Positions 1 to 64,000 of a stretch of 64,000 nt of DNA are shown here, in pieces; within the stretch, counting starts at the first letter, position 1, and the number at the start of each line of letters is the position of its first letter. A model generated the notes under the pieces. It saw only the letters and a program-made list of their open reading frames with translations. It was not told the origin of the DNA and did not search any database. The translations under genes and the position numbers were made by a program. Source of the stretch: Mycolicibacterium sarraceniae (GTDB taxonomy: Bacteria > Actinomycetota > Actinomycetes > Mycobacteriales > Mycobacteriaceae); assembly GCF_010731875.1 (NCBI RefSeq), contig NZ_AP022595.1, forward strand, positions 3,348,001-3,412,000, in the 5' to 3' direction.

Positions 1-52
1 GCATGTAATCATATTGGGCACTCATTGAGAATTGCGGGACGGGTAGCTCACA

Positions 53-919
53 GTGTCAACACCGTTGGACGGCAAGGTCGCCGTCGTCACCGGCACCAGC
101 CGCGGCGTGGGACTCGGTATCGCGCACGAGCTGCTGCGGGCCGGGGCCACGGTGATCGGCTGCTCGCGAGGGCCGTTGGATGCCATCCCCGGCACGGCCG
201 ACAACCCACAGTGGCTGGCCCGTTCATCGCAGCGGGTCTGCGATCAGGGCGACTACCGGGCCATCGACGCGTTCGTTGACGCAGTGGTGGCCGACTACGG
301 TCGTATCGACATCCTGGTGAACAACGCCGGCGGCACGGTTCCCGCACCGCATGTCGAGGACATCCCGGAACTCGTCTCGCGTATCCAGGGCGCGCCCGCG
401 GCCGACTGCGACTACGAGCGCACGGTGTTGTTCCACGCCTTCGCCATTCAGATGAATCTGATCAGCCCGATGTGGTTTGCCATCAGGGTGTTTCGACAGA
501 TGCGCGAACAGGACGGCGTCGGCTCGATCGTCAACATCTCCAGCGGCGCGGGCCATCCCGCCGGATCGCCGACCTTGGTGTCCTACGGCGCGGCTAAATC
601 CGGGCTGAACCATCTCACCCGATCACTTGCCGAGGAATGGGGACCGAAAGTGCGAGTCAACTGTTTGGCGCTGGGGCCGACGATGACCGACAACTTCAAA
701 TCGTTCGTGCTACCCAAGGACGACCCGACGGGGGAGAGGTACTTCCACGCCGTGCCGATGAATCGGGCCGGTGAGCCCGCCGAGGTGGGCCGTGCGGTTG
801 TCTTTTTATGCGGTGGCACAGCCGATTTCATCAACGGCACCACTATCGAGATAGACGGAGGAATGATGCCTGGCGTGCTGTACGAGGCAGGGCTTAAGAC
901 CATTACGGACCTGCTGTGA
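53..919 (+). CDS. SDR-family NAD(P)-dependent oxidoreductase
   Basis: Predicted cytosolic short-chain dehydrogenase/reductase, 288 aa, close to the usual family length plus a short C-terminal extension. Seen directly: glycine-rich cofactor loop TGTSRGVG (residues 13-20), NNAG (90-93), the serine-containing strand NISS (161-164), the catalytic pair Y178 and K182 (YGAAK), and a C-terminal IEIDGG typical of classical SDRs. An insertion around residues 95-125 is longer than in minimal SDRs. The start is GTG at 53; the next gene begins inside the stop codon (GTGA). The substrate cannot be inferred. The tight grouping with the next gene and a TetR gene suggests a small catabolic or steroid/lipid-modifying operon. 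Confidence 0.88.
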   Translation: MSTPLDGKVAVVTGTSRGVGLGIAHELLRAGATVIGCSRGPLDAIPGTADNPQWLARSSQRVCDQGDYRAIDAFVDAVVADYGRIDILVNNAGGTVPAPHVEDIPELVSRIQGAPAADCDYERTVLFHAFAIQMNLISPMWFAIRVFRQMREQDGVGSIVNISSGAGHPAGSPTLVSYGAAKSGLNHLTRSLAEEWGPKVRVNCLALGPTMTDNFKSFVLPKDDPTGERYFHAVPMNRAGEPAEVGRAVVFLCGGTADFINGTTIEIDGGMMPGVLYEAGLKTITDLL

Positions 920-1983
920 ATCGGGTGATTCAGTTCGCCACCGGTAATGTCGGCAAGCATGCCCTGCCGATGATCATCGAGCGGCCCGACCTGCAGCTTG
1001 TCGGGTTACACGCCCACGGCGCCGACAAGGTGGGTCGCGACGCCGCACAAATCTGCGGGCTATCCGAGCCCACCGGCGTCATCGCCACCAACGATATCGA
1101 CGCGCTGGTGGAGCTGGGCGCCGACTGCGTGGTCTACACCTCGCAGGCCGAGATGCGGCCGCAACGAGCCATCGCCGAGATCTGCCGTTTCCTGCGGGCC
1201 GGCACCAACGTCGTCGGCACGTCGATGGTGTGGCTGGTCGCCCCGTACCACGCCGACGCGTGGATTCGCGATCCGCTGGCCGCGGCCTGCGCAGAAGGTG
1301 GCACCTCGCTGTACATCAACGGCGTCGACCCCGGCTATTCCGGTGACAGCCTGGTCTACACCGCGCTGACCCTCGCCGGGCGGGCCACCGCGGTCACGGT
1401 GTCAGAGATCTGCGACTACGGAAGCTACGATGATGCCGAATTCACCGGTGTCAGTTTCGGTTTCGGCACCACGCCAGACCACACCCCGATCATGTTCGCC
1501 CCCGGCGTGTTGTCCTCGCTGTGGGGAGGGCAGGTCCGCTCGCTGGCCGAGGTTCTTGGGGTCACCCTCGACGAGGTGCGCGAGCGGCACGAAAGCTGGG
1601 TGACGCCCGAGCCGATCGACTGCACGATGATGAGCGTGGCGCCCGGGCATGTGGCCGCCGTCCGCTTCGCGGTCGAGGGCATCCGCGACGGGCAACCGGT
1701 GATCACCATGGAGCACGTCAACCGGCTCACCCCGGTGACCGCACCGCACTGGCCCTACCCGCCGGACGGCCGACTCGGTGTGCACCGGGTGGTCGTCCAC
1801 GGCAACCCGGGGGTCGAGATCAACACCCACCTCGGCCTCGGCGGTGTCGACCACAACGACGGCGGAGTGATCTCCACCGCCGCACGCGCGGTCAACGCGA
1901 TCGACGCGGTATGTGCCGCACCGCCAGGTGTCTTGTCCGTCAAGGACTTGCCGACCGCACACGCTGACACGGTGATGTGGTGA
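916..1983 (+). CDS. Dihydrodipicolinate reductase-like NAD(P)-binding protein
   Basis: 355-aa protein with an N-terminal Rossmann motif (ATGNVG, residues 8-13) and the overall pattern of the mycobacterial family annotated as dihydrodipicolinate reductase-like or NAD(P)H-dependent amine dehydrogenase-like. True DapB is about 245 aa, so this is a longer relative and is unlikely to be the lysine-pathway enzyme. The GTG start overlaps the upstream SDR stop by 4 bases, indicating translational coupling, and its own stop lies 1 base before the TetR start. The substrate is unknown; the pairing with an SDR suggests a shared oxidative pathway (inference). Confidence 0.75.
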   Translation: MNRVIQFATGNVGKHALPMIIERPDLQLVGLHAHGADKVGRDAAQICGLSEPTGVIATNDIDALVELGADCVVYTSQAEMRPQRAIAEICRFLRAGTNVVGTSMVWLVAPYHADAWIRDPLAAACAEGGTSLYINGVDPGYSGDSLVYTALTLAGRATAVTVSEICDYGSYDDAEFTGVSFGFGTTPDHTPIMFAPGVLSSLWGGQVRSLAEVLGVTLDEVRERHESWVTPEPIDCTMMSVAPGHVAAVRFAVEGIRDGQPVITMEHVNRLTPVTAPHWPYPPDGRLGVHRVVVHGNPGVEINTHLGLGGVDHNDGGVISTAARAVNAIDAVCAAPPGVLSVKDLPTAHADTVMW

Positions 1984-1984
1984 C

Positions 1985-2641
1985 GTGACGAAGATTGCGC
2001 CGCGCCGCCCACCTGGCGGCAGCCAGCTGCGTGCCGACCGGACCCGCGAGGCGGTTCTGGACGAGACGGTGCGCTGCGTGGTGGAGGAGGGCTTCGCCGC
2101 GGCCAGCGCCAAGCACATCGCGGAACGAGCCGGGGTGACCTGGGGTGTGGTGCAGTACCACTTCGGCGATCGCGACGCCCTGTTGATGGCCGTCGTCGAT
2201 CGGGGATTCACCGAAATGCTCGAGTTGCTGCGCAGCTTGCCGCCCCCGTCACCGACGCAAACCCACCGCAAACGGGTCGAGCTGGTGGTGCACGCCGCCT
2301 GGCAGGCGTTCTCCAGCCCGACGTCGCGCGCCTCGCTGGAGATCCTCATCGGCACCCGAGCGATGCGAGATAAACGAGCGACTCGCCATCTCGTCGAGTT
2401 GCAAAGGGCCATAACCAATTTGAGTGGTGATATCGCCGAGGGGCTGGACAGCCCACACGCGGCGGCCATCGGGGATCTGATCTGGGCCACCATGCGCGGT
2501 CTGGTGATCACGCAACTGGTGATGGCGGGCCCGATGCGCAACAGCCGAGAACTGACCGCGCTGGTCGACGTGATCTGCTCATACCTCGATCGACATGGGC
2601 AAACGCAATGCTTACCAAGCACAGTCACAGTTAGGTCATAG
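1985..2641 (+). CDS. TetR-family transcriptional regulator
   Basis: 218 aa. The N-terminal helix-turn-helix of the TetR type is clear: TREAVLDETVRCVVEEGF, then KHIAERAGVTWGVVQYHFGD with the conserved tryptophan/tyrosine-phenylalanine turn (about residues 18-62). The C-terminal two thirds are helical and would form the ligand-binding and dimer domain. GTG start at 1985, directly after the preceding stop, so it is the third gene of the SDR operon and probably controls it. It is followed by about 60 bases before the Hsp70-like gene. The ligand is unknown. Confidence 0.87.
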   Translation: MTKIAPRRPPGGSQLRADRTREAVLDETVRCVVEEGFAAASAKHIAERAGVTWGVVQYHFGDRDALLMAVVDRGFTEMLELLRSLPPPSPTQTHRKRVELVVHAAWQAFSSPTSRASLEILIGTRAMRDKRATRHLVELQRAITNLSGDIAEGLDSPHAAAIGDLIWATMRGLVITQLVMAGPMRNSRELTALVDVICSYLDRHGQTQCLPSTVTVRS

Positions 2642-2702
2642 GCCTGCGGCCAATCGGCGCGCCTGAGTGACATTCGTTGTGCGCCGTGGTGATCATGGCT
2701 GA

Positions 2703-4175
2703 ATGACTGCACCACTGGGTATCTCCGTGGGCGCAACCAGCCTGGTTGCCGCCCGAGCTGGGGACCCCCCGTTCATCTGCCCCGCCGAGTTGGTGCTTGG
2801 CGATCAGGTGTGGACCGGTTTTGTCGAGCGGGTCGGCGACCCGTCGCCGCTGGTCGGCGAGGGCGGGGTCGTCTACCGCGCCGAACAGCTGCTGGCCCTA
2901 GCCCTGTCCGCGCTCGCTGATGCCGCGGGCGCCGGTCTCGCTGCGGTGGCGGCCGTGGCGGTTCCCGCCCACTGGGGGCCGGGCCGTCGCGATGCGCTGC
3001 GTGAGGCCATGTGGCGCCTGCCCGCGCTGGCCGGTGTCGCGGCACCGCCGCTTCTGGTGTCGGACTCGACTGCCGCGCTGCGCTCGCTGCAGAGCGATCC
3101 TGGACTGCCGCGCCACGGAGTGGTCGTGGTATGCGGTATCGACGCCGACGACAGCTCGGTGACTGTGGCAGACGCCGGTGCCGACTACCGCCAGATCGGT
3201 GAGACCGTGCATCGGCCTGGCCTGCCCGCCGATTTCGCGGCGTTCATCGATGACGCTCTGAACCAGGCCAGGGTCTCCCGCGAAACCATCAGCGCCGTCG
3301 CCGCAATCGGTGATGGCCAGGGAATAGCTGTTGTCGCTCAACAAATCTCGAGCCATCTGCAGCTTCCGGTCACTGTGTCGGCGCACCCGCAGCTCGACGC
3401 GGCATTGGGTGCGGGCCTGGCCGCCGCCCGACAGCTGGCGGCTGACGCGCCGACCGGTTTGGCGCCCGCGCCGCTGATCGCGGACGTGGGCCCGCAGTCG
3501 CAGACCATGGCCGCCGCCCTGGCCTGGTCGAGTGACGACACCCCCGATGAGCCACTCCCGCAAGACCAGTCCTATGCCTACAACGACTTCGACTATCGCG
3601 GTTACGGGGATGACCAGACCGACGACGAGCTGTCCATCCTGGGCGGTGACCCACCCGCCCGGCCCGAGTCGGGCCTGACTCGCAGCGTGCCGCTGCTGCT
3701 TGGCGGTGCCGCAGCGGTCGCGGCCGTGGCCGTCGGCGGTTTCGCTTACACCCTCACCGGCACCAGCACTCCCGACACCCCGACCACCCAATCGGTGAAC
3801 CCGGCGCCGGCGACCCCCGTCACCGCGGTGACCCCGGTGCAGCAGAGTCCTGCAGTGCCACCACCGGTGCCGACCGAGACCGTCACGATGACCAATCCGC
3901 CGATCCAGACCATCACTGAGCAGGCGCCGCCACCTCACACCACCATCGTGACTGTGGAACCGACGACCACGACCACGACCACGACAACAACGACGACGCC
4001 GCCGACGACCACCACGACGACAACAACGACCACGACGACTCCGACCACGACGACGCCGACGACCACCACCATGGAGTGGGACACCACGACGACGCGAAAG
4101 CCGTTGATCCCCGGGCTGCCCCCGCCACCGCACATCCCGGGGCTGCCGCCGCTGCCAAACCTCAACGTGAGCTGA
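2703..4175 (+). CDS. Hsp70/DnaK-like ATPase-fold membrane protein with Thr/Pro tail
   Basis: 490 aa. Residues 1-235 resemble an actin/Hsp70 nucleotide-binding domain (AVAVPAHWGPGRR, a degenerate DSTAAL box, and a helix ending GAGLAAARQLA), but the substrate-binding half of DnaK is absent. Residues about 240-320 are acidic and Tyr/Asp-rich. A single transmembrane helix lies near 327-350. The rest is a proline/threonine-rich tail with long threonine runs, ending in a proline-rich hydrophobic stretch. The tail would lie outside the membrane if the N-terminal domain is cytosolic. Mycobacteria carry several such Hsp70-family membrane proteins of unknown role. Monocistronic by spacing. Confidence 0.7.
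   Translation: MTAPLGISVGATSLVAARAGDPPFICPAELVLGDQVWTGFVERVGDPSPLVGEGGVVYRAEQLLALALSALADAAGAGLAAVAAVAVPAHWGPGRRDALREAMWRLPALAGVAAPPLLVSDSTAALRSLQSDPGLPRHGVVVVCGIDADDSSVTVADAGADYRQIGETVHRPGLPADFAAFIDDALNQARVSRETISAVAAIGDGQGIAVVAQQISSHLQLPVTVSAHPQLDAALGAGLAAARQLAADAPTGLAPAPLIADVGPQSQTMAAALAWSSDDTPDEPLPQDQSYAYNDFDYRGYGDDQTDDELSILGGDPPARPESGLTRSVPLLLGGAAAVAAVAVGGFAYTLTGTSTPDTPTTQSVNPAPATPVTAVTPVQQSPAVPPPVPTETVTMTNPPIQTITEQAPPPHTTIVTVEPTTTTTTTTTTTTPPTTTTTTTTTTTTPTTTTPTTTTMEWDTTTTRKPLIPGLPPPPHIPGLPPLPNLNVS
3958..4077 (+). repeat. Threonine-codon microsatellite (ACC/ACG runs)
   Basis: An in-frame run of mostly ACC and ACG codons with occasional CCG inside the Hsp70-like gene encodes a near-pure threonine stretch in two blocks. 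The triplet register is kept, so length changes would leave the frame intact. This is protein-coding low complexity, not a CRISPR or regulatory array. Confidence 0.85.
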
Positions 4176-4260
4176 GCGGCTCGATTCCGACAACCCGCAG
4201 CTAGACGGGTGATGTGTGGGACGCCACAGCTGATTTCACGCGCTCAAGCGCGGTGAAGCC

Positions 4261-4286
4261 GTTTGCGCCGGCCCGTTGACGGGAAG
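4261..4286 (+). promoter_or_regulatory. Possible SigF-type promoter of csbD-like gene
   Basis: GTTT at 4261-4264, a 16-base spacer, then GGGAAG at 4281-4286. The mycobacterial SigF consensus is GTTT-N15-17-GGGTAT, so the -35 is perfect and the -10 matches four of six. It lies about 75 bases before the CsbD-family start; stress-sigma control of CsbD proteins is common. Inference only. Confidence 0.35.
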
Positions 4287-4360
4287 ACGAGATCAAGGCC
4301 AGCGGGGAATCTCCCCAACACGCTCTACGGGCGTGGCGCCACACCGAGAGGAAAACCGAT

Positions 4361-4600
4361 ATGGGCGAGCACAATAGCGGACCGGAAGAAGCCATCAAGG
4401 GCATCGTCGAAGGTGTCAAGGGTAAGGCCAAGGAAGTCGTCGGCGCCGTCACCGGCCGCGATGATCTCCAGCGCGAGGGGCAGGCCCAGCAGGACAAGGC
4501 CGATGCTCAGCGTGAGGCTGCGCAGAAGGAAGCAGAGGCCGAGAGCGCCCGCGCCGCCGCGAAGGTGAGCGAAGCGCGCGAAAAGGCTGAGCAGAACTAA
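4361..4600 (+). CDS. CsbD-family stress protein
   Basis: 79 aa, highly charged, Glu/Lys/Ala-rich and without hydrophobic segments. It shows the CsbD core: a KGIVEGVKGKAKEVVGAVTG segment followed by DDLQREGQAQQDKADAQ. Family members are small general-stress proteins, often under alternative sigma factors; their biochemical role is unknown. ATG at 4361 is preceded by GAGAGGAAAACC, a reasonable ribosome-binding site. A strong hairpin terminator follows 10 bases after the stop. Monocistronic. Confidence 0.88.
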   Translation: MGEHNSGPEEAIKGIVEGVKGKAKEVVGAVTGRDDLQREGQAQQDKADAQREAAQKEAEAESARAAAKVSEAREKAEQN

Positions 4601-4610
4601 TAACTCACAG

Positions 4611-4650
4611 TCAACAAGCCCGGCACCCGATACGGTGCCGGGATTGTTGA
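4611..4650 (+). terminator. Intrinsic terminator after csbD-like gene
   Basis: A long perfect hairpin. Arms CCCGGCACC (4619-4627) and GGTGCCGGG (4634-4642) are extended by TCAACAA (4611-4617) pairing with TTGTTGA (4644-4650), with one G-A mismatch. There is no long U tract, as is usual for mycobacterial hairpin terminators. The symmetric outer arms make it potentially bidirectional. Confidence 0.8.
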
Positions 4651-4844
4651 CGTTGTTGCGGCTGAGGGCGCAGAACCTTTGCGATCACGCAACGCAGATC
4701 TGGGGTAGACGCCTGGTGGCGCTGATGATCCCAGTGGCAACGTCACTGGAGAGCGGGGTAGTCAGCCACCGGATGACGCCAATGCGCCTCGATCACTGTG
4801 ACATTCGGCCAGAACGAAGGCCATCTCGTAGATGTGACTATCTG

Positions 4845-4960
4845 CGGGGATGGTGGCCGGCGCCGACAGCATCGATGACATGGCCCTGTTGCGCCACGGC
4901 GCGATGGGCACCCTCTTCGAGCGCCCGTATGCGCCCTCGACGCTGGGGTCGTACCGAACC
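4845..4960 (+). mobile_element. Remnant of an IS1380-type transposase gene
   Basis: About 35 codons reading VAGADSIDDMALLRHG followed by MGTLFERPYAPSTLGS, the N-terminal hallmark of IS1380-family transposases as I recall them (D-S-I-D-D-M and the Y-A-P-S-T-L-G-S box). The frame then leaves the family pattern (expected FLR..TFGHVRQLDAV is missing), so at most a tenth of the gene survives. No start codon or terminal inverted repeats are evident. It lies immediately beside another broken gene, marking an old insertion/deletion scar. Confidence 0.6.
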
Positions 4961-5092
4961 GATCTACGAGCGCGCTGCCGCCAGGACGGCGGCCAGGCAA
5001 TCCGGCAGCGCTTTCACGTCATTGTGTGCGGGGATGACGATCACTTTCCGACAACCACCGTCACGCCCGCCGTGGCCCGATCGCCCGTAACG

Positions 5093-5485
5093 CCGTGGGG
5101 CCGGCGAACGCCGAAGCGTTTGTCAGCATTGCCATCACGACGATCCTGCTGACCCGGCTCTATCTCAGGCTCACTGGCTACCCGCAAATCGGCGGCGGCC
5201 GGCCGCTTCGCGCGCATGAATGCCTGGCGTCGGCCGCCTCGATCGCCGCTGACAGAATGGCTCGCGGCTGTGGCCGCTGCGCTTTCTGCGAAGCGCGGCG
5301 CTGACGTTCACGCTTCTCAGCGCCCTCGTCCACTTCGCCACTGAGGGATTCGCGGCCCTGATCACACTGTCGATCGGCCTGTTCGGCTTGGCGATCCTGG
5401 CCTATCAACTCGACGTCGCCGCGGGCAAGGCCATGCCGGGGACCGGCAGCACAACCCGACTCAACGCCGATTCGCTTGTGCCGCT
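5093..5485 (+). pseudogene. Decayed multi-pass membrane protein gene
   Basis: Three pieces of one apparent protein are in the same order but no longer continuous. The first is GPANAEAFVSIAITTILL plus RLYLRLTGYPQIGGG (5095-5199). Directly fused is a cytosolic-looking piece, HECLASAASIAADRMARG, which in relatives I remember lies far downstream. In another frame (about 5282-5470) is a hydrophobic C-terminal segment, LTFTLLSALVHFATEGFAAL then ITLSIGLFGLAILAYQLD. At least one large in-frame deletion and one frameshift separate them. The 3' end overlaps the end of the convergent ANTAR gene. The family is uncharacterised. Confidence 0.55.
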
Positions 5486-6117
5486 TCGATGATCTTGGCG
5501 GCCACCTCCGCCAGCGGAACATTGGCATTGCGCGACAGTTGGCGCAGCATCTCGAATGCCTGATCGGCGTCCATCGAGTAGCGCTCCATGATCATGCCTT
5601 TGGCTTGCCCGATGATGTCGCGACTGGCCAGCGCCTCCTGGAACTGCGACTCGCGCCGAGCCGCTTCGCACACCAGCGCCACGTGGTCGGCGAACAGCGA
5701 ACCCAGCTGCCGGGTGCGTTCGCCGAACGCATGGGGGCGTTCGGCAAACACGTTCAGCGTCCCCATGGATTCGCCGTTCACGAACAGTGGGAAGCCCATG
5801 ATGCTGCGCACCGGTGTGCTGTCCAGGGCTTCGGCGCGAAACCTCGGCCAGCGGGTCTCAAGCGTCAGGTCTTCGACGTGAACGGGGTGGGGCTGCCGAC
5901 TCGAGGACACGCAGGGGCCCTCCCGGTGGCGGCGCTGGATTGCATCGATGCGTTCCGCCCACGGATGCGTTGATGCGGGAGTGTCGATGCCGTACTGGCC
6001 AGATGTCACCGTGACGTTCACGTAGTCGGCACCGGGTAATTCGGCCGCCGCATGGTGGGCGATCTCGGCGATTCGACTGGCGGTATCCGGAGGTAGGGCA
6101 CCATGGTCGGCCGGCAT
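5461..6117 (-). CDS. GAF-ANTAR RNA-binding antiterminator-type regulator
   Basis: 218 aa. Residues about 10-155 form a GAF domain (SIMGFPLFVNGESMGTLNVF is the typical GAF strand pair). The C-terminus (about 160-215) is an ANTAR domain: ASRDIIGQAKGMIMERYSMD then AFEMLRQLSRNANVPLAEVA. ANTAR proteins bind paired hairpins in target mRNAs to prevent termination, and in mycobacteria several control dormancy and lipid genes. The ATG start at 6117 is opposite a short intergenic space shared with the DUF1990 gene downstream. It is likely a soluble cytosolic sensor; its ligand is unknown. Confidence 0.9.
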   Translation of the reverse strand: MPADHGALPPDTASRIAEIAHHAAAELPGADYVNVTVTSGQYGIDTPASTHPWAERIDAIQRRHREGPCVSSSRQPHPVHVEDLTLETRWPRFRAEALDSTPVRSIMGFPLFVNGESMGTLNVFAERPHAFGERTRQLGSLFADHVALVCEAARRESQFQEALASRDIIGQAKGMIMERYSMDADQAFEMLRQLSRNANVPLAEVAAKIIEAAQANRR

Positions 6118-6155
6118 GGTTCAGCCCATACCCATCGCCGGGCCAAGCCCAACCT

Positions 6156-6653
6156 TCACACCACCGACAAATAGCGCCGGGTGATCACCCGCTGAACGAT
6201 CGAGGCGACCGGTGCCCCGATCTGGCTCCACCACGTCGCGGGCGTGGAGAACGCCACCACCTCGGCATGCACGGATTCATCGGCGGGCTCGAAGCGCACC
6301 CCGAACATCTCCTCCCCGGACACTGCGTGGCCGGGGAGGCTGCCGTACGCGAACCCCCGGCGATGGGGCTCATCGACCACATAGACCACACGGCAGGGCG
6401 CGGAAAAGGGCCCCAGCCGGCCCAGCACGTCGGTGCCGACCTGCGCCACCTCGGTGGTCGCGGTGACCCGCAGCCCCGCTCCGCGCAACATTGCGTACCG
6501 CATCACCGCGTCGGCCGCCTGCTCGAACCGGGCCCGGCCGTCGCCGATCCGCGAGGACAGCCGCACATGGTGATAGCCGGCGGGCAGGTCCGCTGCGGTC
6601 GCGCCTACCTCGGTATAGGTCAACGGGCGGCTGGCCAGGTCGCTGAGCTTCAC
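6156..6653 (-). CDS. DUF1990-family protein
   Basis: 165 aa from the GTG at 6653 (an in-frame GTG at 6662 is also possible; GGTGGAGG lies just upstream of 6653). Recognised from the N-terminal LSDLASRPLTYTEVGAT, the YHHVRLSSRIGDG motif and a C-terminal FAYGSLPGHAVSGEE block shared by DUF1990 proteins. The function is unknown; homologues in plants and bacteria are small soluble proteins. An earlier ATG would overlap the divergent thioesterase gene and lacks family similarity, so I use the shorter form. The start sits about 95 bases from the divergent gene at 6747, so the two may share a control region. Confidence 0.75.
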   Translation of the reverse strand: MKLSDLASRPLTYTEVGATAADLPAGYHHVRLSSRIGDGRARFEQAADAVMRYAMLRGAGLRVTATTEVAQVGTDVLGRLGPFSAPCRVVYVVDEPHRRGFAYGSLPGHAVSGEEMFGVRFEPADESVHAEVVAFSTPATWWSQIGAPVASIVQRVITRRYLSVV

Positions 6654-6746
6654 GGCCTCCACCCTCTCATCTGCCTCATCTGTTTGCGTACTGTCGAGGT
6701 AAGCCGCCGGTGTGCGGCGGCATACGGTAACCAGGTGGCAGAGGAC

Positions 6747-7382
6747 ATGACGGCGATCAACGAAGCCGTGGCGGCGCTCCATCCAGGCGGTGGATTCAAT
6801 CCGCCGGCGCCGACGACCAAAGGCGGCCCCGACTACGGCCGGTTCGTCGAAGCCGTTAGAGATCTGCAGGACCGGGCGCGGGCCGTGGACGCGCCCGACC
6901 AGGTGATCACCCGAGCAGCCGAGCTGCTGGAGCAGGCGTCGGCACTGCTGACGCCCTACGACGCCGACGAGTGGTCCACCCCATCAGGCCGACGGATGGA
7001 CCTGCCGATGCGTGGCAGCATCGTGACCGTCCCCAACGACACGCAGGTCGGCGAGGACGGGCGGCTGCGCGGCTGGGTCCGCTTCCGGCGCTACCACCTG
7101 GGCCGCAACGGGGCTGTGCACGGTGGGTTCATCGCCCATCTCTTCGACTCGGTGCTGGGCAAGACGTCGTTCCTAGTGACCGGCGGGCCGTACCAGCGCA
7201 CCGCCTATCTGCACGTCAACTACCGCAAGATCGTGCCCATCGAGAAAGAACTCCAGATCGACGCCGGGATGCTGCGCATCGAGGGCCGCAAGATCTTCGT
7301 CGACATCCGGCTCTGCGACGGTGATGACCTGCTCGCCGACGGGGAAGGGCTGTTCGTGACGCTCAAACCGGGGCAGCCATGA
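6747..7382 (+). CDS. PaaI-type hotdog thioesterase
   Basis: 211 aa from ATG 6747; GTG 6735 in frame is an alternative. The C-terminal half holds the hotdog helix signature [15 protein letters not shown] (about residues 129-143), followed by the beta strands [20 protein letters not shown]. It probably hydrolyses a small acyl-CoA in the cytosol. The N-terminal 60 residues are helical and typical of mycobacterial versions. The downstream TIGR02611-like gene starts 4 bases before its stop, so they are co-translated. The substrate is not predictable. Confidence 0.82.
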
Positions 7383-7792
7383 GGCGGTGGCGGCACGCGT
7401 GGGCGCACCGGCGGGACCGGCTGCGGGAGCGTCCGGTCGCCGATTTCGCGTACCGGGTCGTGGTGGGTGTCGTCGGGCTGGTCGTGCTGCTGGTCGGGAT
7501 CATCGCGATCCCGTACCCCGGTCCCGGCTGGGCGATCGTGTTCGTCGGGCTGGCGATCCTGGCCACGGAGTTCTACTGGGCGCATCGCACCCTGACGTTC
7601 ACCCGCGACCGTTACGACAGTGCGATGGCGTGGTTCCGCGGGCAGGGCTGGTTTGCGCAGGCGTTGGGCGCGGTGTTCACGGCCGCCGTGGTGGTGGCCA
7701 CGCTGTGGCTGGTCGGTGCGGTGGGCTGGTCGGCTGGACTGCTGGGCTTCGACCATCCCGCGTTGGACAGCCCCATCGGCCTCGGCGCCTGA
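7379..7792 (+). CDS. TIGR02611-family actinobacterial membrane protein
   Basis: 137 aa with an arginine-rich N-terminus, then two hydrophobic segments (about residues 22-55, containing [20 protein letters not shown], and about 95-118) linked by the family motif [20 protein letters not shown]. This fits the actinobacterial family TIGR02611, which is often encoded directly upstream of thrS, as here. The function is unknown; it is an integral inner-membrane protein. The ATG overlaps the thioesterase stop by 4 bases. Confidence 0.82.
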
Positions 7793-7875
7793 CCAGCACC
7801 CCGATAGCATGGTCGCGTCCGACGCGAGCACGTGCGGCGGTCGTCGATGTCCCCATCAGCCGAAAGAGGCCAGCA

Positions 7876-9927
7876 ATGAGCGCCCCTGCACACCCCGCCC
7901 CGGTAGCCCCGATCCGGGTGCCCGCCGGGACTACCGCGGGCGCTGCGGTGCGCGACGCGGGACTGCCTGGCCGCGGTGAGCCCGGCGCGATCATCGTCGT
8001 GCGCGACGCTGAGGACAAGCTGCGCGACCTGAGCTGGACGCCGGAGGCCGATGTCGAGGTCATCCCGGTCCCCGCCGACACCGACGAGGGTCGCAGTGTC
8101 ATCCGGCATTCGGCCGCCCACGTGCTGGCCCAAGCCGTGCAGGAACTCTTCCCGCAGGCCAAGCTGGGCATCGGCCCGCCGATCACCGACGGCTTCTACT
8201 ACGACTTCGACGTTCCGGAGGCGTTCACGCCCGAGGACCTCGAGGCGCTGGAGAAGCGGATGCGCAAGATCGTCAAGGACGGTCAGCTGTTCTCCCGGCG
8301 GGTCTACGAGTCGAAGGACGAAGCTCGACTCGAACTTTGCCACGAGCCCTACAAGCTCGAACTGGTCGACGACAAGTCCGGCGATGCTGACATCATGGAA
8401 GTCGGCGGTGACGAGCTGACCGCCTACGACAACCTCAATCCCCGCACCCGCGAACGTATTTGGGGCGACCTGTGTCGGGGACCGCACATCCCCACCACCA
8501 AAGACATCCCCGCCTTCAAGCTCACTCGCAGCTCGGCCGCCTACTGGCGCGGCGACCAGAACAACGCCAGCCTGCAGCGCATCTACGGCACCGCGTGGGA
8601 GTCGCAGGAGGCGCTGGACCGCCATCTGGAGCTGATCGAGGAAGCCCAGCGCCGCGACCACCGCAAGCTCGGGGTCGAATTGGATCTGTTCAGCTTCCCC
8701 GACGAATTGGGTTCTGGCCTACCAGTTTTCCATCCCAAGGGCGGCATCATCCGGCGCGAGCTGGAGGACTATTCGCGTCGCAAACATGAGCAGGCCGGGT
8801 ACGAGTTCGTCAACACTCCACACATCACCAAGGAACAGCTCTACATCACCTCGGGGCACCTGGAGTGGTATGCCGACGGCATGTTCCCGGCGATGCACAT
8901 CGATGCCGAGTTCGACGAGGACGGCAAGCTGCGCAAGCCCGGGCAGAACTACTACCTCAAGCCGATGAACTGCCCCATGCACCACCTGATCTACCGGTCG
9001 CGGGGGCGGTCGTATCGCGAACTTCCGTTGCGGCTCTTCGAATTCGGCTCGGTGTACCGCTATGAGAAATCCGGTGTGGTGCACGGCCTGACCCGGGTGC
9101 GCGGGATGACCCAGGACGACGCGCATGTCTACACCACCCGCGAGCAGATGCGCGAAGAGTTGGCCTCGCTGCTGCGCTTCGTGCTCGACCTGCTCGCCGA
9201 TTACGGCCTCGACGATTTCTATCTGGAACTCTCGACCAGGAACCCGCAGAAGTCCGTCGGCTCCGATGAGATGTGGGATGAAGCCACCGAGACCTTGCGG
9301 GAGGTCGCCGAGGCATCCGGGCTGCAGCTGGTCCCCGACCCGGGCGGTGCGGCGTTCTACGGGCCCAAGATTTCCGTTCAGGTCAAGGACGCGCTGGGTC
9401 GCAGCTGGCAGATGTCGACCATCCAACTCGACTTCAACATGCCTGATCGCTTCGAGCTCGAATACACCGCCGCCGACGGCACGCGGCAGCGCCCGGTGTT
9501 GATCCACCGCGCGCTGTTCGGCTCGATCGAAAGGTTCTTCGGAGTGCTCACCGAGCACTACGCGGGTGCCTTCCCGGTGTGGCTGGCCCCGGTGCAGGTG
9601 GTGGGTGTTCCCGTCGCCGATGGCCACGTGGAGTATCTGGAAGACGTTGCTGCCGAGCTGAAATCGCGCGGAGTTCGGGTCGAGGTCGACAGCAGCGACG
9701 ATCGGATGGCCAAGAAGATCGTCAATCACACCAACCAGCGGGTGCCGTTCATGCTGCTGGCAGGTGACCGCGACGTCGAAGCCGGTGCGGTGAGCTTCCG
9801 GTTCGGCGACCGCACCCAGATCAACGGGGTGCCCCGAGCTCAGGCCGTCGCGACGATCACGAAGTGGATTGCCGACCGCGAGAATGCCATCCCCACAGCC
9901 GAACTGGTGAAGGTTGACGGTGTCTGA
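7876..9927 (+). CDS. thrS: Threonyl-tRNA synthetase
   Basis: 683 aa, the normal mycobacterial length. Charges tRNA-Thr with threonine using ATP. Order of domains: TGS-like N-terminus (about 1-70), the editing domain with [18 protein letters not shown] (about 77-94) and its zinc-like histidine/cysteine positions, class II catalytic core ([19 protein letters not shown], then NCPMH and the motif 2 loop [20 protein letters not shown] with R..TQDDAH), and the C-terminal anticodon-binding domain ([18 protein letters not shown] onward). ATG at 7876 is chosen because AAGAGG lies 9-10 bases upstream and the editing domain begins soon after; the open frame extends further 5' through the previous gene. 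It heads the cluster leading into PIM lipid synthesis. Confidence 0.97.
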
Positions 9928-10474
9928 CGAAGCAGACGCGATCACGGACCGGGGCGTCGGGCAGCCCGACCGTCTGCAGCGGCTGTGGACCCCGCACCGG
10001 ATGAGCTACATCCTGGACGTACCGGTGCAGAAGAAGTTGTCGGAACCGTCGCGCCCGTTCACCGACATTCCGACCCTGCCGGACGAGGACGGACTGGTGG
10101 TCGCCCGCGGTGAGCAGGTCTACGTCGTGCTCAACCTCTACCCGTACAACCCCGGCCATCTGATGGTGGTGCCGTATCGCCAGGTGTCGGAGCTGGAGGA
10201 TCTCACCCTGGCGGAGAGTGCCGACCTGATGGCCTTCGCCCAGAAGGCGATTCGCGTCATCAAATCGGTGTCGAGCCCGGACGGGTTCAACGTCGGACTG
10301 AACCTCGGCAAGTCCGCCGGTGGTTCGCTGGCCGAGCACCTGCACATGCATGTGGTGCCGCGCTGGGCCGGCGACGCCAACTTCATCACGGTGGTCGGTG
10401 AAACCAAAGTCATCCCGCAGCTGCTGCGTGACACCCGCAAGCTGCTGGCCGACGAATGGGCCGGCCAGCCGTGA
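9920..10474 (+). CDS. HIT-family nucleotide hydrolase/phosphorylase
   Basis: 184 aa from GTG 9920, with AAGG about seven bases upstream; TTG 9914 is an alternative. The histidine triad [10 protein letters not shown] is at about residues 139-148. The pattern resembles the diadenosine-tetraphosphate phosphorylase-like HIT proteins of actinobacteria. It is expected to cleave a nucleotide-phosphate bond in the cytosol. The gene overlaps the thrS end by 8 bases and its stop overlaps the pgsA start by 4, so it sits in one translationally coupled string. The same gene order occurs in M. tuberculosis. Confidence 0.9.
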
Positions 10475-11148
10475 GCGACTTCTACCTGATGACCCGCGCG
10501 GCCTACGCCAAGCTGAGCGGACCGGTAGCCAAGGGCGCGTTGAAGATCGGGCTGACCCCCGACATGGTGACGATCATCGGCACCGCGGGTTCGGTGCTGG
10601 CCGCGCTGATCATGTTCCCGATCGGCCAGCTGTGGTGGGGATCTGTCGCGGTCTTCGTCTTCGTGCTCGCCGACATGCTCGACGGCGCGATGGCGCGCGA
10701 ACGCGGCGGCGGAACGCGGTTCGGTGCGGTTCTGGACGCGACCTGTGACCGGATCAGTGACGGCGCGATCTTCTGCGGGTTGTTGTGGTGGGTGGTGTTC
10801 AGCCTGCACAGCTCGTCGCTGGCGGTGGCCACGATGATCTGCCTGGTGACCTCGCAGGTGATTTCCTACGTCAAGGCCCGTGCCGAGGCCAGCGGGCTCG
10901 ACGGTGGCGGCGGGCTCATCGAGCGCCCCGAGCGGCTGATCATCGTCCTGGTCGGTGCCGGATTCTCGGACCTGCCGTTCTGCTCGCCGGTGGTGCTGCC
11001 CATCGCGATGTGGCTGCTGGCGGTGCTGAGCCTGGTGACGGTGGGTCAGCGGGTGCACTCGGTACGCAGCAGCCCCGGCGCGATGGACAAGATCGCGCCG
11101 GCCGGTCCGGCGCCCGCCGGTGATGAGCCGACAGGAACCGAGCAGTGA
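10471..11148 (+). CDS. pgsA: CDP-alcohol phosphatidyltransferase, phosphatidylinositol-phosphate synthase
   Basis: 225 aa, integral membrane. It contains the full family signature D-x2-D-G-x2-A-R-x8-G-x3-D-x3-D in DMLDGAMARERGGGTRFG followed by AVLDATCD (about residues 67-92). It condenses CDP-diacylglycerol with inositol phosphate, the first step toward phosphatidylinositol mannosides. GTG 10471 is chosen because it gives a GTGA overlap with the HIT stop; an ATG 15 bases upstream is possible. About six transmembrane helices. Its neighbours PatA and PimA act on the product, a strong functional cluster. Confidence 0.93.
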   Translation: MSDFYLMTRAAYAKLSGPVAKGALKIGLTPDMVTIIGTAGSVLAALIMFPIGQLWWGSVAVFVFVLADMLDGAMARERGGGTRFGAVLDATCDRISDGAIFCGLLWWVVFSLHSSSLAVATMICLVTSQVISYVKARAEASGLDGGGGLIERPERLIIVLVGAGFSDLPFCSPVVLPIAMWLLAVLSLVTVGQRVHSVRSSPGAMDKIAPAGPAPAGDEPTGTEQ

Positions 11149-12104
11149 TCAGCACACCGGGGCAGCTGTGGAACAGCGGTCGCAGCTGGCTGCCGAGCAC
11201 AGCGAACATCAGCGATCTCGGCTATGCGGCCGGGTGGCGGGTGGTGCGGGCGTTGCCGGAGTTCGTGGCACGCAACGCGTTCGACGCGGGTGCCTGGTAT
11301 GCGGCGCAGGGCGGCGGGCCTGGGCAGCTGCGCAAGAATCTGGCCCGGGTGATCGGCACCACGCCCGCCGACGTGCCAGATTCGCTGGTTCGTGCTTCGC
11401 TGGCCTCTTACGCCCGATATTGGCGGGAGGCATTCCGGTTGCCCACGATGGATCACGCCAAGTTGGGTACCGAGCTCGATAAAACCGCGTACGGCAAACA
11501 ACATATGGAGGCCGCGCTGGCCGCCGGCCGCGGTGCGATCCTCGCGCTGCCGCACAGCGGCAACTGGGACATGGCCGGGGTCTGGCTGGTCCAGTTGAAC
11601 GGGACCTTCACCACCGTCGCTGAGCGGCTCAAGCCCGAGTCGCTGTACCGGCGGTTCCTCGACTACCGCGAGAGTCTCGGCTTTGAGGTGTTGCCACTGA
11701 CCGGTGGTGACCGGCCGGCCTACGAAATTCTGGTCGAACGGCTGCAAGCCAACCGGGTGGTCTGCCTGATGGCCGAACGAGACCTGAGCCGCTCGGGGGT
11801 ACCCGTCGACCTGTTCGGAGAAGCCACCCGGATGCCCGCCGGTGCGGCCAAGCTCGCGCTGGATACCGGCGCGGCGCTGATCCCGGTGCACTCCTGGTAC
11901 ACCGATGACGGCTGGGTTGTCGATCTCTATCCGGAGTTGGATTGCTCCAGCCGCGACGTCGGCGTCATCACCCAAGCGCTGGCCGACCGGTTCGGCGCCA
12001 ACATCGGCGAGCACCCTGAGGATTGGCACATGCTGCAGCCGCAGTGGTTGGCCGATCTGTCCGACGAAAAGCGTGCCCGCCTAGGGGACGACGGGACGAG
12101 CTGA
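11145..12104 (+). CDS. patA: Phosphatidylinositol mannoside acyltransferase
   Basis: 319 aa, LpxL/HtrB-like acyltransferase fold. The catalytic H-x4-D motif is visible in LPHSGNWDMAG (His about residue 136, Asp five residues later), and further family blocks include RLQANRVVCLMAERDL and GAAKLALDTGAALIPV. PatA transfers palmitoyl to the 6-position of the mannose on PIM1 at the inner face of the plasma membrane. GTG at 11145 overlaps the pgsA stop by 4 bases. It precedes pimA by a one-base TGATG overlap, as in other mycobacteria. Confidence 0.93.
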   Translation: MISTPGQLWNSGRSWLPSTANISDLGYAAGWRVVRALPEFVARNAFDAGAWYAAQGGGPGQLRKNLARVIGTTPADVPDSLVRASLASYARYWREAFRLPTMDHAKLGTELDKTAYGKQHMEAALAAGRGAILALPHSGNWDMAGVWLVQLNGTFTTVAERLKPESLYRRFLDYRESLGFEVLPLTGGDRPAYEILVERLQANRVVCLMAERDLSRSGVPVDLFGEATRMPAGAAKLALDTGAALIPVHSWYTDDGWVVDLYPELDCSSRDVGVITQALADRFGANIGEHPEDWHMLQPQWLADLSDEKRARLGDDGTS

Positions 12105-13264
12105 TGCGGATCGGGATGGTCTGCCCGTACTCGTTCGACGTGCCCGGCGGGGTGCAGTCGCACATCCTGCAACTTGCCGAGGTGATGCGCGCACGCGGCC
12201 ACGAGGTCAGCGTGCTGGCGCCGTCGTCGCCGCATGTGCAACTGCCCGACTACGTCGTCTCCGGCGGTAAGGCGGTGCCGATTCCCTACAACGGTTCGGT
12301 CGCGCGATTGCGGTTCGGCCCGGCCACCCACCGGCAGGTGAAGAAATGGCTCGCGCGCGGTGAGTTCGACGTCCTGCATCTGCACGAACCCAATGCGCCC
12401 AGCTTGTCGATGCTGGCGCTGCAGGCCGCCGAGGGGCCGATCGTGGCGACATTTCACACATCGACCACAAAGTCGTTGACGCTCAGCGTGTTTCAGGGCA
12501 TTTTGCGGCCGTTCCACGAAAAGATCATTGGCCGTATCGCGGTGTCCGATCTGGCTCGGCGCTGGCAGATGGAGGCGCTGGGCTCCGATGCCGTCGAGAT
12601 TCCCAATGGAGTTGACGTGGCCGCCCTTAAGTCGGCACCGCGGCTGGACGGCTACCCGCGGCTGGGCAAGACCGTGCTGTTCCTCGGGCGCTTCGATGAG
12701 CCGCGCAAGGGGATGGCGGTGTTGGTGGGCGCGCTACCCGCGCTGGTGGACCGGTTCAATGACATCGAGATCCTGATAGTCGGGCGTGGGGATGAGGACG
12801 AGCTGCGCGACGAGTGCGGCGAGCTGGCGTCTCATCTGCGTTTCCTCGGGCAGGTCGACGACGAGGAGAAGGCGTCCGCGCTGCGCAGCGCGGACGTCTA
12901 CTGCGCCCCGCACATCGGCGGCGAGAGTTTCGGCATCGTGCTGGTCGAGGCGATGGCCGCCGGTACCCCCGTGGTGGCCAGCGACATTGACGCGTTCCGG
13001 CGCGTGCTGCTCGACGGCAAAGCGGGCCGGCTGGTCCCTGTCGACGACTCCGAGGCGCTGGCGCAGGGACTGATCGAGGTGCTCGACAACGAGGCGCTGC
13101 GCAAGCGTTACGTGACGGCCGCCAATGTCGCGGTACGCCGCTACGACTGGCCGGTGGTGGCCGACCAGATCATGCGCGTCTACGAGACCGTGGCGGGCGC
13201 GGGGATGAAGGTCCAGGTGGCTGGTTCGGCGGGCCGGAGCGAAGCGACGCGGGAAAATAGCTGA
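12104..13264 (+). CDS. pimA: Phosphatidylinositol alpha-mannosyltransferase PimA
   Basis: 386 aa GT-B glycosyltransferase (GT4). The N-terminus has RIGMVCPYSFDVPGGVQSHI with the flexible glycine loop. The C-terminal half has FLGRFDEPRKGM and the E-x7-E nucleotide-sugar motif in GGESFGIVLVEAMAAG (about residues 269-284). It transfers mannose from GDP-mannose to position 2 of the inositol ring of PI, starting PIM/LM/LAM synthesis; peripheral on the cytosolic membrane face. ATG 12104 lies in TGATG with the patA stop. The protein is slightly longer than M. tuberculosis PimA at its C-terminus. Confidence 0.95.
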   Translation: MRIGMVCPYSFDVPGGVQSHILQLAEVMRARGHEVSVLAPSSPHVQLPDYVVSGGKAVPIPYNGSVARLRFGPATHRQVKKWLARGEFDVLHLHEPNAPSLSMLALQAAEGPIVATFHTSTTKSLTLSVFQGILRPFHEKIIGRIAVSDLARRWQMEALGSDAVEIPNGVDVAALKSAPRLDGYPRLGKTVLFLGRFDEPRKGMAVLVGALPALVDRFNDIEILIVGRGDEDELRDECGELASHLRFLGQVDDEEKASALRSADVYCAPHIGGESFGIVLVEAMAAGTPVVASDIDAFRRVLLDGKAGRLVPVDDSEALAQGLIEVLDNEALRKRYVTAANVAVRRYDWPVVADQIMRVYETVAGAGMKVQVAGSAGRSEATRENS

Positions 13265-14304
13265 TGCATGCCGGGCTGTATTGGTCGTTGACGGCGGTAC
13301 TGATCGTCGTGCTGGTCGTGAGCGCGCTGCTGGCTCTGCAAACCGCCAACCGGCTGGATCGGCTGCACATCCGCTACGACCTGTCGTGGCAGGCGCTGGA
13401 CGGGGCGCTGGGCCGGCGCGCGGTCGTCGCGCGCGCCGTGGCCGCCGACACCTATCGCGGCCGTCCGGAGGGCAAACGACTGGCCGCCCTGGCCGGGGCG
13501 GCTGAACGCGCACCCCGGTCCGGCCGGGAAGCAGCCGAAAACGAGCTGTCGGCCGCGTTGGCCATGGTCGACCCGATATCGATGCCGGTCGCGCTGGTCG
13601 CCGAGCTCGCCGACGCCGAGGCCCGAGTGCTGCTCGCCCGCCGCTTCCACAATGACGCCGTGCGCGACACTCTGGCGCTGCGGGAACGACGCCCGGTTCG
13701 GTGGCTGCGGCTGGGCGGCACCGCGGCGCTGCCCACGTATTTCGAGATCGCCGAGCGGGCCGCGCCACCGGCGAACGACGACCCCGATCGGGTGGACCGC
13801 CGCACCTCGGCCCGGGTGGTACTGCTCGACGAACAGGGTGCGGTGCTGTTGTTCTGCGGGTCCGATCCCGCGGTTCCCGGCGGCCTGGCACCGCGCTGGT
13901 GGTTCACCGTCGGCGGACAGGCGTTACCAGGGGAGCGGCTGGTCGATGCCGCCGTTCGGGAGATCGCCGAGGAAACCGGTCTGCAGGTGGCGCCGGCCGA
14001 CATGGTCGGGCCGGTGTGGCGTCGCGATTCCCTGATCGACTTCAACGGCACCGTCGTGTCCAGCCAGGAGTTCTACTTCGTGCATCGCACGGCCCGGTTC
14101 GAACCGACCGCGGCCGGGCGCACCCAGCTGGAGCTGCGGTACATTCACGGCCACCGCTGGTGTGACTCGGCGGCGATCGATCAGCTGGCCGCGGGCGGGC
14201 AGACGGTCTACCCACTGCAGCTCGGTGAGCTGCTCGAGGAAGCCAACCTGCTGGCCGATGGACGTGCCGGCCGGCCGGCCACAGAGTTACATCCGATCCG
14301 TTGA
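13264..14304 (+). CDS. Membrane-anchored NUDIX hydrolase
   Basis: 346 aa. Residues about 5-25 form a hydrophobic anchor (YWSLTAVLIVVLVVSALLAL). A helical region of about 150 residues follows, then a NUDIX domain (about 180-330) with the box G-x5-E-x7-R-E-x2-E-E-x-G seen as GGQALPGERLVDAAVREIAE then ETGL. Expected to hydrolyse a nucleoside diphosphate-linked compound. The start codon overlaps the pimA stop by one base, and the same gene follows pimA in M. tuberculosis. Its role in PIM metabolism is not established. An 81-base space separates it from pdxS. Confidence 0.88.
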   Translation: MHAGLYWSLTAVLIVVLVVSALLALQTANRLDRLHIRYDLSWQALDGALGRRAVVARAVAADTYRGRPEGKRLAALAGAAERAPRSGREAAENELSAALAMVDPISMPVALVAELADAEARVLLARRFHNDAVRDTLALRERRPVRWLRLGGTAALPTYFEIAERAAPPANDDPDRVDRRTSARVVLLDEQGAVLLFCGSDPAVPGGLAPRWWFTVGGQALPGERLVDAAVREIAEETGLQVAPADMVGPVWRRDSLIDFNGTVVSSQEFYFVHRTARFEPTAAGRTQLELRYIHGHRWCDSAAIDQLAAGGQTVYPLQLGELLEEANLLADGRAGRPATELHPIR

Positions 14305-14385
14305 GCTGAACAGCGGAGATATGCGGAAACATTCAGTTTTGCACGGCCCCTTAGACTGGATCCGTATCAAACGAAGGGAATGACA

Positions 14386-15294
14386 GTGGATACCAACGGC
14401 TCGGGTAGCCCCGCGCAGACCGGTACCGCTCGGGTCAAGCGCGGTATGGCCGAGATGCTCAAGGGCGGCGTCATCATGGACGTCGTCACCCCCGAGCAGG
14501 CGCGCATCGCCGAGGGCGCCGGAGCAGTGGCCGTCATGGCCCTGGAACGCGTCCCGGCTGATATTCGCGCCCAGGGCGGCGTCTCGCGGATGAGCGACCC
14601 CGACATGATCGAGAGCATCATCGCCGCGGTGACCATCCCGGTGATGGCCAAGGCCCGCATAGGACACTTCGTCGAGGCGCAGATCCTGCAGAGCCTCGGA
14701 GTGGACTACATCGACGAGTCCGAGGTGCTCACGCCCGCCGACTACACCAACCACATCGACAAGTGGAAGTTCACCGTTCCGTTCGTGTGCGGTGCCACCA
14801 ACCTCGGCGAGGCGCTGCGCCGTCTCACCGAGGGCGCGGCGATGATCCGCTCCAAAGGTGAGGCCGGCACCGGCGACGTGTCCAACGCCACGACCCACAT
14901 GCGCAAGATCGGTGGGGAGATCCGCCGACTGACATCGCTGTCGGAAGACGAGTTGTTCGTTGCCGCAAAGGAATTGCAGGCGCCCTACGAGCTGGTGGCT
15001 GAGGTGGCTCGGGCGGGCAAGCTGCCGGTGACGCTGTTCACCGCCGGCGGTATCGCCACCCCGGCCGATGCCGCGATGATGATGCAGCTGGGCGCTGAGG
15101 GTGTGTTCGTCGGCTCGGGCATCTTCAAGTCCGGCGACCCCGCCGCCCGCGCGGCGGCCATCGTCAAGGCCACCACCTTCTACGACGACCCGGACGTGCT
15201 GGCCAAGGTGTCGCGCGGTCTGGGTGAGGCCATGGTCGGCATCAACGTGGAGGACATCGCGCAGCCACACCGGCTCGCCGAACGCGGCTGGTAA
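14386..15294 (+). CDS. pdxS: Pyridoxal 5'-phosphate synthase lyase subunit PdxS
   Basis: 302 aa, TIM-barrel subunit that builds PLP from ribose 5-phosphate, glyceraldehyde 3-phosphate and ammonia supplied by PdxT. Near-universal blocks are visible: [75 protein letters not shown] and [16 protein letters not shown] 14386 is preferred over ATG 14380 because AAGGGA (14374-14379) is at proper spacing only for the GTG. A possible -10 (TAGACT, 14352-14357) lies upstream, so a promoter probably separates it from the PIM cluster. It runs with tesB and pdxT. Confidence 0.96.
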
Positions 15295-15297
15295 CCG

Positions 15298-16140
15298 ATG
15301 GCGATCGAAGAGATCCTCGACCTGGAGCAGCTCGAGGTCAATATTTACCGCGGTCAGGTCTTCAGCCCTGAATCCGGCTTCCTGCAGCGCACGTTCGGCG
15401 GCCATGTCGCCGGACAGTCGCTGGTGTCGGCGGTACGCACTGTCGATCCGGCCTTCCAGGTGCACTCCCTGCACGGCTACTTCCTGCGCCCCGGCGACGC
15501 CACCGCCCCGGCGGTGTACATCGTCGAGCGGCTGCGCGACGGCGGATCATTCGTCACCCGCCGGGTCAACGCGATCCAGCACGGCGAGACCATCTTCTCG
15601 ATGTCGGCGTCGTTCCAGCAGGACCAGAGCGGTATCGAGCACCAGGACGCGATGCCCGCCGCGCCGCCGCCCGACGACCTGCCCGGGTTCATCTCCAAGG
15701 GCGGGGTGTTCGACGATGCCGGCTTCTCGCAGTTCGCCGAATGGGACGTCCGCATCGTCCCGCGTGACCAGGTGGCTCGCCTGCCGGGCAAGGCTTCTCA
15801 GCAGCAGGTGTGGTTTAAGCATCGGGATCCGCTGCCCGACGATTCCGTGCTGCACATCTGCGCGTTGGCCTACATGAGCGATCTGACGCTGCTCGGCTCC
15901 GCGCAGGTCAGTCACCCCGAGGAACGCAAGCACCTCAACGTCGCCTCGCTGGATCACGCCATGTGGTTCATGCGGCCGTTCCGGGCCGACGAGTGGCTGC
16001 TCTATGATCAGTCCTCGCCGTCGGCGTGCGGCGGCCGCTCGCTGACACAGGGCAAGATCTTCAACCAATACGGGGAGCTGGTCGCCGCCGTCATGCAGGA
16101 GGGGCTGACGCGCTACAAGCGCGGATACACCGGCCCGTGA
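15298..16140 (+). CDS. tesB: Acyl-CoA thioesterase II (TesB family)
   Basis: 280 aa with two tandem hotdog domains. Family blocks include [19 protein letters not shown] (N-terminal), [32 protein letters not shown], and in the second domain [20 protein letters not shown] with [18 protein letters not shown]. It hydrolyses medium/long acyl-CoAs to free acid and CoA. It starts 4 bases after pdxS and its stop overlaps the pdxT start by 4, so it is embedded in the PLP operon, as in M. tuberculosis (tesB2), with no obvious metabolic link. Confidence 0.94.
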
Positions 16141-16730
16141 GCGTGCACGTGGGTGTGCTGGCTTTACAAGGGGACACCCGCGAGCACGTGGCGGCCCTTC
16201 GCGAGGCTGACGCCGAGGTGTCCACCGTGCGCCGCCGCAGCGAACTCGACGTAGTCGATGCCCTGGTGATCCCGGGTGGTGAATCGACGACGATGAGCCA
16301 CCTGCTGCGCGCCTTCGATCTGCTGGACCCACTGCGGCAGCGCCTGGCTGACGGTATGCCGGCCTACGGGTCGTGTGCGGGAATGATCCTGCTGGCTTCG
16401 GAAATCCTGGACGCCGGAGCCCCCGGCCGTGAGGCGGTAGCGCTGGGCGCGATCGATATGACCGTGCGGCGCAACGCCTTTGGGCGTCAGGTGGATTCCT
16501 TCGAGGGTGAGGTCACCTTCGACGGGCTGGACGGACCCGCCCACGCGGTCTTCATCCGGGCGCCCTGGGTAGAGCGGGTCGGCCCCCAGGTCCAGGTGCT
16601 GGCCCGTGCCGACGATCACATCGTGGCGGTGCGGCAGGGGGGTGTGCTGGCCACGGCGTTTCACCCCGAGATGACCGGCGATCGGCGCGTGCACAAGCTG
16701 TTCGTGGACATCGTCACCGGCTCGCGCTGA
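16137..16730 (+). CDS. pdxT: Pyridoxal 5'-phosphate synthase glutaminase subunit PdxT
   Basis: 197 aa class I glutamine amidotransferase. Seen: [15 protein letters not shown] at the N-terminus, [11 protein letters not shown], the nucleophile cysteine in [10 protein letters not shown] (about residue 80) and the catalytic His/Glu in FHPEMTGD near the C-terminus. It hydrolyses glutamine and channels ammonia to PdxS. GTG 16137 gives a GTGA overlap with tesB; an in-frame upstream start at 16026 would extend into tesB without family similarity. It is the end of the operon, and no strong hairpin is visible behind it. Confidence 0.95.
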
Positions 16731-17171
16731 CGACACTGCGGTGCCCTGCTCTTACGTGACGTGTGGAAGCTGTTCGCGCTCACAGTGATTGCCGCACGAC
16801 GGTGCGATCCGGCTACTCCCGAAGTGGCATCAGGTCACCGGACAGCTAACGATGATGCTGACGATGGTGGCCTAGACGTTCACCGGCTTGTACCTTCTGT
16901 TCGGCGGCTGACGTGGCCATCGTCGGTAGCGAGCGCCCCCACATCGTCGCTTGACGTTTAGGGCGTGTCAATGCGGGCAATGCCGCGATGCCGCGGTCGT
17001 TGCCGCATACTCAGGGCATAGCGCTCGCGGCGCGGCGGCAGGAGGTCGTGATGATCGCACGAAGCTGGTTAGGTCGACGGGTTCGTCAGCTGCTCGACGG
17101 TCAGGCCGCGAAATCCACCGAAGGTCGGTGGCGCCCGGCCTGGCAGAGCAATTCCGCCGCAGTGCGGCCCA
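16731..17171. other. Gene-poor stretch with one weak small ORF
   Basis: No conserved gene is recognised. A possible 47-codon ORF on the plus strand (17051-17194, starting MIARSWLGRR) has an excellent ribosome-binding site (AGGAGG, five bases before ATG) but no recognisable product, and it runs into the permease pseudogene. A hydrophobic fragment broken by a stop (LTMMLTMVA, then TFTGLYLLFGG, near 16830-16910) hints at another decayed membrane gene. Confidence 0.4.
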
Positions 17172-17635
17172 TCAGCTGGTGGCGCGCGCTCTAGCCACCC
17201 GATGCTCGAACAGGCTGAACGCCGAGATCATCACGTCGGTGCGCCCCGTGTTCTGACTGTCGATCAGCCGGAATCCCAACCCTTTCGACGAGGCGATCAA
17301 TTCGGCTGCGACCAGATGCGGATCGACGTGGGCCAGCGCCGATGCCGTCGGATAGACCGGAAGGAACGCTCCGATCGCGACCAGGAACACCTGGGGCTCC
17401 TCACCGATGCCAAACCACAAGAGCAGCAACGGAACCCAGGCCAATGAGGGCACGGTGCGAATAGTCCCCACCGTCGGCCCGAGAGGCTGGCCTGCGGACG
17501 CACCCAGAGTTGGCCGTTACTGATCAGCCCCACTGACGATTTCGCGACGTCACCGGGTGCCGGTAACTGACTGCTGGAGAAAACCTGCGCGTCGGCAACG
17601 AGCTGCCACAGCCAACAGTGCCCGGTGAATCGCCG
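17172..17635 (-). pseudogene. ABC transporter permease (SsuC/TauC-type) pseudogene
   Basis: Read on the minus strand. An N-terminal piece, WQLVADAQVFSSSQLPAPGD then VAKSSVGLISNGQLWV (17530-17635), matches aliphatic-sulfonate/nitrate-type permeases. After a frame change and deletion, the core GTIRTVPSLAWVPLLLLWFG, EEPQVFLVAIGAFLPVY and RLIDSQNTGRTDVMIS follow (17190-17490). The segment between QLWV and the TIRTVPS helix is too short, and the last membrane helix is mostly gone before FEHRVARAR. No partner ATPase or binding protein is adjacent. Dead gene. Confidence 0.8.
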
Positions 17636-17716
17636 ACCGGCATGGAGCCTGGTCGCCGATCTGTTTCTGGAGTTCACAGCAGATTCGTAGCGCTTTCGCC
17701 ACCCCGTCACGATCCA

Positions 17717-18006
17717 ATGGCAAACGTTATTCGTACGCGTACGGCCGCCATGGCAGCAGCCACCGCGGCCACGATGGCACTGACTCTCGTCACCGTGCCG
17801 GACAGCCACCGGTTACCGCGCTGCGCACCGAGGTACGGGCAGTCGAGTTGGCCGCAGTGAACACCGCGATTACGGAGTCCAGCACGTCCGCGGCAGCCGT
17901 GATCAGTTCGGCTGTCGCCGCCTTCGTCCTCCAAGAGCGCCGGTGCCGCCAAGAGTGCCAGGGGCCAGCCGCTAGTTCGTCAGAGCCATCGGTACAGGCC
18001 GGATAG
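17717..18006 (+). pseudogene. Frameshifted mycobacterial secreted protein
   Basis: ATG 17717 opens a signal-like segment, MANVIRTRTAAMAAATAATM then ALTLVTVPDS. At about 17800 the coding pattern jumps one frame to PPVTALRTEVRAVELAAVNT, followed by an Ala/Ser-rich stretch to a stop near 18006. The Ala-rich leader plus LRTEVRAVELAAV pattern recalls small exported proteins abundant in environmental mycobacteria. Its 3' end overlaps the convergent cytochrome-oxidase IV gene by about 27 bases, another sign of an eroded end. Confidence 0.5.
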
Positions 18007-18243
18007 CAGCGCCCACAAGGCCACGCAGTAGGCCTCGAACGCCACCCGCAGGGGGATCGGGGCGTGCCGCAGCTCCATGAAGTCCAGTCCCACCAGCCGC
18101 ACCTTGATCGCGGCGATCGCCAGGACGCCGATCACCACCAACGACCCTGTGCCGTGATCGGCGCCCAGAGCGAACGACGCCAGTGTGGCGGTCACCAGGA
18201 TCAGCCAGCTCGCGCAGGCGCGGTTACGCAGCAATGCCAACAT
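17980..18243 (-). CDS. Cytochrome c oxidase subunit IV-like (NorF/CoxD-type) membrane protein
   Basis: 87 aa with three hydrophobic segments. The family pattern is RACASWLILVTATLASFALG, then IGVLAIAAIKVRLVGLDFME, then RHAPIPLRVAFEAYCVALWA. Prokaryotic subunit IV proteins of this size accompany a subunit III-like protein in NorEF-type or haem-copper oxidase clusters. ATG 18243 directly follows the upstream gene's stop (TGATG arrangement). The catalytic subunit is not in the window, so the complex served is unknown. Confidence 0.72.
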   Translation of the reverse strand: MLALLRNRACASWLILVTATLASFALGADHGTGSLVVIGVLAIAAIKVRLVGLDFMELRHAPIPLRVAFEAYCVALWALLSGLYRWL

Positions 18244-18830
18244 CAGCTCACCAGATACAGGAGTGGGAACAGGACGATCCACAGCAGGTCGACCAGGTGC
18301 CAGAAGCAACCGCCGCCCTCGATCACCGCGAGCCTGGTGGCCGACAGTTCAGTCCGCCGGGTCTGGGTGAACATCAGCACCAGGACGACGATCCCGATGC
18401 AGACGTGCAGCAGGTGCAGCCCGGTGAGGATGAAGTAGTACAGGTAGAAGTGGTTGGCGCCCGCGGTGTGTCCGGCACCGACCAGCAGCACGTATTCGCT
18501 GATCTTCAACGCCACGAACACCACACCGCAGCCGATAGCGATCACTAGGGCTCTCGCCGCGATCGCACCAGCACCTGTGCGAAGACCACCGATCGCCGCC
18601 ACTACGAATAGCGAGCTGGTCAGCAGCACCAGAGTGTTGACAAGCCCGATGTTGACGTGCAACGTCTTGCGGGCCGCGTCGAAAACCTCTGGTGTCGTTG
18701 ATCTTTCGACCATGAACGTGGCGAAGAACGCCGCGAACACCAGCATGTCGCCCAGCAGGAAAACCCAGGTGCCGGCTTCGCCGGGGATACGTCGTGTGTG
18801 AACTGGCACCGGTTCGCCGACTGCCGTCAT
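18243..18830 (-). CDS. Cytochrome c oxidase subunit III-like (NorE-type) protein
   Basis: 195 aa, five predicted transmembrane helices. The subunit III pattern is visible: WVFLLGDMLVFAAFFATFMV, an internal LVNTLVLLTSSLFVVAA helix, NHFYLYYFILTGLHLLHVCI with the conserved histidines, and a C-terminal GGCFWHLVDLLWIVLFPLLY. These proteins associate with haem-copper oxidases or NO reductases. ATG 18830 overlaps the preceding gene's stop by 4 bases; its own stop abuts the subunit IV gene. The operon is coherent although its first gene looks truncated. Confidence 0.85.
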   Translation of the reverse strand: MTAVGEPVPVHTRRIPGEAGTWVFLLGDMLVFAAFFATFMVERSTTPEVFDAARKTLHVNIGLVNTLVLLTSSLFVVAAIGGLRTGAGAIAARALVIAIGCGVVFVALKISEYVLLVGAGHTAGANHFYLYYFILTGLHLLHVCIGIVVLVLMFTQTRRTELSATRLAVIEGGGCFWHLVDLLWIVLFPLLYLVS

Positions 18831-19198
18831 TGCGCTTCAGCGAGCTGCTGGGCCTTGATGCCCCGGTTCAGTACGTAGGTTGTCGAGAACAGCCAGATCG
18901 TCAGTGCAGCACCCGGAATGTAGAACGCGAACACCCCGTGCCAGGCCAGCGGTCCGTCGTTGAACACCACGACCACACACCCAGGCACTGATAGCAGCGC
19001 CACCCAGAGGTTGAGGTAGCCGTACCAGCGCGGGAACGTCTGCGGCTCGGTGTTGTCGATGAACGACGCGATCGCCAAGGTGATGTTCTGCACGATGATC
19101 GTCCCGACGATGCCGATGAACATCAGCCAGAACACGTCATTGAGTGCCTGGGTGATGTCCGGTGGCCGGGTGTCGGGCCGGAATGCGGCGGCGGCCAT
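18827..19198 (-). CDS. Oxidase-associated membrane protein, probably 5'-truncated
   Basis: 123 aa from ATG 19198, with three hydrophobic segments including WLMFIGIVGTIIVQNITLAI and WVALLSVPGCVVVVFND. The same frame continues upstream for about 20 more convincing codons (LSQLFAATIFVPALLFPFLI) to about 19262 without any ATG, GTG or TTG before a stop near 19300. So the real N-terminus, with at least part of the first membrane helix, appears deleted where the acyl-CoA oxidase gene now ends. A shortened protein could still be made. The function is unknown; it is coupled to the subunit III-like gene. Confidence 0.6.
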   Translation of the reverse strand: MAAAAFRPDTRPPDITQALNDVFWLMFIGIVGTIIVQNITLAIASFIDNTEPQTFPRWYGYLNLWVALLSVPGCVVVVFNDGPLAWHGVFAFYIPGAALTIWLFSTTYVLNRGIKAQQLAEAQ

Positions 19199-19300
19199 GA
19201 TCAGGAACGGAAATAGCAGTGCCGGAACGAAAATCGTAGCGGCGAACAGCTGGCTCAGCGCCCTAGTTTTGTCAAAATTGTCAAAATGGGTGGCGAATTG

Positions 19301-21214
19301 TCAGACCAGTTGCTCCGGGTTCAGCATCTCCGCGTAACGCAGCTGCTCCGGGACCCCGAAGCCGTCGACCAGCAGTTCAGCGTACGGGCGCAGCGCCCGG
19401 CACCGCTCGTTGATACCGCGGATGACAGCCTTGGCCCGTTCGGTGGACAGGTAGCGGTGCTCGATGAACCAGGCCTTGTTCTCCTCGATCACCGACAATG
19501 CGTACAGGTCACACACCAGTCCGAGGATCTCGCGGGCCTGCTCGTCTTCGCAGGCGTCGACGCCGGCCACGAATGCCTCGAGCACCACCCGGTCGATATG
19601 CGCCTTGGCGGTGTCCAACACGTGATCCTGCACCGAGTTGAATGCGTCGAACGCCGACATCTCCTTGGCCTTGCCCTGCAGCCGCCGCGCCACCGACGAG
19701 AGCAGATACTGCTCGCGGTCCTCGAACATCTTCACCTGAGTGCCGCGGTTGAAGAGGCTGCCTTCCTCCTCACTGTCCTGGCGGGCGTCGAGAATCCGTT
19801 GCATGATCGCCTCGGCCGCAGTCCTTTTCAGCACCCGGTCACCGGCGACGTTGGCGGCGAATCGCACCCACTCCACCGGGCTCATGCCCTTGATGTCGTC
19901 GGCGTAGGCCGTCAGCAGTTCCTTGGCCACCAGCTGTGTCAAAACGTGGTTGTCACCCTCGAAGGTGGTGAACACGTCGGTGTCGGCACGCAGCGCGATC
20001 AGCCGATTCTCGGCGAGATAGCCTGCGCCACCGCAGGCTTCGCGAGCCTCCTGGATCGCCGCGCTGGCATGCCAGGTGTTGGCCGCTTTCAGCCCGGCGG
20101 CCCGGGATTCCAGCTCGCGCTGCTCTTCGGCATCGGGATTGTCCGAGGTCTGCACCTCGTGAAGCTTGGCCACCAATTCGTTCTGGGCGAACTGCAGCGC
20201 GTACGAGCGGGCGATCAGCGGGAACAATCGGCGCTGATGCACCAGGTAGTCCATGATCAGCACTTCGCCTTCGCCGTCCGGGGCGCTGAACTGCTTGCGC
20301 TCCAACGCATATCGCACCGCGATGTCCAGGGCCACCCGCGCCGCCGCGCCCGCGCTGCCGCCCACGGTGACCCGGCCGCGGATCAGCGTGCCCAGCATCG
20401 TGAAAAACCGCCGGCCGGAGTTTTCGATCGGCGAGGAGTAGGTGCCGTCGGCGGCGACGTCAGCGTATTTGTTCAGCAGGTTCTCTCGCGGAACGCGGAC
20501 GTTGTCGAATGTGATCCGGCCGTTGTCGACGCCGGGCAGTCCGCCCTTGTAGTGGCAGTCCGAGGTGGTGATGCCCGGTAGGTCGGTGCCGTCCTCGTCG
20601 CGGATCGGCACCAGAAAACAGTGCACGCCGGGTGTTTCGCCGTCGGTGATCAGCTGAGCGAAGACTGCTGCCAATCGGGCTGTTTCGGCCGCGCCGCCGA
20701 TGTAGTCCTTGCGCGATGTCGGGGTGGGGGAGTTGATCACGAATTCTTCGGTGGCCGGGTCGTAGGTGGCCGTCGTCTCCAGTGACTGCACGTCGCTGCC
20801 GTGTCCGGTCTCCGTCATGGCAAAGCAGCCCAGCAGGTCCAGGTCGATGATGCGCTGCACGTAGGCCTTGTGGTGGCGTTCGGTGCCCAGGTTTTCGATC
20901 GCGCCTCCGAACAAGCCCCACTGGACCCCGGCCTTGACCATCAGCGACAGGTCGGACATCGCGAGCATCTCGATGCGGACCACCGCCGCGCCCACATCAC
21001 CGTTGCCGCCGTGCTCTTTTCGGAACCCGTCCTCGGCAGCGCCGGCGGCGGCCATGATCTTCATCTGCTCGGCGACTTTTGCCCGGGCGATTGCCGTGTT
21101 GGGCGTGTAGTGCGGCTTGAAGACCTCGGTGGAAAGTTCGGTGCGAACGCCGTTCTTGACATCTCGCCAGCGGCCATCGAGGGCGTCACGGAGATGCTCC
21201 GCAGTGGTGGTCAT
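19301..21214 (-). CDS. Acyl-CoA dehydrogenase/oxidase-like flavoprotein
   Basis: 637 aa from ATG 21214 (an in-frame ATG 48 bases upstream adds unrelated residues). The order of blocks is that of acyl-CoA oxidases and large FadE proteins: N-terminal helical domain, the FAD/beta-sheet region with GCFAMTETGHGSDVQSLETT and the RVPRENLL strand, the helical C domain (YALERKQFSAPD, AREACGGAGYLAENRLIAL, TFEGDNHVLTQLVAKELL), then an ACOX-type C-terminal domain. Predicted to desaturate an acyl-CoA in beta-oxidation. Monocistronic by spacing. Its end lies against the truncated oxidase-associated gene. Confidence 0.88.
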   Translation of the reverse strand: MTTTAEHLRDALDGRWRDVKNGVRTELSTEVFKPHYTPNTAIARAKVAEQMKIMAAAGAAEDGFRKEHGGNGDVGAAVVRIEMLAMSDLSLMVKAGVQWGLFGGAIENLGTERHHKAYVQRIIDLDLLGCFAMTETGHGSDVQSLETTATYDPATEEFVINSPTPTSRKDYIGGAAETARLAAVFAQLITDGETPGVHCFLVPIRDEDGTDLPGITTSDCHYKGGLPGVDNGRITFDNVRVPRENLLNKYADVAADGTYSSPIENSGRRFFTMLGTLIRGRVTVGGSAGAAARVALDIAVRYALERKQFSAPDGEGEVLIMDYLVHQRRLFPLIARSYALQFAQNELVAKLHEVQTSDNPDAEEQRELESRAAGLKAANTWHASAAIQEAREACGGAGYLAENRLIALRADTDVFTTFEGDNHVLTQLVAKELLTAYADDIKGMSPVEWVRFAANVAGDRVLKRTAAEAIMQRILDARQDSEEEGSLFNRGTQVKMFEDREQYLLSSVARRLQGKAKEMSAFDAFNSVQDHVLDTAKAHIDRVVLEAFVAGVDACEDEQAREILGLVCDLYALSVIEENKAWFIEHRYLSTERAKAVIRGINERCRALRPYAELLVDGFGVPEQLRYAEMLNPEQLV

Positions 21215-21307
21215 CCCCCGAACATATCCTTGCGGCTGCTTCCATAAACGTGGATGTGGCAAACACAGACCAACCTCAATGGATGTGAGCTGACGGGGTG
21301 GCGTTCA

Positions 21308-22052
21308 ATGGTCTACATGTCGGAGTCCGACGGGACCAGCACGCGCAAGCAAAAAGTCGGTTTGCCGCACGACAGACCATTCCCACGCCGATGTCACCGG
21401 AGGCTGGCTTCGTGCGGCGACGTTCGGCGCGATGGATGGTCTGGTCAGTAATTCGGCGCTGATCGCCGGGGTCGCGGCTGGCGCTGGGGCGCATACGGTC
21501 GTGCTCAGTGGGGTGGCCGGCCTGCTCGCGGGCGCGTTCTCGATGGCACTGGGCGAGTTTACGTCCGTCACGACGGCCAACGAACAGATCGAGTCCGAAG
21601 TGCGCGTGGAACGACGCTCCTTCACGCTCCATCCGCACGCCGAGCGGGTCGAACTCGTGGCCACGTTGATGGATATGGGGATGACCGAGGCGACCGCACG
21701 CAAGGCCACCGAGGAGATCCACCATGACGAGGACCGGGCGGTGAACTTCCACCTCGTGCAGGAGCTGGGTGTCAATCCGCAGGAGAAGCCATCGCCGGTG
21801 GTGGCGGCGATCTCGTCGTTCCTGATGTTTGCCGTCGCAGCGCTTGTTCCGCTGCTGCCGTACCTGCTCGGGTCGGAGTCGCTGTGGGTCGGCCTGGTGT
21901 GCAGCGCGGTCGGATTACTGGTGGCCGGTGCGGTGGCCGCCCGGTTCACGAAGGGGTCGATGTGGTTCGGCGCGGGACGGCAGATGGCGTTCGGGGCTGT
22001 TGCGATCGCGGCGACGTATCTAGTCGGAAATCTTGTCGAAGCGGTGCTCTGA
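21308..22052 (+). pseudogene. VIT/CCC1-family iron/manganese transporter gene with frameshift
   Basis: From ATG 21308 the frame reads a short hydrophilic leader (MVYMSESDGTSTRKQKV...LPHD). Near 21372-21381 the family sequence shifts by one base into DHSHADVTGGWLRAATFGAM and runs unbroken from there to 22052: DGLVSNSALIAGVAAGA, a hydrophilic loop rich in Glu/His (EEIHHDEDRAVNFH) and three C-terminal helices. Starting instead at ATG 21432 would remove the conserved TGGWLRAATFGAMDGL entry to helix 1. Either a real pseudogene or a sequencing slip. Members move Fe2+/Mn2+ across membranes. Confidence 0.75.
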
Positions 22053-22077
22053 GTCGGTCAGGTAATACGCTGACGCG

Positions 22078-22965
22078 GTGATTCGTAGCGTCGGGAAACT
22101 CGGCCCGCTCAAGGTTGCCGGGCTGGTGTTGTGGCGGCTGCGCTGGGACGTCGTATCGGTCTTGGCGGTTGCCGCCGCGCTGATACCGGTTCCCGATCCC
22201 ACCCAGATCGAATACGCCGCGTCCGTGCTGTCGGTGCTGGGTATCGGCGCCTCGGTGTTCATCGGCTTCCGCAACACCATTGCCTACAACCGGTGGTGGG
22301 AGGCCCGCACGTTGTGGGGCAACGTCATCATCAACTCCCGCGCCACCCACAACGGGTTGTCGTCGGTCGATTCCGGGGCACCCGAGATGGCTCCGATCCT
22401 GGATCGGATGCGCCGCCGCCAGGTCCGCTACGCCTGGCAGCTCGCCGCGGAGCTGCGCGGGGTCGCTCCAGTTGAGGGGGTCACCGATCTGACGCCGGAG
22501 GACCCGGCCGACGCGTCGGCCGTCGACTTGATGGCGGGCCAGGCTGTCGATATCCAGAAGTTGTCCGCGGACGGCAGTATCGACAATCAGGCCCGGGTGA
22601 TGCTGATGAGCGTCAACACCGCGTTGGTGAGCGCTCAGAGCGGGCTGGAACGCATCCGCAACGAGCCGATCCCGCTGCCCTACGATATCTTCATCCGCGC
22701 GGTGGCATGGTTCTTCGCGATCATGGCATTCAGCCGCCTGGACGGCTCCGCGCATCCCTTCGCCGGTATCGCGATCGGCCTGCTGCTGATGATCGTGTTC
22801 ATCGCCGCCGAGCGGATCGGGCATTTCATCGAACAGCCGATGAGTAACACCATTTTCGACATCGCGATGTATCGCTTCTGTGGCGTCATCACCGGCAACC
22901 TGCTGGGAGCCGGTCACCCGCTGGCTCAGCCTCGGGAAGGTCCGAGAGCCACTGTTTGGATGTGA
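22078..22965 (+). CDS. Bestrophin-family (YneE-like) channel protein
   Basis: 295 aa. The family hallmark FIGFRNTIAYNRWWEARTLWG (about residues 61-81) and a helical core with two further membrane segments (VAWFFAIMAFSRLDG and IAIGLLLMIVFIAAERIGH, FIEQPMSNTIFD) are visible. Bacterial bestrophins form pentameric ion channels. GTG 22078 lies 25 bases after the VIT-like gene, so the two may be co-transcribed. The C-terminal tail is short and uncharacterised. Confidence 0.87.
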   Translation: MIRSVGKLGPLKVAGLVLWRLRWDVVSVLAVAAALIPVPDPTQIEYAASVLSVLGIGASVFIGFRNTIAYNRWWEARTLWGNVIINSRATHNGLSSVDSGAPEMAPILDRMRRRQVRYAWQLAAELRGVAPVEGVTDLTPEDPADASAVDLMAGQAVDIQKLSADGSIDNQARVMLMSVNTALVSAQSGLERIRNEPIPLPYDIFIRAVAWFFAIMAFSRLDGSAHPFAGIAIGLLLMIVFIAAERIGHFIEQPMSNTIFDIAMYRFCGVITGNLLGAGHPLAQPREGPRATVWM

Positions 22966-22969
22966 GTGC

Positions 22970-23442
22970 TCAACGGCACTGCGCGACAATGGTTTCAGCG
23001 AACCGCTCGATCGGCCCGCGGTAACGCTCGCCGCTGACGAAGGTGTGGGCGGCGCCGCCGAATCGCAGGAAGCTGTAGGCGGCTGAGGCCACCCCCCGTT
23101 CGACGGGCGCGGCCTTCATCACCGTCTCGGTGATCAGTGTGTTGTTGATGCCGATGAACAATCCGGCGACCACCACGCAGGCCGCCAGAATCGTTTTCTC
23201 ATCGGTGAATACCGCCATCACGGCCAGCAGCATGGAGAAGCAGAGCAGGTTGATCACCAGCACCCGCACGGTGCCGAAGCGATGCTGCAGTCGCGGGGCC
23301 ACCACCACCGAGGTGAACGCCAGGCACAGACCTCAGCCGAAGAAGATCAGCCCCGGTGCCGCAGTGCCCGGAAGGCCGATGCCCATAAACGCCACAACGG
23401 ACGCAATGGCGACGGCCCAGACGGCCTTGGGTTGACGCCACA
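22970..23442 (-). pseudogene. MFS efflux transporter pseudogene downstream of marR
   Basis: Starts like a 12-helix MFS drug exporter (MWRQPKAVWAVAIASVVAFM), then jumps after GIGLPGTAAP to what should be a much later segment, GLIFFG, where a TGA replaces an expected Trp. It continues GLCLAFTSVVVAPRLQHRFG, LFIGINNTLITETVMKAAPV and ASAAYSFLRFGGAA, after which the sequence is unrelated up to the stop at 22970. About 200 codons are missing internally and the last helices are lost. It lies 18 bases behind marR in the same direction, the classical regulator-pump layout. Confidence 0.82.
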
Positions 23443-23460
23443 TGAGTGGCTCACTCCTAA

Positions 23461-23928
23461 CTATTGGTTGTCGAGGTCATCCAGCAGGCGATGCAATGCC
23501 CCCACGGCGGCCGACAGAATTTCGCGGTCCTCGTCGGAGAGCCGCGCGATACGCGGATCGATCACTGCGGCGCGGTCGGCGCGGACCTGGGCCAGGATCG
23601 TCCGGCCCCTTCCGGTGATGCGGATGCGGACGGCACGCGCATCGTCGGGATCGGGGGTGCGGTCCACCAGGCCGGCGTCCTCCAGGCGGCGGACCTGGGT
23701 GGTCATCGTTGGCTGGGAGCAGTGGTCGAGTTCGGCCAGATCGGAAATCCGGGCTTCGCCCTGGTCGTCGATGGTGCCGAGCAGCCGGGCCTGCGCCCAG
23801 GGCAGCGGTAGTCTGATGCGCTGGGTTGCCAGCCGGTTCAGCCGTGCGATGACGCCGAGCAGATCGGATCCCAAGCCGGATACGGCGCCGGGGGGTTCCT
23901 CGGTGGGCTGCGGACTCATGCATCCCAT
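23461..23928 (-). CDS. MarR-family transcriptional regulator
   Basis: 155 aa winged-helix protein. Seen: LLGTIDDQGEARISDLAELD, the recognition helix CSQPTMTTQVRRLEDAGLVD (about residues 68-87) and the wing DPDDARAVRIRITGRGR. MarR proteins bind palindromes as dimers and release on small ligands. ATG 23928 is close to a predicted -10, so translation may be near-leaderless; ATG 23919 is an alternative. A perfect palindrome precedes the gene. The pump gene it would control is destroyed, leaving an orphan regulator. Confidence 0.9.
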   Translation of the reverse strand: MGCMSPQPTEEPPGAVSGLGSDLLGVIARLNRLATQRIRLPLPWAQARLLGTIDDQGEARISDLAELDHCSQPTMTTQVRRLEDAGLVDRTPDPDDARAVRIRITGRGRTILAQVRADRAAVIDPRIARLSDEDREILSAAVGALHRLLDDLDNQ

Positions 23929-23932
23929 ATTT

Positions 23933-23949
23933 ACATAGAAATACTATGT
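23933..23949. promoter_or_regulatory. MarR-type operator
   Basis: Perfect inverted repeat ACATAG-AAATA-CTATGT, five bases upstream of the marR start. On the minus strand it contains TAGTAT, a plausible -10, so a bound dimer would block RNA polymerase. The size and AT-rich core match known MarR sites. Confidence 0.7.
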
Positions 23950-24052
23950 TGTCGCCCTCGGTGAGGTGGCCTTTCGCAGAGCATGCCCACAGCCGACCTG
24001 GTGGCCGCAGGTCGAACCGGTTGCCCGGCCCAATGGCTGGCAGAATCAGGTG

Positions 24053-26104
24053 ATGACCGCGACGAGACCGGAGGCCCCTGCGCGGCAGCCCTCCGGACCG
24101 TCGGTGGATCGCCGGCGAACTGGCTCGCTGTCGCCGGTGGAGATGGCGCAGGCCGCCGTGATGGCCGCGCTTGCTGCCGCACTGTCGATTATTTCCGTCG
24201 TCGTGCCGTTTGCCGGGGGACTGTCACTACTCACCACGGTCCCGATGGGACTGCTCGGCTACCGCTACCGCCTGCGGGTACTGGTCGCCGCGACGTTCGC
24301 GGCCAGCGTCGTGGCGTTCCTGATCGCCGGCGTGAGCGGGTTGATGGTGGTGGTCAACTGCGCCTACGTGGGTGGGCTGGCTGGCATCATGAAGCGCCGC
24401 GGGCGCGGCACCCCGACCGTCATCGCGGTGGGTTTGGTGGCCGGGGTGATCTTCGGTCTCTTCATCATCGCCGCGCTGACCGTTCTGGTGCGGCTGCGCA
24501 CCCTGACCTTCTCGGCGATGACCGCCAACTTTGACGGCGTCGTCTCGGTGGTGTCGCACTTCGAGCCGTTCCGGCCGGCGGCACAGGATGCCCGGCATCT
24601 CTTTGGCCTTGCGCTGCAGTACTGGCCGTTGCTGTTGATGGTCTACGCGATGTTCTCGATCATGATCGTCACCCTGGTCGGGTGGTGGGCACTGTCGCGG
24701 GTGCTGGGTCGGCTCAGCGGCATCCCGGATGTGCACAAGCTCGAGACACCCGACGAAATTGGGCCGGTAGCACCGGTTCCGGTGCGGCTGGTCGACGCCC
24801 GGTTCCGCTATCCCAATGCCACGCACGATGCGCTGAGGCCGCTGAGCCTGACCGTCGACGCGGGGGAGGACGTGGCGATCACCGGTGCGAACGGCTCGGG
24901 GAAGACCACGCTGATGCTGCTGCTGTCGGGGCGTGACCCCACCTCCGGCTCGATCGAGCGCCCTGGCGCCGTCGGGCTGGGCCAACTGGGCGGGACGGCG
25001 GTCATCCTGCAGCATCCCGAAAGTCAGGTCCTGGGAACGCGAGTCGCCGACGACGTCGTCTGGGGTCTGCCGCCGGGAACAGAAACCGATGTCGCGGAGC
25101 TGCTCAGCGAGGTCGGCCTGACGGGTATGGAAGAACGTGACACCGGCGGGTTATCCGGTGGCGAGTTGCAGCGACTGGCGGTGGCTGCGGCACTGGCCCG
25201 CCGGCCGTCGCTGCTGATCGCCGACGAGGTCACAAGCATGGTCGACCAGCGCGGGCGGGAGGCGCTGCTCGCGGTGCTGTCCGGGCTCACCGAACGTCAC
25301 CAGATGGCGTTGGTGCAGATCACTCACTACAACAACGAGGCCGAGGCTGCCGACCGGATCGTCCAACTCAGCGAATCGCAGGACAACACACACTTGGTCG
25401 AGAGCACTGCTGCGCCTGCGCCAACGGTGAGCGTCGCGCCCCGCGCGGCGGAGCCGGTGCTGCAGCTCGACCACGTCGGGCACGAATATGCCAGCGGCAC
25501 ACCGTGGGCCAAGCCCGCCCTGAGTGACGTCGCCTTCACCGTCCATGAGGGCGAGGGCCTGCTCATCCACGGTGGCAATGGTTCGGGCAAGTCCACCCTG
25601 GCCTGGATCATGGCCGGGCTGACCACACCCACCACGGGCTCCTGCCTGGTGCGCGGGCGCCCTGCGACGGAATGCGTGGGTGAGGTCGCGATCGCGTTCC
25701 AAGCCGCTCGGTTGCAGCTGATGCGCGGCCGGGTCGACACCGAAGTTGCTTCGGCTGCCGGGTTTTCCCATCGCGACCGTACTCGGGTGGTCGCCGCGTT
25801 GGCGAAGGTCGGCCTGGACGCCTCACTGGCCAGGCGCCGGATCGACCAGCTCTCCGGAGGTCAGATGCGCCGCGTGGTGATCGCCGGGCTACTGGCCCGC
25901 TCACCTCAGGCGCTGATCCTCGACGAGCCGTTGGCTGGGCTGGACGCCGCCAGCCAGCGCGGTCTGCTGCGGCTGCTGACCGATCTGCGCCGCAACAGTG
26001 GCCTTACGGTCGTGGTGATCTCACACGACTTCGTCGGCCTGGAAGAACTGTGCCCGCGCACCCTGCATCTGCGCGACGGCGTGCTGACCGAGGATCCGTC
26101 ATGA
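24053..26104 (+). CDS. ECF-type ABC transporter: membrane domain fused to two ATPase domains
   Basis: 683 aa. Residues about 30-230 carry five to six hydrophobic helices (substrate-capture-like). Two ATP-binding domains follow. The first has Walker [10 protein letters not shown] near 277-285, signature [20 protein letters not shown] and [12 protein letters not shown]. The second has Walker [10 protein letters not shown] near 507, signature [20 protein letters not shown] and [11 protein letters not shown]. This fusion plus the next gene equals an energy-coupling-factor importer for a vitamin or metal. ATG 24053 is chosen because the frame upstream has no family sequence. Similar to M. tuberculosis Rv2326c. 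The substrate is unknown. Confidence 0.9.
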
Positions 26105-26931
26105 CGACGGCACGCCAACCCCGCCCGGTGGTACTGCTGCGCCCGGTGCCCGGCACCTCAGTGATCCACGAGCTGTGGGCGGGCACCAAAATAATAGTGG
26201 TCCTGGCGTTTTCGGCCCTGATGGCGTTTTACCCGGACTGGGTGCCGCTGGCCCTCGTCGCGATCCTCATCGGCATCGCGATTCGGCTGGCACGCATCCC
26301 GCGCGGGGTCGTACCGTCGGTGCCCAGGTGGCTGTGGCTTCTGCTGTTGTTGGGTGCGGTCACCGCTACGATCGGCGGCGGCGCTCCGGAAGTGCACCTG
26401 GGGTCATACGGCATCGCGTTCGGCGGACTCCTCAAATTCGTCCGCATCACCGTGGTGTCGGTCGTGCTATTGGCGCTGGGCATGTTGGTGTCCTGGACGA
26501 CGAACGTCGCCGATGTCGCGCCTGCCGTCGCTCGACTCGGCCGGCCGCTGAAGGTGTTACGCATCCCGGTCGACGACTGGGCGGTGGCACTGGCCCTGTC
26601 GCTGCGGGCTTTTCCGATGCTGCTCGAGGAATTCCGGTTGCTCCACGCCGCGCGTCGATTGCGTCCGCGGCCGGTGCTGAACAGCCGACGGGCTGGGCGC
26701 CGGCGGTGGGCCATCGAGATGGTGGATCTTATGGCAGCCGGCATCACGGTCGCGCTGCGCCGTGCTGATGAGATGGGCGATGCGATCACCGCACGCGGTG
26801 GGACAGGCCTGATTTCGGCGGCACCGTCCGGCCCGCGACGGGCTGACTGGGTGGTGCTGACGATCTCGGCGGTGGTGTGTGCGGTCTCGGTGCTTCTGCA
26901 GGTGACGGTGCTGGCGGGCGGCGGTATCTAG
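26101..26931 (+). CDS. ecfT: ECF transporter transmembrane component EcfT
   Basis: 276 aa, with five or so hydrophobic segments and the CbiQ/EcfT coupling motifs: [20 protein letters not shown] (the A-R-x-R pattern) and a second Arg-containing GDAITARGG near the C-terminus. These short motifs couple the membrane part to the ATPases. ATG 26101 overlaps the ATPase stop by 4 bases (ATGA). The gene ends convergently with uspC, their stop codons overlapping. Matches the Rv2325c position. Confidence 0.88.
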
Positions 26932-28199
26932 CGCGCGGCGGCAGTGTTGGCCGCCTTCTGCGCTATCGCCAACGAATCGGGGACGGGCGTTCGACCCAGG
27001 AACATCTCGTCGAAGTACGGCTTGATCGCCTGATAGCCGGCCGCGAAACCCGCCCCACCCGGAGCGGCGATGCGCGGTCCGTCGAGCACGGTGAAGAACG
27101 GCCGCACGTCCACTCCCTTGGCCGACCAGTGGTCGAAGTACACCCTCTGAGCCGACACCACCGCAGGGACGGCCGCACCGTGGCGGCCGAGGTACTCGTT
27201 GCCGCGGGTGCTGCCGAGCCAGGCCAGCACCTGGCGCGCCGCTTCGGGATGTCGGCTGGCCGGATTGCCCGCGGCGACAATGCCGTTGGTGACGCTGACC
27301 CGACCCGCTGGCCCGGCCGGCAGCAGCGCCACGCCCCAGCGGAACGCCGCGCGTTCGGCGATCTGAGCGAGGTTGTAGGTGCCCGACTGGAACAGCGCCA
27401 TCCGCCCGGACAGGAACTGGTTGCGGGAGAAGTCCCCGTTGTCGTTGGTGTCCGACGCGGGCGGCGCGACCTGGTCGGTGTTGATCAGACCGACGACGTA
27501 GGTGAAAGCGGTGGCGGCCTTCGGGTTGTCGAACGCAAACCGGTCGCCCTCGGAGAACACCCCGCCCGCCGAGCCGATGTAGTTGAGGTAGATGGCCTGT
27601 AAGTCGTTGGCGGCGTTATATGCCCACTGCCTGCCGTGGGTGAGGCGCTTCAGCATCGGTCGCAGGGTGTCGACGGCCGGGCTCGGATCCCAGCGCAGCG
27701 TATCGAGTTCGGCCGGTTCGACACCGTCAGCGGCCAGTAGGTCGGCGTTGTAGTACACGGCGATGCCGGCGTCGGTCAGCTGCGGAACCCCCCACAACCT
27801 GCCGTTGCGGGTGAACTGGGCGGTCACCGACGGATCCCAGTCTGGGCTGGGCTCGATGGCCATCACGCGGTTGTTGTCGGCGTATTCGGCGAAGTTGGCG
27901 TTGTTGATCCAGAAGATGTCGTCGGCGCCGCCGCCGGCCACATCGGTGCGCAGGGTATTGAAGTAGCTGGCGTAGGCGACGACGTCGGTGCGCACCTCGA
28001 TATCGGGGTGCGCGCGGGTGAACTCCGCGAACGACTCGGCGTAGGCGGCGGCTACCGCGGGATCCCACAGCCGCACGGTGACAATCGTTTTCCCGGACGG
28101 CTCGTCGGTGCGGCCCAGCACCAGCGCGCCGGCCACCAGCAGCATCGCGACCGCGATCAGCCCGGCGAGCATCCGGGTGGAGAACCGCAGCCCGCTCAT
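26928..28199 (-). CDS. uspC: UspC, amino-sugar ABC importer substrate-binding protein
   Basis: 423 aa, family 1 extracellular solute-binding protein. It has an N-terminal hydrophobic anchor ([19 protein letters not shown]), then the mature start [20 protein letters not shown] and binding-cleft blocks such as [32 protein letters not shown] and [19 protein letters not shown]. There is no cysteine at the signal end, so it is not an obvious lipoprotein. ATG 28199 overlaps the uspB stop by 4 bases. With UspA/UspB it should import an amino sugar across the inner membrane. The order (EcfA/EcfT, UspC-B-A, TldD, TldE) parallels M. tuberculosis Rv2326c-Rv2314c. Confidence 0.88.
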
Positions 28200-29008
28200 T
28201 TCAGGCCCGTGACGACGATTGAGCGCACGATCTGGCGCTGGAACACCAGGAACAGCGCGATCAGTGGGACGATCGCCACCGTCGTGGCCGCCATCAGGAG
28301 CGTCCACTGTGCGTTGTACTGCGTCTGGAGCCCGGCCGTCGCGACGGTCAGCACCCGCCAGGTGCCACCGCTGGCGATGACCAACGGCCACATGAACGAA
28401 TTCCATTGACTGACAACGGTGATCAACGTCAGAGTCACCAGGATCGGCTTGCTGGCCGGCAACACCACATGCACGAGCACGTCCATGGTGTTAGCTCCGT
28501 CCAAGCGGGCGGCGTTGATCAGGTCGGTGGGAATACCGCGAAAGTATTCCCGCAGCAGGAAGATCGCGTATGGCGAGCCGAATAGAAACGGCAATACCAA
28601 CGCCCAGAACGTGTTCCGCAGCCCGATCTCGGCCATCATCAGATACAGCGGAACCACGGTGACGGTGCCGGGCACCATCAGGGTCGCGATGTACACCCAG
28701 AACACTGCGTCGCGGCCGATGAACTCCAGGCGGGCGAACGCATAGGCCGCCAGCACCGAGAAGGTCAGCTGGGCCAGCGTGATCATCGCCGTCATCAGTG
28801 CGGTGACCGCCAGTGCTCGGCCGAATCCGGCGTTACCGAGCCCGGTGTAGTTGGCCAGTGTGGGCGGGTCGGGCAGGGACAGCGGTGTGCCGGTGGCGAA
28901 CTGCTGTGCGGAGGTGAACGATGTCAGCAGGCTCAACCCGAACGGGGCCAGGGTGATCAGCGCACCGGCCAACAGCCCGAGATAGATCAGTGTGTTACGT
29001 GAGGTCAT
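28196..29008 (-). CDS. uspB: UspB, sugar ABC importer permease (MalG type)
   Basis: 270 aa with six predicted helices. The inner-loop EAA motif is INAARLDGANTMDVLVHVVL (about residues 175-194). ATG 29008 is chosen because the ancestral uspA stop overlapped it by 14 bases, still readable as AGC TAT GAC CTC ACG TAA on the minus strand. Sequence 5' of about 29030 is element DNA, so the open frame that continues upstream is not original. The gene is intact but has lost its native upstream partner and probably its promoter. Confidence 0.9.
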   Translation of the reverse strand: MTSRNTLIYLGLLAGALITLAPFGLSLLTSFTSAQQFATGTPLSLPDPPTLANYTGLGNAGFGRALAVTALMTAMITLAQLTFSVLAAYAFARLEFIGRDAVFWVYIATLMVPGTVTVVPLYLMMAEIGLRNTFWALVLPFLFGSPYAIFLLREYFRGIPTDLINAARLDGANTMDVLVHVVLPASKPILVTLTLITVVSQWNSFMWPLVIASGGTWRVLTVATAGLQTQYNAQWTLLMAATTVAIVPLIALFLVFQRQIVRSIVVTGLK

Positions 29009-29022
29009 AGCTGATCCGGCGG

Positions 29023-29038
29023 CGGAAGCAGAGATGCT
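29023..29038 (+). other. Attachment site, left (uspB side)
   Basis: CGGAAGCAGAGATGCT. Leftward of it lies intact uspB sequence together with the ancestral uspA 3' end; rightward lies the integrase gene. It pairs with 36558-36573 with 15 of 16 bases identical. The crossover must lie in the shared stretch, most likely in AGAGATGCT. Confidence 0.85.
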
Positions 29039-29054
29039 TTGCGATACTCCGTAC

Positions 29055-30590
29055 ATGAGCAGTATTCGAGCCGTTGTCGGCGCTCGCGTGTCGAGCCTGC
29101 AAGGTGATGAGAAGACCAGCCACAAGACTCAGCGGTCCAAGGGTGAGGCCTACGCCGTGTCACAGAGTTGGACTGTAGTCGGCGCTTTCGAGGACCTGGA
29201 CGTAAGCGCGATCAAGCTGTCACCTTTCGAGCGGCCAGACCTCAAGGTGTGGTTGACCGACCGCGCGAACGAATGGGACGCGCTGATCTTCGCCAAGACC
29301 GACCGTGTGTTCCGCTCGGCCAACGACTGCGTCAAGCTCGCGGAGTGGTGCCGTGAGCACAGCAAGATCCTCGTGTTGGTGGACGATGGCATACGGCTGG
29401 ACTACTACCACCCGGAGGACGCGAAAGACGCCTTCGCCGGGGCGATGTCAAAGGTGTTCCTGATCCTCGCCTCGGTCTTCGCAGAGATTGAAGGCCAGCG
29501 GTTCGTTCAGCGTGCCCGAGACCGAGTTTCCTACCTTCGCAACACCGACCGTTGGGGCTACGGATTGCCCCCGTACGGCTTCCAGGTCGTTGACCACCCG
29601 TCCGGGGTCGGCAAGGCTCTGGACCACGACGCGGACGCTCAGAGGGTCCTACACGAAGCAGCTTCGCGGTTCCTCGCGGGTGGTTCCTGGACGGGCATAG
29701 CGCACGACTTCAACAACAGGGGAGTGCTCAGTCCCCGTGACCACCACGCGGCACGTTCCGGCAAGTCGGTTACGGGATCGAAATGGACCGTTGACACGCT
29801 CCGGATGATGCTAATGAACCCGACAACGCAGGGGATCAAGACGCACGCGCCCAACCGCACTCCCACAAGGAAACGTCCTGTCGGGACGCCGATCTTGGAC
29901 GCGGACGGTGAGCCCGTGCGCGTTGGACCGCCGTCTTTCGATCCGGAAACGTGGGAGCGGCTGCAATCCGAAATCGCCCAGCGCGGAACGGAACCCCAAA
30001 AGCGGCGACACTCTACTAATCCACTGTTGGGCGTTGCGAAGTGTGCGCTTTGCGGAAAGAACATGCGCCAGCGGTCGCAGACGACGCGGGGCGGGGTAAC
30101 GCACCGCTACTACCTGTGTAGCAACGCACCCAAGGCGTGCCCGAAGGTGTCGGTCATCGCCGCCGACGCTGAGGAGATGGTCGAGCAGGAGTTCTTAGAA
30201 CACCACGCACACCGCCGGGTGAGAACGCGCGTATGGCGCGACGGTAGCGACCACTCAGCCGCGCTAGAGCAGACCAACCGGACCATCGAATCGTTGCGCG
30301 AGGACCGCGCTATGGGGCTATTCAGCACCCCGGAGGATGAGGAGATGTTCCGCCGGCAGATGACCGCGCTGATTGCCAAGCGCGATGAGCTGTCCGCGTT
30401 GCCGATCGTGCGAGCGGGGTGGGTCGATGCTGAGTCGGACCAGACATATGGCGAAGTGTGGCCGACTGCGACACCAGAGGAGCGCCGCAAGCTGTTGACC
30501 GACGCGGGTGTCACTCTGCACGTGACGCTGCCGAACATCTGGCGCATACAAACCGATCTGGACGCGCCGCTCAACGCTCCGCACGCTTGA
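29055..30590 (+). CDS. Large serine recombinase (phage-type integrase)
   Basis: 511 aa. Residues 1-145 are a resolvase domain: R-V-S-S at 11-14 with the nucleophile probably Ser13, and D-R-V-F-R-S further on (the catalytic arginines). The recombinase domain (about 155-290) holds PYGFQV and FNNRGVLSPRD. A zinc ribbon follows with AKCALCGKNMR and CSNAPKACPK cysteine pairs, then a coiled-coil-like region and C-terminal tail. It catalyses attP x attB recombination; excision normally needs a directionality factor. ATG 29055 is chosen over an in-frame GTG 63 bases upstream, which would lie in attachment-site DNA. It points inward from the left att site, 16 bases away. Confidence 0.95.
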   Translation: MSSIRAVVGARVSSLQGDEKTSHKTQRSKGEAYAVSQSWTVVGAFEDLDVSAIKLSPFERPDLKVWLTDRANEWDALIFAKTDRVFRSANDCVKLAEWCREHSKILVLVDDGIRLDYYHPEDAKDAFAGAMSKVFLILASVFAEIEGQRFVQRARDRVSYLRNTDRWGYGLPPYGFQVVDHPSGVGKALDHDADAQRVLHEAASRFLAGGSWTGIAHDFNNRGVLSPRDHHAARSGKSVTGSKWTVDTLRMMLMNPTTQGIKTHAPNRTPTRKRPVGTPILDADGEPVRVGPPSFDPETWERLQSEIAQRGTEPQKRRHSTNPLLGVAKCALCGKNMRQRSQTTRGGVTHRYYLCSNAPKACPKVSVIAADAEEMVEQEFLEHHAHRRVRTRVWRDGSDHSAALEQTNRTIESLREDRAMGLFSTPEDEEMFRRQMTALIAKRDELSALPIVRAGWVDAESDQTYGEVWPTATPEERRKLLTDAGVTLHVTLPNIWRIQTDLDAPLNAPHA

Positions 30591-30696
30591 CATCGTACGA
30601 ATCGTTGCAGCACAACATATTTCAGTGCTTGACGGCTTGTATCCGCACGTGGTCTCCTAAGCACGCGCAGGGTGCGCAGATAGGGGGAATCATCCG

Positions 30697-31152
30697 ATGA
30701 CTATGACTACCGGCGAGTTACTCACTGCCGTAGCCAATTCCACGGAGCTGATCGACACCGACCACAAGGTTGCAGCGGCGCTGGCCGCTGGTACCACCGT
30801 TGTCGACGGTGTAACCGCTCGGCACGTGAACGACTCCATCGCAGAGCTGATCTTTACCGGGTACGTGGAATCTGTTTCGTTCATCCCGTGCGATCACCCT
30901 GCGCCGGATTTTGTCGAGCCTGAGGACTCGCTCTGCGGGCACCACCTGCTGAGGTTCGGCACGGTGACGGTGCCGTGGTCCTACTGCCGCCAAACCGAGC
31001 TGGTCTCGATCGCGGAGGCATGCGTCGAGCTGGACATGACCGAGGCCCAACTCATCGCGGTCATGGTGGCCGATGGGCTGCTCATCGAGCACCCGAACGG
31101 CGGTTACATCCCGTCGCCGCACCCCGCAATCGCCCCGCTAGGAGAGGAATAA
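30697..31152 (+). CDS. Element-encoded hypothetical protein, 151 aa
   Basis: First gene after the integrase. The middle contains two cysteines (IPCDHPA, EDSLCGHHLLRFG) and a WSYCRQTELVSIAEACVELD segment leading into a helical MTEAQLIAVMVADGLL that resembles a winged-helix/merR-like turn. No family recognised. ATG 30697 has GGGGGAATCATCCG upstream (moderate ribosome-binding site). In phiRv1 the position next to the integrase is also held by a small hypothetical gene. It could be a regulator or recombination directionality factor (speculative). Confidence 0.7.
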   Translation: MTMTTGELLTAVANSTELIDTDHKVAAALAAGTTVVDGVTARHVNDSIAELIFTGYVESVSFIPCDHPAPDFVEPEDSLCGHHLLRFGTVTVPWSYCRQTELVSIAEACVELDMTEAQLIAVMVADGLLIEHPNGGYIPSPHPAIAPLGEE

Positions 31153-31156
31153 CCAA

Positions 31157-31348
31157 GTGACCGAGGACCATTCGCCCGCGACAACTGACGATCACCAGGC
31201 AGCCCTAGACCTAATACGGCTGCACCGCCCGCTGACGGCGGATGAGTTGGCCAGCGAGCAGACACAGCGACTAATTGGGCTGGACCTGATCGTCGTCAAC
31301 GACGACGGCTGGCCTGCGCGGAAGTTTGGCCCTACGTGGGGACGTTAG
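31157..31348 (+). CDS. Small element protein, 63 aa
   Basis: GTG 31157 starts 4 bases after the previous stop, with GAGAGGAATAACCAA upstream as ribosome-binding site. An acidic, His-containing N-terminus is followed by a helical LIRLHRPLTADELASEQTQR that looks like a short helix-turn-helix or wing fragment, ending GWPARKFGPTWGR. Function unknown; too short for confident family assignment. Its size and location near the integrase would also suit a directionality factor. Confidence 0.55.
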   Translation: MTEDHSPATTDDHQAALDLIRLHRPLTADELASEQTQRLIGLDLIVVNDDGWPARKFGPTWGR

Positions 31349-31361
31349 TGGGTGCAGCGCC

Positions 31362-31832
31362 ATGACGAGACCGGAGTTGAATGCAGCTATCGAGGCCGCG
31401 CATGCTTCCGCGCGCTGGCGCAATCCACCTGGAACTACCGAGCGCAGTACGGCCAACATCGACCGATGGCGTGCCGGCCACCCCAATGCGGTGCGGACTT
31501 GGACAACCAAGTACGGGTTCGTGGTCGCATTCTTGGGCGTCAAGGTCTACTACACACGGTGCAAGCACTGCCGCAGGCCCTTCTCTGTGCTTCGCAAAAT
31601 GGCCTATCACGGCCGAACGGGACGGTGGCCGGTGACGTGCGACGAGTGCCGCGGGAAGAGAGCCCGCAAGCACAACGCGGGGGCCAAGGATCGGATGCGG
31701 AGGGCACGTGGCAAGCCTGTGCGGGCCGTCCCCCGGAAGCCCGTCGAGCCCCCGAGTCACGACGATGTCGTGACCGAGCGGTTCTACCTACTGGCCGAGA
31801 AGATGGGGATGGGACCACCCCTACCGAAGTGA
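31362..31832 (+). CDS. Element-encoded zinc-ribbon protein
   Basis: 156 aa from ATG 31362. It carries a four-cysteine arrangement, C-K-H-C (CKHCRRPFSVL) and C-D-E-C (VTCDECRGKRARKHN), 28 residues apart, likely binding one zinc ion, followed by a strongly basic segment that suggests DNA or RNA contact. A basic/Trp-rich N-terminus (IDRWRAGHPNAVRTWTTKYG) precedes it. No further family identified. It lies in the same direction as, and close to, the preceding small genes. Confidence 0.65.
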   Translation: MTRPELNAAIEAAHASARWRNPPGTTERSTANIDRWRAGHPNAVRTWTTKYGFVVAFLGVKVYYTRCKHCRRPFSVLRKMAYHGRTGRWPVTCDECRGKRARKHNAGAKDRMRRARGKPVRAVPRKPVEPPSHDDVVTERFYLLAEKMGMGPPLPK

Positions 31833-32398
31833 CATCCGTCACTAAGGCAACCCTAAAAACCGGTTCCAGACTTTATCTAATACATGTCGTAGGGGGTCGG
31901 GGAAACGACGGGCTCAACATCTCGCGCGTCTGTCTTCGGTTGTCGCAGCGGTGGACCCGCTCTCAGACCTACCGTGCTGGCCTGGAATGCCATTCTCCCG
32001 GCTTTTGGCAGGTCACCCGGTGTGGTGGTACCCCCCTCCTACTCCAGGGGCACCCAGATGTCTATGTGAGTTACATCACATATTGGTGGGATTGGTGCTT
32101 GCCTGCTCCTACTTACCTTGTGAGGGGGTTCGGAGAGTCACACGGCTCTCCCGCCCGACGATAGAGCTTCGGCGTAGGCAGGCCGACAGACTGCCTAGCT
32201 GCTCCGGCTTCAACGCCGCGAGCGCCGCCGCAGATGGCGCGAGGCGCAGCCCGTCAACGGTTGGTGCGGGTTGCACTTCGTGCCGTTAACCCGGTTCGAC
32301 CGCCACCACCAAACATAATGCCGGATACCGAAAGGTGTTCGGCTGCTTTTATTTACGAAAAAACTATAGCCCTAACAATTCAGAGGAGGAGGCCCGCC
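31833..32398. other. Non-coding stretch inside the element
   Basis: 566 bases without a convincing gene on either strand. The base composition is mixed, with a C-rich patch near 32030-32050 and an AT-rich patch near 32345-32385 just before a small gene with a strong ribosome-binding site. It contains the CRP-like palindrome at 32063-32082. It may hold an origin, promoter or small RNA. Confidence 0.5.
32063..32082. promoter_or_regulatory. CRP-type palindrome
   Basis: TATGTGAGTTACATCACATA: two perfect seven-base arms around a six-base centre. The inner TGTGA-N6-TCACA equals the CRP/Rv3676 consensus. It lies in the gene-free part of the element, about 320 bases before the next small gene. Confidence 0.6.
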
Positions 32399-32572
32399 AT
32401 GGCCAATTACGGAGGCCGCTGCCGCAGCGGCAAGCACATCATCCGCAAGTCAAGTGATCTGCGAGTCAACGGAGCCTGCGCCGAATGCTCCCGCACGGCG
32501 CAACGCGCGTACCGCCGCAGGTGCCGGGAGGCGTACGCAGCGCTCAGAGCCGCCACCGCCGACACGGCGTAG
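32399..32572 (+). CDS. Small Cys-containing basic element protein
   Basis: 57 aa. A very strong ribosome-binding site (GAGGAGGAGG) precedes ATG 32399. The protein has two cysteine positions that could form a zinc knuckle: one in GRCRSGKHII and one pair in GACAECSR. The remainder is arginine-rich (RAYRRRCREAYAAL). It resembles small DNA-binding proteins in mycobacteriophages, but no family is assigned. It lies 50 bases before the IS-disrupted gene. Confidence 0.65.
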   Translation: MANYGGRCRSGKHIIRKSSDLRVNGACAECSRTAQRAYRRRCREAYAALRAATADTA

Positions 32573-32626
32573 CTCAACAAAATGTCCGGCCCTGGTGGTC
32601 GGTAAACCCCTGATGGGAAGGAAATG

Positions 32627-32667
32627 ATGTCCAAGATTGACATGAATCGGTTGCCCTCTGCGGTGAT
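32627..32667 (+). pseudogene. 5' end of a gene interrupted by the IS3-family element
   Basis: ATG 32627 (or 32624) follows AAGGAA at correct spacing and encodes MSKIDMNRLPSAV before the IS begins at 32668. Its continuation is expected after 34009, but the frame at the far side is uncertain because no target duplication is visible. Confidence 0.4.
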
Positions 32668-32721
32668 TGAAACGCCCTGGAAATCCCGGAGGCTCCTGAC
32701 CTTGGAAACGAGGATGCAGGT

Positions 32722-33066
32722 ATGCCGAAGGAACAGTCTGCCGGGAAGCCCACGGCGCGTCGTTACAGCCCGGAGGAGAAGGCCGCTGCGGTGCGGATGG
32801 TCCGGGCTCTGCGTGCCGAGTTGGGGACCGAGCAGGGAACCGTGTCGCGGGTGGCCCGCCAACTCGGCTACGGGGTGGAGTCGGTGCGGTCCTGGGTGCG
32901 TCAAGCCGATATTGACGAGGGATGCGCTCCGGGAGTGTCCAGCGCGGAGTCGTCACGGATCAAAGAGCTCGAGCAGGAGATCCGAGAACTCAAGCGTGCC
33001 AACGAAATACTGAAACGTGCGGCCAGTTTTTTCGGGGCGGAGCTCGACCGCCAACACAAGAAATAG
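32722..33066 (+). CDS. IS3-family transposase OrfA (helix-turn-helix)
   Basis: 114 aa. An N-terminal HTH (SPEEKAAAVRMVRALRAEL, VSRVARQLGYGVESVRSWVR) is followed by a leucine-zipper-like helix (SSRIKELEQEIRELKRANEI), then RAASFFGAELD, the standard OrfA ending. It binds IS ends and would be fused to OrfB by a -1 shift at the T6 tract (33027-33032). Intact. Confidence 0.92.
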   Translation: MPKEQSAGKPTARRYSPEEKAAAVRMVRALRAELGTEQGTVSRVARQLGYGVESVRSWVRQADIDEGCAPGVSSAESSRIKELEQEIRELKRANEILKRAASFFGAELDRQHKK

Positions 33067-33978
33067 TCGATTTCATCGACGCCCAGCGCGAGGAGTTCGG
33101 GGTCGAGCCCATCATCACCGTCCTGCGATCGGCAGGCGTGGTGATGGCCCCGAGCACTTACTACGACGCCAAGTCCCGCGGTCCGTCGGCGCGCGCGCAA
33201 CGTGACGCCGAACTGGGGCCGGCCCTGGTGGCCCTCTGGGAGGACAACTACCGCGTCTACGGGGCCCGCAAACTGTGGAAGACCGCCCGCCGAAATGGCC
33301 ACGACGTGGGCCGCGATCAGGTGGGCCGGTTGATGCGGGCTGCCGGTATCTGCGGGGCACGGCGCGGTAAACGGGTCAAGACCACGAAGCCAGATGCCAG
33401 CGCTGCGCGGCACCCGATCTGGTGAAGCGCAAGTTCACCGCGACCGCGCCGAACCAGCTTTGGGTGACGGATCTGACATTCGTGCCGACTTGGGCCGGCG
33501 TCGCGTACGCGTGTTTCATCGTCGATGCGTACTCCCGGATGATCGTGGGCTGGCGGGTGGCCGGCCATATGCGGACCTCGATGGTCCTCGACGCGTTGGA
33601 GATGGCGCGCTGGTCGCGCGGAAACCTGTTGGCGGGCTTGAGATGTCACTCCGATGCTGGGTCGCAGTTCACCTCCATTCGCTACGGCGAACGGCTCGCC
33701 GAGATCGGCGCCCCTCTATAGGTTCGATCGGGGACAGCTTCGATAACGCCTTGGCGGAGACGGTGAACGGCTACTACAAGGCCGAGCTGATCTACGGTCC
33801 CGCCCGCAGCGGGCCGTGGAAGACCGTCGAGGACGTCGAGCTGGCCACCCTCAGTTGGGTCTTCTGGCACAACACCAACCGCTTACACGGCTACCTCAAC
33901 GACGTCCCGCCCGCTGAGTTCGAAGCCACGTTCTACGATGCCCAACGGAGCGACCAACACCTGGTCGAAATCCAATAG
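33033..33978 (+). pseudogene. IS3-family transposase OrfB, frameshifted twice
   Basis: rve/DDE integrase. The frame from the T6 slip reads IVDFIDAQREEFGVEPI and YGARKLWKTARRNGHDVGRD, then breaks near 33419. The next frame continues NQLWVTDLTFVPTWAGVAYA (first Asp), WRVAGHMRTSMVLDALEMA and CHSDAGSQFTSIRYGERLA (second Asp), and breaks again near 33712. The last frame gives SIGSIGDSFDNALAETVNGY (Glu) and WVFWHNTNRLHGYLNDVPPA. Both breaks look like single-base losses, one in a C-rich run. All three catalytic positions are present but never in one frame. Confidence 0.9.
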
Positions 33979-34009
33979 CCCGAGCCTCCGGCAGAACCAG
34001 GGCGTTTCA

Positions 34010-34252
34010 GGGTGCAACCGCAACGTCCGTGGCGACCGCGCGGGTTGTTGTTTCCTGTGCGACGTTGTCCACCAGGAACTTGAACGGGCACAACGTATTT
34101 GCGAAGCGACCGGAGACGCGGCTCACTGGGTCGCAGCGGTCACGTTGAACGATGCGCTGACGGATTACTACGCCAGCGACTACCGGCTGTACCAAGCGGC
34201 CTCAGAGGTCGGCATCACCGATGAACAATGGCACGCAATTAAGCACCTCTAG
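34010..34252 (+). pseudogene. 3' part of the IS-interrupted gene (or small ORF)
   Basis: Reads without a stop from the IS edge to 34252. The convincing coding part is the C-terminus: HQELERAQRICEATGDAAHW then VAAVTLNDALTDYYASDYRL and a helical EVGITDEQWHAIKHL. No ATG lies near its start. It is likely the remainder of the gene begun at 32627, though the reading frame across the junction is unproven. Its stop overlaps the convergent 322-aa gene's stop by three to four bases. Confidence 0.45.
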
Positions 34253-35217
34253 ACCTCTTTCGCAACGTCCTTGAGGTATTGACGCGCCGCGTTGACGATC
34301 GACGGCACGTCTGTGCTGAGGTCGAGTTGGTGAGTGCCGTACTCGATTACGCCATCTGCCACAACACGTTGGTGGTTGAAAATTGTCAGTGCGTCGGGAT
34401 GTGGAGATCCCTGGACGTTGCCGAGCGCCCGGTCCTCGATGTGTTCATACGCATTACGAATAGCGCGCACCCCATCACATCGTGTCCGGATGTCGGCCGG
34501 CACCGGAGCCGCGGCACCAATGGCGGTTCGGGCCTGCATGCACATGTCTACGACGCGGCCGAGCGAGACGGTAGCCAACTCGGTTGTACCGACAAGCTCG
34601 AACACAGCGCGCCGAACCGCGGGAGCACCTTCCGGGTCGCTCTGACGGAGTACGTCGATCCGGTCAAACAGGCTTTGCGCCTGATCGAGCCGTCTGGCGG
34701 CTGCCAACAAGTAGCGGTGCTTCTCAGCGGAGTGGTGGGTGGCAAAAGACATCCAAGTGAACAGCACAGGCGTAAGGGGAACGTATCCGTCCACGCCCTT
34801 CCCCTCCCACTCATCGACGTGATCGACACTGATCTGCATTTCTTCGAGTACGAACTCATCACCTGGTCGACAGTGCGCGCGGCGGCCGTCGTCCTCCTCG
34901 CCGTGGCGCAGAGTGCGGGCGAACACTTTCCCGGGCTCTTCCCGCAAAGGGACAACTCGCTGCGACAGCATGTATCCCGCTGCACCCTCGGGTTCAGTGT
35001 GGGCACTGATGTACGCGATGTGCTCCATCACAATCACTTCGTCGCCCTCGTACACCGGAACGCGCTCGGACACTTCGTCGCACGGGTCGGCACCGCGAAG
35101 GTAGACCTTGTTGCCCTCCCGTGAATGGAGGATTGCGCGCTCTGGCTCCGGCCAATGATCGAGTCGTACGTCACCGATGTAGCCGACTGGTACCCGCTCG
35201 GTCTCGTTGGATGTCAC
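34249..35217 (-). CDS. Element-encoded unknown protein, 322 aa
   Basis: Longest non-integrase gene of the element, opposite in strand to its neighbours. GTG 35217 is chosen (TSNETERVPVGYIGDVRLDHW follows); upstream residues of the open frame look non-coding. Soluble, acidic; central GDEFVLEEMQISVDHVDEWEG, C-terminal helices with AIRNAYEHIEDRAL, a pattern seen in abortive-infection or HEPN-like proteins (R-N-x-x-E-H resembles a HEPN R-x4-6-H motif). No enzyme family is confirmed. Being a single antisense cargo gene in a phage-like element, it is a candidate accessory or defence gene (inference). Confidence 0.65.
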   Translation of the reverse strand: MTSNETERVPVGYIGDVRLDHWPEPERAILHSREGNKVYLRGADPCDEVSERVPVYEGDEVIVMEHIAYISAHTEPEGAAGYMLSQRVVPLREEPGKVFARTLRHGEEDDGRRAHCRPGDEFVLEEMQISVDHVDEWEGKGVDGYVPLTPVLFTWMSFATHHSAEKHRYLLAAARRLDQAQSLFDRIDVLRQSDPEGAPAVRRAVFELVGTTELATVSLGRVVDMCMQARTAIGAAAPVPADIRTRCDGVRAIRNAYEHIEDRALGNVQGSPHPDALTIFNHQRVVADGVIEYGTHQLDLSTDVPSIVNAARQYLKDVAKEV

Positions 35218-35288
35218 GCGGAGAGTATTCCGCAGGCGGCAGAGAAGGTGCAGTGCTTTTCGGCGGATGCCGCGCGAGGGCATGCCGG

Positions 35289-35459
35289 TCAATCGTAGTC
35301 GGCCGAGTCCACCCGATACCGGGTGCCGGTATCGGGGTCTGTCCAGGCGCACGCTGCCCCGTCCGGGTTGCCGTCCTCTTGCTGGCAGGTAGGCAAGCCG
35401 TCCAGGGTGGGGGTGGCCGGCGTGGCTGTGGCCTGCGGGGTGGGCAGCAGGGGCTGCAC
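35289..35459 (-). CDS. Small secreted-type phage/element protein, possibly frameshifted
   Basis: 56 aa from GTG 35459. The C-terminus DGAACAWTDPDTGTRYRVDS with two cysteines (LPTCQQEDG, AACAW) resembles short exported proteins of mycobacterial prophages. Immediately upstream, in the next frame, lies a signal-like stretch, TYTLPLAALLLAASAAPAA, that ends where this frame begins; no start codon is visible for it. So a one-base slip may have split a signal-peptide protein. About 260 bases of low-information sequence separate it from the next plus-strand gene. Confidence 0.45.
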   Translation of the reverse strand: MQPLLPTPQATATPATPTLDGLPTCQQEDGNPDGAACAWTDPDTGTRYRVDSADYD

Positions 35460-35721
35460 TAGCGGCTAGGAGTAGGGCAGCGAGGGGGAGTGTGTAGGTG
35501 CGTGGCCTCGCGGGTGTCCTTGTGGGAGTGGGGTTGCGGGCGAGGCACCGCCCGGATGGGGCAGACGCTAGCGCGGGATTGTGCTGTGCGGCAAGGGATT
35601 ACGCTGCCGGCCCCAGGGGGGTATGCCCCTGCCCCCGCGCGCTTGATCGCTCGGTTAAGCGTGCGCCCGATACGACGAGCCAGAAGTTCATTTTTTCAGA
35701 GTCAGTAAGTTAGGAGATTTC

Positions 35722-36003
35722 ATGCGCTCACCTGCGGGTTTGCGCGTTGACGGTAAGCGCCTATGGCGTACCGTTACCGCCGAGTTCGACCTTGAATCCG
35801 AGCCCCACAAGATTCAGATTCTCACCCAAGCGTGCCGCGTCGCGGACGTGATCGCAGAGCTGGATGAGGCCGCAGCGGATGCACCGTTGACGGTCAGCGG
35901 GTCTATGGGACAACAGGTTATCTCGCCGTTCATCGCGGAGGCCAGAGCCCAACGTTCGCTGATGGCTCAGCTTCTCGCTCGTCTCAACTTCGAGGAAGGC
36001 TGA
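35722..36003 (+). CDS. Phage terminase small subunit-like protein
   Basis: 93 aa. Pattern GKRLWRTVTAEFDLESEPHK, then a helical ILTQACRVADVIAELDEAAA, then GSMGQQVISPFIAEARAQRS and LLARLNFEEG. The G-S-x-G-Q-x-x-x-P-x-x-x-E-x-R block is typical of P27-like terminase small subunits in mycobacterial prophages. Such proteins mark DNA for packaging. A good ribosome-binding site (TTAGGAGATTTC) precedes ATG 35722. No large terminase, portal or capsid gene accompanies it, which suits either a relic or a satellite that redirects a helper phage's packaging. Confidence 0.65.
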   Translation: MRSPAGLRVDGKRLWRTVTAEFDLESEPHKIQILTQACRVADVIAELDEAAADAPLTVSGSMGQQVISPFIAEARAQRSLMAQLLARLNFEEG

Positions 36004-36005
36004 CC

Positions 36006-36170
36006 ATGTCGGGAACTATGGCGAAGACGCGCCGTAAGTCGCGGGCAGTGTGTCGGTTGACCGAAGATCAGCGGCAAGTACGCCGGCTCGACTACTACGC
36101 GAAGTTGCGGCACTGGCTCGAATTACCGTGGGACACCGACCACCCCGAGATCCCGAAAGGGCTGATCTAA
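36006..36170 (+). CDS. Small basic element protein, 54 aa
   Basis: ATG 36006 starts two bases after the terminase-like gene, so it is probably co-translated. A basic N-terminus (MAKTRRKSRAVCRLTEDQRQ) is followed by an aromatic helix (RLDYYAKLRHWLELPWDTD). No family recognised. Its Lys/Arg-rich start and position beside the terminase-like gene suggest a nucleic-acid-binding helper, but nothing more can be said. Confidence 0.5.
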   Translation: MSGTMAKTRRKSRAVCRLTEDQRQVRRLDYYAKLRHWLELPWDTDHPEIPKGLI

Positions 36171-36278
36171 AGCCACCGAATCACTACGGTCGTCGGTGAT
36201 GTCCTTTGTTGGACCCCTACGCATGAGTCAGAGTTCGCGCGGCAAGAGGCTGAAGACTGGCGTGCTGATCCGCCAGCC

Positions 36279-36497
36279 ATGAACTTTCCAGCGAGCAGCC
36301 CGTTCCGCCGGTTTGTGAACCATCAGTGGTTCGTGGCGATTGTGGGCGGCCTTCTGGTGACGCTGGTGACGTTGGCGCTAGGCGCGGGATGCACCTACCT
36401 AAAGACCAGGGTTGACAACCCCGCTCCGCAGGAGACAATCACGTCGACTACCGGTGTGCCGCAGCCCCAAGCTCCGCCGCACTCGCCTCAGAAGTAG
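36279..36497 (+). CDS. Small single-span membrane protein of the element
   Basis: 72 aa: a short N-terminus, one hydrophobic helix (WFVAIVGGLLVTLVTLALGA, about residues 17-36) followed by GC, then a Pro/Thr/Gln-rich tail (TTGVPQPQAPPHSPQK). The cysteine after the helix could be a lipobox, though the context A-L-G-A-G-C is only approximate. It is the last gene before the right att site. A superinfection-exclusion or holin-like role is possible but unsupported. Confidence 0.5.
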   Translation: MNFPASSPFRRFVNHQWFVAIVGGLLVTLVTLALGAGCTYLKTRVDNPAPQETITSTTGVPQPQAPPHSPQK

Positions 36498-36529
36498 ACG
36501 GCAGAAACCAGCTTGATGCTGGTCATTTG

Positions 36530-37411
36530 CTAGTACACATCGTATGTACGGTGTTGACGGAAGTAGAGATGCTGGACGATCGTTGCGCCGACCAGGATGA
36601 GGAACAACACCAGCGCCATCACCGCGGCCCGCCCGAGTGCCGCGGCACCGAACGCCTCGGCGTAGATGCGGTGCGCCACCAGATCGGTGTGCCCGGCCGG
36701 TCCGCCCCCGGTGAGTGCGTACACAGTGTCGAAGACCTGGGCAGCGCTGACGATGCCGGTGACAGACACGAAGAACAGCGTCGGGCGCAGCATCGGCAGG
36801 GTGATGTGCCAGAACCGCTGCCAGCTGGTCGCGCCGTCTAGCCGCGCGGCGGCGTGGATCTGCGGCGGGATCGCCAGGATGCCGGCCACGAAGAACAGCG
36901 TCACGTAACCGACGTTGGTCCACACCGTCACCGCCGAGACCACCGGCAGCGCCAACCCCGGATCGGTGAGCCATTCGATGCGGCGGTCCAGCAGGGTGCT
37001 CACCGCGCCGTCGGTGGGGGCCAGGATCCAATGCCACAGCACCGCGACCGCCAGCGGCGAGCACACCCACGGCACCACGTACAGGGTGCGAAACACGCCA
37101 CTTCCGGGCAGCTCCTGGGACAGCAGGGCCGCGGCGGCCAACCCGAGGACGATCTGGAAGGGGACGACGATCGCGATGAACGCCAGCGTCACCAACAACG
37201 AGTTGCCGAAACTGGCGTCGGTGAGCACCGAACGCCAATTGTCCAGCCCCACATAGCGGATCGGGCCCAGCAGATCCCAGCGGTGCAGACTCAACCACAT
37301 CACCACGAACATGGGTAGCAGCAGAAAGCACACCACCCCGAACAGGCTCGGCGCCAGCAACGCGTACCCCAGCAGGGTGGAGCGCACACGCCGAGTCGTC
37401 ACCTTGGCCAT
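36530..37411 (-). CDS. uspA: UspA, sugar ABC importer permease (MalF type), 3' end replaced
   Basis: 293 aa with six helices (LLGYALLAPSLFGVVCFLLL, SLLVTLAFIAIVVPFQIVLG and others) and the EAA loop IHAAARLDGATSWQRFWHIT (about residues 195-214). ATG 37411 starts the permease-like sequence, 39 bases from divergent tldD. At its 3' end the native codons stop at the att core; the final residues YFRQHRTYDVY come from the element. Joining the att sites restores an ending HLYFRRRISYDLT with its stop overlapping uspB. It is likely still a functional permease subunit, but separated from uspB/uspC. Confidence 0.9.
   Translation of the reverse strand: MAKVTTRRVRSTLLGYALLAPSLFGVVCFLLLPMFVVMWLSLHRWDLLGPIRYVGLDNWRSVLTDASFGNSLLVTLAFIAIVVPFQIVLGLAAAALLSQELPGSGVFRTLYVVPWVCSPLAVAVLWHWILAPTDGAVSTLLDRRIEWLTDPGLALPVVSAVTVWTNVGYVTLFFVAGILAIPPQIHAAARLDGATSWQRFWHITLPMLRPTLFFVSVTGIVSAAQVFDTVYALTGGGPAGHTDLVAHRIYAEAFGAAALGRAAVMALVLFLILVGATIVQHLYFRQHRTYDVY
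36558..36573 (+). other. Attachment site, right (uspA side)
   Basis: CGGAAGTAGAGATGCT, within the present uspA coding region. Codons upstream (toward the uspA start) are native; the last eleven codons after HL are element-derived. It differs from the left copy at one base (T for C at position 7). Confidence 0.85.
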
Positions 37412-37450
37412 TAAAGCGGGTCCACCGACGTGGCAGTTACGGTGTAGCAC

Positions 37451-38965
37451 GTGAGTCCACGTGATGTTGACGCCGACTTCTTGGCCCTGCCACGCCACGC
37501 GCTGGCCGACGCGGCCCTGTCGGCGGCCCGTGCGGCCGGCGCCAGCTACGCCGACCTGCGCATCCACGCCATCACCACCGAGGTGGTCCAGCTGCGCGAC
37601 GGGGAGCTGCAGAGCGCGGTCACCGACCGTGAGATCGGGCTCGCGGTGCGGGTGATCGTCGACGGAACCTGGGGGTTCGCCTCCCATGCCGAGCTTGTGC
37701 CGGAGGTTGCCGCCGACACCGCACGGCGGGCCGTCGCGGTGGCCACGTCGCTGGCCGCGCTGAACGCCGAACGTATCGAGCTGGCGCCCGAGCCGGTCTA
37801 CGCCGACGTGACGTGGGTGTCGAACTACGTCATCGACCCGTTCACGGTGTCGACCGCCGACAAGATTGCGGTGCTGGGCGAGTACTCGGGCCGGCTGCTG
37901 GCTTCAGACGGGGTCGACCACGTCTCGGCGATGGTCAACGCCGTGAAGGAGCAGGTGTTCTACGCCGACACCTTCGGCTCGTCCATCACCCAGCAGCGGG
38001 TGCGGCTTATGCCGGCATTGGATGCGATCACCGTCGACGCCGCCGCGGGCAGCTTCGAGTCGATGCGGACGCTGGCTCCGCCGATGGCACGCGGCTGGGA
38101 AGCGCTCGTCGCCGACGATGTGTGGGACTGGCGTACCGAGCTGGCTGAGCTGCCGATTCTGCTGGCCGACAAGACCAAGGCGCCCACCGTGGTTGCCGGG
38201 GCGACCGACCTGGTGATCGACCCGACCAACCTGTGGCTGACGATTCACGAATCCATCGGGCATGCCACCGAATACGACCGTGCGATCGGCTACGAGGCTG
38301 CCTACGCGGGCACGTCGTTCGCTACCCCGGACAAGCTCAACACGATGCGCTACGGCTCACCGGTGATGAACGTGACCGCCGATCGGACGGTCGAATACGG
38401 CTTGGCGACAATCGGATACGACGACGAAGGGGTTGCCGCGCAGAGCTGGGATCTGGTGCGCGACGGGATCTTCGTCGGCTATCAGCTGGACCGGGTGTTC
38501 GCGCCGCGGCTGGGTCAGGCCCGCTCCAACGGCTGCTCGTATGCCGACTCCGCACACCATGTGCCGATCCAGCGGATGGCCAATGTGTCGCTGCAGCCGG
38601 GAATCGATGACCTGAGCACCGACGACCTGATCAGCGGAGTAGAAGACGGCATTTATATCGTCGGCGATAAGTCTTGGTCAATCGACATGCAGCGCTACAA
38701 CTTCCAGTTCACCGGGCAGCGGTTCTATCGGATCAAGTACGGGCGACTGGAGGGTCAGGTGCGCGACGTGGCCTACCAGGCCACCACCACCGACTTCTGG
38801 AATTCGATGGAAGCCGTTGGCGGGCCGTCTACCTGGCGCCTCGGCGGGGCGTTCAACTGCGGTAAGGCCCAGCCCGGTCAGGTCGCCGCGGTCAGCCACG
38901 GCTGCCCGTCGGCGCTGTTCCGCGGTGTCAACGTGCTGAATACCCGGGAGGAGTCCGGTCGATGA
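37451..38965 (+). CDS. tldD: TldD-family metalloprotease subunit
   Basis: 504 aa. Family blocks: YADLRIHAITTEVVQLRDGE near the N-terminus, the zinc-binding H-E-x3-H motif seen as IHESIGHATEYDRAIGYEA (about residues 261-279), and a C-terminal GCPSALFRGVNVLNTRE. TldD/TldE form a heterodimeric protease that degrades unfolded or modified peptides. GTG 37451, with uspA divergent 39 bases away. The downstream tldE starts within its stop (ATGA). Corresponds to Rv2315c. Confidence 0.92.
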   Translation: MSPRDVDADFLALPRHALADAALSAARAAGASYADLRIHAITTEVVQLRDGELQSAVTDREIGLAVRVIVDGTWGFASHAELVPEVAADTARRAVAVATSLAALNAERIELAPEPVYADVTWVSNYVIDPFTVSTADKIAVLGEYSGRLLASDGVDHVSAMVNAVKEQVFYADTFGSSITQQRVRLMPALDAITVDAAAGSFESMRTLAPPMARGWEALVADDVWDWRTELAELPILLADKTKAPTVVAGATDLVIDPTNLWLTIHESIGHATEYDRAIGYEAAYAGTSFATPDKLNTMRYGSPVMNVTADRTVEYGLATIGYDDEGVAAQSWDLVRDGIFVGYQLDRVFAPRLGQARSNGCSYADSAHHVPIQRMANVSLQPGIDDLSTDDLISGVEDGIYIVGDKSWSIDMQRYNFQFTGQRFYRIKYGRLEGQVRDVAYQATTTDFWNSMEAVGGPSTWRLGGAFNCGKAQPGQVAAVSHGCPSALFRGVNVLNTREESGR

Positions 38966-40323
38966 TCCCCGCACAGCAAGTCGTCGAACTGGTATTGCAG
39001 GCCGCTACCGTCGACGAGACCATCGTCATCGTCACCGATCGCGCCGAGGCGTCCCTGAGGTGGGCCGGCAACTCGATGACCACCAACGGCGTCTCGACCA
39101 CCCGGTCCACCACCGTTATTTCCATTGTGCGCGAAGAGGATTCGTCGCACACCGGGGCGATCCGCACCAGCGACGTCAACCCGGCCGCGATCGGTGCGCT
39201 GGTAGCCGCCGCCGAGGAAGCCGCACATGCCGCTCCCGAGGCCCGCGACAGCGCCCCGCTGTTGACGGGCAACGGAACTCCCGACGACTGGAATGCGCCG
39301 GTGCCCGAGACCGGGGCCGCGGTGTTCGCCGATGTCGTAGCATCGTTGTCGCGCGGCTTCGGCGGCGCCGACCGGCTCTACGGGTACGCCCATCACGTTG
39401 TCGAGACGACGTTTCTGGCTACCTCGACCGGGATCCGTCGGCGCTTCACCCAGCCGACCGGAACGGTGGAGGTCACCGCCAAACGCGGCGGGGCCAGCGC
39501 CTGGGCCGGGGTGAGCGCACCGTGGTTCACCGATGTGCAGACTGATGCGCTGCTCGACGATCTCGCGCTGCGGCTGGGTTGGGCCGACCGGACTATCGAG
39601 CTGCCCGCGGGTCGCTATGAGACGCTGATGCCGCCATCGACGGTGGCCGACATGATGATCTACCTGGGCTGGTCGATGGACGGTCGCGGTGCCGAAGAGG
39701 GCCGCACCGCGTTATCGGCGCCCGGCGGCGGAACCCGGGTGGGAGAGAAGCTCACCGCGCTACCGCTGACGATGTACTCCGACCCCTTCGCGGCGGGCCT
39801 TCAGTGTGCGCCGTTCGTCGCGGCTGTCAGTGGCTCGGAGACGGTCTCGATCTTCGACAACGGGATGGACATCGGGCGGGTGGACTGGATCCGCGACGGT
39901 GTCATCAACGCGCTGGCGTATCCACGGGCGGCGGCCACCGAGTTCGGGACCTCGCCGGCGGTTCCGGCTGACAACCTGCTGATGACCGGCGGTAGCGCCG
40001 AGCTGGCGGACATGGTGGCAGCCACCGAACGAGGCCTGCTGCTGACCACACTCTGGTACATCCGCACCGTCGATCCGACGACGCTGCTGCTGACCGGGCT
40101 GACTCGCGACGGTGTCTACCTGATCGAGGACGGCGAAGTCACCGCGGCGGTCAACAACTTCCGGTTCAACGAGAGCCCGCTGGATCTGTTGCGGCGGGCC
40201 ACCGAGGCAGGTGTGGCCGAGCCGACGCTGCCCCGTGAATGGGGTGACTGGGCGACCCGGGCGGTGATGCCGACGCTGCGAATCCCAGACTTCCACATGT
40301 CGTCGGTCAGCCAAGCGCAATAA
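38962..40323 (+). CDS. tldE: TldE/PmbA-family metalloprotease partner
   Basis: 453 aa. TldE partners lack the zinc motif but share the fold: seen here RAEASLRWAGNSMTTNGVST, ATSTGIRRRFTQPTGTVEVT, DLLRRATEAGV and a C-terminal MPTLRIPDFHMSS. ATG 38962 overlaps the tldD stop by 4 bases, giving balanced expression of the two subunits. The gene ends eight bases before the AhpD-like gene, possibly one transcript. Corresponds to Rv2314c. Confidence 0.92.
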   Translation: MIPAQQVVELVLQAATVDETIVIVTDRAEASLRWAGNSMTTNGVSTTRSTTVISIVREEDSSHTGAIRTSDVNPAAIGALVAAAEEAAHAAPEARDSAPLLTGNGTPDDWNAPVPETGAAVFADVVASLSRGFGGADRLYGYAHHVVETTFLATSTGIRRRFTQPTGTVEVTAKRGGASAWAGVSAPWFTDVQTDALLDDLALRLGWADRTIELPAGRYETLMPPSTVADMMIYLGWSMDGRGAEEGRTALSAPGGGTRVGEKLTALPLTMYSDPFAAGLQCAPFVAAVSGSETVSIFDNGMDIGRVDWIRDGVINALAYPRAAATEFGTSPAVPADNLLMTGGSAELADMVAATERGLLLTTLWYIRTVDPTTLLLTGLTRDGVYLIEDGEVTAAVNNFRFNESPLDLLRRATEAGVAEPTLPREWGDWATRAVMPTLRIPDFHMSSVSQAQ

Positions 40324-40330
40324 TCCAAAG

Positions 40331-41179
40331 ATGGCTGACGATCTTGATGCAGTACTGACCAAGCTGGTGGTGCAGTCACCGGCCGATCAGCAGCGGTTGG
40401 TGGGACTGATACGCGCAAGGTGTGGCAACACGCTGTCGCTGACGCCGCTGCCCGCGCAGACGCCGGTGAGCGCGCTGGAGACCGACGCCGAAGAGGCGGT
40501 CGCCGCGTTCGCCGAACAGTTCAGTGTCGATGTGTCGGCGATCTCCGATCGCGACCGGGAATCGCTGACCGGCGCAGTGGGCGCCAGCGCGTTCGGCGCC
40601 GTCGCGCAGATGTTCTTCGCCGACTTCCTGCCGCGCGTGCGCAACGGACTGGAAGTGCTCGGCCTGCCGGTCGGCTGGGTCCCCGAGGAGCCGGTGTGGG
40701 ATCCAGGTGTCGACGCCGCCGATGTGCTGTTCAACCAGTTGCTGCCGGGGGTGGCGAAGCTCAAGTCGGTGGACTCGGTGACCACCGAGGTGGTGCGGCT
40801 GCGCGGGGCGGTCGCGCACAACTGCCGGCTGTGCAAGTCGCTGCGGGAGGGCAATGCCCTGGACGCCGGTGGTAGCGAGTCGATGTACGACGACATCGAG
40901 CACTTCGAGTCTTCCGAGCTGCTGACCGAGGCGCACAAGGCGGCGCTGCGGTACGCCGATGCGTTGATCTGGTCGCCGGCGCGGATCAGCCCGGCGGTGG
41001 CTGCTGGTGTGCGGGAACACTTTTCGCGCGAGCAGGCCCGCGAGCTGACCCTGGATGTGATGCGCAACGCGAGCAACAAGATCGCGGTGTCCTTGAAGGC
41101 CGATCAGGCGCGGGTGGCGGAGGGCACCGACCGCTACGTCATCGACGCCGACGGTCAGACGGCGTTCGCCGAGCTTTAG
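40331..41179 (+). CDS. AhpD/carboxymuconolactone-decarboxylase-fold protein
   Basis: 282 aa. The CMD/AhpD region is C-terminal (about 140-240) with the redox pair C-x2-C in AHNCRLCKSLREGNALD and a helix EAHKAALRYADALIWSP. The N-terminal 130 residues are a family-specific helical extension. CMD proteins act as peroxidase-related reductases or decarboxylases; which applies is unclear. Probably in one transcript with tldD-tldE. A histidine-phosphatase remnant butts against its stop from the other strand. Confidence 0.75.
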   Translation: MADDLDAVLTKLVVQSPADQQRLVGLIRARCGNTLSLTPLPAQTPVSALETDAEEAVAAFAEQFSVDVSAISDRDRESLTGAVGASAFGAVAQMFFADFLPRVRNGLEVLGLPVGWVPEEPVWDPGVDAADVLFNQLLPGVAKLKSVDSVTTEVVRLRGAVAHNCRLCKSLREGNALDAGGSESMYDDIEHFESSELLTEAHKAALRYADALIWSPARISPAVAAGVREHFSREQARELTLDVMRNASNKIAVSLKADQARVAEGTDRYVIDADGQTAFAEL

Positions 41180-41415
41180 CCCGGCTTCTGCCGGCACCCC
41201 GGCCGCGTCGGCGATCGACTGCGCGGTGGCGACTGCCCGCTGCAGTGGACTGCTGATCACGGTCGCACGTTGCCTGTTGGCCGGTGCTTCCGCCAGCTTC
41301 TGGGCTTCGGCGATGCCGACCTCGTCGAGCGGCGGTTCGCTCAACCCGCGCATCCGGTCCTCGGCGTTGAAGCCGTGCGGCCGTGCCGGGCCAGATACGC
41401 CGTGGTGACCGGCAT
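41178..41415 (-). pseudogene. Histidine phosphatase (phosphoglycerate-mutase family) fragment
   Basis: ATG 41415, with AAAGGAG upstream, opens MPVTTAYLARHGRTA with the catalytic R-H-G. A one-base shift then moves the family sequence to another frame: FNAEDRMRGLSEPPLDEVGI then AEAQKLAEAPANRQRATVIS and SPLQRAVATAQSIADAAGVP. It ends in the AhpD-like gene's tail, so the C-terminal half, including the second catalytic His, is gone. It starts 12 bases after the aldolase pseudogene's stop: a dead two-gene operon. Confidence 0.82.
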
Positions 41416-41427
41416 CCCGTCGCTCCT

Positions 41428-41840
41428 TTAGATGGTGCGATCCTGGGCTTGCGCGAATGTGTGCAGGGCGGCGTCGACGTCGTCGTCGGTGGTTGCCCGT
41501 GAACAAACGAACCTTACCGCCGGCTTGTGCGGGTCGGGTGAGTGGACGGCGAAGCGCTCTCTGACGTAACGGTGTTTGCTGGCCAGATGGCCGCTCTGCT
41601 TCTGGGCGAACTCCATACCGGTGAAGTGCTCGGGACGGCGCACCAGGATCGCGCCACCGATGGCTTAGGCTGGCGGGACATCAAGGGCGGCAATCGCATT
41701 GGCGAATCGGGAGCCGTCGACGTGAACGTCGCTACGGCGGGTGATGCGATGGTCCAGCAAGGCGGGGTCGACGATGCCGTCGTCGCTGGCGAGTGCGTAC
41801 AGGCTGGCGCCGGAGACGCGTGTTGGGCCGCCGGCCTCGT
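41428..41840 (-). pseudogene. ltaE: Low-specificity threonine aldolase pseudogene
   Basis: Minus strand. Fragments in order: YALASDDGIVDPALLDHRIT, RRSDVH fused directly to VDGSRFANAIAALDVPPA (loss of a segment of about 40 residues), a stop, and then in another frame AIGGAILVRRPEHFTGMEFA, KQSGHLASKHRYVRERFAVH, HKPAVRFVCSRATTDDDVDA. The PLP-lysine region (usually GGTKNG) is missing between the last two blocks. Clearly dead. It shares strand and spacing with the phosphatase fragment behind it. Confidence 0.82.
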
Positions 41841-41898
41841 CGAGCAGGGAATGAGGGAAACGGTTGCTGCCCGTCGCGCGTACCAGGAGACTGGGGGC

Positions 41899-42219
41899 AT
41901 GTCGCAGGCCGAACCTCACAAGACGGACACCACGGCGGGGCTTGCACCCCTGTCCGTCGAACTCGAGAAGATCGCCAAGCAGCTCGGAGTGAAGTCAGTG
42001 TTGGTGATGCGCTCGGAACCGGATTCGATGGTGGTCGCTGCCACTGCGGGCGAAGCCACGCAGCACTACAGCGTCGGCGCGGCGGGCAGGGTCGTCGGGA
42101 CGGTATGCGTACTCGATGACGCCGCGCGGGAGTACACCGACGCAGAACGCGCGCAGTTGTCAGCGTTCGCGGGCGAAGTAGAGCAGATCATCGACGGCGA
42201 CGGCAGCGCACTGGGCTAA
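41899..42219 (+). CDS. Short GAF-domain-like protein
   Basis: 106 aa from ATG 41899 (CAGGAGAC upstream). The central part reads like a stripped GAF domain: LEKIAKQLGVKSVLVMRSEP, GEATQHYSVGAAGRVVGTVC, VLDDAAREYTDAERAQLSAF. A full GAF domain has about 150 residues, so the middle (ligand pocket) seems shortened; this could be a deletion derivative that kept its frame. It lies between pseudogene debris and a tRNA. Function uncertain. Confidence 0.5.
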   Translation: MSQAEPHKTDTTAGLAPLSVELEKIAKQLGVKSVLVMRSEPDSMVVAATAGEATQHYSVGAAGRVVGTVCVLDDAAREYTDAERAQLSAFAGEVEQIIDGDGSALG

Positions 42220-42272
42220 CCCGAGCCTGGTAGCTCCACATGCTGTCGGCATGCGACCATAGTTGCCGCACT

Positions 42273-42346
42273 GGGGCGGTAGCTCAGTTGGTTAGAGCCG
42301 GGGACTCATAATCCCTTGGTCGCGGGTTCGAGCCCCGCCCGCCCTA
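42273..42346 (+). tRNA. tRNA with CAT anticodon (elongator Met, or Ile2)
   Basis: 74 nt without encoded CCA. Acceptor 42273-42279 pairs with 42339-42345 (one G-U at the end), TAGCTC start of the D arm, anticodon loop CTCATAA between GGGGA and TCCCT, T arm GCGGG-TTCGAGC-CCCGC, discriminator A. The CAT anticodon fits elongator Met; tRNA-Ile2 (lysidine-modified) cannot be excluded by eye. It lacks the initiator's three G-C pairs in the anticodon stem. Confidence 0.92.
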
Positions 42347-42592
42347 CTTCAGGGGTCGTATGACCTCGGGTGCTGCTTACCCTTTTGCCTTCGATGGTTT
42401 GTCGATCTCGCAGGTGGCATCAAAGGACCGGGTGTCGCGTCAGCTACCCAAATTGCCCAGTTCGAGGATGACTTGGGTTGTCCTAGAGGCAGGCGATGTC
42501 GCTCGCCATGTTGTGACCGAGCGGCTCTGTGCGTGATTTGCATTGTCTCGCAGAGAAAATCGGCGTGGCGACATTTCTGCCGCCGTCATGAG

Positions 42593-42935
42593 TTCCAATG
42601 GTCTGAGTATCCGCCGCACACAGGAACCACCACCCATCGCCGCAGATCTACTTGACAAGGCCCTCGAGCTGCGCTCGTTGGTGACCTCAGCGGGCACGCT
42701 CGAGCTTTCCCTGCACGAAGTGCCAGTTCCCAAGCCGAGCGAGAACGAGGTCCTCGTACGTATCGAAGCCTCGCCGATCAACCGTCCGATCTGGGGCTGC
42801 TCATCGCCGGCGCCGACATGGCCAAGGCGATGGTGACGGGTACGCCGGAGCGCCCGATCGTGACGGTGCCTATCGCAAATCTGAAAGCCTTGGCCGCCCG
42901 CCTCGATCAGTCGCTCCCGGTCGGCGAGCCAGATC
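42593..42935 (+). pseudogene. Quinone oxidoreductase (zinc-type alcohol dehydrogenase family) fragment
   Basis: Starts KALELRSLVTSAGTLELSLH then EVPVPKPSENEVLVRIEASP, the usual N-terminus of a medium-chain quinone oxidoreductase. At about 42780 the frame shifts and resumes as DLGLLIAGADMAKAMVTGTP then ERPIVTVPIANLKALAARLD and QSLPVG. The expected glycine-rich NEGAG block does not follow; unrelated sequence begins. Only about a third of the enzyme remains. Confidence 0.8.
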
Positions 42936-43299
42936 CTCAATGGGATGGAACAGGCCGCCAGCGCGACGGCATCGGAGTGCTCCACTCTCTAACTCCTATC
43001 GATACTCGTGAACCTTCGTGGTCGCGACCGCGAAGGCGAGACGCTTGACGCGCAGTACAGGCAAACGGCTTCAAAATCCTGCCGCGGCTCGAGCAACGAC
43101 CGGGAGCCAGCGGAACAGAGTGGGGCTTGGGTGTGGTGGCTGTCATTCGGTGAATGGTTGCGACGCATGAACCGGCGCTCTGCGCCGCGCAATACTGACC
43201 CTGCCGACGAATCTGTGAAATAGCGCGGGTGGGCCACCTTACTCGTTTAGGCTGCACCTGGCCCTCCAGCGGGGTGTGGCCAGATGGGAGCGCGCCGTT
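42936..43299. other. Gap without a recognised gene
   Basis: Open frames here are short and show no conserved pattern on either strand. The last 40 bases should contain the lipoprotein promoter; a run reading ACTCGTTTAGGCT could hold a weak -10. The 246 bases between the tRNA and the oxidoreductase fragment are likewise featureless. Confidence 0.5.
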
Positions 43300-43938
43300 A
43301 TGAGTCGTGTATGGACGCGAGCAGTCGTCCGGGTTACGGCGGCCGCCGTCGTTCTCGGGTTGGTCGTGGCCGGCTGCGGTAAGGATGACGAAAAGTCGTC
43401 CTCAACGTCGATGAGCAAGGCGACGTCGACCCCAACGTCCACCAGCACTGCGACGCCAACGGCTGCGGCGGCATCCAACTACGAGTCGCTGCTGATCAAG
43501 GCCGCAGACATCCCGCCGATCGGCACCGCGCCCTGGACTGGTGACGCGCCAAAGACCACTCTGGATCCCGCACCGCCGGATGTCACCCAGACGTTCTCGT
43601 CAGGCACCAATGCCATCAACGTGTCGATCATCATCGCCGATGACGCATCGCAGGCCGCCACCGCGCTGACCGGCGCTGCCAACAGCGTTCCGTCGCAGGT
43701 GACCGGCTCGCCGGTACCGCTGCCGGCAGTCTCGCCCGACGCGACCGTCACCATCGGCACCTCGCCGGACGGCAAGTCGGCGATGGCGGCTCTGCTGTTC
43801 ACGGTTGACCGGACCGTCGCGGTGATCGTGTTAGGCAGCGGCCCCGGTGATCTCACCCCGGTCCCGCAGGACTACGCCGAGGCCGTCGGCAAGGCTCAGG
43901 TCGCCGCGATCCAGGCAGGCCTGCCCAACCTGAAGTAA
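43300..43938 (+). CDS. Putative lipoprotein
   Basis: 212 aa. Signal peptide with lipobox V-V-A-G-C (cysteine about residue 27), then a Ser/Thr/Lys linker typical of mycobacterial lipoproteins (KSSSTSMSKATSTPTSTSTA), then a globular domain starting ESLLIKAADIPPIGTAPWTG, ending AQVAAIQAGLPNLK. It resembles LpqN/LpqT/sensor-like lipoproteins by layout but no ligand is known. ATG 43300 is chosen (GGGAG nine bases upstream); an in-frame GTG at 43276 would spoil the signal peptide. A strong hairpin terminator follows. Surface-anchored. Confidence 0.85.
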   Translation: MSRVWTRAVVRVTAAAVVLGLVVAGCGKDDEKSSSTSMSKATSTPTSTSTATPTAAAASNYESLLIKAADIPPIGTAPWTGDAPKTTLDPAPPDVTQTFSSGTNAINVSIIIADDASQAATALTGAANSVPSQVTGSPVPLPAVSPDATVTIGTSPDGKSAMAALLFTVDRTVAVIVLGSGPGDLTPVPQDYAEAVGKAQVAAIQAGLPNLK

Positions 43939-43944
43939 CTCCTC

Positions 43945-43983
43945 GCGAAACGGCCGGGGGCGTTGCACCCCCGGCCTTTTCGC
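43945..43983. terminator. Bidirectional intrinsic terminator
   Basis: GGCCGGGGG (43952-43960), loop CGTTGCA, CCCCCGGCC (43968-43976), with outer arms GCGAAA (43945-43950) and TTTCGC (43978-43983) and a TTTT tail on the plus strand. It sits between the lipoprotein gene and the convergent pseudogene. Confidence 0.9.
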
Positions 43984-43985
43984 TT

Positions 43986-44470
43986 CTAGAGCCCCGATTT
44001 GGGCGGCCTGCGAAACCGCCGGAAGCGCGCATTCACGCTCAGCGGCAACGCCTGGTTGAACGGGGGATGCGGGGTCACTCCTCCCGTCGAGCTCTCATCG
44101 CGGGCGCGGACCACCACCAGGAACACCCCGTTGCCGAGCAGGCCCTCGACCACTTCGCCCATGATCGGCCGCGTGAACGCGTACGACAGCGAGACGCCGA
44201 TGATGAAGAGCAGCGAGCCGCTGAACAGTGACCGCTTTCCCTGACGCCAAATCAGATTATGTTCGCGGGTCGCCCGGCGCATGCGCAGCTGAACGTAGCG
44301 GCGGACCGCCAGCGTCACCGTGGCGGACGCCTCTTCGGAGCATTCGGTGCCAAGCTGCAGGACGATCCGTTGCTCAGCAGTGATGATCTTCTGAGCCAGA
44401 ATCGCTCCACCAGTTCGTCCACAGTGTCGAGCTCGATCACCACATCCGTCGCAGGAAGCCGAAACCGGCG
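43986..44470 (-). pseudogene. Decayed membrane-protein gene occupying the jetD position
   Basis: Minus strand, 3' of jetC. An N-terminal piece (DVVIELDTVDELVERFW) shifts frame to QKIITAEQRIVLQLGTECSE and continues LAVRRYVQLRMRRATREHNL, one helix SLLFIIGVSLSYAFTRPIMG, then LLGNGVFLVVV, where it jumps to a C-terminal tail RARDESSTGGVTPHPPFNQA and LPLSVNARFRRFRR. So there is one frameshift and one internal deletion that removed a second helix. It resembles a conserved mycobacterial protein of unknown function as I remember it. It bears no similarity to JetD. Confidence 0.65.
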
Positions 44471-44489
44471 TTGGCGTTGGCGATATGAG

Positions 44490-47400
44490 TCAGACGGTCG
44501 CCGGCACCCGCTCCCGCGCCGCCGTGCTGCGCATCTCGGCGCGCAGGTTGGTGAAGTCCGAGATCGTCTTGGCCGCCACGGTGGCCACCGGGCGGGCATT
44601 GCGGCTGGTGGCTTCCGTCTTCGACACCATGATCACGCTGTCGATATAGGGCTGAATCGTCGTCGCGTTCTGCACAGTGGCGACGATGACGAGCTGGAAA
44701 CCGAACTTCCGGAACGCCTGCAGCGCCTGCTGGGCGAACTGCGGATCGGACTTGGAGAACGCCTCGTCGAGCATCAACTGGGCGAAAACCGGCTTGTTGT
44801 CCGCACTCTCAGGGTTGGCCAGGTTGAAGCTCAACGCGCCGGCTAGGCAGAACGCCATCAGCTTCTCCTGCTCGCCACCGGAGTTGTCACCGGCGTTGCT
44901 GTGCGTGCGGATCAGTTCCTCGGTGCGGATGTCCCATTCGGCGCAGTCGAAGGTGAAGCGGTTGCGGACATCCAGCGCGTCACGGGTCCACGCCTTGTCC
45001 TCCGGTGCGGTCGATGCCAGCCGGTTGCGCAACCGCAGAATGTCGGCGTATTGATCCAGGATCGCCTGCTTATCGCCCAGGCCGACCTCAGCGATGCGCC
45101 GAGAGATGGCCCGGACGATCTCGGTGAGCTCGGCGACGGCGGTCAGGCTGCGAGGAGTGGCGCGCAGCGTCAACCGGGTGCCGTTGTTGAACTCGACGGC
45201 GCCCAGGCCGGTGTTGACCCGGTCGATCTGCTCGCTGATCCGCCGGGTTTCCTGCTCGGCGACTCGGTGCAGGGTGAGGATGGCGTCGGGTGCCTGCTCG
45301 GTGACCAGCCGCATCATCCGGTCGTAGGCCTCGGGCAGCTCGCGTTCGTCGATATGCCGGCACAGCGCCACGTAGTCATGCACCCGCTCGTCGAAGACAT
45401 CGCTGTCGTTGGGGATCGCATCGGGGAAGGTGGTGTCGAACGTGTTGAGGATGCGGGCCAGCTCATCGTAGGAACGCCTGCGGCTTTCCCTCAGCTGCTC
45501 GCGTTCCTTGCGGATAGTGTTGAACACCGCTTCGCGGTGCGGCTCGGGATTGAGCACTTCCAACGGCACCGGCACATCGGCGGCATAACGGTTCAGCAGC
45601 TCGGTCAGCGGCTCCGAGACGAACGTGGGCGCCAGCCGATCCTGGAGGTCGAGCAGCTGGGTGCGTCGGGCGTCCAGATCGTCACGGCGGGTCTGGATGG
45701 CACCGCGCCGCGTCATCAGCGTCTGGATCTCGTCCCACACCTCGTCGGCGCGCGCGTTGAGCGCCTCGATATCGGGATTGTCGGCCAGCAGGAGCTCGTA
45801 TTGCTCGCGCAATCGGTCGGCGTGCCCGTCGGCAGTATCGACGTCTACCTGATTCCACTGCGGGAATTGCTCGCAGATCGCCTTGCACGCCGCAGACCGG
45901 TCCCGCCACTGCTGGCGTTGTGCGGCAATCTCATCGGCGGCCCGGCGCGCTTGTTGGTAGGCGTCTTCGGCATTGGCGAGATCGACGGTCAGCGCGTCGA
46001 TCTTCGCGGCCACCTCACCTTGGTAGATGTAATCGGATTGTCGCAGCGGACGCCGGTCATCCTTGATGGCCAGCCGGTCGGAATCCTTGTACAGGCCGGT
46101 ATCGGTGACCGCGCGCCGGAAGCGGGAGAACACATCCGGGGTATCCACACAGATGTGGTCGCCCGCCGCGGCGATGACGTCAGCGGCCTCGGCGGCACAC
46201 GGATGGGTCGGGTCGACGACAAACAGCTTGCCGGCCAACGTATTCGGCTCGGCCTCTGTCACCGCGGCGCCGACGAGGCTGGTACGGACGTGATGCAGCT
46301 GCAGCCGGCCACCCATATCGGTCTCGTTGACGAACCGCAGCACTGCGGAATACTGCTCGTCGGGTACCAGCAGTCGCAGGCCGACGCCGCGCAGCACCTT
46401 CTCCACCGCCACCCGCCAGCGGCTCTGGTCCGGGCGCAGGTCCATCAACTCGGCGATATAGGGCAGTTCGCTGGGGTCGACACCGACTGCGGCACAGATG
46501 TGTTCGCGCATGGTGATCGCGAACTCGGGCAGCGCCGAGCCGACATGCTCGACGCGTTTGAGTTCCTTGGCGGCGTCGTCGCGGGCGATGCGCGCCGCCT
46601 TTTGCGCGTATTCGGCATCGGTGGAGGCTTCGCGGCCCCGGTCGAGCTTGGCCAGCAGTTCGGTGACACTGGTGGTGAGTTCCTCACGCAGGTTCCAGAA
46701 GTCGTCAGCGCTGTTGGGGATGTCGATGTCCTGCGCGTTCAGCATCGCTTCGTAGGCGGCCCGCCGGCGTGACACCTGCTCGGCCTGTGCCTCGGCGCCG
46801 GCCACCTGCGACTGCAACGGCCCCAGGTTCGCGCTGGATCCGCTGATCTGCGCATTGAGCGAATCTCCTTCGGCCTTAGCGAGATTGAGCTGACGGGTGA
46901 CGTCCTCATACTCGTTGCCGAGCTGGTCGATCGTCGAGTCCAGTGCGGTGATCTGCGGTGCGCATTGCGCGAGTCGCACATGGTCGGTGTAGGCCCGCAC
47001 CATCGACAGATCGACGAGGTCGATGATGCCCAGGTCGGAAGACTCCGACGCGTAGCGCTGCTGGATCTTCTCGATATCGCCGAGGATCTTGCGCTTGCGC
47101 TGCGCGACGGCCAGCAGCTCGCGGGCCTCCACCAGCGGGTCGATCTGCTTGAGCGCATCGGGCAGGCGGGTCAAGCTGCTCGGCTCGTCGAGCATGAACT
47201 CACGGACGAACTGCTCCAATCCGCCAACGCTTTTCAGTGACTTGGCCTTGCCGAGCAGCTGCTGGGCCGCATCGGATGCGCGGATGCCGATGGTGGCGTA
47301 CAGCTGGGCGAGGTACTGCGATTCGACTTTGGTGGAAAAGCGCCATTCGTCGTCCTTGAACACCCCGGAGTCGAAACGGCCTGCGGCCCAGCGGTTGCAG

Positions 47401-47861
47401 ACATCCTCGATATCGCGGTCGCCATCGGCCAGCACGAACCGGCTCGAGGAATCCGAGCGGGATTCACCGGTCAGCCATTTCAGCACCAGGCCGGTGACGG
47501 TGCGTCCGGTGTTGCTGGAGTAGCTGACCGCGATGGCCGACCATGCGGTGCCTTCGCCGCGCAGGTACATGACCTTGCTGGTACCACCGTCGCTGCGCTG
47601 ACCCCATGCCCCTCGCACGTATTTGTCGACGGTGCGCCGGCCCGCGCTGGAGCCGGCGGCGGTGTTATCACCGGAGGCGTTGAAGTTGCGCCGGTTGAAC
47701 GGCAGGAATCCGAGCGAAATCGCGTCGAGCAGTGACGATTTGCCGCTGCCTGAGGCACCGGCGATGAGCGCGCCACCATCGCTGAACGGGATGTCGTGGT
47801 ATCCATCGAACACACCCCAGTTGATGACTTGTAGTCGCGACAAGTGGAACTGTTCAGCCAT
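44490..47861 (-). CDS. jetC: JetC, SMC-like ATPase of a Wadjet anti-plasmid system
   Basis: 1123 aa MukB/SMC-type ATPase. Walker [10 protein letters not shown] (residues 35-43) near the N-terminus; long coiled coils (roughly 270-480 and 650-860) flanking a hinge-like region; the ABC signature [12 protein letters not shown] and Walker [12 protein letters not shown] near the C-terminus. In Wadjet, JetABC loads on DNA, extrudes loops and senses small circular DNA, and JetD then cuts. ATG 47861 overlaps the jetB end by 8 bases. The gene looks intact, but no jetD gene follows; the next 500 bases are an unrelated decayed membrane-protein gene. Confidence 0.88.
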
Positions 47862-48549
47862 CCTGGGCGGCCTCCTGATCGTCACGCTCCGGTGCGGCTC
47901 CGCCGGACAGCAGCAGTTCGAACTGCTGCTGCAACTCGGCAATCACCGAAGCGGTCATCACGGCGTTGATCACCGGGCTGACGGTGTAGCTGTCTTCGTC
48001 GTCGCGGGTCTTGCGCAGGATCTCCAGGCCGGCCAGGCGGGTGATGGCCGCGTCGATACGGGCGGTGAAGGTGACGGTGTCGCGGTCGACATCGTTGAGT
48101 ACCCCGGCGAACAGCCCGTGCACCTCCTCGCGGCTGATCAACACGGCCTGGCCGCCCGTTGCGCGCGTCATTTGCGCCAGGTGCAGCGCCAGGATGGAGT
48201 CGTAGGTGCCCAGCGGCTCCCGACGCAAAAGCTTTGCTCCCCTTGCTGATTCGTAGCGAGCCTGCTCAATGAAGGCGATGTCACTGCCATCGGTGATCCG
48301 CAGTATCAGGTCGAGCTCGCAGAGCCGCACGGACAATTGCGCACGGTATTCGAGCACCCAGCTGTAGAGGTCCTGGTCGGCCTCGGCGCTGATGTAGCGG
48401 CGGGTCAGCAGCTGCTGCAGAGCCCAGCAGGCCCGGTCGGGCAGCTCGCTGATATCGCCGTCGAATCGTGGCCGCCGCTGGTGCGGGGTGCGGGCGGTCT
48501 GGTCGACCTGGGGGAGTGAGGAGAAATCGATATCGGCGTCGGTGCTCAT
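47854..48549 (-). CDS. jetB: JetB, MukE-like subunit (DUF4194)
   Basis: 231 aa. Winged-helix kleisin-interacting protein of the DUF4194 family: [60 protein letters not shown] and a C-terminal wing [23 protein letters not shown] 48549 overlaps the jetA stop by 4 bases (ATGA), and its end overlaps jetC. It bridges the JetC ATPase heads and JetA. Intact. Confidence 0.87.
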
Positions 48550-50024
48550 GCGCTGGCTCCCAGCAGACTGGAGATCGGTTCGGTGAACACCAGGTGTGGA
48601 ACCTCCATCTCGCGGTCACGTCCGTCCAGCGACTGGAACCGGACGGTGACCGGCTTGGCGTCTGGTGCAACGTCGGGCTGTTTGAGCGCCCAGGACCACA
48701 ACACGATGACGTGGCCCAGGTAGGCCGCATCGAGCATGTCCACTGCCTCGGGCAGCGACAGCCGCCCGCCCGCGTCGATCGCGGTGTTGATCATCTCCGA
48801 CATCGCGGGCGCGTCGACCTGGGTGGTCAGTGCTGCGAAGCTGGACAGGTCGAGCTCGCCCTCAGCTGTTTGCGCCGGTCTGGGGTTGGACAGGTCGCCG
48901 ATCCGGAAGCTCAAGGCGCCAACCGAACTGATGGCGTGCCGGGCCAGGGGGAGTTCGATATCGAGGCGCGAGTCGGTCAGCGAGCTCTTGAGCAGCGCCC
49001 GGGCCGAGCCGATCGCGTCGCCCAGCTGACGGGCCACCCCGCGACTCTGCTCCAGGGTCCCGAACGCGGTGAATCGTTTGACCCGCTGGGCGCAGCGCTG
49101 TTGGATGCGCTCGACCTCATCGATCTGCTGGCCGACGAGCTCGAAGAAGCCCGCCATCACCTTGCGCAGCGCCGGGTCGAGGGCGGGCAGCGCATGGGCG
49201 ACGGCGGCGACGTCTGCCTCGAACTCGGACCGCTGGTCGGGATCGTTGATCATTCGCAGGAAGGCGCGGTGGCTGTCGCGGCCCTGGGAGTCCCACGCGG
49301 CCTGGTAGTCGGCGTACATCTGACGCTGCCGGTCGCGGTAGGCGAGGTTGCCCTCGATCGGCTCGTCCAGGGCGGCGGTGGCCCGCTCGATCATGGTGCC
49401 GTACTGACCGATGTCGGTGATCAGCCGTTCCATCTGCAGGGCGATGGCGTGGGCCTCGTCGTACATATCGGTCATATCGACCTCGGCAGTGCGGTCGCCG
49501 AGGTCCTCACCGCGTTCCAGGGCGTCGAGTTCGGCTTGGAGTGCGGTGATCTCGGCCTGGATGCCGGCGCGGATCCGGACCGGGTCATTGCCCACCCGTA
49601 GGGCGATCTGCTTGAGGCGGGCCGCGATGCCGTTGATCGATCCGCCAGTGGCGATGGTGTCCTGGCGTCGCAGCCCGCGCAGGAAGTCCAAAGCGCGACG
49701 GGCGTCCTGGGTCAGATAGCAGAGGTTGCGTTCGATGCCGCTGCGCTGGTCGGCCACCCGGTGCAGCCAGCCCTGGCTGGCCCAGTTCTTGATCAGGCCG
49801 AGCCCGGACTGTTCGCCGCCGGGGCGTCCGAGATCATCGAGGTCACGTTCGATGCGCACGACCAGTTCGGTTTCGGGGATCACGCCGTCGTTGAGGTGGC
49901 GTTCCATCAGGGTGGCGTAGCCGCCCAGGTTGATCGTGGCCAGCAGCCGGACCGTGGGGGAGCCCTGGATACCGCGATTGATTTCGAGCAGGTCAGCGGC
50001 GGACAAGGTGGTGCCGTCGTCCAC
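48546..50024 (-). CDS. jetA: JetA, MukF-like kleisin (DUF3375)
   Basis: 492 aa. N-terminal winged-helix dimer part (SPTVRLLATINLGGYATLME, then KNWASQGWLHRVADQRSGIE), long helical middle and a DUF3375 C-terminus (ALKQPDVAPDAKPVTVRFQS, then VPHLVFTEPISSLLG). GTG 50024 is chosen because GAGGAGG stands eight bases upstream and family similarity starts at once. It is the first gene of the jetABC operon, and the space of about 250 bases to the mmpL stop should contain its promoter. Intact. Confidence 0.86.
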   Translation of the reverse strand: MDDGTTLSAADLLEINRGIQGSPTVRLLATINLGGYATLMERHLNDGVIPETELVVRIERDLDDLGRPGGEQSGLGLIKNWASQGWLHRVADQRSGIERNLCYLTQDARRALDFLRGLRRQDTIATGGSINGIAARLKQIALRVGNDPVRIRAGIQAEITALQAELDALERGEDLGDRTAEVDMTDMYDEAHAIALQMERLITDIGQYGTMIERATAALDEPIEGNLAYRDRQRQMYADYQAAWDSQGRDSHRAFLRMINDPDQRSEFEADVAAVAHALPALDPALRKVMAGFFELVGQQIDEVERIQQRCAQRVKRFTAFGTLEQSRGVARQLGDAIGSARALLKSSLTDSRLDIELPLARHAISSVGALSFRIGDLSNPRPAQTAEGELDLSSFAALTTQVDAPAMSEMINTAIDAGGRLSLPEAVDMLDAAYLGHVIVLWSWALKQPDVAPDAKPVTVRFQSLDGRDREMEVPHLVFTEPISSLLGASA

Positions 50025-50278
50025 GCCGTTCCTCCTCGATGTAGTTGGTCGGACGCTCCAAGATAGGCCACCGCGCCGACATCTCACCGCCCCGTGGGCG
50101 GGTGTCGGGGGTGTGTTCGAGAAGGTCTGTCACAGGTGTCTCAACAGTCCGAATGTGCCTCTCTGGTCACAATAAGGAGCGGCGCTCTGGGCATGCACGG
50201 ACCGGCGTCGCCGCGAGTGTGCGTTCCGGTACGTCCGCACCGGCGTGTTGTGTACCGACACGCACGCTCGTCGAAGAA

Positions 50279-53140
50279 CTAGCGCAGCAGTGCGCCGTGC
50301 GGCCGCTTCGACAGCGGCTTGGGCCGCACGGTTTGCGGCCACCAGAACCACGGACCCATCATCGCGGCGATCGCCGGCGTCATGAACGCGCGCACCACCA
50401 AGGTGTCGAACAGCAGACCGAGCCCGATCGTCGTCCCGACTTGGGCGACCACCACCATGGCGCTGACTGACATCGAGATCATCGTGAATGCGAAGACCAA
50501 ACCCGCCGCCGTCACCACTGACCCGCTACCGCCCATCGCGCGGATGATGCCGGTGTTGATGCCCGCCGGTATCTCTTCTTTCATCCGGGCGACCAGCAAC
50601 AGGTTGTAGTCGGCACCCACCGCCAACAAGATGATGACCGCCATCGCCATCACCATGAACTGCAGTTCCATCCCCAAGATGTGCTGCCAGAGCAGCACCG
50701 ACAGCCCGAACGACGCCCCGAGTGAGAGCACGACGGTGCCGACGATCACCGCGGCGGCGATGACCGCCCGGGTGATGATCAGCATGATGATGAAGATCAG
50801 CGACAACGCCGCCACGCCGGCGATCAGCAGGTCGTACTCATTGCCTTCCTGCATGTCCTTGAAGGATGAGGCGGTGCCGCCCAAGTAGACCTTCGAGCCC
50901 TCCAGCGGGGTGCCCTTGATGGCTTCGAAGACTGCATTCTTGATCGCGTCGATGCGGTTGATGCCTTCGGCCGACAGCGGGTCGTTCTCGTGGGAGATGA
51001 TGAAACGGATCGCGTGGCCGTCAGGGGAGATGAAATTCTTTATGCCGCGCTTGAACTCGTCGTTGTCGAAGATCTCCGGCGGCAGGTAGAACGTGTCGTC
51101 GTTGAGTGAGTCGTTGAACGCGGTGCCCATCGCCGCTTGGTTCTGGCTGAGGGCGGCCTGCTGATCCTGCTGGCCGGCCTGGGTGGCCTGCTGGGTCAGC
51201 ATCATGATCCGCATCCGCTTCATCGATTCGATCGACGATTTCATTAGCGGAACCATTTGCGGCATCAAGGCATCCAGCTGGTGCATATCTGGAAGCAGTT
51301 CCTGGATGTCGTCGACCATGGTGCCGACGCCGTCCAGCGTGTCGAACACCGACCGCGTCGACCAGCACAGCGGAATGTCGTAGCAGTGCGGTTCCCAATA
51401 GAGGTAACTGCGGATGGGGCGGAAGAAGTCGTCGAAGTCGGAGATGTGGTTGCGCAGATCCGCGATATCGACATACATCTCGTCCATCTTGCCGACCATG
51501 TCGTGCATGAGGCCGCTCATGTTTTCCATCAAGTTGATCATCTGCGTCATCGTGTTGATGGTGTCTTGCATCTGCTCGCCCTGCTTCAGCATGTCAGCCA
51601 TGCGGTCCTGCAGGTAGGAGCGGTTCAAAGTCTGCCCGGTTCCGCCCATGCTGATCTGAGCCGGAATCGTGCTGTACTTCAACGGCTTTCCAGCGGGGCG
51701 GGTGATCGACTGCACCCGACCGATACCGGGAACCTTCGAAATGGCCTTACTGATCCGCTCGATCACCAGGAAGTCCGCTGAGTTGCGCACATCCTGGTCG
51801 GTCTCCACCAACAGCATCTCGGGGTTCATCCGGGCAATCGGGAAGTGCCGCTCGGCGGCGGCGAAGCCCTCGTTGGCGGGCAGGTCGGCCGGCAGGTATT
51901 GGCGGTCGTTGTAGTTCGGCTTGTAGCCCGGCAGCGTGATCAGACCGATCAACGCAATCATGATCGTCGCGAACAAGATGCCAGCGGGCCAGCGCACCAC
52001 GAGCGCGCCAAGCTTGCGCCAGAACCGGATCCGCATAGCGCGCTTGGGCTCGAGCATTCCGAACCGGCTGGCCACCGTGACGATCGCGGCGCCCAGCGTG
52101 AGCGCTGACACCACGGCGACCACCATGCCGACTGCGAGCGGTACGCCCAACGACTTGAAGTACGGCAACCGGGTGAAGGACAGGCAGAAGGTCGCACCCG
52201 CGATCGTCATACCCGAGGCCAGCACCACGTGCGCGGTGCCGTGATACATCGTGTAGTACGCCGACTCTTTGTCTTCCCCGAGCGCCCGGGCCTCCTGATA
52301 TCGGCCTATCAGGAAGATCGCATAGTCCGTTGTCGCGGCTATTGCCAAAGTCACGAGTAGCTGGGTCGCAAACGGCGAGAGGCCTATGAGGTCGTGATAG
52401 CCCAGGAACGCCACCGCGCCGCGGGTGACCGATAGTCCCAGGATCAGCATCACCAGAACCAGCACCACCGTCATCACCGACCGGTAGAAGAACAACAGCA
52501 TGATGATGATGACGCCGATGGTCGTGAGCTCGATGATCCGGATGCTCTTGTCGCCGGCCAGCTGCTGGTCGGCCTGGAGAGCCGGGCCACCGGTCACGAA
52601 CACCTTGACACCCGGCGGCGGGGACAGGCCCCTGACGATTTTCTGGACGGCCTCGACCGAGTCGTTGCCGAGTGCCTCGCCCATATTTCCGGCGAGGTTC
52701 ACCTGCACATACACGGCTTTTTCGTCGGCGCTGAGCGCACCGGCTTCGGTGAGCGGATCACCCCAGAAGTCTTGGATGTGCTGCACATGGGTGGTGTCGG
52801 CCCGCAGCTTGGTGATCATGTCGCTGTAGAAGCGGCGCGCGTCGTCCCCGAGCGGCTTGTCTCCCTCGAGGACGATCATCGCCGAACTGTCGGAGTCGGA
52901 CTCCTGGAAAACCTTGCCCGAACGCATCATCGCGATGACCGATGGCGCGTCCTTGGGGGACATCGACACCGCCCGCAGCTTGCCGACCTCTTCCAGCTGC
53001 GGCACGACGGTATTCAGCACGACGATCAGGCCGATCCAGGCCAGGATGATCGGCACGGCCAATCGGCGGATCCACTTGGCCAAAGCCGCACGTTGTGGCG
53101 GTTCGGCGGCGACCACGCGCTCTTGGGTCGGGGTGCTCAC
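50279..53140 (-). CDS. mmpL: MmpL-family RND transporter (no adjacent MmpS)
   Basis: 953 aa, 12 predicted helices with two large periplasmic loops (after helix 1 and after helix 7). The proton-relay helices carry the paired [22 protein letters not shown] and [20 protein letters not shown]. The MmpL periplasmic blocks [20 protein letters not shown] and [20 protein letters not shown] are clear. It exports lipids or siderophores across the inner membrane. It is closely related to the second MmpL in this window but has no mmpS; upstream lies a cysteine-desulfurase remnant instead. Confidence 0.92.
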
Positions 53141-53226
53141 CAGGCCCAGATCCTCCCCGCTACGGCAATCTGCTTAGACAGTTTTACCAGACGCCGTAGG
53201 GTCAGTGTGAGACCGGTAATGCGGTT

Positions 53227-53385
53227 CTACCCGCTATTGGTCCCGACGCCCATTCGCCGCAGGATCGGCTGGGCGCAGTGATGCCCGGCCCGGACTGCGA
53301 TCCCCTCGGCGTTGAGCGCTTTGCCGACCTCGAGTGGTTCGTGGCCGGCCAGCACGAAGGACAGCACGCAAGGCCCACGCGACGG
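53227..53385 (-). pseudogene. C-terminal remnant of a cysteine desulfurase (SufS-like)
   Basis: Minus strand: CVLSFVLAGHEPLEVGKALN then AEGIAVRAGHHCAQPILRRM, the active-site cysteine region of group II desulfurases (A-G-H-H-C-A-Q-P). After RRMGVG the expected R-P-S-x-x-F-Y-N ending is replaced by a stop. Nothing before CVLSF is recognisable, so the PLP-binding two thirds of the gene are missing. It lies in the upstream region of the first mmpL. Confidence 0.8.
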
Positions 53386-53435
53386 GTAACTACGTGGTCA
53401 ACGGCGTGTGGCCGCCGGCCAACGGCTACGGCTGA

Positions 53436-53822
53436 TCACAGGCTGCCGATATCGTCGGGCACATCGACGGCATGCTCCCGCAGCGTCTCCAGCGGGACGA
53501 CGTCGAGGGTCCGTTCGTGCGTGCAGGCCAGCACCACCGGCGCGGCATGGCCGTCGGTATGGGCACGCAGCCAGTTGAGCGCGGTCACGCACCACCGGTC
53601 GCCGGGCGACAGGCCGGGGAAGCGGTACTGCGGCATCGGGGTCGTCAGATCGTTGCCGATCGACCGCTGATGCTCGAGGAACTCGGCGGTCACCACCGCG
53701 CAGATCGTGTGCCGGCCGGCGTCCTCGGGTCCGGTCGAACAACAGCCGTCGCGATAGAAACCCGTCATCGGCTCGGTTCCGCACGCTTCCAGGGGGCCGC
53801 CCAGCACATTGCGATCAGCCAT
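53436..53822 (-). CDS. DUF2237-family protein
   Basis: 128 aa from ATG 53822. Family pattern: NVLGGPLEACGTEPMTGFYR, DGCCSTGPEDAGRHTICAVV, LSPGDRWCVTALNWLRAH, VVLACTHERTLDVVPLETLR. Conserved cysteines and a histidine suggest metal or redox binding; function unknown. Soluble. The open frame extends upstream but only this part is family-like. It lies between a desulfurase remnant and other debris, so it is an intact island. Confidence 0.85.
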   Translation of the reverse strand: MADRNVLGGPLEACGTEPMTGFYRDGCCSTGPEDAGRHTICAVVTAEFLEHQRSIGNDLTTPMPQYRFPGLSPGDRWCVTALNWLRAHTDGHAAPVVLACTHERTLDVVPLETLREHAVDVPDDIGSL

Positions 53823-53879
53823 CTGGCAAGTATCCCGTGGCCGCGGTGCTACGGCCAGGCGGGTGATCGCGGTGCGGGC

Positions 53880-54400
53880 GCAGTGATCTGTCTCTGCGGC
53901 GAGCCGGGAATCGGCAAGGCCACGCTGGTGCAGCGCGGTGAAGATCCTTCGCGCGTCACCGTGCCCCTGGCCGTCGGCCTGCCGATGACCAACCTCCTTC
54001 CTGCCGTCGAGCACGTTGTCATCCAGCCGTTCCAGAACCTGCTCAACGTGGCGGGTGTCTTCAGTGATCCACTGCAGGACGGCCTCTACGTCGTCGGCTT
54101 ACTCGGACCGGTGATCACCGGCCTCAGTGCCGCCGGCACCGGCGTCCGTCAAGGCCAAGGCCTTGCCCGCCGTGTCGTCCACGACCGAGACATCGGCCAA
54201 GCCCGACACGTCAGCCAAGGCCGACGACAGTACGTCCGCGCCGAATGAAGCCGGGAAGACGGCAAAGGCCTTGCGGCACCAAGTTTTCGCGACCTATTTT
54301 GCTAATGACGGCAACGACAAGAGCAATTCGGTAAGCACTTCGAAGCACCCGCACAAGTCCGCCAGCGGCGGCTACAGCGGCCATGAGCGACAACGGCTAC
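53880..54400 (+). pseudogene. Chimeric debris: P-loop ATPase scrap plus secreted-protein scrap
   Basis: Begins with VICLCGEPGIGKATLVQR, the P-loop start of a LuxR/AAA-type ATPase (usually GKTT; here GKAT), then switches without a break to LPAVEHVVIQPFQNLLNVAG, VFSDPLQDGLYVVGLLGPVI, which resembles the end of an exported mycobacterial protein. Near 54135 the frame moves to SVKAKALPAVSSTTETSAKP, SAKADDSTSAPNEAGKTAKA and a Lys/Ser tail. No start codon of quality. Probably a deletion fused two dead genes. Confidence 0.45.
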
Positions 54401-54409
54401 GGGTCCTAC

Positions 54410-55120
54410 TCACTCCGTGGGGAGGGACCCGTTGTCTCGGCCACGCCGCCGCCATCCGCGGTATCCGCGGTGGGCGGCGAATGCCCCGATGACCGCGGTG
54501 ACGCACCACACCCCGACCGCGACATAGGCCAGCGGTGAGGACAGATCCGAAATCGACGCCCCCAGTGCGGTGTACACGAACGCGCGGGGCGCTGATCCGA
54601 TGAAAGCTCCGATCGCCATCTGCCACAACGGCATTCCGAAGGCGCCGAATGCATAGGATGCCATCGCGTCTGAGATCCCCGGCACGAACCGCTGACCCAC
54701 GACCGCCCACAGCCCGCGCCGCTGGATCTGGGCGTCGATGCGCGCTGACCAGTCCGGTCCCAGGATGACCCGCGCACTGTCTCGGCCGGCCCGCCGGCCG
54801 AGCAGGGCGGCGATGAGCGCTGTCGTCACCGTCGAACCCAGGGTCACGAATGTGCCGAGCAGCGGCCCGAACAGCACACCGCTGCCGGCGGCCAGCAGCG
54901 GCCCCGGCACGAACACCGCGGCCAGTAGCGCCGAAATCGCGAGGTAGACCAGGGGAGCCAGCGGTCCGGTGGAGGCGACCGTGTCACGGACCTGCTCCAC
55001 GTCGATCACCCGGGACACCGCGACTAGATAGAACAGGCCCAGCAGGAACGCGGCGAACAGCGCGAGTCGCAGGATGTGGGGCCACCGGCGGGCTACCGCA
55101 GGATCGGCGGTGTCGGTCAT
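54410..55120 (-). CDS. TVP38/TMEM64-type (VTT domain) membrane protein
   Basis: 236 aa with about five hydrophobic segments. VTT-domain pattern: VFVPGPLLAAGSGVLFGPLL, TVTTALIAALLGRRAGRDSA and GLWAVVGQRFVPGISDAMAS, with the conserved F-x-P-G and R-x-x-P-G/R-F-V-P-G motifs. DedA/VTT proteins are proposed lipid scramblases or flippases. It follows the thioesterase gene with no gap on the same strand (its ATG is the base before that stop), so it is probably translationally coupled. Its substrate is unknown. Confidence 0.85.
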   Translation of the reverse strand: MTDTADPAVARRWPHILRLALFAAFLLGLFYLVAVSRVIDVEQVRDTVASTGPLAPLVYLAISALLAAVFVPGPLLAAGSGVLFGPLLGTFVTLGSTVTTALIAALLGRRAGRDSARVILGPDWSARIDAQIQRRGLWAVVGQRFVPGISDAMASYAFGAFGMPLWQMAIGAFIGSAPRAFVYTALGASISDLSSPLAYVAVGVWCVTAVIGAFAAHRGYRGWRRRGRDNGSLPTE

Positions 55121-55930
55121 TCAGTCTTTGTAGTAGACGATCTGGTGACTGGTTGCCAGCAGGGTCGCGTCGCGGCCCCAGATCTGGGCGGTCTGGTCGA
55201 AGTAACCGCGCGCAAAGCGCTGAGCGCGCGCCGTGGCCAGGACGAAATCGGTGCCCTGGGCGGCCAGCTCGGTGCCGTCGACATGGAAGTAGGTGGTCAG
55301 TGAGATCGTGCCGGCCGGCAGCATTCGCCCGCGGCGCAGGAACACCCTCGGATAGAACACGTCGCTGAGTGCAGTGAGTGCGGGAAAGTCGAGCGCGCGA
55401 GCCGGACGTTGGCGCACCCACAGGGTGGTGGTGGACGACGCACTATCGGCAGGCTCCGTCGGTATCCCGCCATCGACGTAGTGCATGTCGTAGTTGCGCA
55501 TCCAGGGAACCGGTCCGGAAGTCGCTGTGTGCGCGATGCTTTCGGGATCCGGTGCGGGGGGCATCGTGGGTTCGGTATCGGACCAGGCGTCGCGGCGTAT
55601 GCCGAAGACTGCAGTGGCGGTGGTGGTCACCCCGTGTTGCTGGGCCACCTCGGCGGTCCAGTGTTGGTTGGTCCGATTGGTGCGGGCGGCGCGCACGGTG
55701 ATATCGAATCGACCGTCGGTGACCGGCGCCAGGTAGTTGACGGTCAACGCAACGGGTTCGCCGATTCGGTCCGGGTTACGCTCGATCGCGCGGACGATCG
55801 CCGCGGCCGTCACCCCGCCGAACGGTCCGACCATATTCGCGTAGTCCGATGTGGTTTGGCCGACGTACTGCCCGTTTCCGTTGTCGGCCAGGTCGATTGC
55901 GGTGTCGAACGAATGCAGGGTGGTGGTCAT
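55121..55930 (-). CDS. Acyl-CoA thioesterase-like double hotdog protein
   Basis: 269 aa: first hotdog with YANMVGPFGGVTAAAIVRAI, EPVALTVNYLAPVTDGRFDI; second with LPAGTISLTTYFHVDGTELA, FDQTAQIWGRDATLLATSHQ. It fits the 4HBT/acyl-CoA thioesterase family widespread in mycobacteria. ATG 55930 overlaps the upstream HxlR gene by 4 bases, and its stop touches the VTT gene. The acyl chain is not predictable. An HxlR-thioesterase-VTT operon suggests a lipid-related response. Confidence 0.83.
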   Translation of the reverse strand: MTTTLHSFDTAIDLADNGNGQYVGQTTSDYANMVGPFGGVTAAAIVRAIERNPDRIGEPVALTVNYLAPVTDGRFDITVRAARTNRTNQHWTAEVAQQHGVTTTATAVFGIRRDAWSDTEPTMPPAPDPESIAHTATSGPVPWMRNYDMHYVDGGIPTEPADSASSTTTLWVRQRPARALDFPALTALSDVFYPRVFLRRGRMLPAGTISLTTYFHVDGTELAAQGTDFVLATARAQRFARGYFDQTAQIWGRDATLLATSHQIVYYKD

Positions 55931-56424
55931 CGGATCGTCCTTCCGGTCGTGGCGGATCGGGCTCCGGGGCCGGGAAGCGGCTCGGTGTCATAAGCGGTCA
56001 GGGGAGTCTGGTCACTGCTGCAGCGCAGGGTCAGTTCGACGGCGTGCCCACAGTCCCGGTGGACGATTTCGACCGGTGGTCCAGCCGGGTCGGCCGCCCA
56101 CTTGTCGCCCCACTGCATGAGTGCGATCACCGCGGGCAGCAGATCGCGGCCCTTCTCGGTGAGCCGGTATTCGTGGCGTTCCCGTTGGCCCGGTTCCTGA
56201 TACGGCACCCGCCGCAGCACGCCAGCGCCGACGAGGGTGTTGAGTCGTTCGGTCAAGACTTGGCGGGGACACCCGATGCGCGTCTGGAATCGCTCGAAGC
56301 GCCGGGCGCCGTAGAACGCCTCACGCAGGACCAGGAGCGTCCACTTTTCGCCGACGACGTCCAGTGCTCGCTTGACCGAACAGTTTTCGGCACTGATCTG
56401 ATCGCGGACGGCGGACACGGGCAT
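55927..56424 (-). CDS. HxlR-family transcriptional regulator
   Basis: 165 aa winged helix. The family motif is CSVKRALDVVGEKWTLLVLR with the N-terminal redox-type cysteine, then EAFYGARRFERFQTRIGCPR, VLTERLNTLVGAGVLRRVPY and YRLTEKGRDLLPAV. The C-terminal 45 residues are longer than in minimal HxlR proteins (two cysteines: RDCGHAV, LRCSS). It is the first gene of the three-gene operon with the thioesterase and the VTT protein and probably autoregulates. A short palindrome TGAATTTCA lies just upstream of the start. Confidence 0.9.
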   Translation of the reverse strand: MPVSAVRDQISAENCSVKRALDVVGEKWTLLVLREAFYGARRFERFQTRIGCPRQVLTERLNTLVGAGVLRRVPYQEPGQRERHEYRLTEKGRDLLPAVIALMQWGDKWAADPAGPPVEIVHRDCGHAVELTLRCSSDQTPLTAYDTEPLPGPGARSATTGRTIR

Positions 56425-56500
56425 CAGCCTAGCAGGGTTTGAATTTCAGACTCAGGTGACCTGTCGAACGTCACTTAGGAGTGACGCACGACTGTGACGG

Positions 56501-58159
56501 TTACGCGTTGGTGGAGGCGGAGCCCAGCGAGTTCTTGATCGACGTCAGATCCGTGGACATCAGGATGACGTTGTAATTGCCCCAGATCGACATGTTCCAG
56601 TACAGGGTGCTGATGTCGGGGTCACCGCTGTTGTCGACCAGCTTGCCGGTGCCCGACCACGGGTGGATCATCGGCGCGTACAGCCCCGGATACGTCGCCG
56701 AGGTTGCCACCGTCACCGGTGCCGACCACTCGCCATTGGGCTGGTCGGCGTAGCGGAGCTCGACGTTGTTCTGGCTATCGGTGTACATGATCACGTACTT
56801 GTCGAGGTAGTCGTTGTACTGCACCGACATCTCGCTGATATTGCCGCCTGTCTTGGCGCCCAACAGCCCGCCGAGATAGCCGCCGAACACGTTGGGGTTA
56901 TTGGCCCAGTCGATGATGGGGCCGAAAAGGCCTGCGGAATGGGTGGAGTCGCCGAGGATCGGCGTGGCGGCCACGGGCCTGCCGGTCACCCAGTCGTTGC
57001 CGTTCCAGTACTGATACTTGGCCAGGTTGGCGACATCGTCGACGCCGACCCGGGACAGGTAGGCCGAACCCGCACGGCCCGAGGGCGTGCCGAATGTGTA
57101 TAGGTACTGGGTGTCTCCCGGCGCGACCTGGTCGAGAGGTTCCAGGACGTAGGCCGCTTGTTGGAAGTTCTGATTGCCGGGCACGTACGGCTTCGACGAG
57201 CCGAACCAGCTCGCCGAGCGGATGGTCGAGTTCAGCAGGTTCCAGGAGTCGGTCGCCTCGTCGTACATCGAGATCGCCGAGTAGTTGGTGGTCCACCGGC
57301 CGGGGGTGTCCCAGGATTTGACCGACATGTAGTTGACGTACTGCTGGTCGAGCACTGAGATGGCCGCGGTCGGGATGATGGTGACTTCGGAGCCGAAGAA
57401 CGGGAACAGTGCGCTCGGAGCAGGTTTGATGAACTGGTAGGCGTAGCCGGTCTGCAACAGGCTCAGACCATTCTTCAGATTGGTGTCGGTGCTCAGCAGT
57501 AGAACGTTGGACCGCCAACCACCGGTCATGTTCGGCCCGCTGAAGGTATCGCCGAACGCCAGCTGGATCTTGCCGGTGAGGGTGTTCTCCCACATGATGC
57601 CGAGATCGGTGCCGTAGATGCCGAAGCCGGCGGTGTTATTGGTCTGCGGCCACCTGCCGTTGACCTGACCGGTCACCCAGCCGATCGGATTCGACGTCAC
57701 CTGGCTCACTGAGGAGTTCACCGCGGCCGACGTTGGTGTCATGTTGCTGGTCGTCGTCGACACCATCGCCCGAATCGTCGATTCGACGTGTTTGGCGTCC
57801 CGTTGTGCCGTCGGCACCAGAGCGGGCAGGGCCGCGGCGGTCGGGGTGGTGGTCCGGCTGGTGCCGGCCGTGCTGATGCCGCTGGTGGCCGCACTGGTCG
57901 GTGCGTCTGGCGAACTCGTCGGTGCGGGACGTTTGGAGGTGCGCGCCGCCGCGGGCTTGTTTACCTCCTTTGGCCCGGAGACCGTGCCGGGGGAGCTGGT
58001 GGCAGATGACCTGTGTGCCGATGGGCCGGAGTCGCCGGGTCCGGCGGTCTCGGCCCACGCCGCACCGGCGCCAGCGAGGATCGCCACACCTACTCCCAGG
58101 CCTACCGCTAAGCCGCCTATACGACCTACATAGGCCGAGGCATTCTTCGTCGAACTCAT
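56501..58159 (-). CDS. Secreted DUF4185 protein
   Basis: 552 aa from ATG 58159. Signal peptide with hydrophobic core GGLAVGLGVGVAILAGAGAA and an A-W-A cleavage-like end, a Pro/Ser/Thr/Ala linker (about 40-130), then a beta-propeller-like DUF4185 domain (about 170-550): GFGIYGTDLGIMWENTLTGK, LAFGDTFSGPNMTGGWRSNV, YLYTFGTPSGRAGSAYLSRV, WNGNDWVTGRPVAATPILGD, then MSVQYNDYLDKYVIMYTDSQ. Relatives are exported mycobacterial proteins possibly acting on polysaccharides; the activity is untested. Monocistronic. Confidence 0.88.
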   Translation of the reverse strand: MSSTKNASAYVGRIGGLAVGLGVGVAILAGAGAAWAETAGPGDSGPSAHRSSATSSPGTVSGPKEVNKPAAARTSKRPAPTSSPDAPTSAATSGISTAGTSRTTTPTAAALPALVPTAQRDAKHVESTIRAMVSTTTSNMTPTSAAVNSSVSQVTSNPIGWVTGQVNGRWPQTNNTAGFGIYGTDLGIMWENTLTGKIQLAFGDTFSGPNMTGGWRSNVLLLSTDTNLKNGLSLLQTGYAYQFIKPAPSALFPFFGSEVTIIPTAAISVLDQQYVNYMSVKSWDTPGRWTTNYSAISMYDEATDSWNLLNSTIRSASWFGSSKPYVPGNQNFQQAAYVLEPLDQVAPGDTQYLYTFGTPSGRAGSAYLSRVGVDDVANLAKYQYWNGNDWVTGRPVAATPILGDSTHSAGLFGPIIDWANNPNVFGGYLGGLLGAKTGGNISEMSVQYNDYLDKYVIMYTDSQNNVELRYADQPNGEWSAPVTVATSATYPGLYAPMIHPWSGTGKLVDNSGDPDISTLYWNMSIWGNYNVILMSTDLTSIKNSLGSASTNA

Positions 58160-58462
58160 CACGCCTCCCCTTGGTATTGAGCCGACGGTACCGCATCTGG
58201 CAAACCCCATGTGCCACGCTGGACACGACTCGCGCAAACAAACTCCCCGGTCAAACGGTTGCGAGAAGCCATCGTGCCGATGCGATCACGGCTCGTGGGC
58301 CGCGACGTTGGCGAATCGTGACGCGACTGTGACACCGGCGCGAGGAAACTCCGCGGATTGCCCATTTCGGTGAATCCCTGGAAAAACCCTGGTTGAACAG
58401 GCATTCAGGCCTATCTAGGGCGCCCGGCGAGGGCGAGTTCGCCGCTTCGAATGAGGAATCCC
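58160..58462. other. Divergent upstream region of the DUF4185 gene
   Basis: About 300 bases, expected to hold promoters in both directions: leftward for the secreted DUF4185 protein and rightward for the fused pseudogene at 58463. No convincing operator, repeat or small RNA was seen. Confidence 0.5.
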
Positions 58463-59300
58463 ATGAAGGCGCCCAGGAATGGTGCCCGTATAGCCGCTGT
58501 CGTTGGTGGCGCCGCACTCATCACCACGGCCTCAACTGAGTCCAGCGAGCTCCCGCGCGAACTCGGCGCGGCATACCGCGCACGTACGGGTCGGCGTTCG
58601 ATCGTCTGACCGGTCGCTTCGTCGTCGTTCTCGAAGACATGACCACCTCGCTGTGCCAGTTCCCGACGCCCTGCACCCGTTATCGACCGATCAGATGGCT
58701 CAGCTCGTCGAAGTGCTGGCCGCGCTGCACGCGACGTTCCCAGGGCGGCTACCGCAAAAGGCTAGTGGCGGTCGACAATTCGGCTGGCTGATGGCGCCCC
58801 CAGGCGATCCGTCGAATCTCATCGCGCCGACGGTGATGCGGATGTCGGCGCGCCGCCTGGCCGATTCGACGTCGATCCCAAGGGCTGCGGGCCGGTTACA
58901 CCTGAGAGAACTTCCCGGCTGTGCTCGACGCGATCGACAGGGCCCCCATACTGTGCTGCGCGGTGATTCCCAGCCCGGCAACACCTACATCCGCGACGGC
59001 AACGCCGGGCTACTGGATTGGCAGGTGGTCCGGCGCGGCCATTCGTCCCGGGATCTCGCCTTACGCGACCTGCTCGACACCTATCGCAGCGCACAGGCCG
59101 GCCAGGGCGGCCCGGACCTGGATCGCGACGAGTTGTGGACACGCTACCGGCACGCCGTTGTGCACCCCTGGTTCTCGGGTCTGGGCACGGCCAGCCTCGG
59201 CGGAATGCAGGACGACGGTATCGCTATGGAGGGGTTGCTGCGTGCGGTGACCGCGCTCGAGGAACTCGACACCGTCGGAGCGCTACGCCACGCGCGCTGA
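58463..59300 (+). pseudogene. Aminoglycoside/choline-type phosphotransferase pseudogene fused to a signal-like leader
   Basis: ATG 58463 (AGGAA upstream) opens an exported-type leader, MKAPRNGARIAAVVGGAALI, that runs into phosphotransferase sequence in successive frames: ELPRELGAAYRART, then YGSAFDRLTGRFVVVLEDMT, then ALHPLSTDQMAQLVEVLAAL. The C-terminal half reads on in one frame: MRMSARRLADST, PHTVLRGDSQPGNTYIRDGN (usual HGD is RGD here), AGLLDWQVVRRGHSSRDLAL, DRDELWTRYRHAVVHPWFSG. Several frameshifts, deletions and a lost catalytic-loop histidine show that it is dead. Confidence 0.82.
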
Positions 59301-59302
59301 GG

Positions 59303-59590
59303 CTACTTCGAGCAGTTGATGGTGACGTACGCGATGCCCTGGGAGCCCGCCGTGCCCTGGGTGTTGATATCGGTCACCGTGCACGTCGACAGCCCAGCGT
59401 TGGGGACGCCGTTCTCGTACTGCAGCGAGACATCGTAGCCCGCGGCGTCGAGGTCGCGGATGGTGGCGGCGGCCGACTCCGAGCCCGGCTCGGGGATGGC
59501 GGGCGGATCAGCAACTGCCAACGGCGCGAGCACAATCGACGCGCCGACACAGAGCAACAGCGGTGCGACGTGACGCAGTTCGAGCGACAT
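59303..59590 (-). CDS. Small secreted protein
   Basis: 95 aa from ATG 59590. Signal peptide (HVAPLLLCVGASIVLAPLAV then A-D-P cleavage site) and a mature domain of about 65 residues with two cysteines likely forming a disulfide (LSTCTVTDI and TINCSK at the end) and ATIRDLDAAGYDVSLQYENG. It resembles the short exported mycobacterial family often listed as hypothetical or DUF4333/PASTA-like. Convergent with the phosphotransferase pseudogene, two bases apart. Function unknown. Confidence 0.8.
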   Translation of the reverse strand: MSLELRHVAPLLLCVGASIVLAPLAVADPPAIPEPGSESAAATIRDLDAAGYDVSLQYENGVPNAGLSTCTVTDINTQGTAGSQGIAYVTINCSK

Positions 59591-59731
59591 CAGAGTCCTT
59601 CCGGGACGGCCGGCCAACAGGGCTGCCGTCAAGGATGACAGCAAAGTAATGGCCGGACTTGCCACTGTGCGAACGGCAGCTGAACAGGTTCCTAACAGCC
59701 GACGACTCGCCAGGTCAGAGTAGCTGCTCGG

Positions 59732-62632
59732 TCACTGCGAGTCACTAGGCGCGCTCGCGGTGGCCTCTGCCCGATCGGTCGATTCCTTCGGCGACGGCGA
59801 CGGCGACGGCCACGGTTGCGGTAGCGGGCGCTGACGCACCCGCTGGGGCCACCAGAACCACTTGCCGAGCAGGGCGGCGATCGACGGTGTCATGAACGAG
59901 CGGACCACCAGCGTGTCGAACAACAGGCCAAGGGCGATCGTCGTTCCCACCTGGCCGCCGACCCGTAGCGGGCTGACCGACATCGAGGCCATCGTGAAGG
60001 CGAACACCAAGCCGGCCGAGGTCACCACCGAGCCACTGCCCGCCATTGCCCGGATGATGCCGGTGTTGAGCCCGGCATGTATCTCTTCCTTGAACCGGGC
60101 CACGAGGAGCAGGTTGTAGTCCGAGCCCACCGCCAACAGGATGATCACCGCCATCGCGATCACCAACCAGTGCAACGGTTGGCCAAGGATGTGCTGCCAC
60201 AGCAGGACCGAGAGCCCGAACGACGCGCCGAGTGAGAGCACCACGGTGCCCACGATCACCGCCGCCGCTACCACACTTCGGGTGAGCACCAGCATGATGA
60301 CGAAAATCAACCCCAGCGCGGCGATCCCGGCGATCATGAGGTCGTAGTTGGCTCCCTCTTGCATGTCCTTGTAGACCGAAGCGGTGCCGCCGAGGTAGAC
60401 CTTCGAGCCCTCCAGCGGTGTGCCCTTGATCGCCTCGAACGCGGCGTTCTTGATCTTCTCGATGTGCGAGATGCCCTCGGGGGTAGCGGGGTCCCCTTCA
60501 TGGGAGATGATGAACCGCACCGCTTTTCCGTCCGGGGAGACGAACATCTTCAGGCCGCGTTTGAATTCGGGATTGTCGAACACCTCGGGCGGCAGATAGA
60601 ACGAATCGTCGTTCTTCGACGCGTCGTAGGCCTGCCCCAACGCCGTCGCGTTCTGCTGCATGGCGTCCATCTGATTTTGCAGGCCACCCATCGTCGACTG
60701 CATCGTCAGCATCGTCGACTGCATGTTCTTCATGGTCGCGATCATCGGCGGCATGATCGTGACCATCTTTGGCATCAGGACGTCAAGCCTGTCCATATCG
60801 ACGACCAGTTGTCCGAGATCGTCACTGAGAGTGTCGATTCCATCGAGCGCGTCGAAGATCGATCGAATCGAGTGGCAGAGCGGGATGTCGTAGCAGTGCG
60901 GTTCCCAATAGAGGTAATTGCGGATGGGCCGGAAGAAATCGTCGAAATTGGCGATCTGGTCCCGGATTTGGTTGGTGTCAAGGACCATCTGTTTGGTCTT
61001 GCCGACCATGCTGTGGGTGATGCCGACCATCTCTTTGGTCAGCGCCAGCATCCGCTCCATCGTGTCGATGGTGACCTGTAGCTCGTCACCCATCTTCAGC
61101 ATGTCCTTCATGCGGTCCTGCAGGTAGGACATGTTCATCGTCTGGTTCGTGCCCTGCATGCTGATGATGAACGGAATCGAGGTGTGTTCGATCGGGGCGC
61201 CCAGCGGACGGGTGATCGTCTGCACCCGACCGATGCCCGGAATGTGGAAGACCGATTTGGCGATGCGATCGACGACGATCATGTCGGCCGGGTTGCGTAC
61301 GTCGTGGTCGGTTTCGATGAGCAGCAGCTCGGGATTCATCCGGGCTTGCGGGAAGTGCCGGTCAGCGGCCGCATAGCCCTGGTTGGCCGGGATGTCGCCA
61401 GGCAGGTAAAAGCGGTCGTTGTAGTTGGTCTTGTACGTTGGCAGTGCCAACAGCCCCACCAGGGATACCGCGATCGAGGCGACGAGAATCGGTCCGGGCC
61501 AGCGGACTACGGCCGCTCCCACTCGTCGCCAGCTGCGGGTGTTCATCTTCCGCTTCGGTTCGAACAATCCGAACCGGGCGCCTATCGAGATGACGGCGGC
61601 GCCCAACGTCAGCGCCGCGAACACCACGACCAACATGCCGATGGCCAACGGGAAGCCCAGCGATTGGAAATAGGGCAGCCGGGTGAAGTGCAGACAGAAG
61701 GTCGCACCCGCGATGGTCAGGCCCGAACCCAGAATCACGTGGGCGGTGCCGTGGTACATCGAATAGAACGCCGTCTCACGGTCTTCGCCGGACAGTCTTG
61801 CCTCGTGATAGCGGCCGATGAGGAAGATCGCATAGTCGGTGGCCGCGGCGATCGCCAATGTCGCCAACAGGTTCACCGCGAATGTGGACAGGCCGATGAT
61901 CTCGTAGTTCCCGAGGAAGGCGATGACGCCCCTGGCCGCGGTCAGTTCGGTGAAGACCATGGCCAGCACGAGGATCACGGTCGTGATCGACCGGTAGACC
62001 AACAGCAGCATCACGAAGATGACCGCGATCGTGAGGGCCTCGATCATCTTGACGGCCGAGTCGCCGGCGTTGTGCTGATCGTGGCTCAATGCCGTTGGGC
62101 CGGTGACGAAGACCTTGATTCCCGGCGGCGGCGGATTGGCCTCGACGATCTTGGAGATGGCGTCGATCGACTCGTTGGCCAAAGCTTCGCCCTGGTTGCC
62201 CGCCAGGTAGAGCTGGACGTAGGCGGCCTTACCGTCGGCGCTTTGGGAGCCGGCAGCGGTCAGCGGATCGCCCCAGAAGTCCTGGATGTGCTCGACGTGC
62301 TTGGTGTCGGCGCGCAGCTTCTGGATCAACGTGTCGTAGTAGTGGTGCGCCTCAGGGCCCAGCTGCTGGTCGCCTTCCAGCAGGACCATCGCACTGCTGT
62401 TGGAGTCGAACTCCTGGAAGGTCTTGCCGACCTGCTTCATCGCCTTCATCGATGGCGCGTCTTCGGGCGCCAGCGACACCGTGTGCGCTTGGCTGACCTG
62501 CTCCAGCGACGGCACGGCGACGCTGAGGACGACGACGAGCCCAAGCCAGAGCAGCACGATCGGCACCGAGAATGCCCGGACGAACCGGGGGATCAGCGGG
62601 TTCTTCTTGGGGGGGCTCTGAAGATCGGTCAT
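59732..62632 (-). CDS. mmpL: MmpL-family RND transporter paired with MmpS
   Basis: 966 aa, with the same 12-helix plan and near-identical blocks to the MmpL at 50279: [80 protein letters not shown] and [20 protein letters not shown]. The C-terminus adds a Pro/Ser-rich tail. ATG 62632 overlaps the mmpS stop by 4 bases. It probably exports siderophore or a lipid with MmpS. The two copies likely arose by duplication; only this one keeps the MmpS partner. Confidence 0.93.
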
Positions 62633-63060
62633 GCGGACTTCACCAGGCAGAAGGTCTGGGCGTTGACGCCGGTCGAGGTCTTCTCGTCCTTGAGCACACC
62701 GTCGACGAGGATGCGGCAGCCGATCGTGTCGGTATCGCCCTGCGCCACGATATTGGCGCTGGCAGCCGGAGCGGTTGTGGTGAGCGTGAGCGACCAGGGC
62801 AGCGTGATGTCGCGGGCGATCTGCGGCTGCGCGTCTAGGTCGAGGTAGTTGATGGTCGCCACCGCGCCCTCAGGGCCGAAGATCTGATACGTCACCTGCT
62901 TGGGATTGAACGGTTTGGTGTCGTTGGCCAGGCCGCTTCCGGGCCGGGTCAATTCGGTCTTCCCGAAGACGCCATGCAGCCGGAAAACACCGAACGCGGC
63001 AACTGCCACCACGATCACGATGACGAGCGGTATCCATAACCGCTTCAATGCCTTGACCAT
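62629..63060 (-). CDS. mmpS: MmpS-family accessory protein
   Basis: 143 aa. N-terminal membrane anchor ([20 protein letters not shown]), then the MmpS domain: [60 protein letters not shown], then [19 protein letters not shown] with the conserved cysteines (IGCRI and TFCLV). It acts with the coupled MmpL in export. ATG 63060. A distinct repeat array 120-160 bases upstream is a good candidate for regulator binding. Confidence 0.92.
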
Positions 63061-63182
63061 AGGATTCCCCGACGAGATTACGACGCCGACACGGACAGCG
63101 CGATGACTCCTTCAGCGCTATTCGTGAGCGCGGCCGTCCGTCTCATCTCAACCCCATTTTCTGTTCTTAGCGTCGCGACAGC

Positions 63183-63220
63183 TTAGCTGGTTTAACTGAG
63201 AGATTAGCTCACTTAACTGA
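63183..63220. promoter_or_regulatory. Two direct repeats, 21-bp period, with internal dyad, upstream of mmpS
   Basis: TTAGCTGGTTTAACTGA (63183-63199) and TTAGCTCACTTAACTGA (63204-63220) share 14 of 17 bases at two helical turns. Inside, TTAACTGAG (63192-63200) and CTCACTTAA (63208-63216) are arms of a partial inverted repeat centred at 63204. This is typical of a TetR/MarR operator; no regulator gene is adjacent in the window. Confidence 0.7.
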
Positions 63221-63310
63221 TCGGGACGATACCCCCGGTTAGCTCCGCCGATCGATTCCCCTCGACCAATCGTGCCTGAGGTCACATCATCCGTCGAAGT
63301 GAGATCCAGA

Positions 63311-63338
63311 CGTCACTACGTCAGGCGTCACTACGTCA
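63311..63338 (+). repeat. Tandem 13-bp repeat before the DUF732 gene
   Basis: CGTCACTACGTCA occurs twice (63311-63323 and 63326-63338) separated by GG, 15-bp period. Each copy contains the partial palindrome TACGTCA/TGACGTA. It sits 52 bases upstream of the secreted DUF732 start, in promoter position. Confidence 0.7.
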
Positions 63339-63390
63339 ATTGTGCGGTATGGCTCTTGCGACAGTGTTTAGCTGTCCTACAATCTTGCCT

Positions 63391-63729
63391 ATGAACGTTA
63401 CGAGGCTTGCCATGGCCGCCGTCGCGGCCGTCGCGGTGCCGATTGTCCTGGCCGCGCCGTCGCACGCCGATCCCGACACGGATTTCGCCAACCAGCTGCA
63501 CACCTTCGGGATCTACGGCCCTCGTGACTACAACGCGTGGATCGGCAAGATCACCTGCAAGCGACTGGCAACCGGGCTGGACAAGGACACGTACGCGTCG
63601 GCCAAGTTCATCCTGACCAACCTGCCGCTGAACAGCACCCAGGGCCAGGCGATCCAGTTCCTCGGTGCGGCGATCGCCACCTACTGCCCGGATCAGGTTG
63701 GCGTCCTGCAGCGGGCGGCCGTTCAGTAG
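63391..63729 (+). CDS. Secreted DUF732-family protein
   Basis: 112 aa. Signal peptide MNVTRLAMAAVAAVAVPIVL followed by A-A-P-S-H-A-D cleavage; mature domain of DUF732 type: DFANQLHTFGIYGPRDYNAW, IGKITCKRLATGLDKDTYAS, NSTQGQAIQFLGAAIATYCP with two cysteines, expected to form a disulfide. Small, helical, exported; function unknown. ATG 63391 is the third candidate and the only one giving a proper signal peptide. Confidence 0.88.
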   Translation: MNVTRLAMAAVAAVAVPIVLAAPSHADPDTDFANQLHTFGIYGPRDYNAWIGKITCKRLATGLDKDTYASAKFILTNLPLNSTQGQAIQFLGAAIATYCPDQVGVLQRAAVQ

Positions 63730-63735
63730 TTCGCA

Positions 63736-64000
63736 ATGGCCGGCCCTGTTGAGCGGGTCCTCAGTGAGGACGTGCCCGGCGCTCCCGATGACGTTCGGGC
63801 CCACTACGTCGATCTGGACAACATCAAAGATGTCCACCCGTTGATGGTATCGGTCGAGAGCCTGTCGCGTACCGATACCAGTGACGGCTACATACAGGTC
63901 TACCGCGTCCGCGACCGCATTCCGCTGGGTATCGCCACCCTGCCGATCACGTACACCGCGCGCCTCGAGGTGCCCTCGGTCGGCCCGGTGCTCACCGAGT
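63736..64000 (+). CDS. SRPBCC-family (polyketide cyclase-like) protein, truncated by window end
   Basis: 88 residues visible from ATG 63736: DDVRAHYVDLDNIKDVHPLM, VSVESLSRTDTSDGYIQVYR, VRDRIPLGIATLPITYTARL. The pattern of beta strands and the early D-N-I-x-x-V-H-P segment suits START/SRPBCC proteins binding hydrophobic ligands. The reading frame is open to the window edge, so the C-terminal half is outside. It begins seven bases after the DUF732 stop, probably one transcript. Confidence 0.7.
   Translation, partial: MAGPVERVLSEDVPGAPDDVRAHYVDLDNIKDVHPLMVSVESLSRTDTSDGYIQVYRVRDRIPLGIATLPITYTARLEVPSVGPVLTE

Follow-up and report, generated by a model that had tools for sequence, protein, structure and literature searches.

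A JetABC operon maintained without the JetD nuclease in Mycolicibacterium sarraceniae and its relatives, and its possible role as an MksBEF-like SMC motor

In characterised Wadjet systems, JetD is the nuclease that cuts small circular DNA. This raises the question of what an operon encoding the other three subunits does when no jetD gene lies behind it, which is the situation in the 64,000-nucleotide stretch of DNA analysed here, from the environmental mycobacterium Mycolicibacterium sarraceniae (the window; contig NZ_AP022595.1, positions 3,348,001 to 3,412,000). The window contains a complete three-gene jetABC operon (44490-50024, minus strand) with the following features, in window coordinates:

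50279..53140, minus strand: MmpL-type transporter gene, upstream, given for context only; 953 aa, Pfam MMPL 684 bits
48546..50024, minus strand: jetA (kleisin, DUF3375); 492 aa, GTG at 50024, PADLOC JetA1 818 bits, Pfam PF11855 324 bits
47854..48549, minus strand: jetB (KITE, DUF4194); 231 aa, ATG at 48549, PADLOC JetB1 377 bits, Pfam PF13835 126 bits
44490..47861, minus strand: jetC (SMC ATPase); 1123 aa, ATG at 47861, PADLOC JetC1 2076 bits (protein scanned with five extra residues at its front)
43986..44450 (approximate), minus strand: decayed membrane-protein gene, not jetD, behind jetC where jetD is expected

An earlier note on this DNA had described the three genes as full length, with motifs and overlaps preserved, and this is borne out by the scores and open frames above, by the overlaps of 4 nt (jetA/jetB) and 8 nt (jetB/jetC) and by the ATPase motifs of JetC, namely Walker A (GASGSGKS), the signature SGGEQEK and Walker B (LMLDEAF). 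In addition, JetC matches the solved E. coli JetC (8as8_A) at 1.1e-58, and JetA and JetB have no solved relative at 1e-3. The same note had taken the gene behind jetC for a decayed and unrelated membrane-protein gene, as it proved to be: the remnant is a broken version of a gene that in three other loci (L047, L049 and L052) has an open frame and encodes a membrane protein of roughly 220 aa, and its 110-aa open piece has no Pfam or PADLOC match at 1e-3. The operon has been preserved although adjacent genes have decayed, in a genome (4.8 Mb) smaller than those of its nine nearest relatives (6.0-7.3 Mb).

The absence of jetD extends to the whole single-contig 4.83-Mb genome, in which neither Pfam PF09983 nor a profile built from eight JetDs (E<=10) found a match; as a positive control, the latter profile gave 1e-127 or better in all six JetD-positive genomes. 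A JetD remnant behind jetC was rejected by both tblastn and profile, which gave no trace of JetD anywhere in the window, and one further search of the genome returned nothing beyond two matches at chance level (E 0.28 and 0.44). The claim that the operon lacks jetD is thus upheld, and nothing in this genome speaks for the earlier note's suggestion of a JetD encoded at another site.

Nor is the missing gene peculiar to this genome. This JetC lineage is carried by 194 of the 396 genomes sampled from the genus (56-100% identity, a few in pieces only), and 166 of these carriers, M. sarraceniae among them, have no JetD match anywhere; the earlier note had stated that its reading would be refuted if the family normally runs JetABC without JetD, and this is what the carriers show. 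JetD did not adjoin this JetC in any of 67 JetD-less loci (about 20 kb each) or in any of 80 named loci; the named carriers include M. vanbaalenii (L198). In the remaining 28 carriers a JetD gene or a fragment of one was found at another site, and on that ground a nuclease acting in trans, be it an unrecognised enzyme or a JetD encoded in a different operon, could replace the missing one. We consider this quite unlikely, since JetD is absent from so many carriers and, in the 20 regions that were read, accompanied a different JetC of its own, intact or in pieces, in 16 and was a stray gene or fragment in four; the operons that do contain JetD carry other kinds of JetC. Furthermore, no conserved replacement gene was found beside jetABC in Mycobacterium: in a survey of 41 loci, in which the 30 largest clusters of neighbouring genes were read, MmpL-type frames adjoined the operon in 16, and the flanks otherwise consisted of variable genes and antisense frames.

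The lineage is patchy, a JetC-like match being absent from 161 of the 396 genomes, so JetABC is not essential to the genus. Of 68 JetD-less loci, 67 have JetC in a single frame, and L085, which does not, has a second, JetD-bearing operon. Three of the 80 named loci (one a short contig) yielded no JetA, and one named locus had JetC in two frames. The copy of this JetC lineage in one genome (G031) is broken, one stop was present in six rows among the matches listed in the genus JetC search, and split or partial genes occurred in 12 of 53 JetD-region loci.

Selection on jetABC, a comparison that the earlier note had proposed, was found to be purifying: comparisons with the five closest relatives that were read gave jetC dN/dS of 0.039-0.058, values that are rough since dS is high (0.35-0.8). 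The ATPase motifs were kept in all 70 JetD-less JetC rows; Walker A was also kept in 45 of 46 JetD-bearing rows, so intact motifs do not single out the JetD-less operons. The JetB motif IFDR is described as a contact with JetD (PMC10586767, partial text). An xFDGD-like JetB element, which at a guess corresponds to IFDR, was present in 70 of 70 JetD-less rows, 5 of 7 JetD-bearing sister rows and 4 of 15 and 1 of 29 rows of other JetD-bearing kinds; it does not track the presence of JetD and was rejected as its marker.

In the JetC tree the JetD-less operons fell into two separate, well-supported groups, and a constraint uniting them in one was rejected (p-AU 4.8e-17); JetD has therefore probably been lost at least twice, or lost and then regained, as far as these sequences tell. 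It omits the long-branched L287 and L289, all rows shorter than 850 aa and the named loci L126-L203, and retains one in four of L046-L084 (the first tree retained one in three), and none of the trees included a Pseudomonas sequence; L288 and L295 are not JetD-less in the final tree. A branch (99*) sets off the JetD-less rows near the JetC of the window, whose neighbours in the tree are JetD-bearing operons with 49-50% JetC identity. Judged from sequence, the loss is old, since JetD is missing throughout the clade. Decay of the gene adjoining jetC would fit a Wadjet operon that was disarmed recently, as the earlier note had also suggested, and is now degenerating, but the lineage-wide absence of JetD, the low dN/dS and the intact frames and motifs make this very improbable, and the option was dropped. 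What is surprising is rather the age, the breadth and the apparently repeated origin of the JetD-less operons.

The second JetD-less group hints, through its gene order, at a link to DNA repair: in each of the 12 loci read, which come from five genera (g7, g11, g13, g17 and g19), an AlkZ-like gene of DNA-glycosylase type lies almost gaplessly behind jetC. JetABC could then partner a DNA-repair enzyme, encoded elsewhere in Mycobacterium, and the M. sarraceniae genome does have an AlkZ-like gene (3240617-3241648, contig coordinates). For the operon of the window this is nonetheless unlikely, given that the AlkZ-like gene is unlinked in its group and in the six g30 loci read, that the linked AlkZ-like protein has no match in the M. 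sarraceniae genome, and that AlkZ-like genes occurred in 42 of 42 genomes tested, which makes their presence uninformative. As a broader and tentative possibility, on the doubtful side, JetABC of mycobacteria and related genera may have dropped the Wadjet nuclease at least twice to become genome-maintenance SMC machines, one branch having taken an AlkZ-type DNA glycosylase in place of the nuclease, so that the motor is coupled to repair and not to destruction.

We favour, with moderate confidence, the reading that the operon encodes a maintained, nuclease-free JetABC complex, an SMC motor like MksBEF. JetC, JetA and JetB would form a DNA-extruding motor of the dimer-of-dimers kind, as in Wadjet, and without JetD the end of extrusion would be uncoupled from cutting. 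Such a complex may extrude DNA and act on chromosomal, and perhaps also plasmid, DNA in the manner of MksBEF, as a condensin or a genome-maintenance SMC; its ancestor presumably had JetD, lost before the clade spread through Mycobacterium and related genera. That most sampled relatives with the same motor also lack JetD suggests an old change of use, the motor having perhaps long ago been put to another task such as chromosome upkeep. In P. aeruginosa, MksBEF contributes to chromosome organisation and is considered to have originated when JetD was lost (PMC10586767, partial text), which would accord with a chromosomal role for JetABC too. As a counterpoint, a role on plasmids and not in chromosome folding is reported for the homologous C. 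glutamicum complex, in which the nuclease is retained (PMC10123090, PMC7022226, both partial texts). Of the three options in the earlier note, a useful activity of JetABC on its own is the one that remains, recent disarming having been rejected and a JetD elsewhere being unsupported in this genome; what that activity would be is inferred.

Alternatively, JetABC might extrude small circular DNA and compact, silence or mis-segregate plasmids without cleaving them. The plasmid activity of these characterised relatives and the intact motifs of the motor accord with this, as does the fact that the lineage is not itself plasmid-borne in the 72,556 plasmid records searched with tblastn, of which four had a JetC match, each below 60% identity. 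Carriage on plasmids or phages was accordingly rejected, the only phage record with a match also being below 60%. However, no mechanism is known for restriction without JetD, and B. subtilis needed all four subunits (PMC10586767, partial text); we therefore regard non-cutting plasmid control as rather unlikely.

These operons touch on the question of whether SMC defence systems become chromosome-maintenance systems by shedding their nuclease. A review describes the origin of Wadjet as unsettled and regards a transition from it to MukBEF and MksBEF as a tempting speculation (PMC10586767, partial text). One bacterial family here holds two separate JetD-less groups, one of them beside JetD-bearing operons at about 50% JetC identity, and some genomes carry a full JetABCD beside a JetD-less set, which offers natural before-and-after pairs for the function of JetABC without JetD. 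Matches to Wadjet models in these bacteria often come without the nuclease, so a census of plasmid defence based on JetC alone would be misleading. Neither a JetD-less mycobacterial JetABC clade nor a jetABC-alkZ operon was described in the literature searched, which covered few subscription papers.

Lastly, the operon can be set beside known systems. MukBEF shares the general SMC-kleisin-KITE architecture and has no nuclease (PMC10586767, PMC10512200, partial texts), but no Muk family was among the Pfam matches of JetA, JetB or JetC at 1e-3, which comprised only DUF3375, DUF4194 and AAA/SbcC/SMC-type models. Wadjet type I (JetABCD; MksBEFG of C. glutamicum, EptABCD of M. smegmatis) has jetA, jetB and jetC in the same order, and its PADLOC models match, whereas the operon and genome studied here lack its JetD nuclease. 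P. aeruginosa MksBEF likewise combines SMC, kleisin and KITE without an MksG/JetD gene; its chromosomal role has been shown in Pseudomonas, while the likeness here is one of gene content. The nearest JetC kin that keep JetD are the operons L099-L103 and L118, which at 49-50% JetC identity have the same gene order and differ from the operon of M. sarraceniae in carrying JetD directly behind jetC.

The source genome is a single contig of 4,828,255 bases, of which the window covers positions 3348001-3412000, and its jet operon comprises three genes matched by the PADLOC Wadjet type I model:

50024-48546, minus strand, jetA (kleisin), complete, 818 bits
48549-47854, minus strand, jetB (KITE protein), complete, 377 bits
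47861-44490, minus strand, jetC (SMC ATPase), complete, 2076 bits

jetA and jetB overlap by 4 nt and jetB and jetC by 8 nt, and the JetC ATPase motifs are present, in agreement with the earlier note, which had described full-length genes with overlaps and motifs kept. Its description of the gene behind jetC as a decayed, unrelated membrane-protein gene also held: the frame is broken here, open in three related loci (L047, L049, L052), and does not encode JetD, the Wadjet nuclease. The whole-genome search for JetD that the note had asked for found none, either with Pfam PF09983 (zero matches) or with a profile built from eight JetDs (zero matches at E<=10). The latter profile scored 1e-127 or better in all six JetD-positive control genomes and gave noise (0.04-0.3) in four close JetD-less relatives and nothing in a fifth.

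The three genes are under purifying selection. Nei-Gojobori dN/dS (own script) between the window and the five nearest relatives examined (L046-L050) was 0.039-0.058 for jetC, 0.075-0.140 for jetA, 0.068-0.141 for jetB and 0.083-0.216 for mmpL in the four relatives where it was detected. For jetC it stayed at or below 0.158 across L046-L084 and reached 0.36-0.38 against two loci of 59-60% identity (L204, L205), where dS of about 0.9 is saturated. Walker A, signature and Walker B motifs are kept in 70/70 JetD-less JetC rows (one sequence twice), as in nearly all JetD-bearing rows. Against maintenance stand a broken jetC copy in one genome (G031), a single stop in each of six listed JetC rows, and the lack of any JetC-like match in 161/396 genomes of the genus. 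Downstream of the operon, 42440-44450 holds at least two shortened genes and the genome measures 4.8 Mb, whereas its nine closest relatives have 6.0-7.3 Mb, which are signs of genome reduction; the frame at 42543-42836 encodes 97 aa versus about 390 aa in L046. jetABC was retained as its surroundings shrank. Judged by JetC, the named species closest to the window both come from the environment: Mycolicibacterium sphagni (97% identity) and M. vinylchloridicum (96%). In JetB (47854-48549 in the window), all 70 JetD-less rows carry an xFDGD-like element behind a variable N-terminal stretch. Within that stretch is a short conserved segment that resembles DFxxLPxV in the near group and DLSHFxF in 18/18 far rows, possibly a partner-binding peptide.

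The absence of JetD is clade-wide. Among 396 sampled genomes of the genus, 235 had a JetC-like match, 161 had none and 68 had JetD. Identity to the window's JetC was 80-100% in 160 genomes (a few with only a contig-end piece or, in G031, a broken copy), 59-60% in 24, 56% in 10, 49-50% in 5 and weaker in 36. JetD occurred anywhere in 26, 1 and 1 genomes of the first three classes, being absent from 166/194, and in 5/5 and 32/36 of the last two; three further genomes had JetD without any JetC match. For 20 of the 28 JetD-positive near carriers the JetD regions were examined: in 16 JetD was adjacent to a different JetC of its own, complete or fragmented, and in 4 it was a stray gene or fragment. 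Two of the other eight (G302, G345) had a second JetC, of 28%, beside JetD, and in G394 a separate JetD-bearing operon and the JetD-less one share a 20-kb stretch. We also inspected 67 stretches at most 20 kb long (JetC identity of 80-100% in 40 and 56-60% in 9, the other 18 coming from the far group) and 80 named loci, overlapping in some genomes; neither tblastn nor profile placed JetD beside a JetD-less JetC in any. jetA and jetB were detected in all 67 stretches and in the window, and in 77/80 and 80/80 named loci, respectively. Split or partial JetD-bearing operons are common in the family (12/53 JetD-region loci fetched):

L091, L095, L098, L104, L115, L116, L118, L120, L121, L125, L117 and L296, split or partial JetD-region loci

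L296 (6444-18628, minus strand) has one JetD gene between two tandem jetABC sets of different kinds, the JetC of one being in two frames.

In a family sample of 301 genomes, partly from the genus, 19 genomes of two coded genera (g9, g31) had JetC 56-57% identical to the window's, 4 of them with JetD elsewhere, and 34 genomes of six others (g7, g11, g13, g17, g19, g30) had a whole JetC at 31-35% and JetD in none. Two more g30 genomes had JetC in pieces; g30 is probably Tsukamurella, judging from a named record with 34% JetC identity and similar neighbours. A Tsukamurella record labelled as a 22-kb plasmid (NZ_LR134444.1:1-9610) has jetA shortened at the record start, jetB, and jetC annotated as two pieces; behind jetC comes a regulator gene of AraC type, and jetD is missing. 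Outside the family, JetC matches in an order sample of 200 genomes did not exceed 271 bits or 36% identity. A human-faeces phage record (MT835499.1:25760-29032) encodes a JetC-like protein that is 28.7% identical to the query across 77% of its length.

A quickly built, unrooted JetC tree of 83 rows, with a program warning on long branches, left out L287 and L289 (long branches), rows below 850 aa, named loci L126-L203 and three in four of L046-L084. It placed 21/21 near JetD-less rows on one side of a branch (value 99) and 18/18 far rows on one side of another (100), with the four JetD-bearing rows of 49-50% JetC identity adjoining the near group. Forcing near and far rows into a single JetD-less clade cost 193 log-likelihood units (p-AU 4.8e-17), and the tree needs at least three JetD-state changes, one being the lone JetC of L296 beside a JetD-bearing operon. 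JetD was therefore probably lost on two or more occasions, or disappeared once and was later regained. JetDs from the sister operons can be aligned along their length with those of the remaining kinds, with invariant residues, and share their operon position, which would favour a JetD-armed ancestor.

In part of the far group jetC has a different follower. In 12/12 loci examined (L264 to L275, drawn from 20 such genomes of g7, g11, g13, g17 and g19) a same-strand gene of 356-394 aa directly follows jetC, for example:

L264:11682-12764, plus strand, AlkZ-like gene directly behind jetC

Relative to the jetC stop, it begins at -4 to +6 nt in nine loci; the earliest possible start in the other three is 62-80 nt within jetC. 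Three of the proteins, when scanned, were AlkZ-like DNA glycosylases (PF06224, 245-265 bits), and one aligned to solved AlkZ 5uuj (E 8.8e-5) so that a pair of glutamines lines up at Q-x-Q. Against the published motif (Q/H)-aliphatic-Q (PMC9040887), QAQ (L275) and QSQ (L264) make a close fit, not strict in L264. No such gene lay behind jetC in six g30 loci examined (of 14) or among the near-group neighbour clusters examined. Since AlkZ-like genes occur somewhere in 42/42 genomes tested, the link is one of position, not presence.

Our literature search found no account of this JetD-less clade or a jetABC-alkZ operon; the Wadjet, SMC and AlkZ sources drawn on were PMC10123090, PMC10586767 (including section 7), PMC12647877, PMC10512200, PMC7022226, PMC12287153 and PMC9040887. 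PMC12647877 and PMC10586767 describe Wadjet JetABC as a DNA motor: circular DNA is extruded first, and JetD is activated afterwards. Lacking JetD, the window's JetABC has no known route to DNA cutting. The analysis shows three whole genes, selection on them, and JetD missing both here and throughout the clade, while DNA extrusion, its substrate and a JetD-armed ancestor are inferred. The simplest reading is an MksBEF-like SMC complex. Against it counts the C. glutamicum homologue, which, unlike the window's operon, keeps its nuclease and is reported to have no chromosome-folding role. On the MksBEF-like reading, the known SMC complex that the window's JetABC would resemble is the nuclease-less MksBEF of P. 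aeruginosa.
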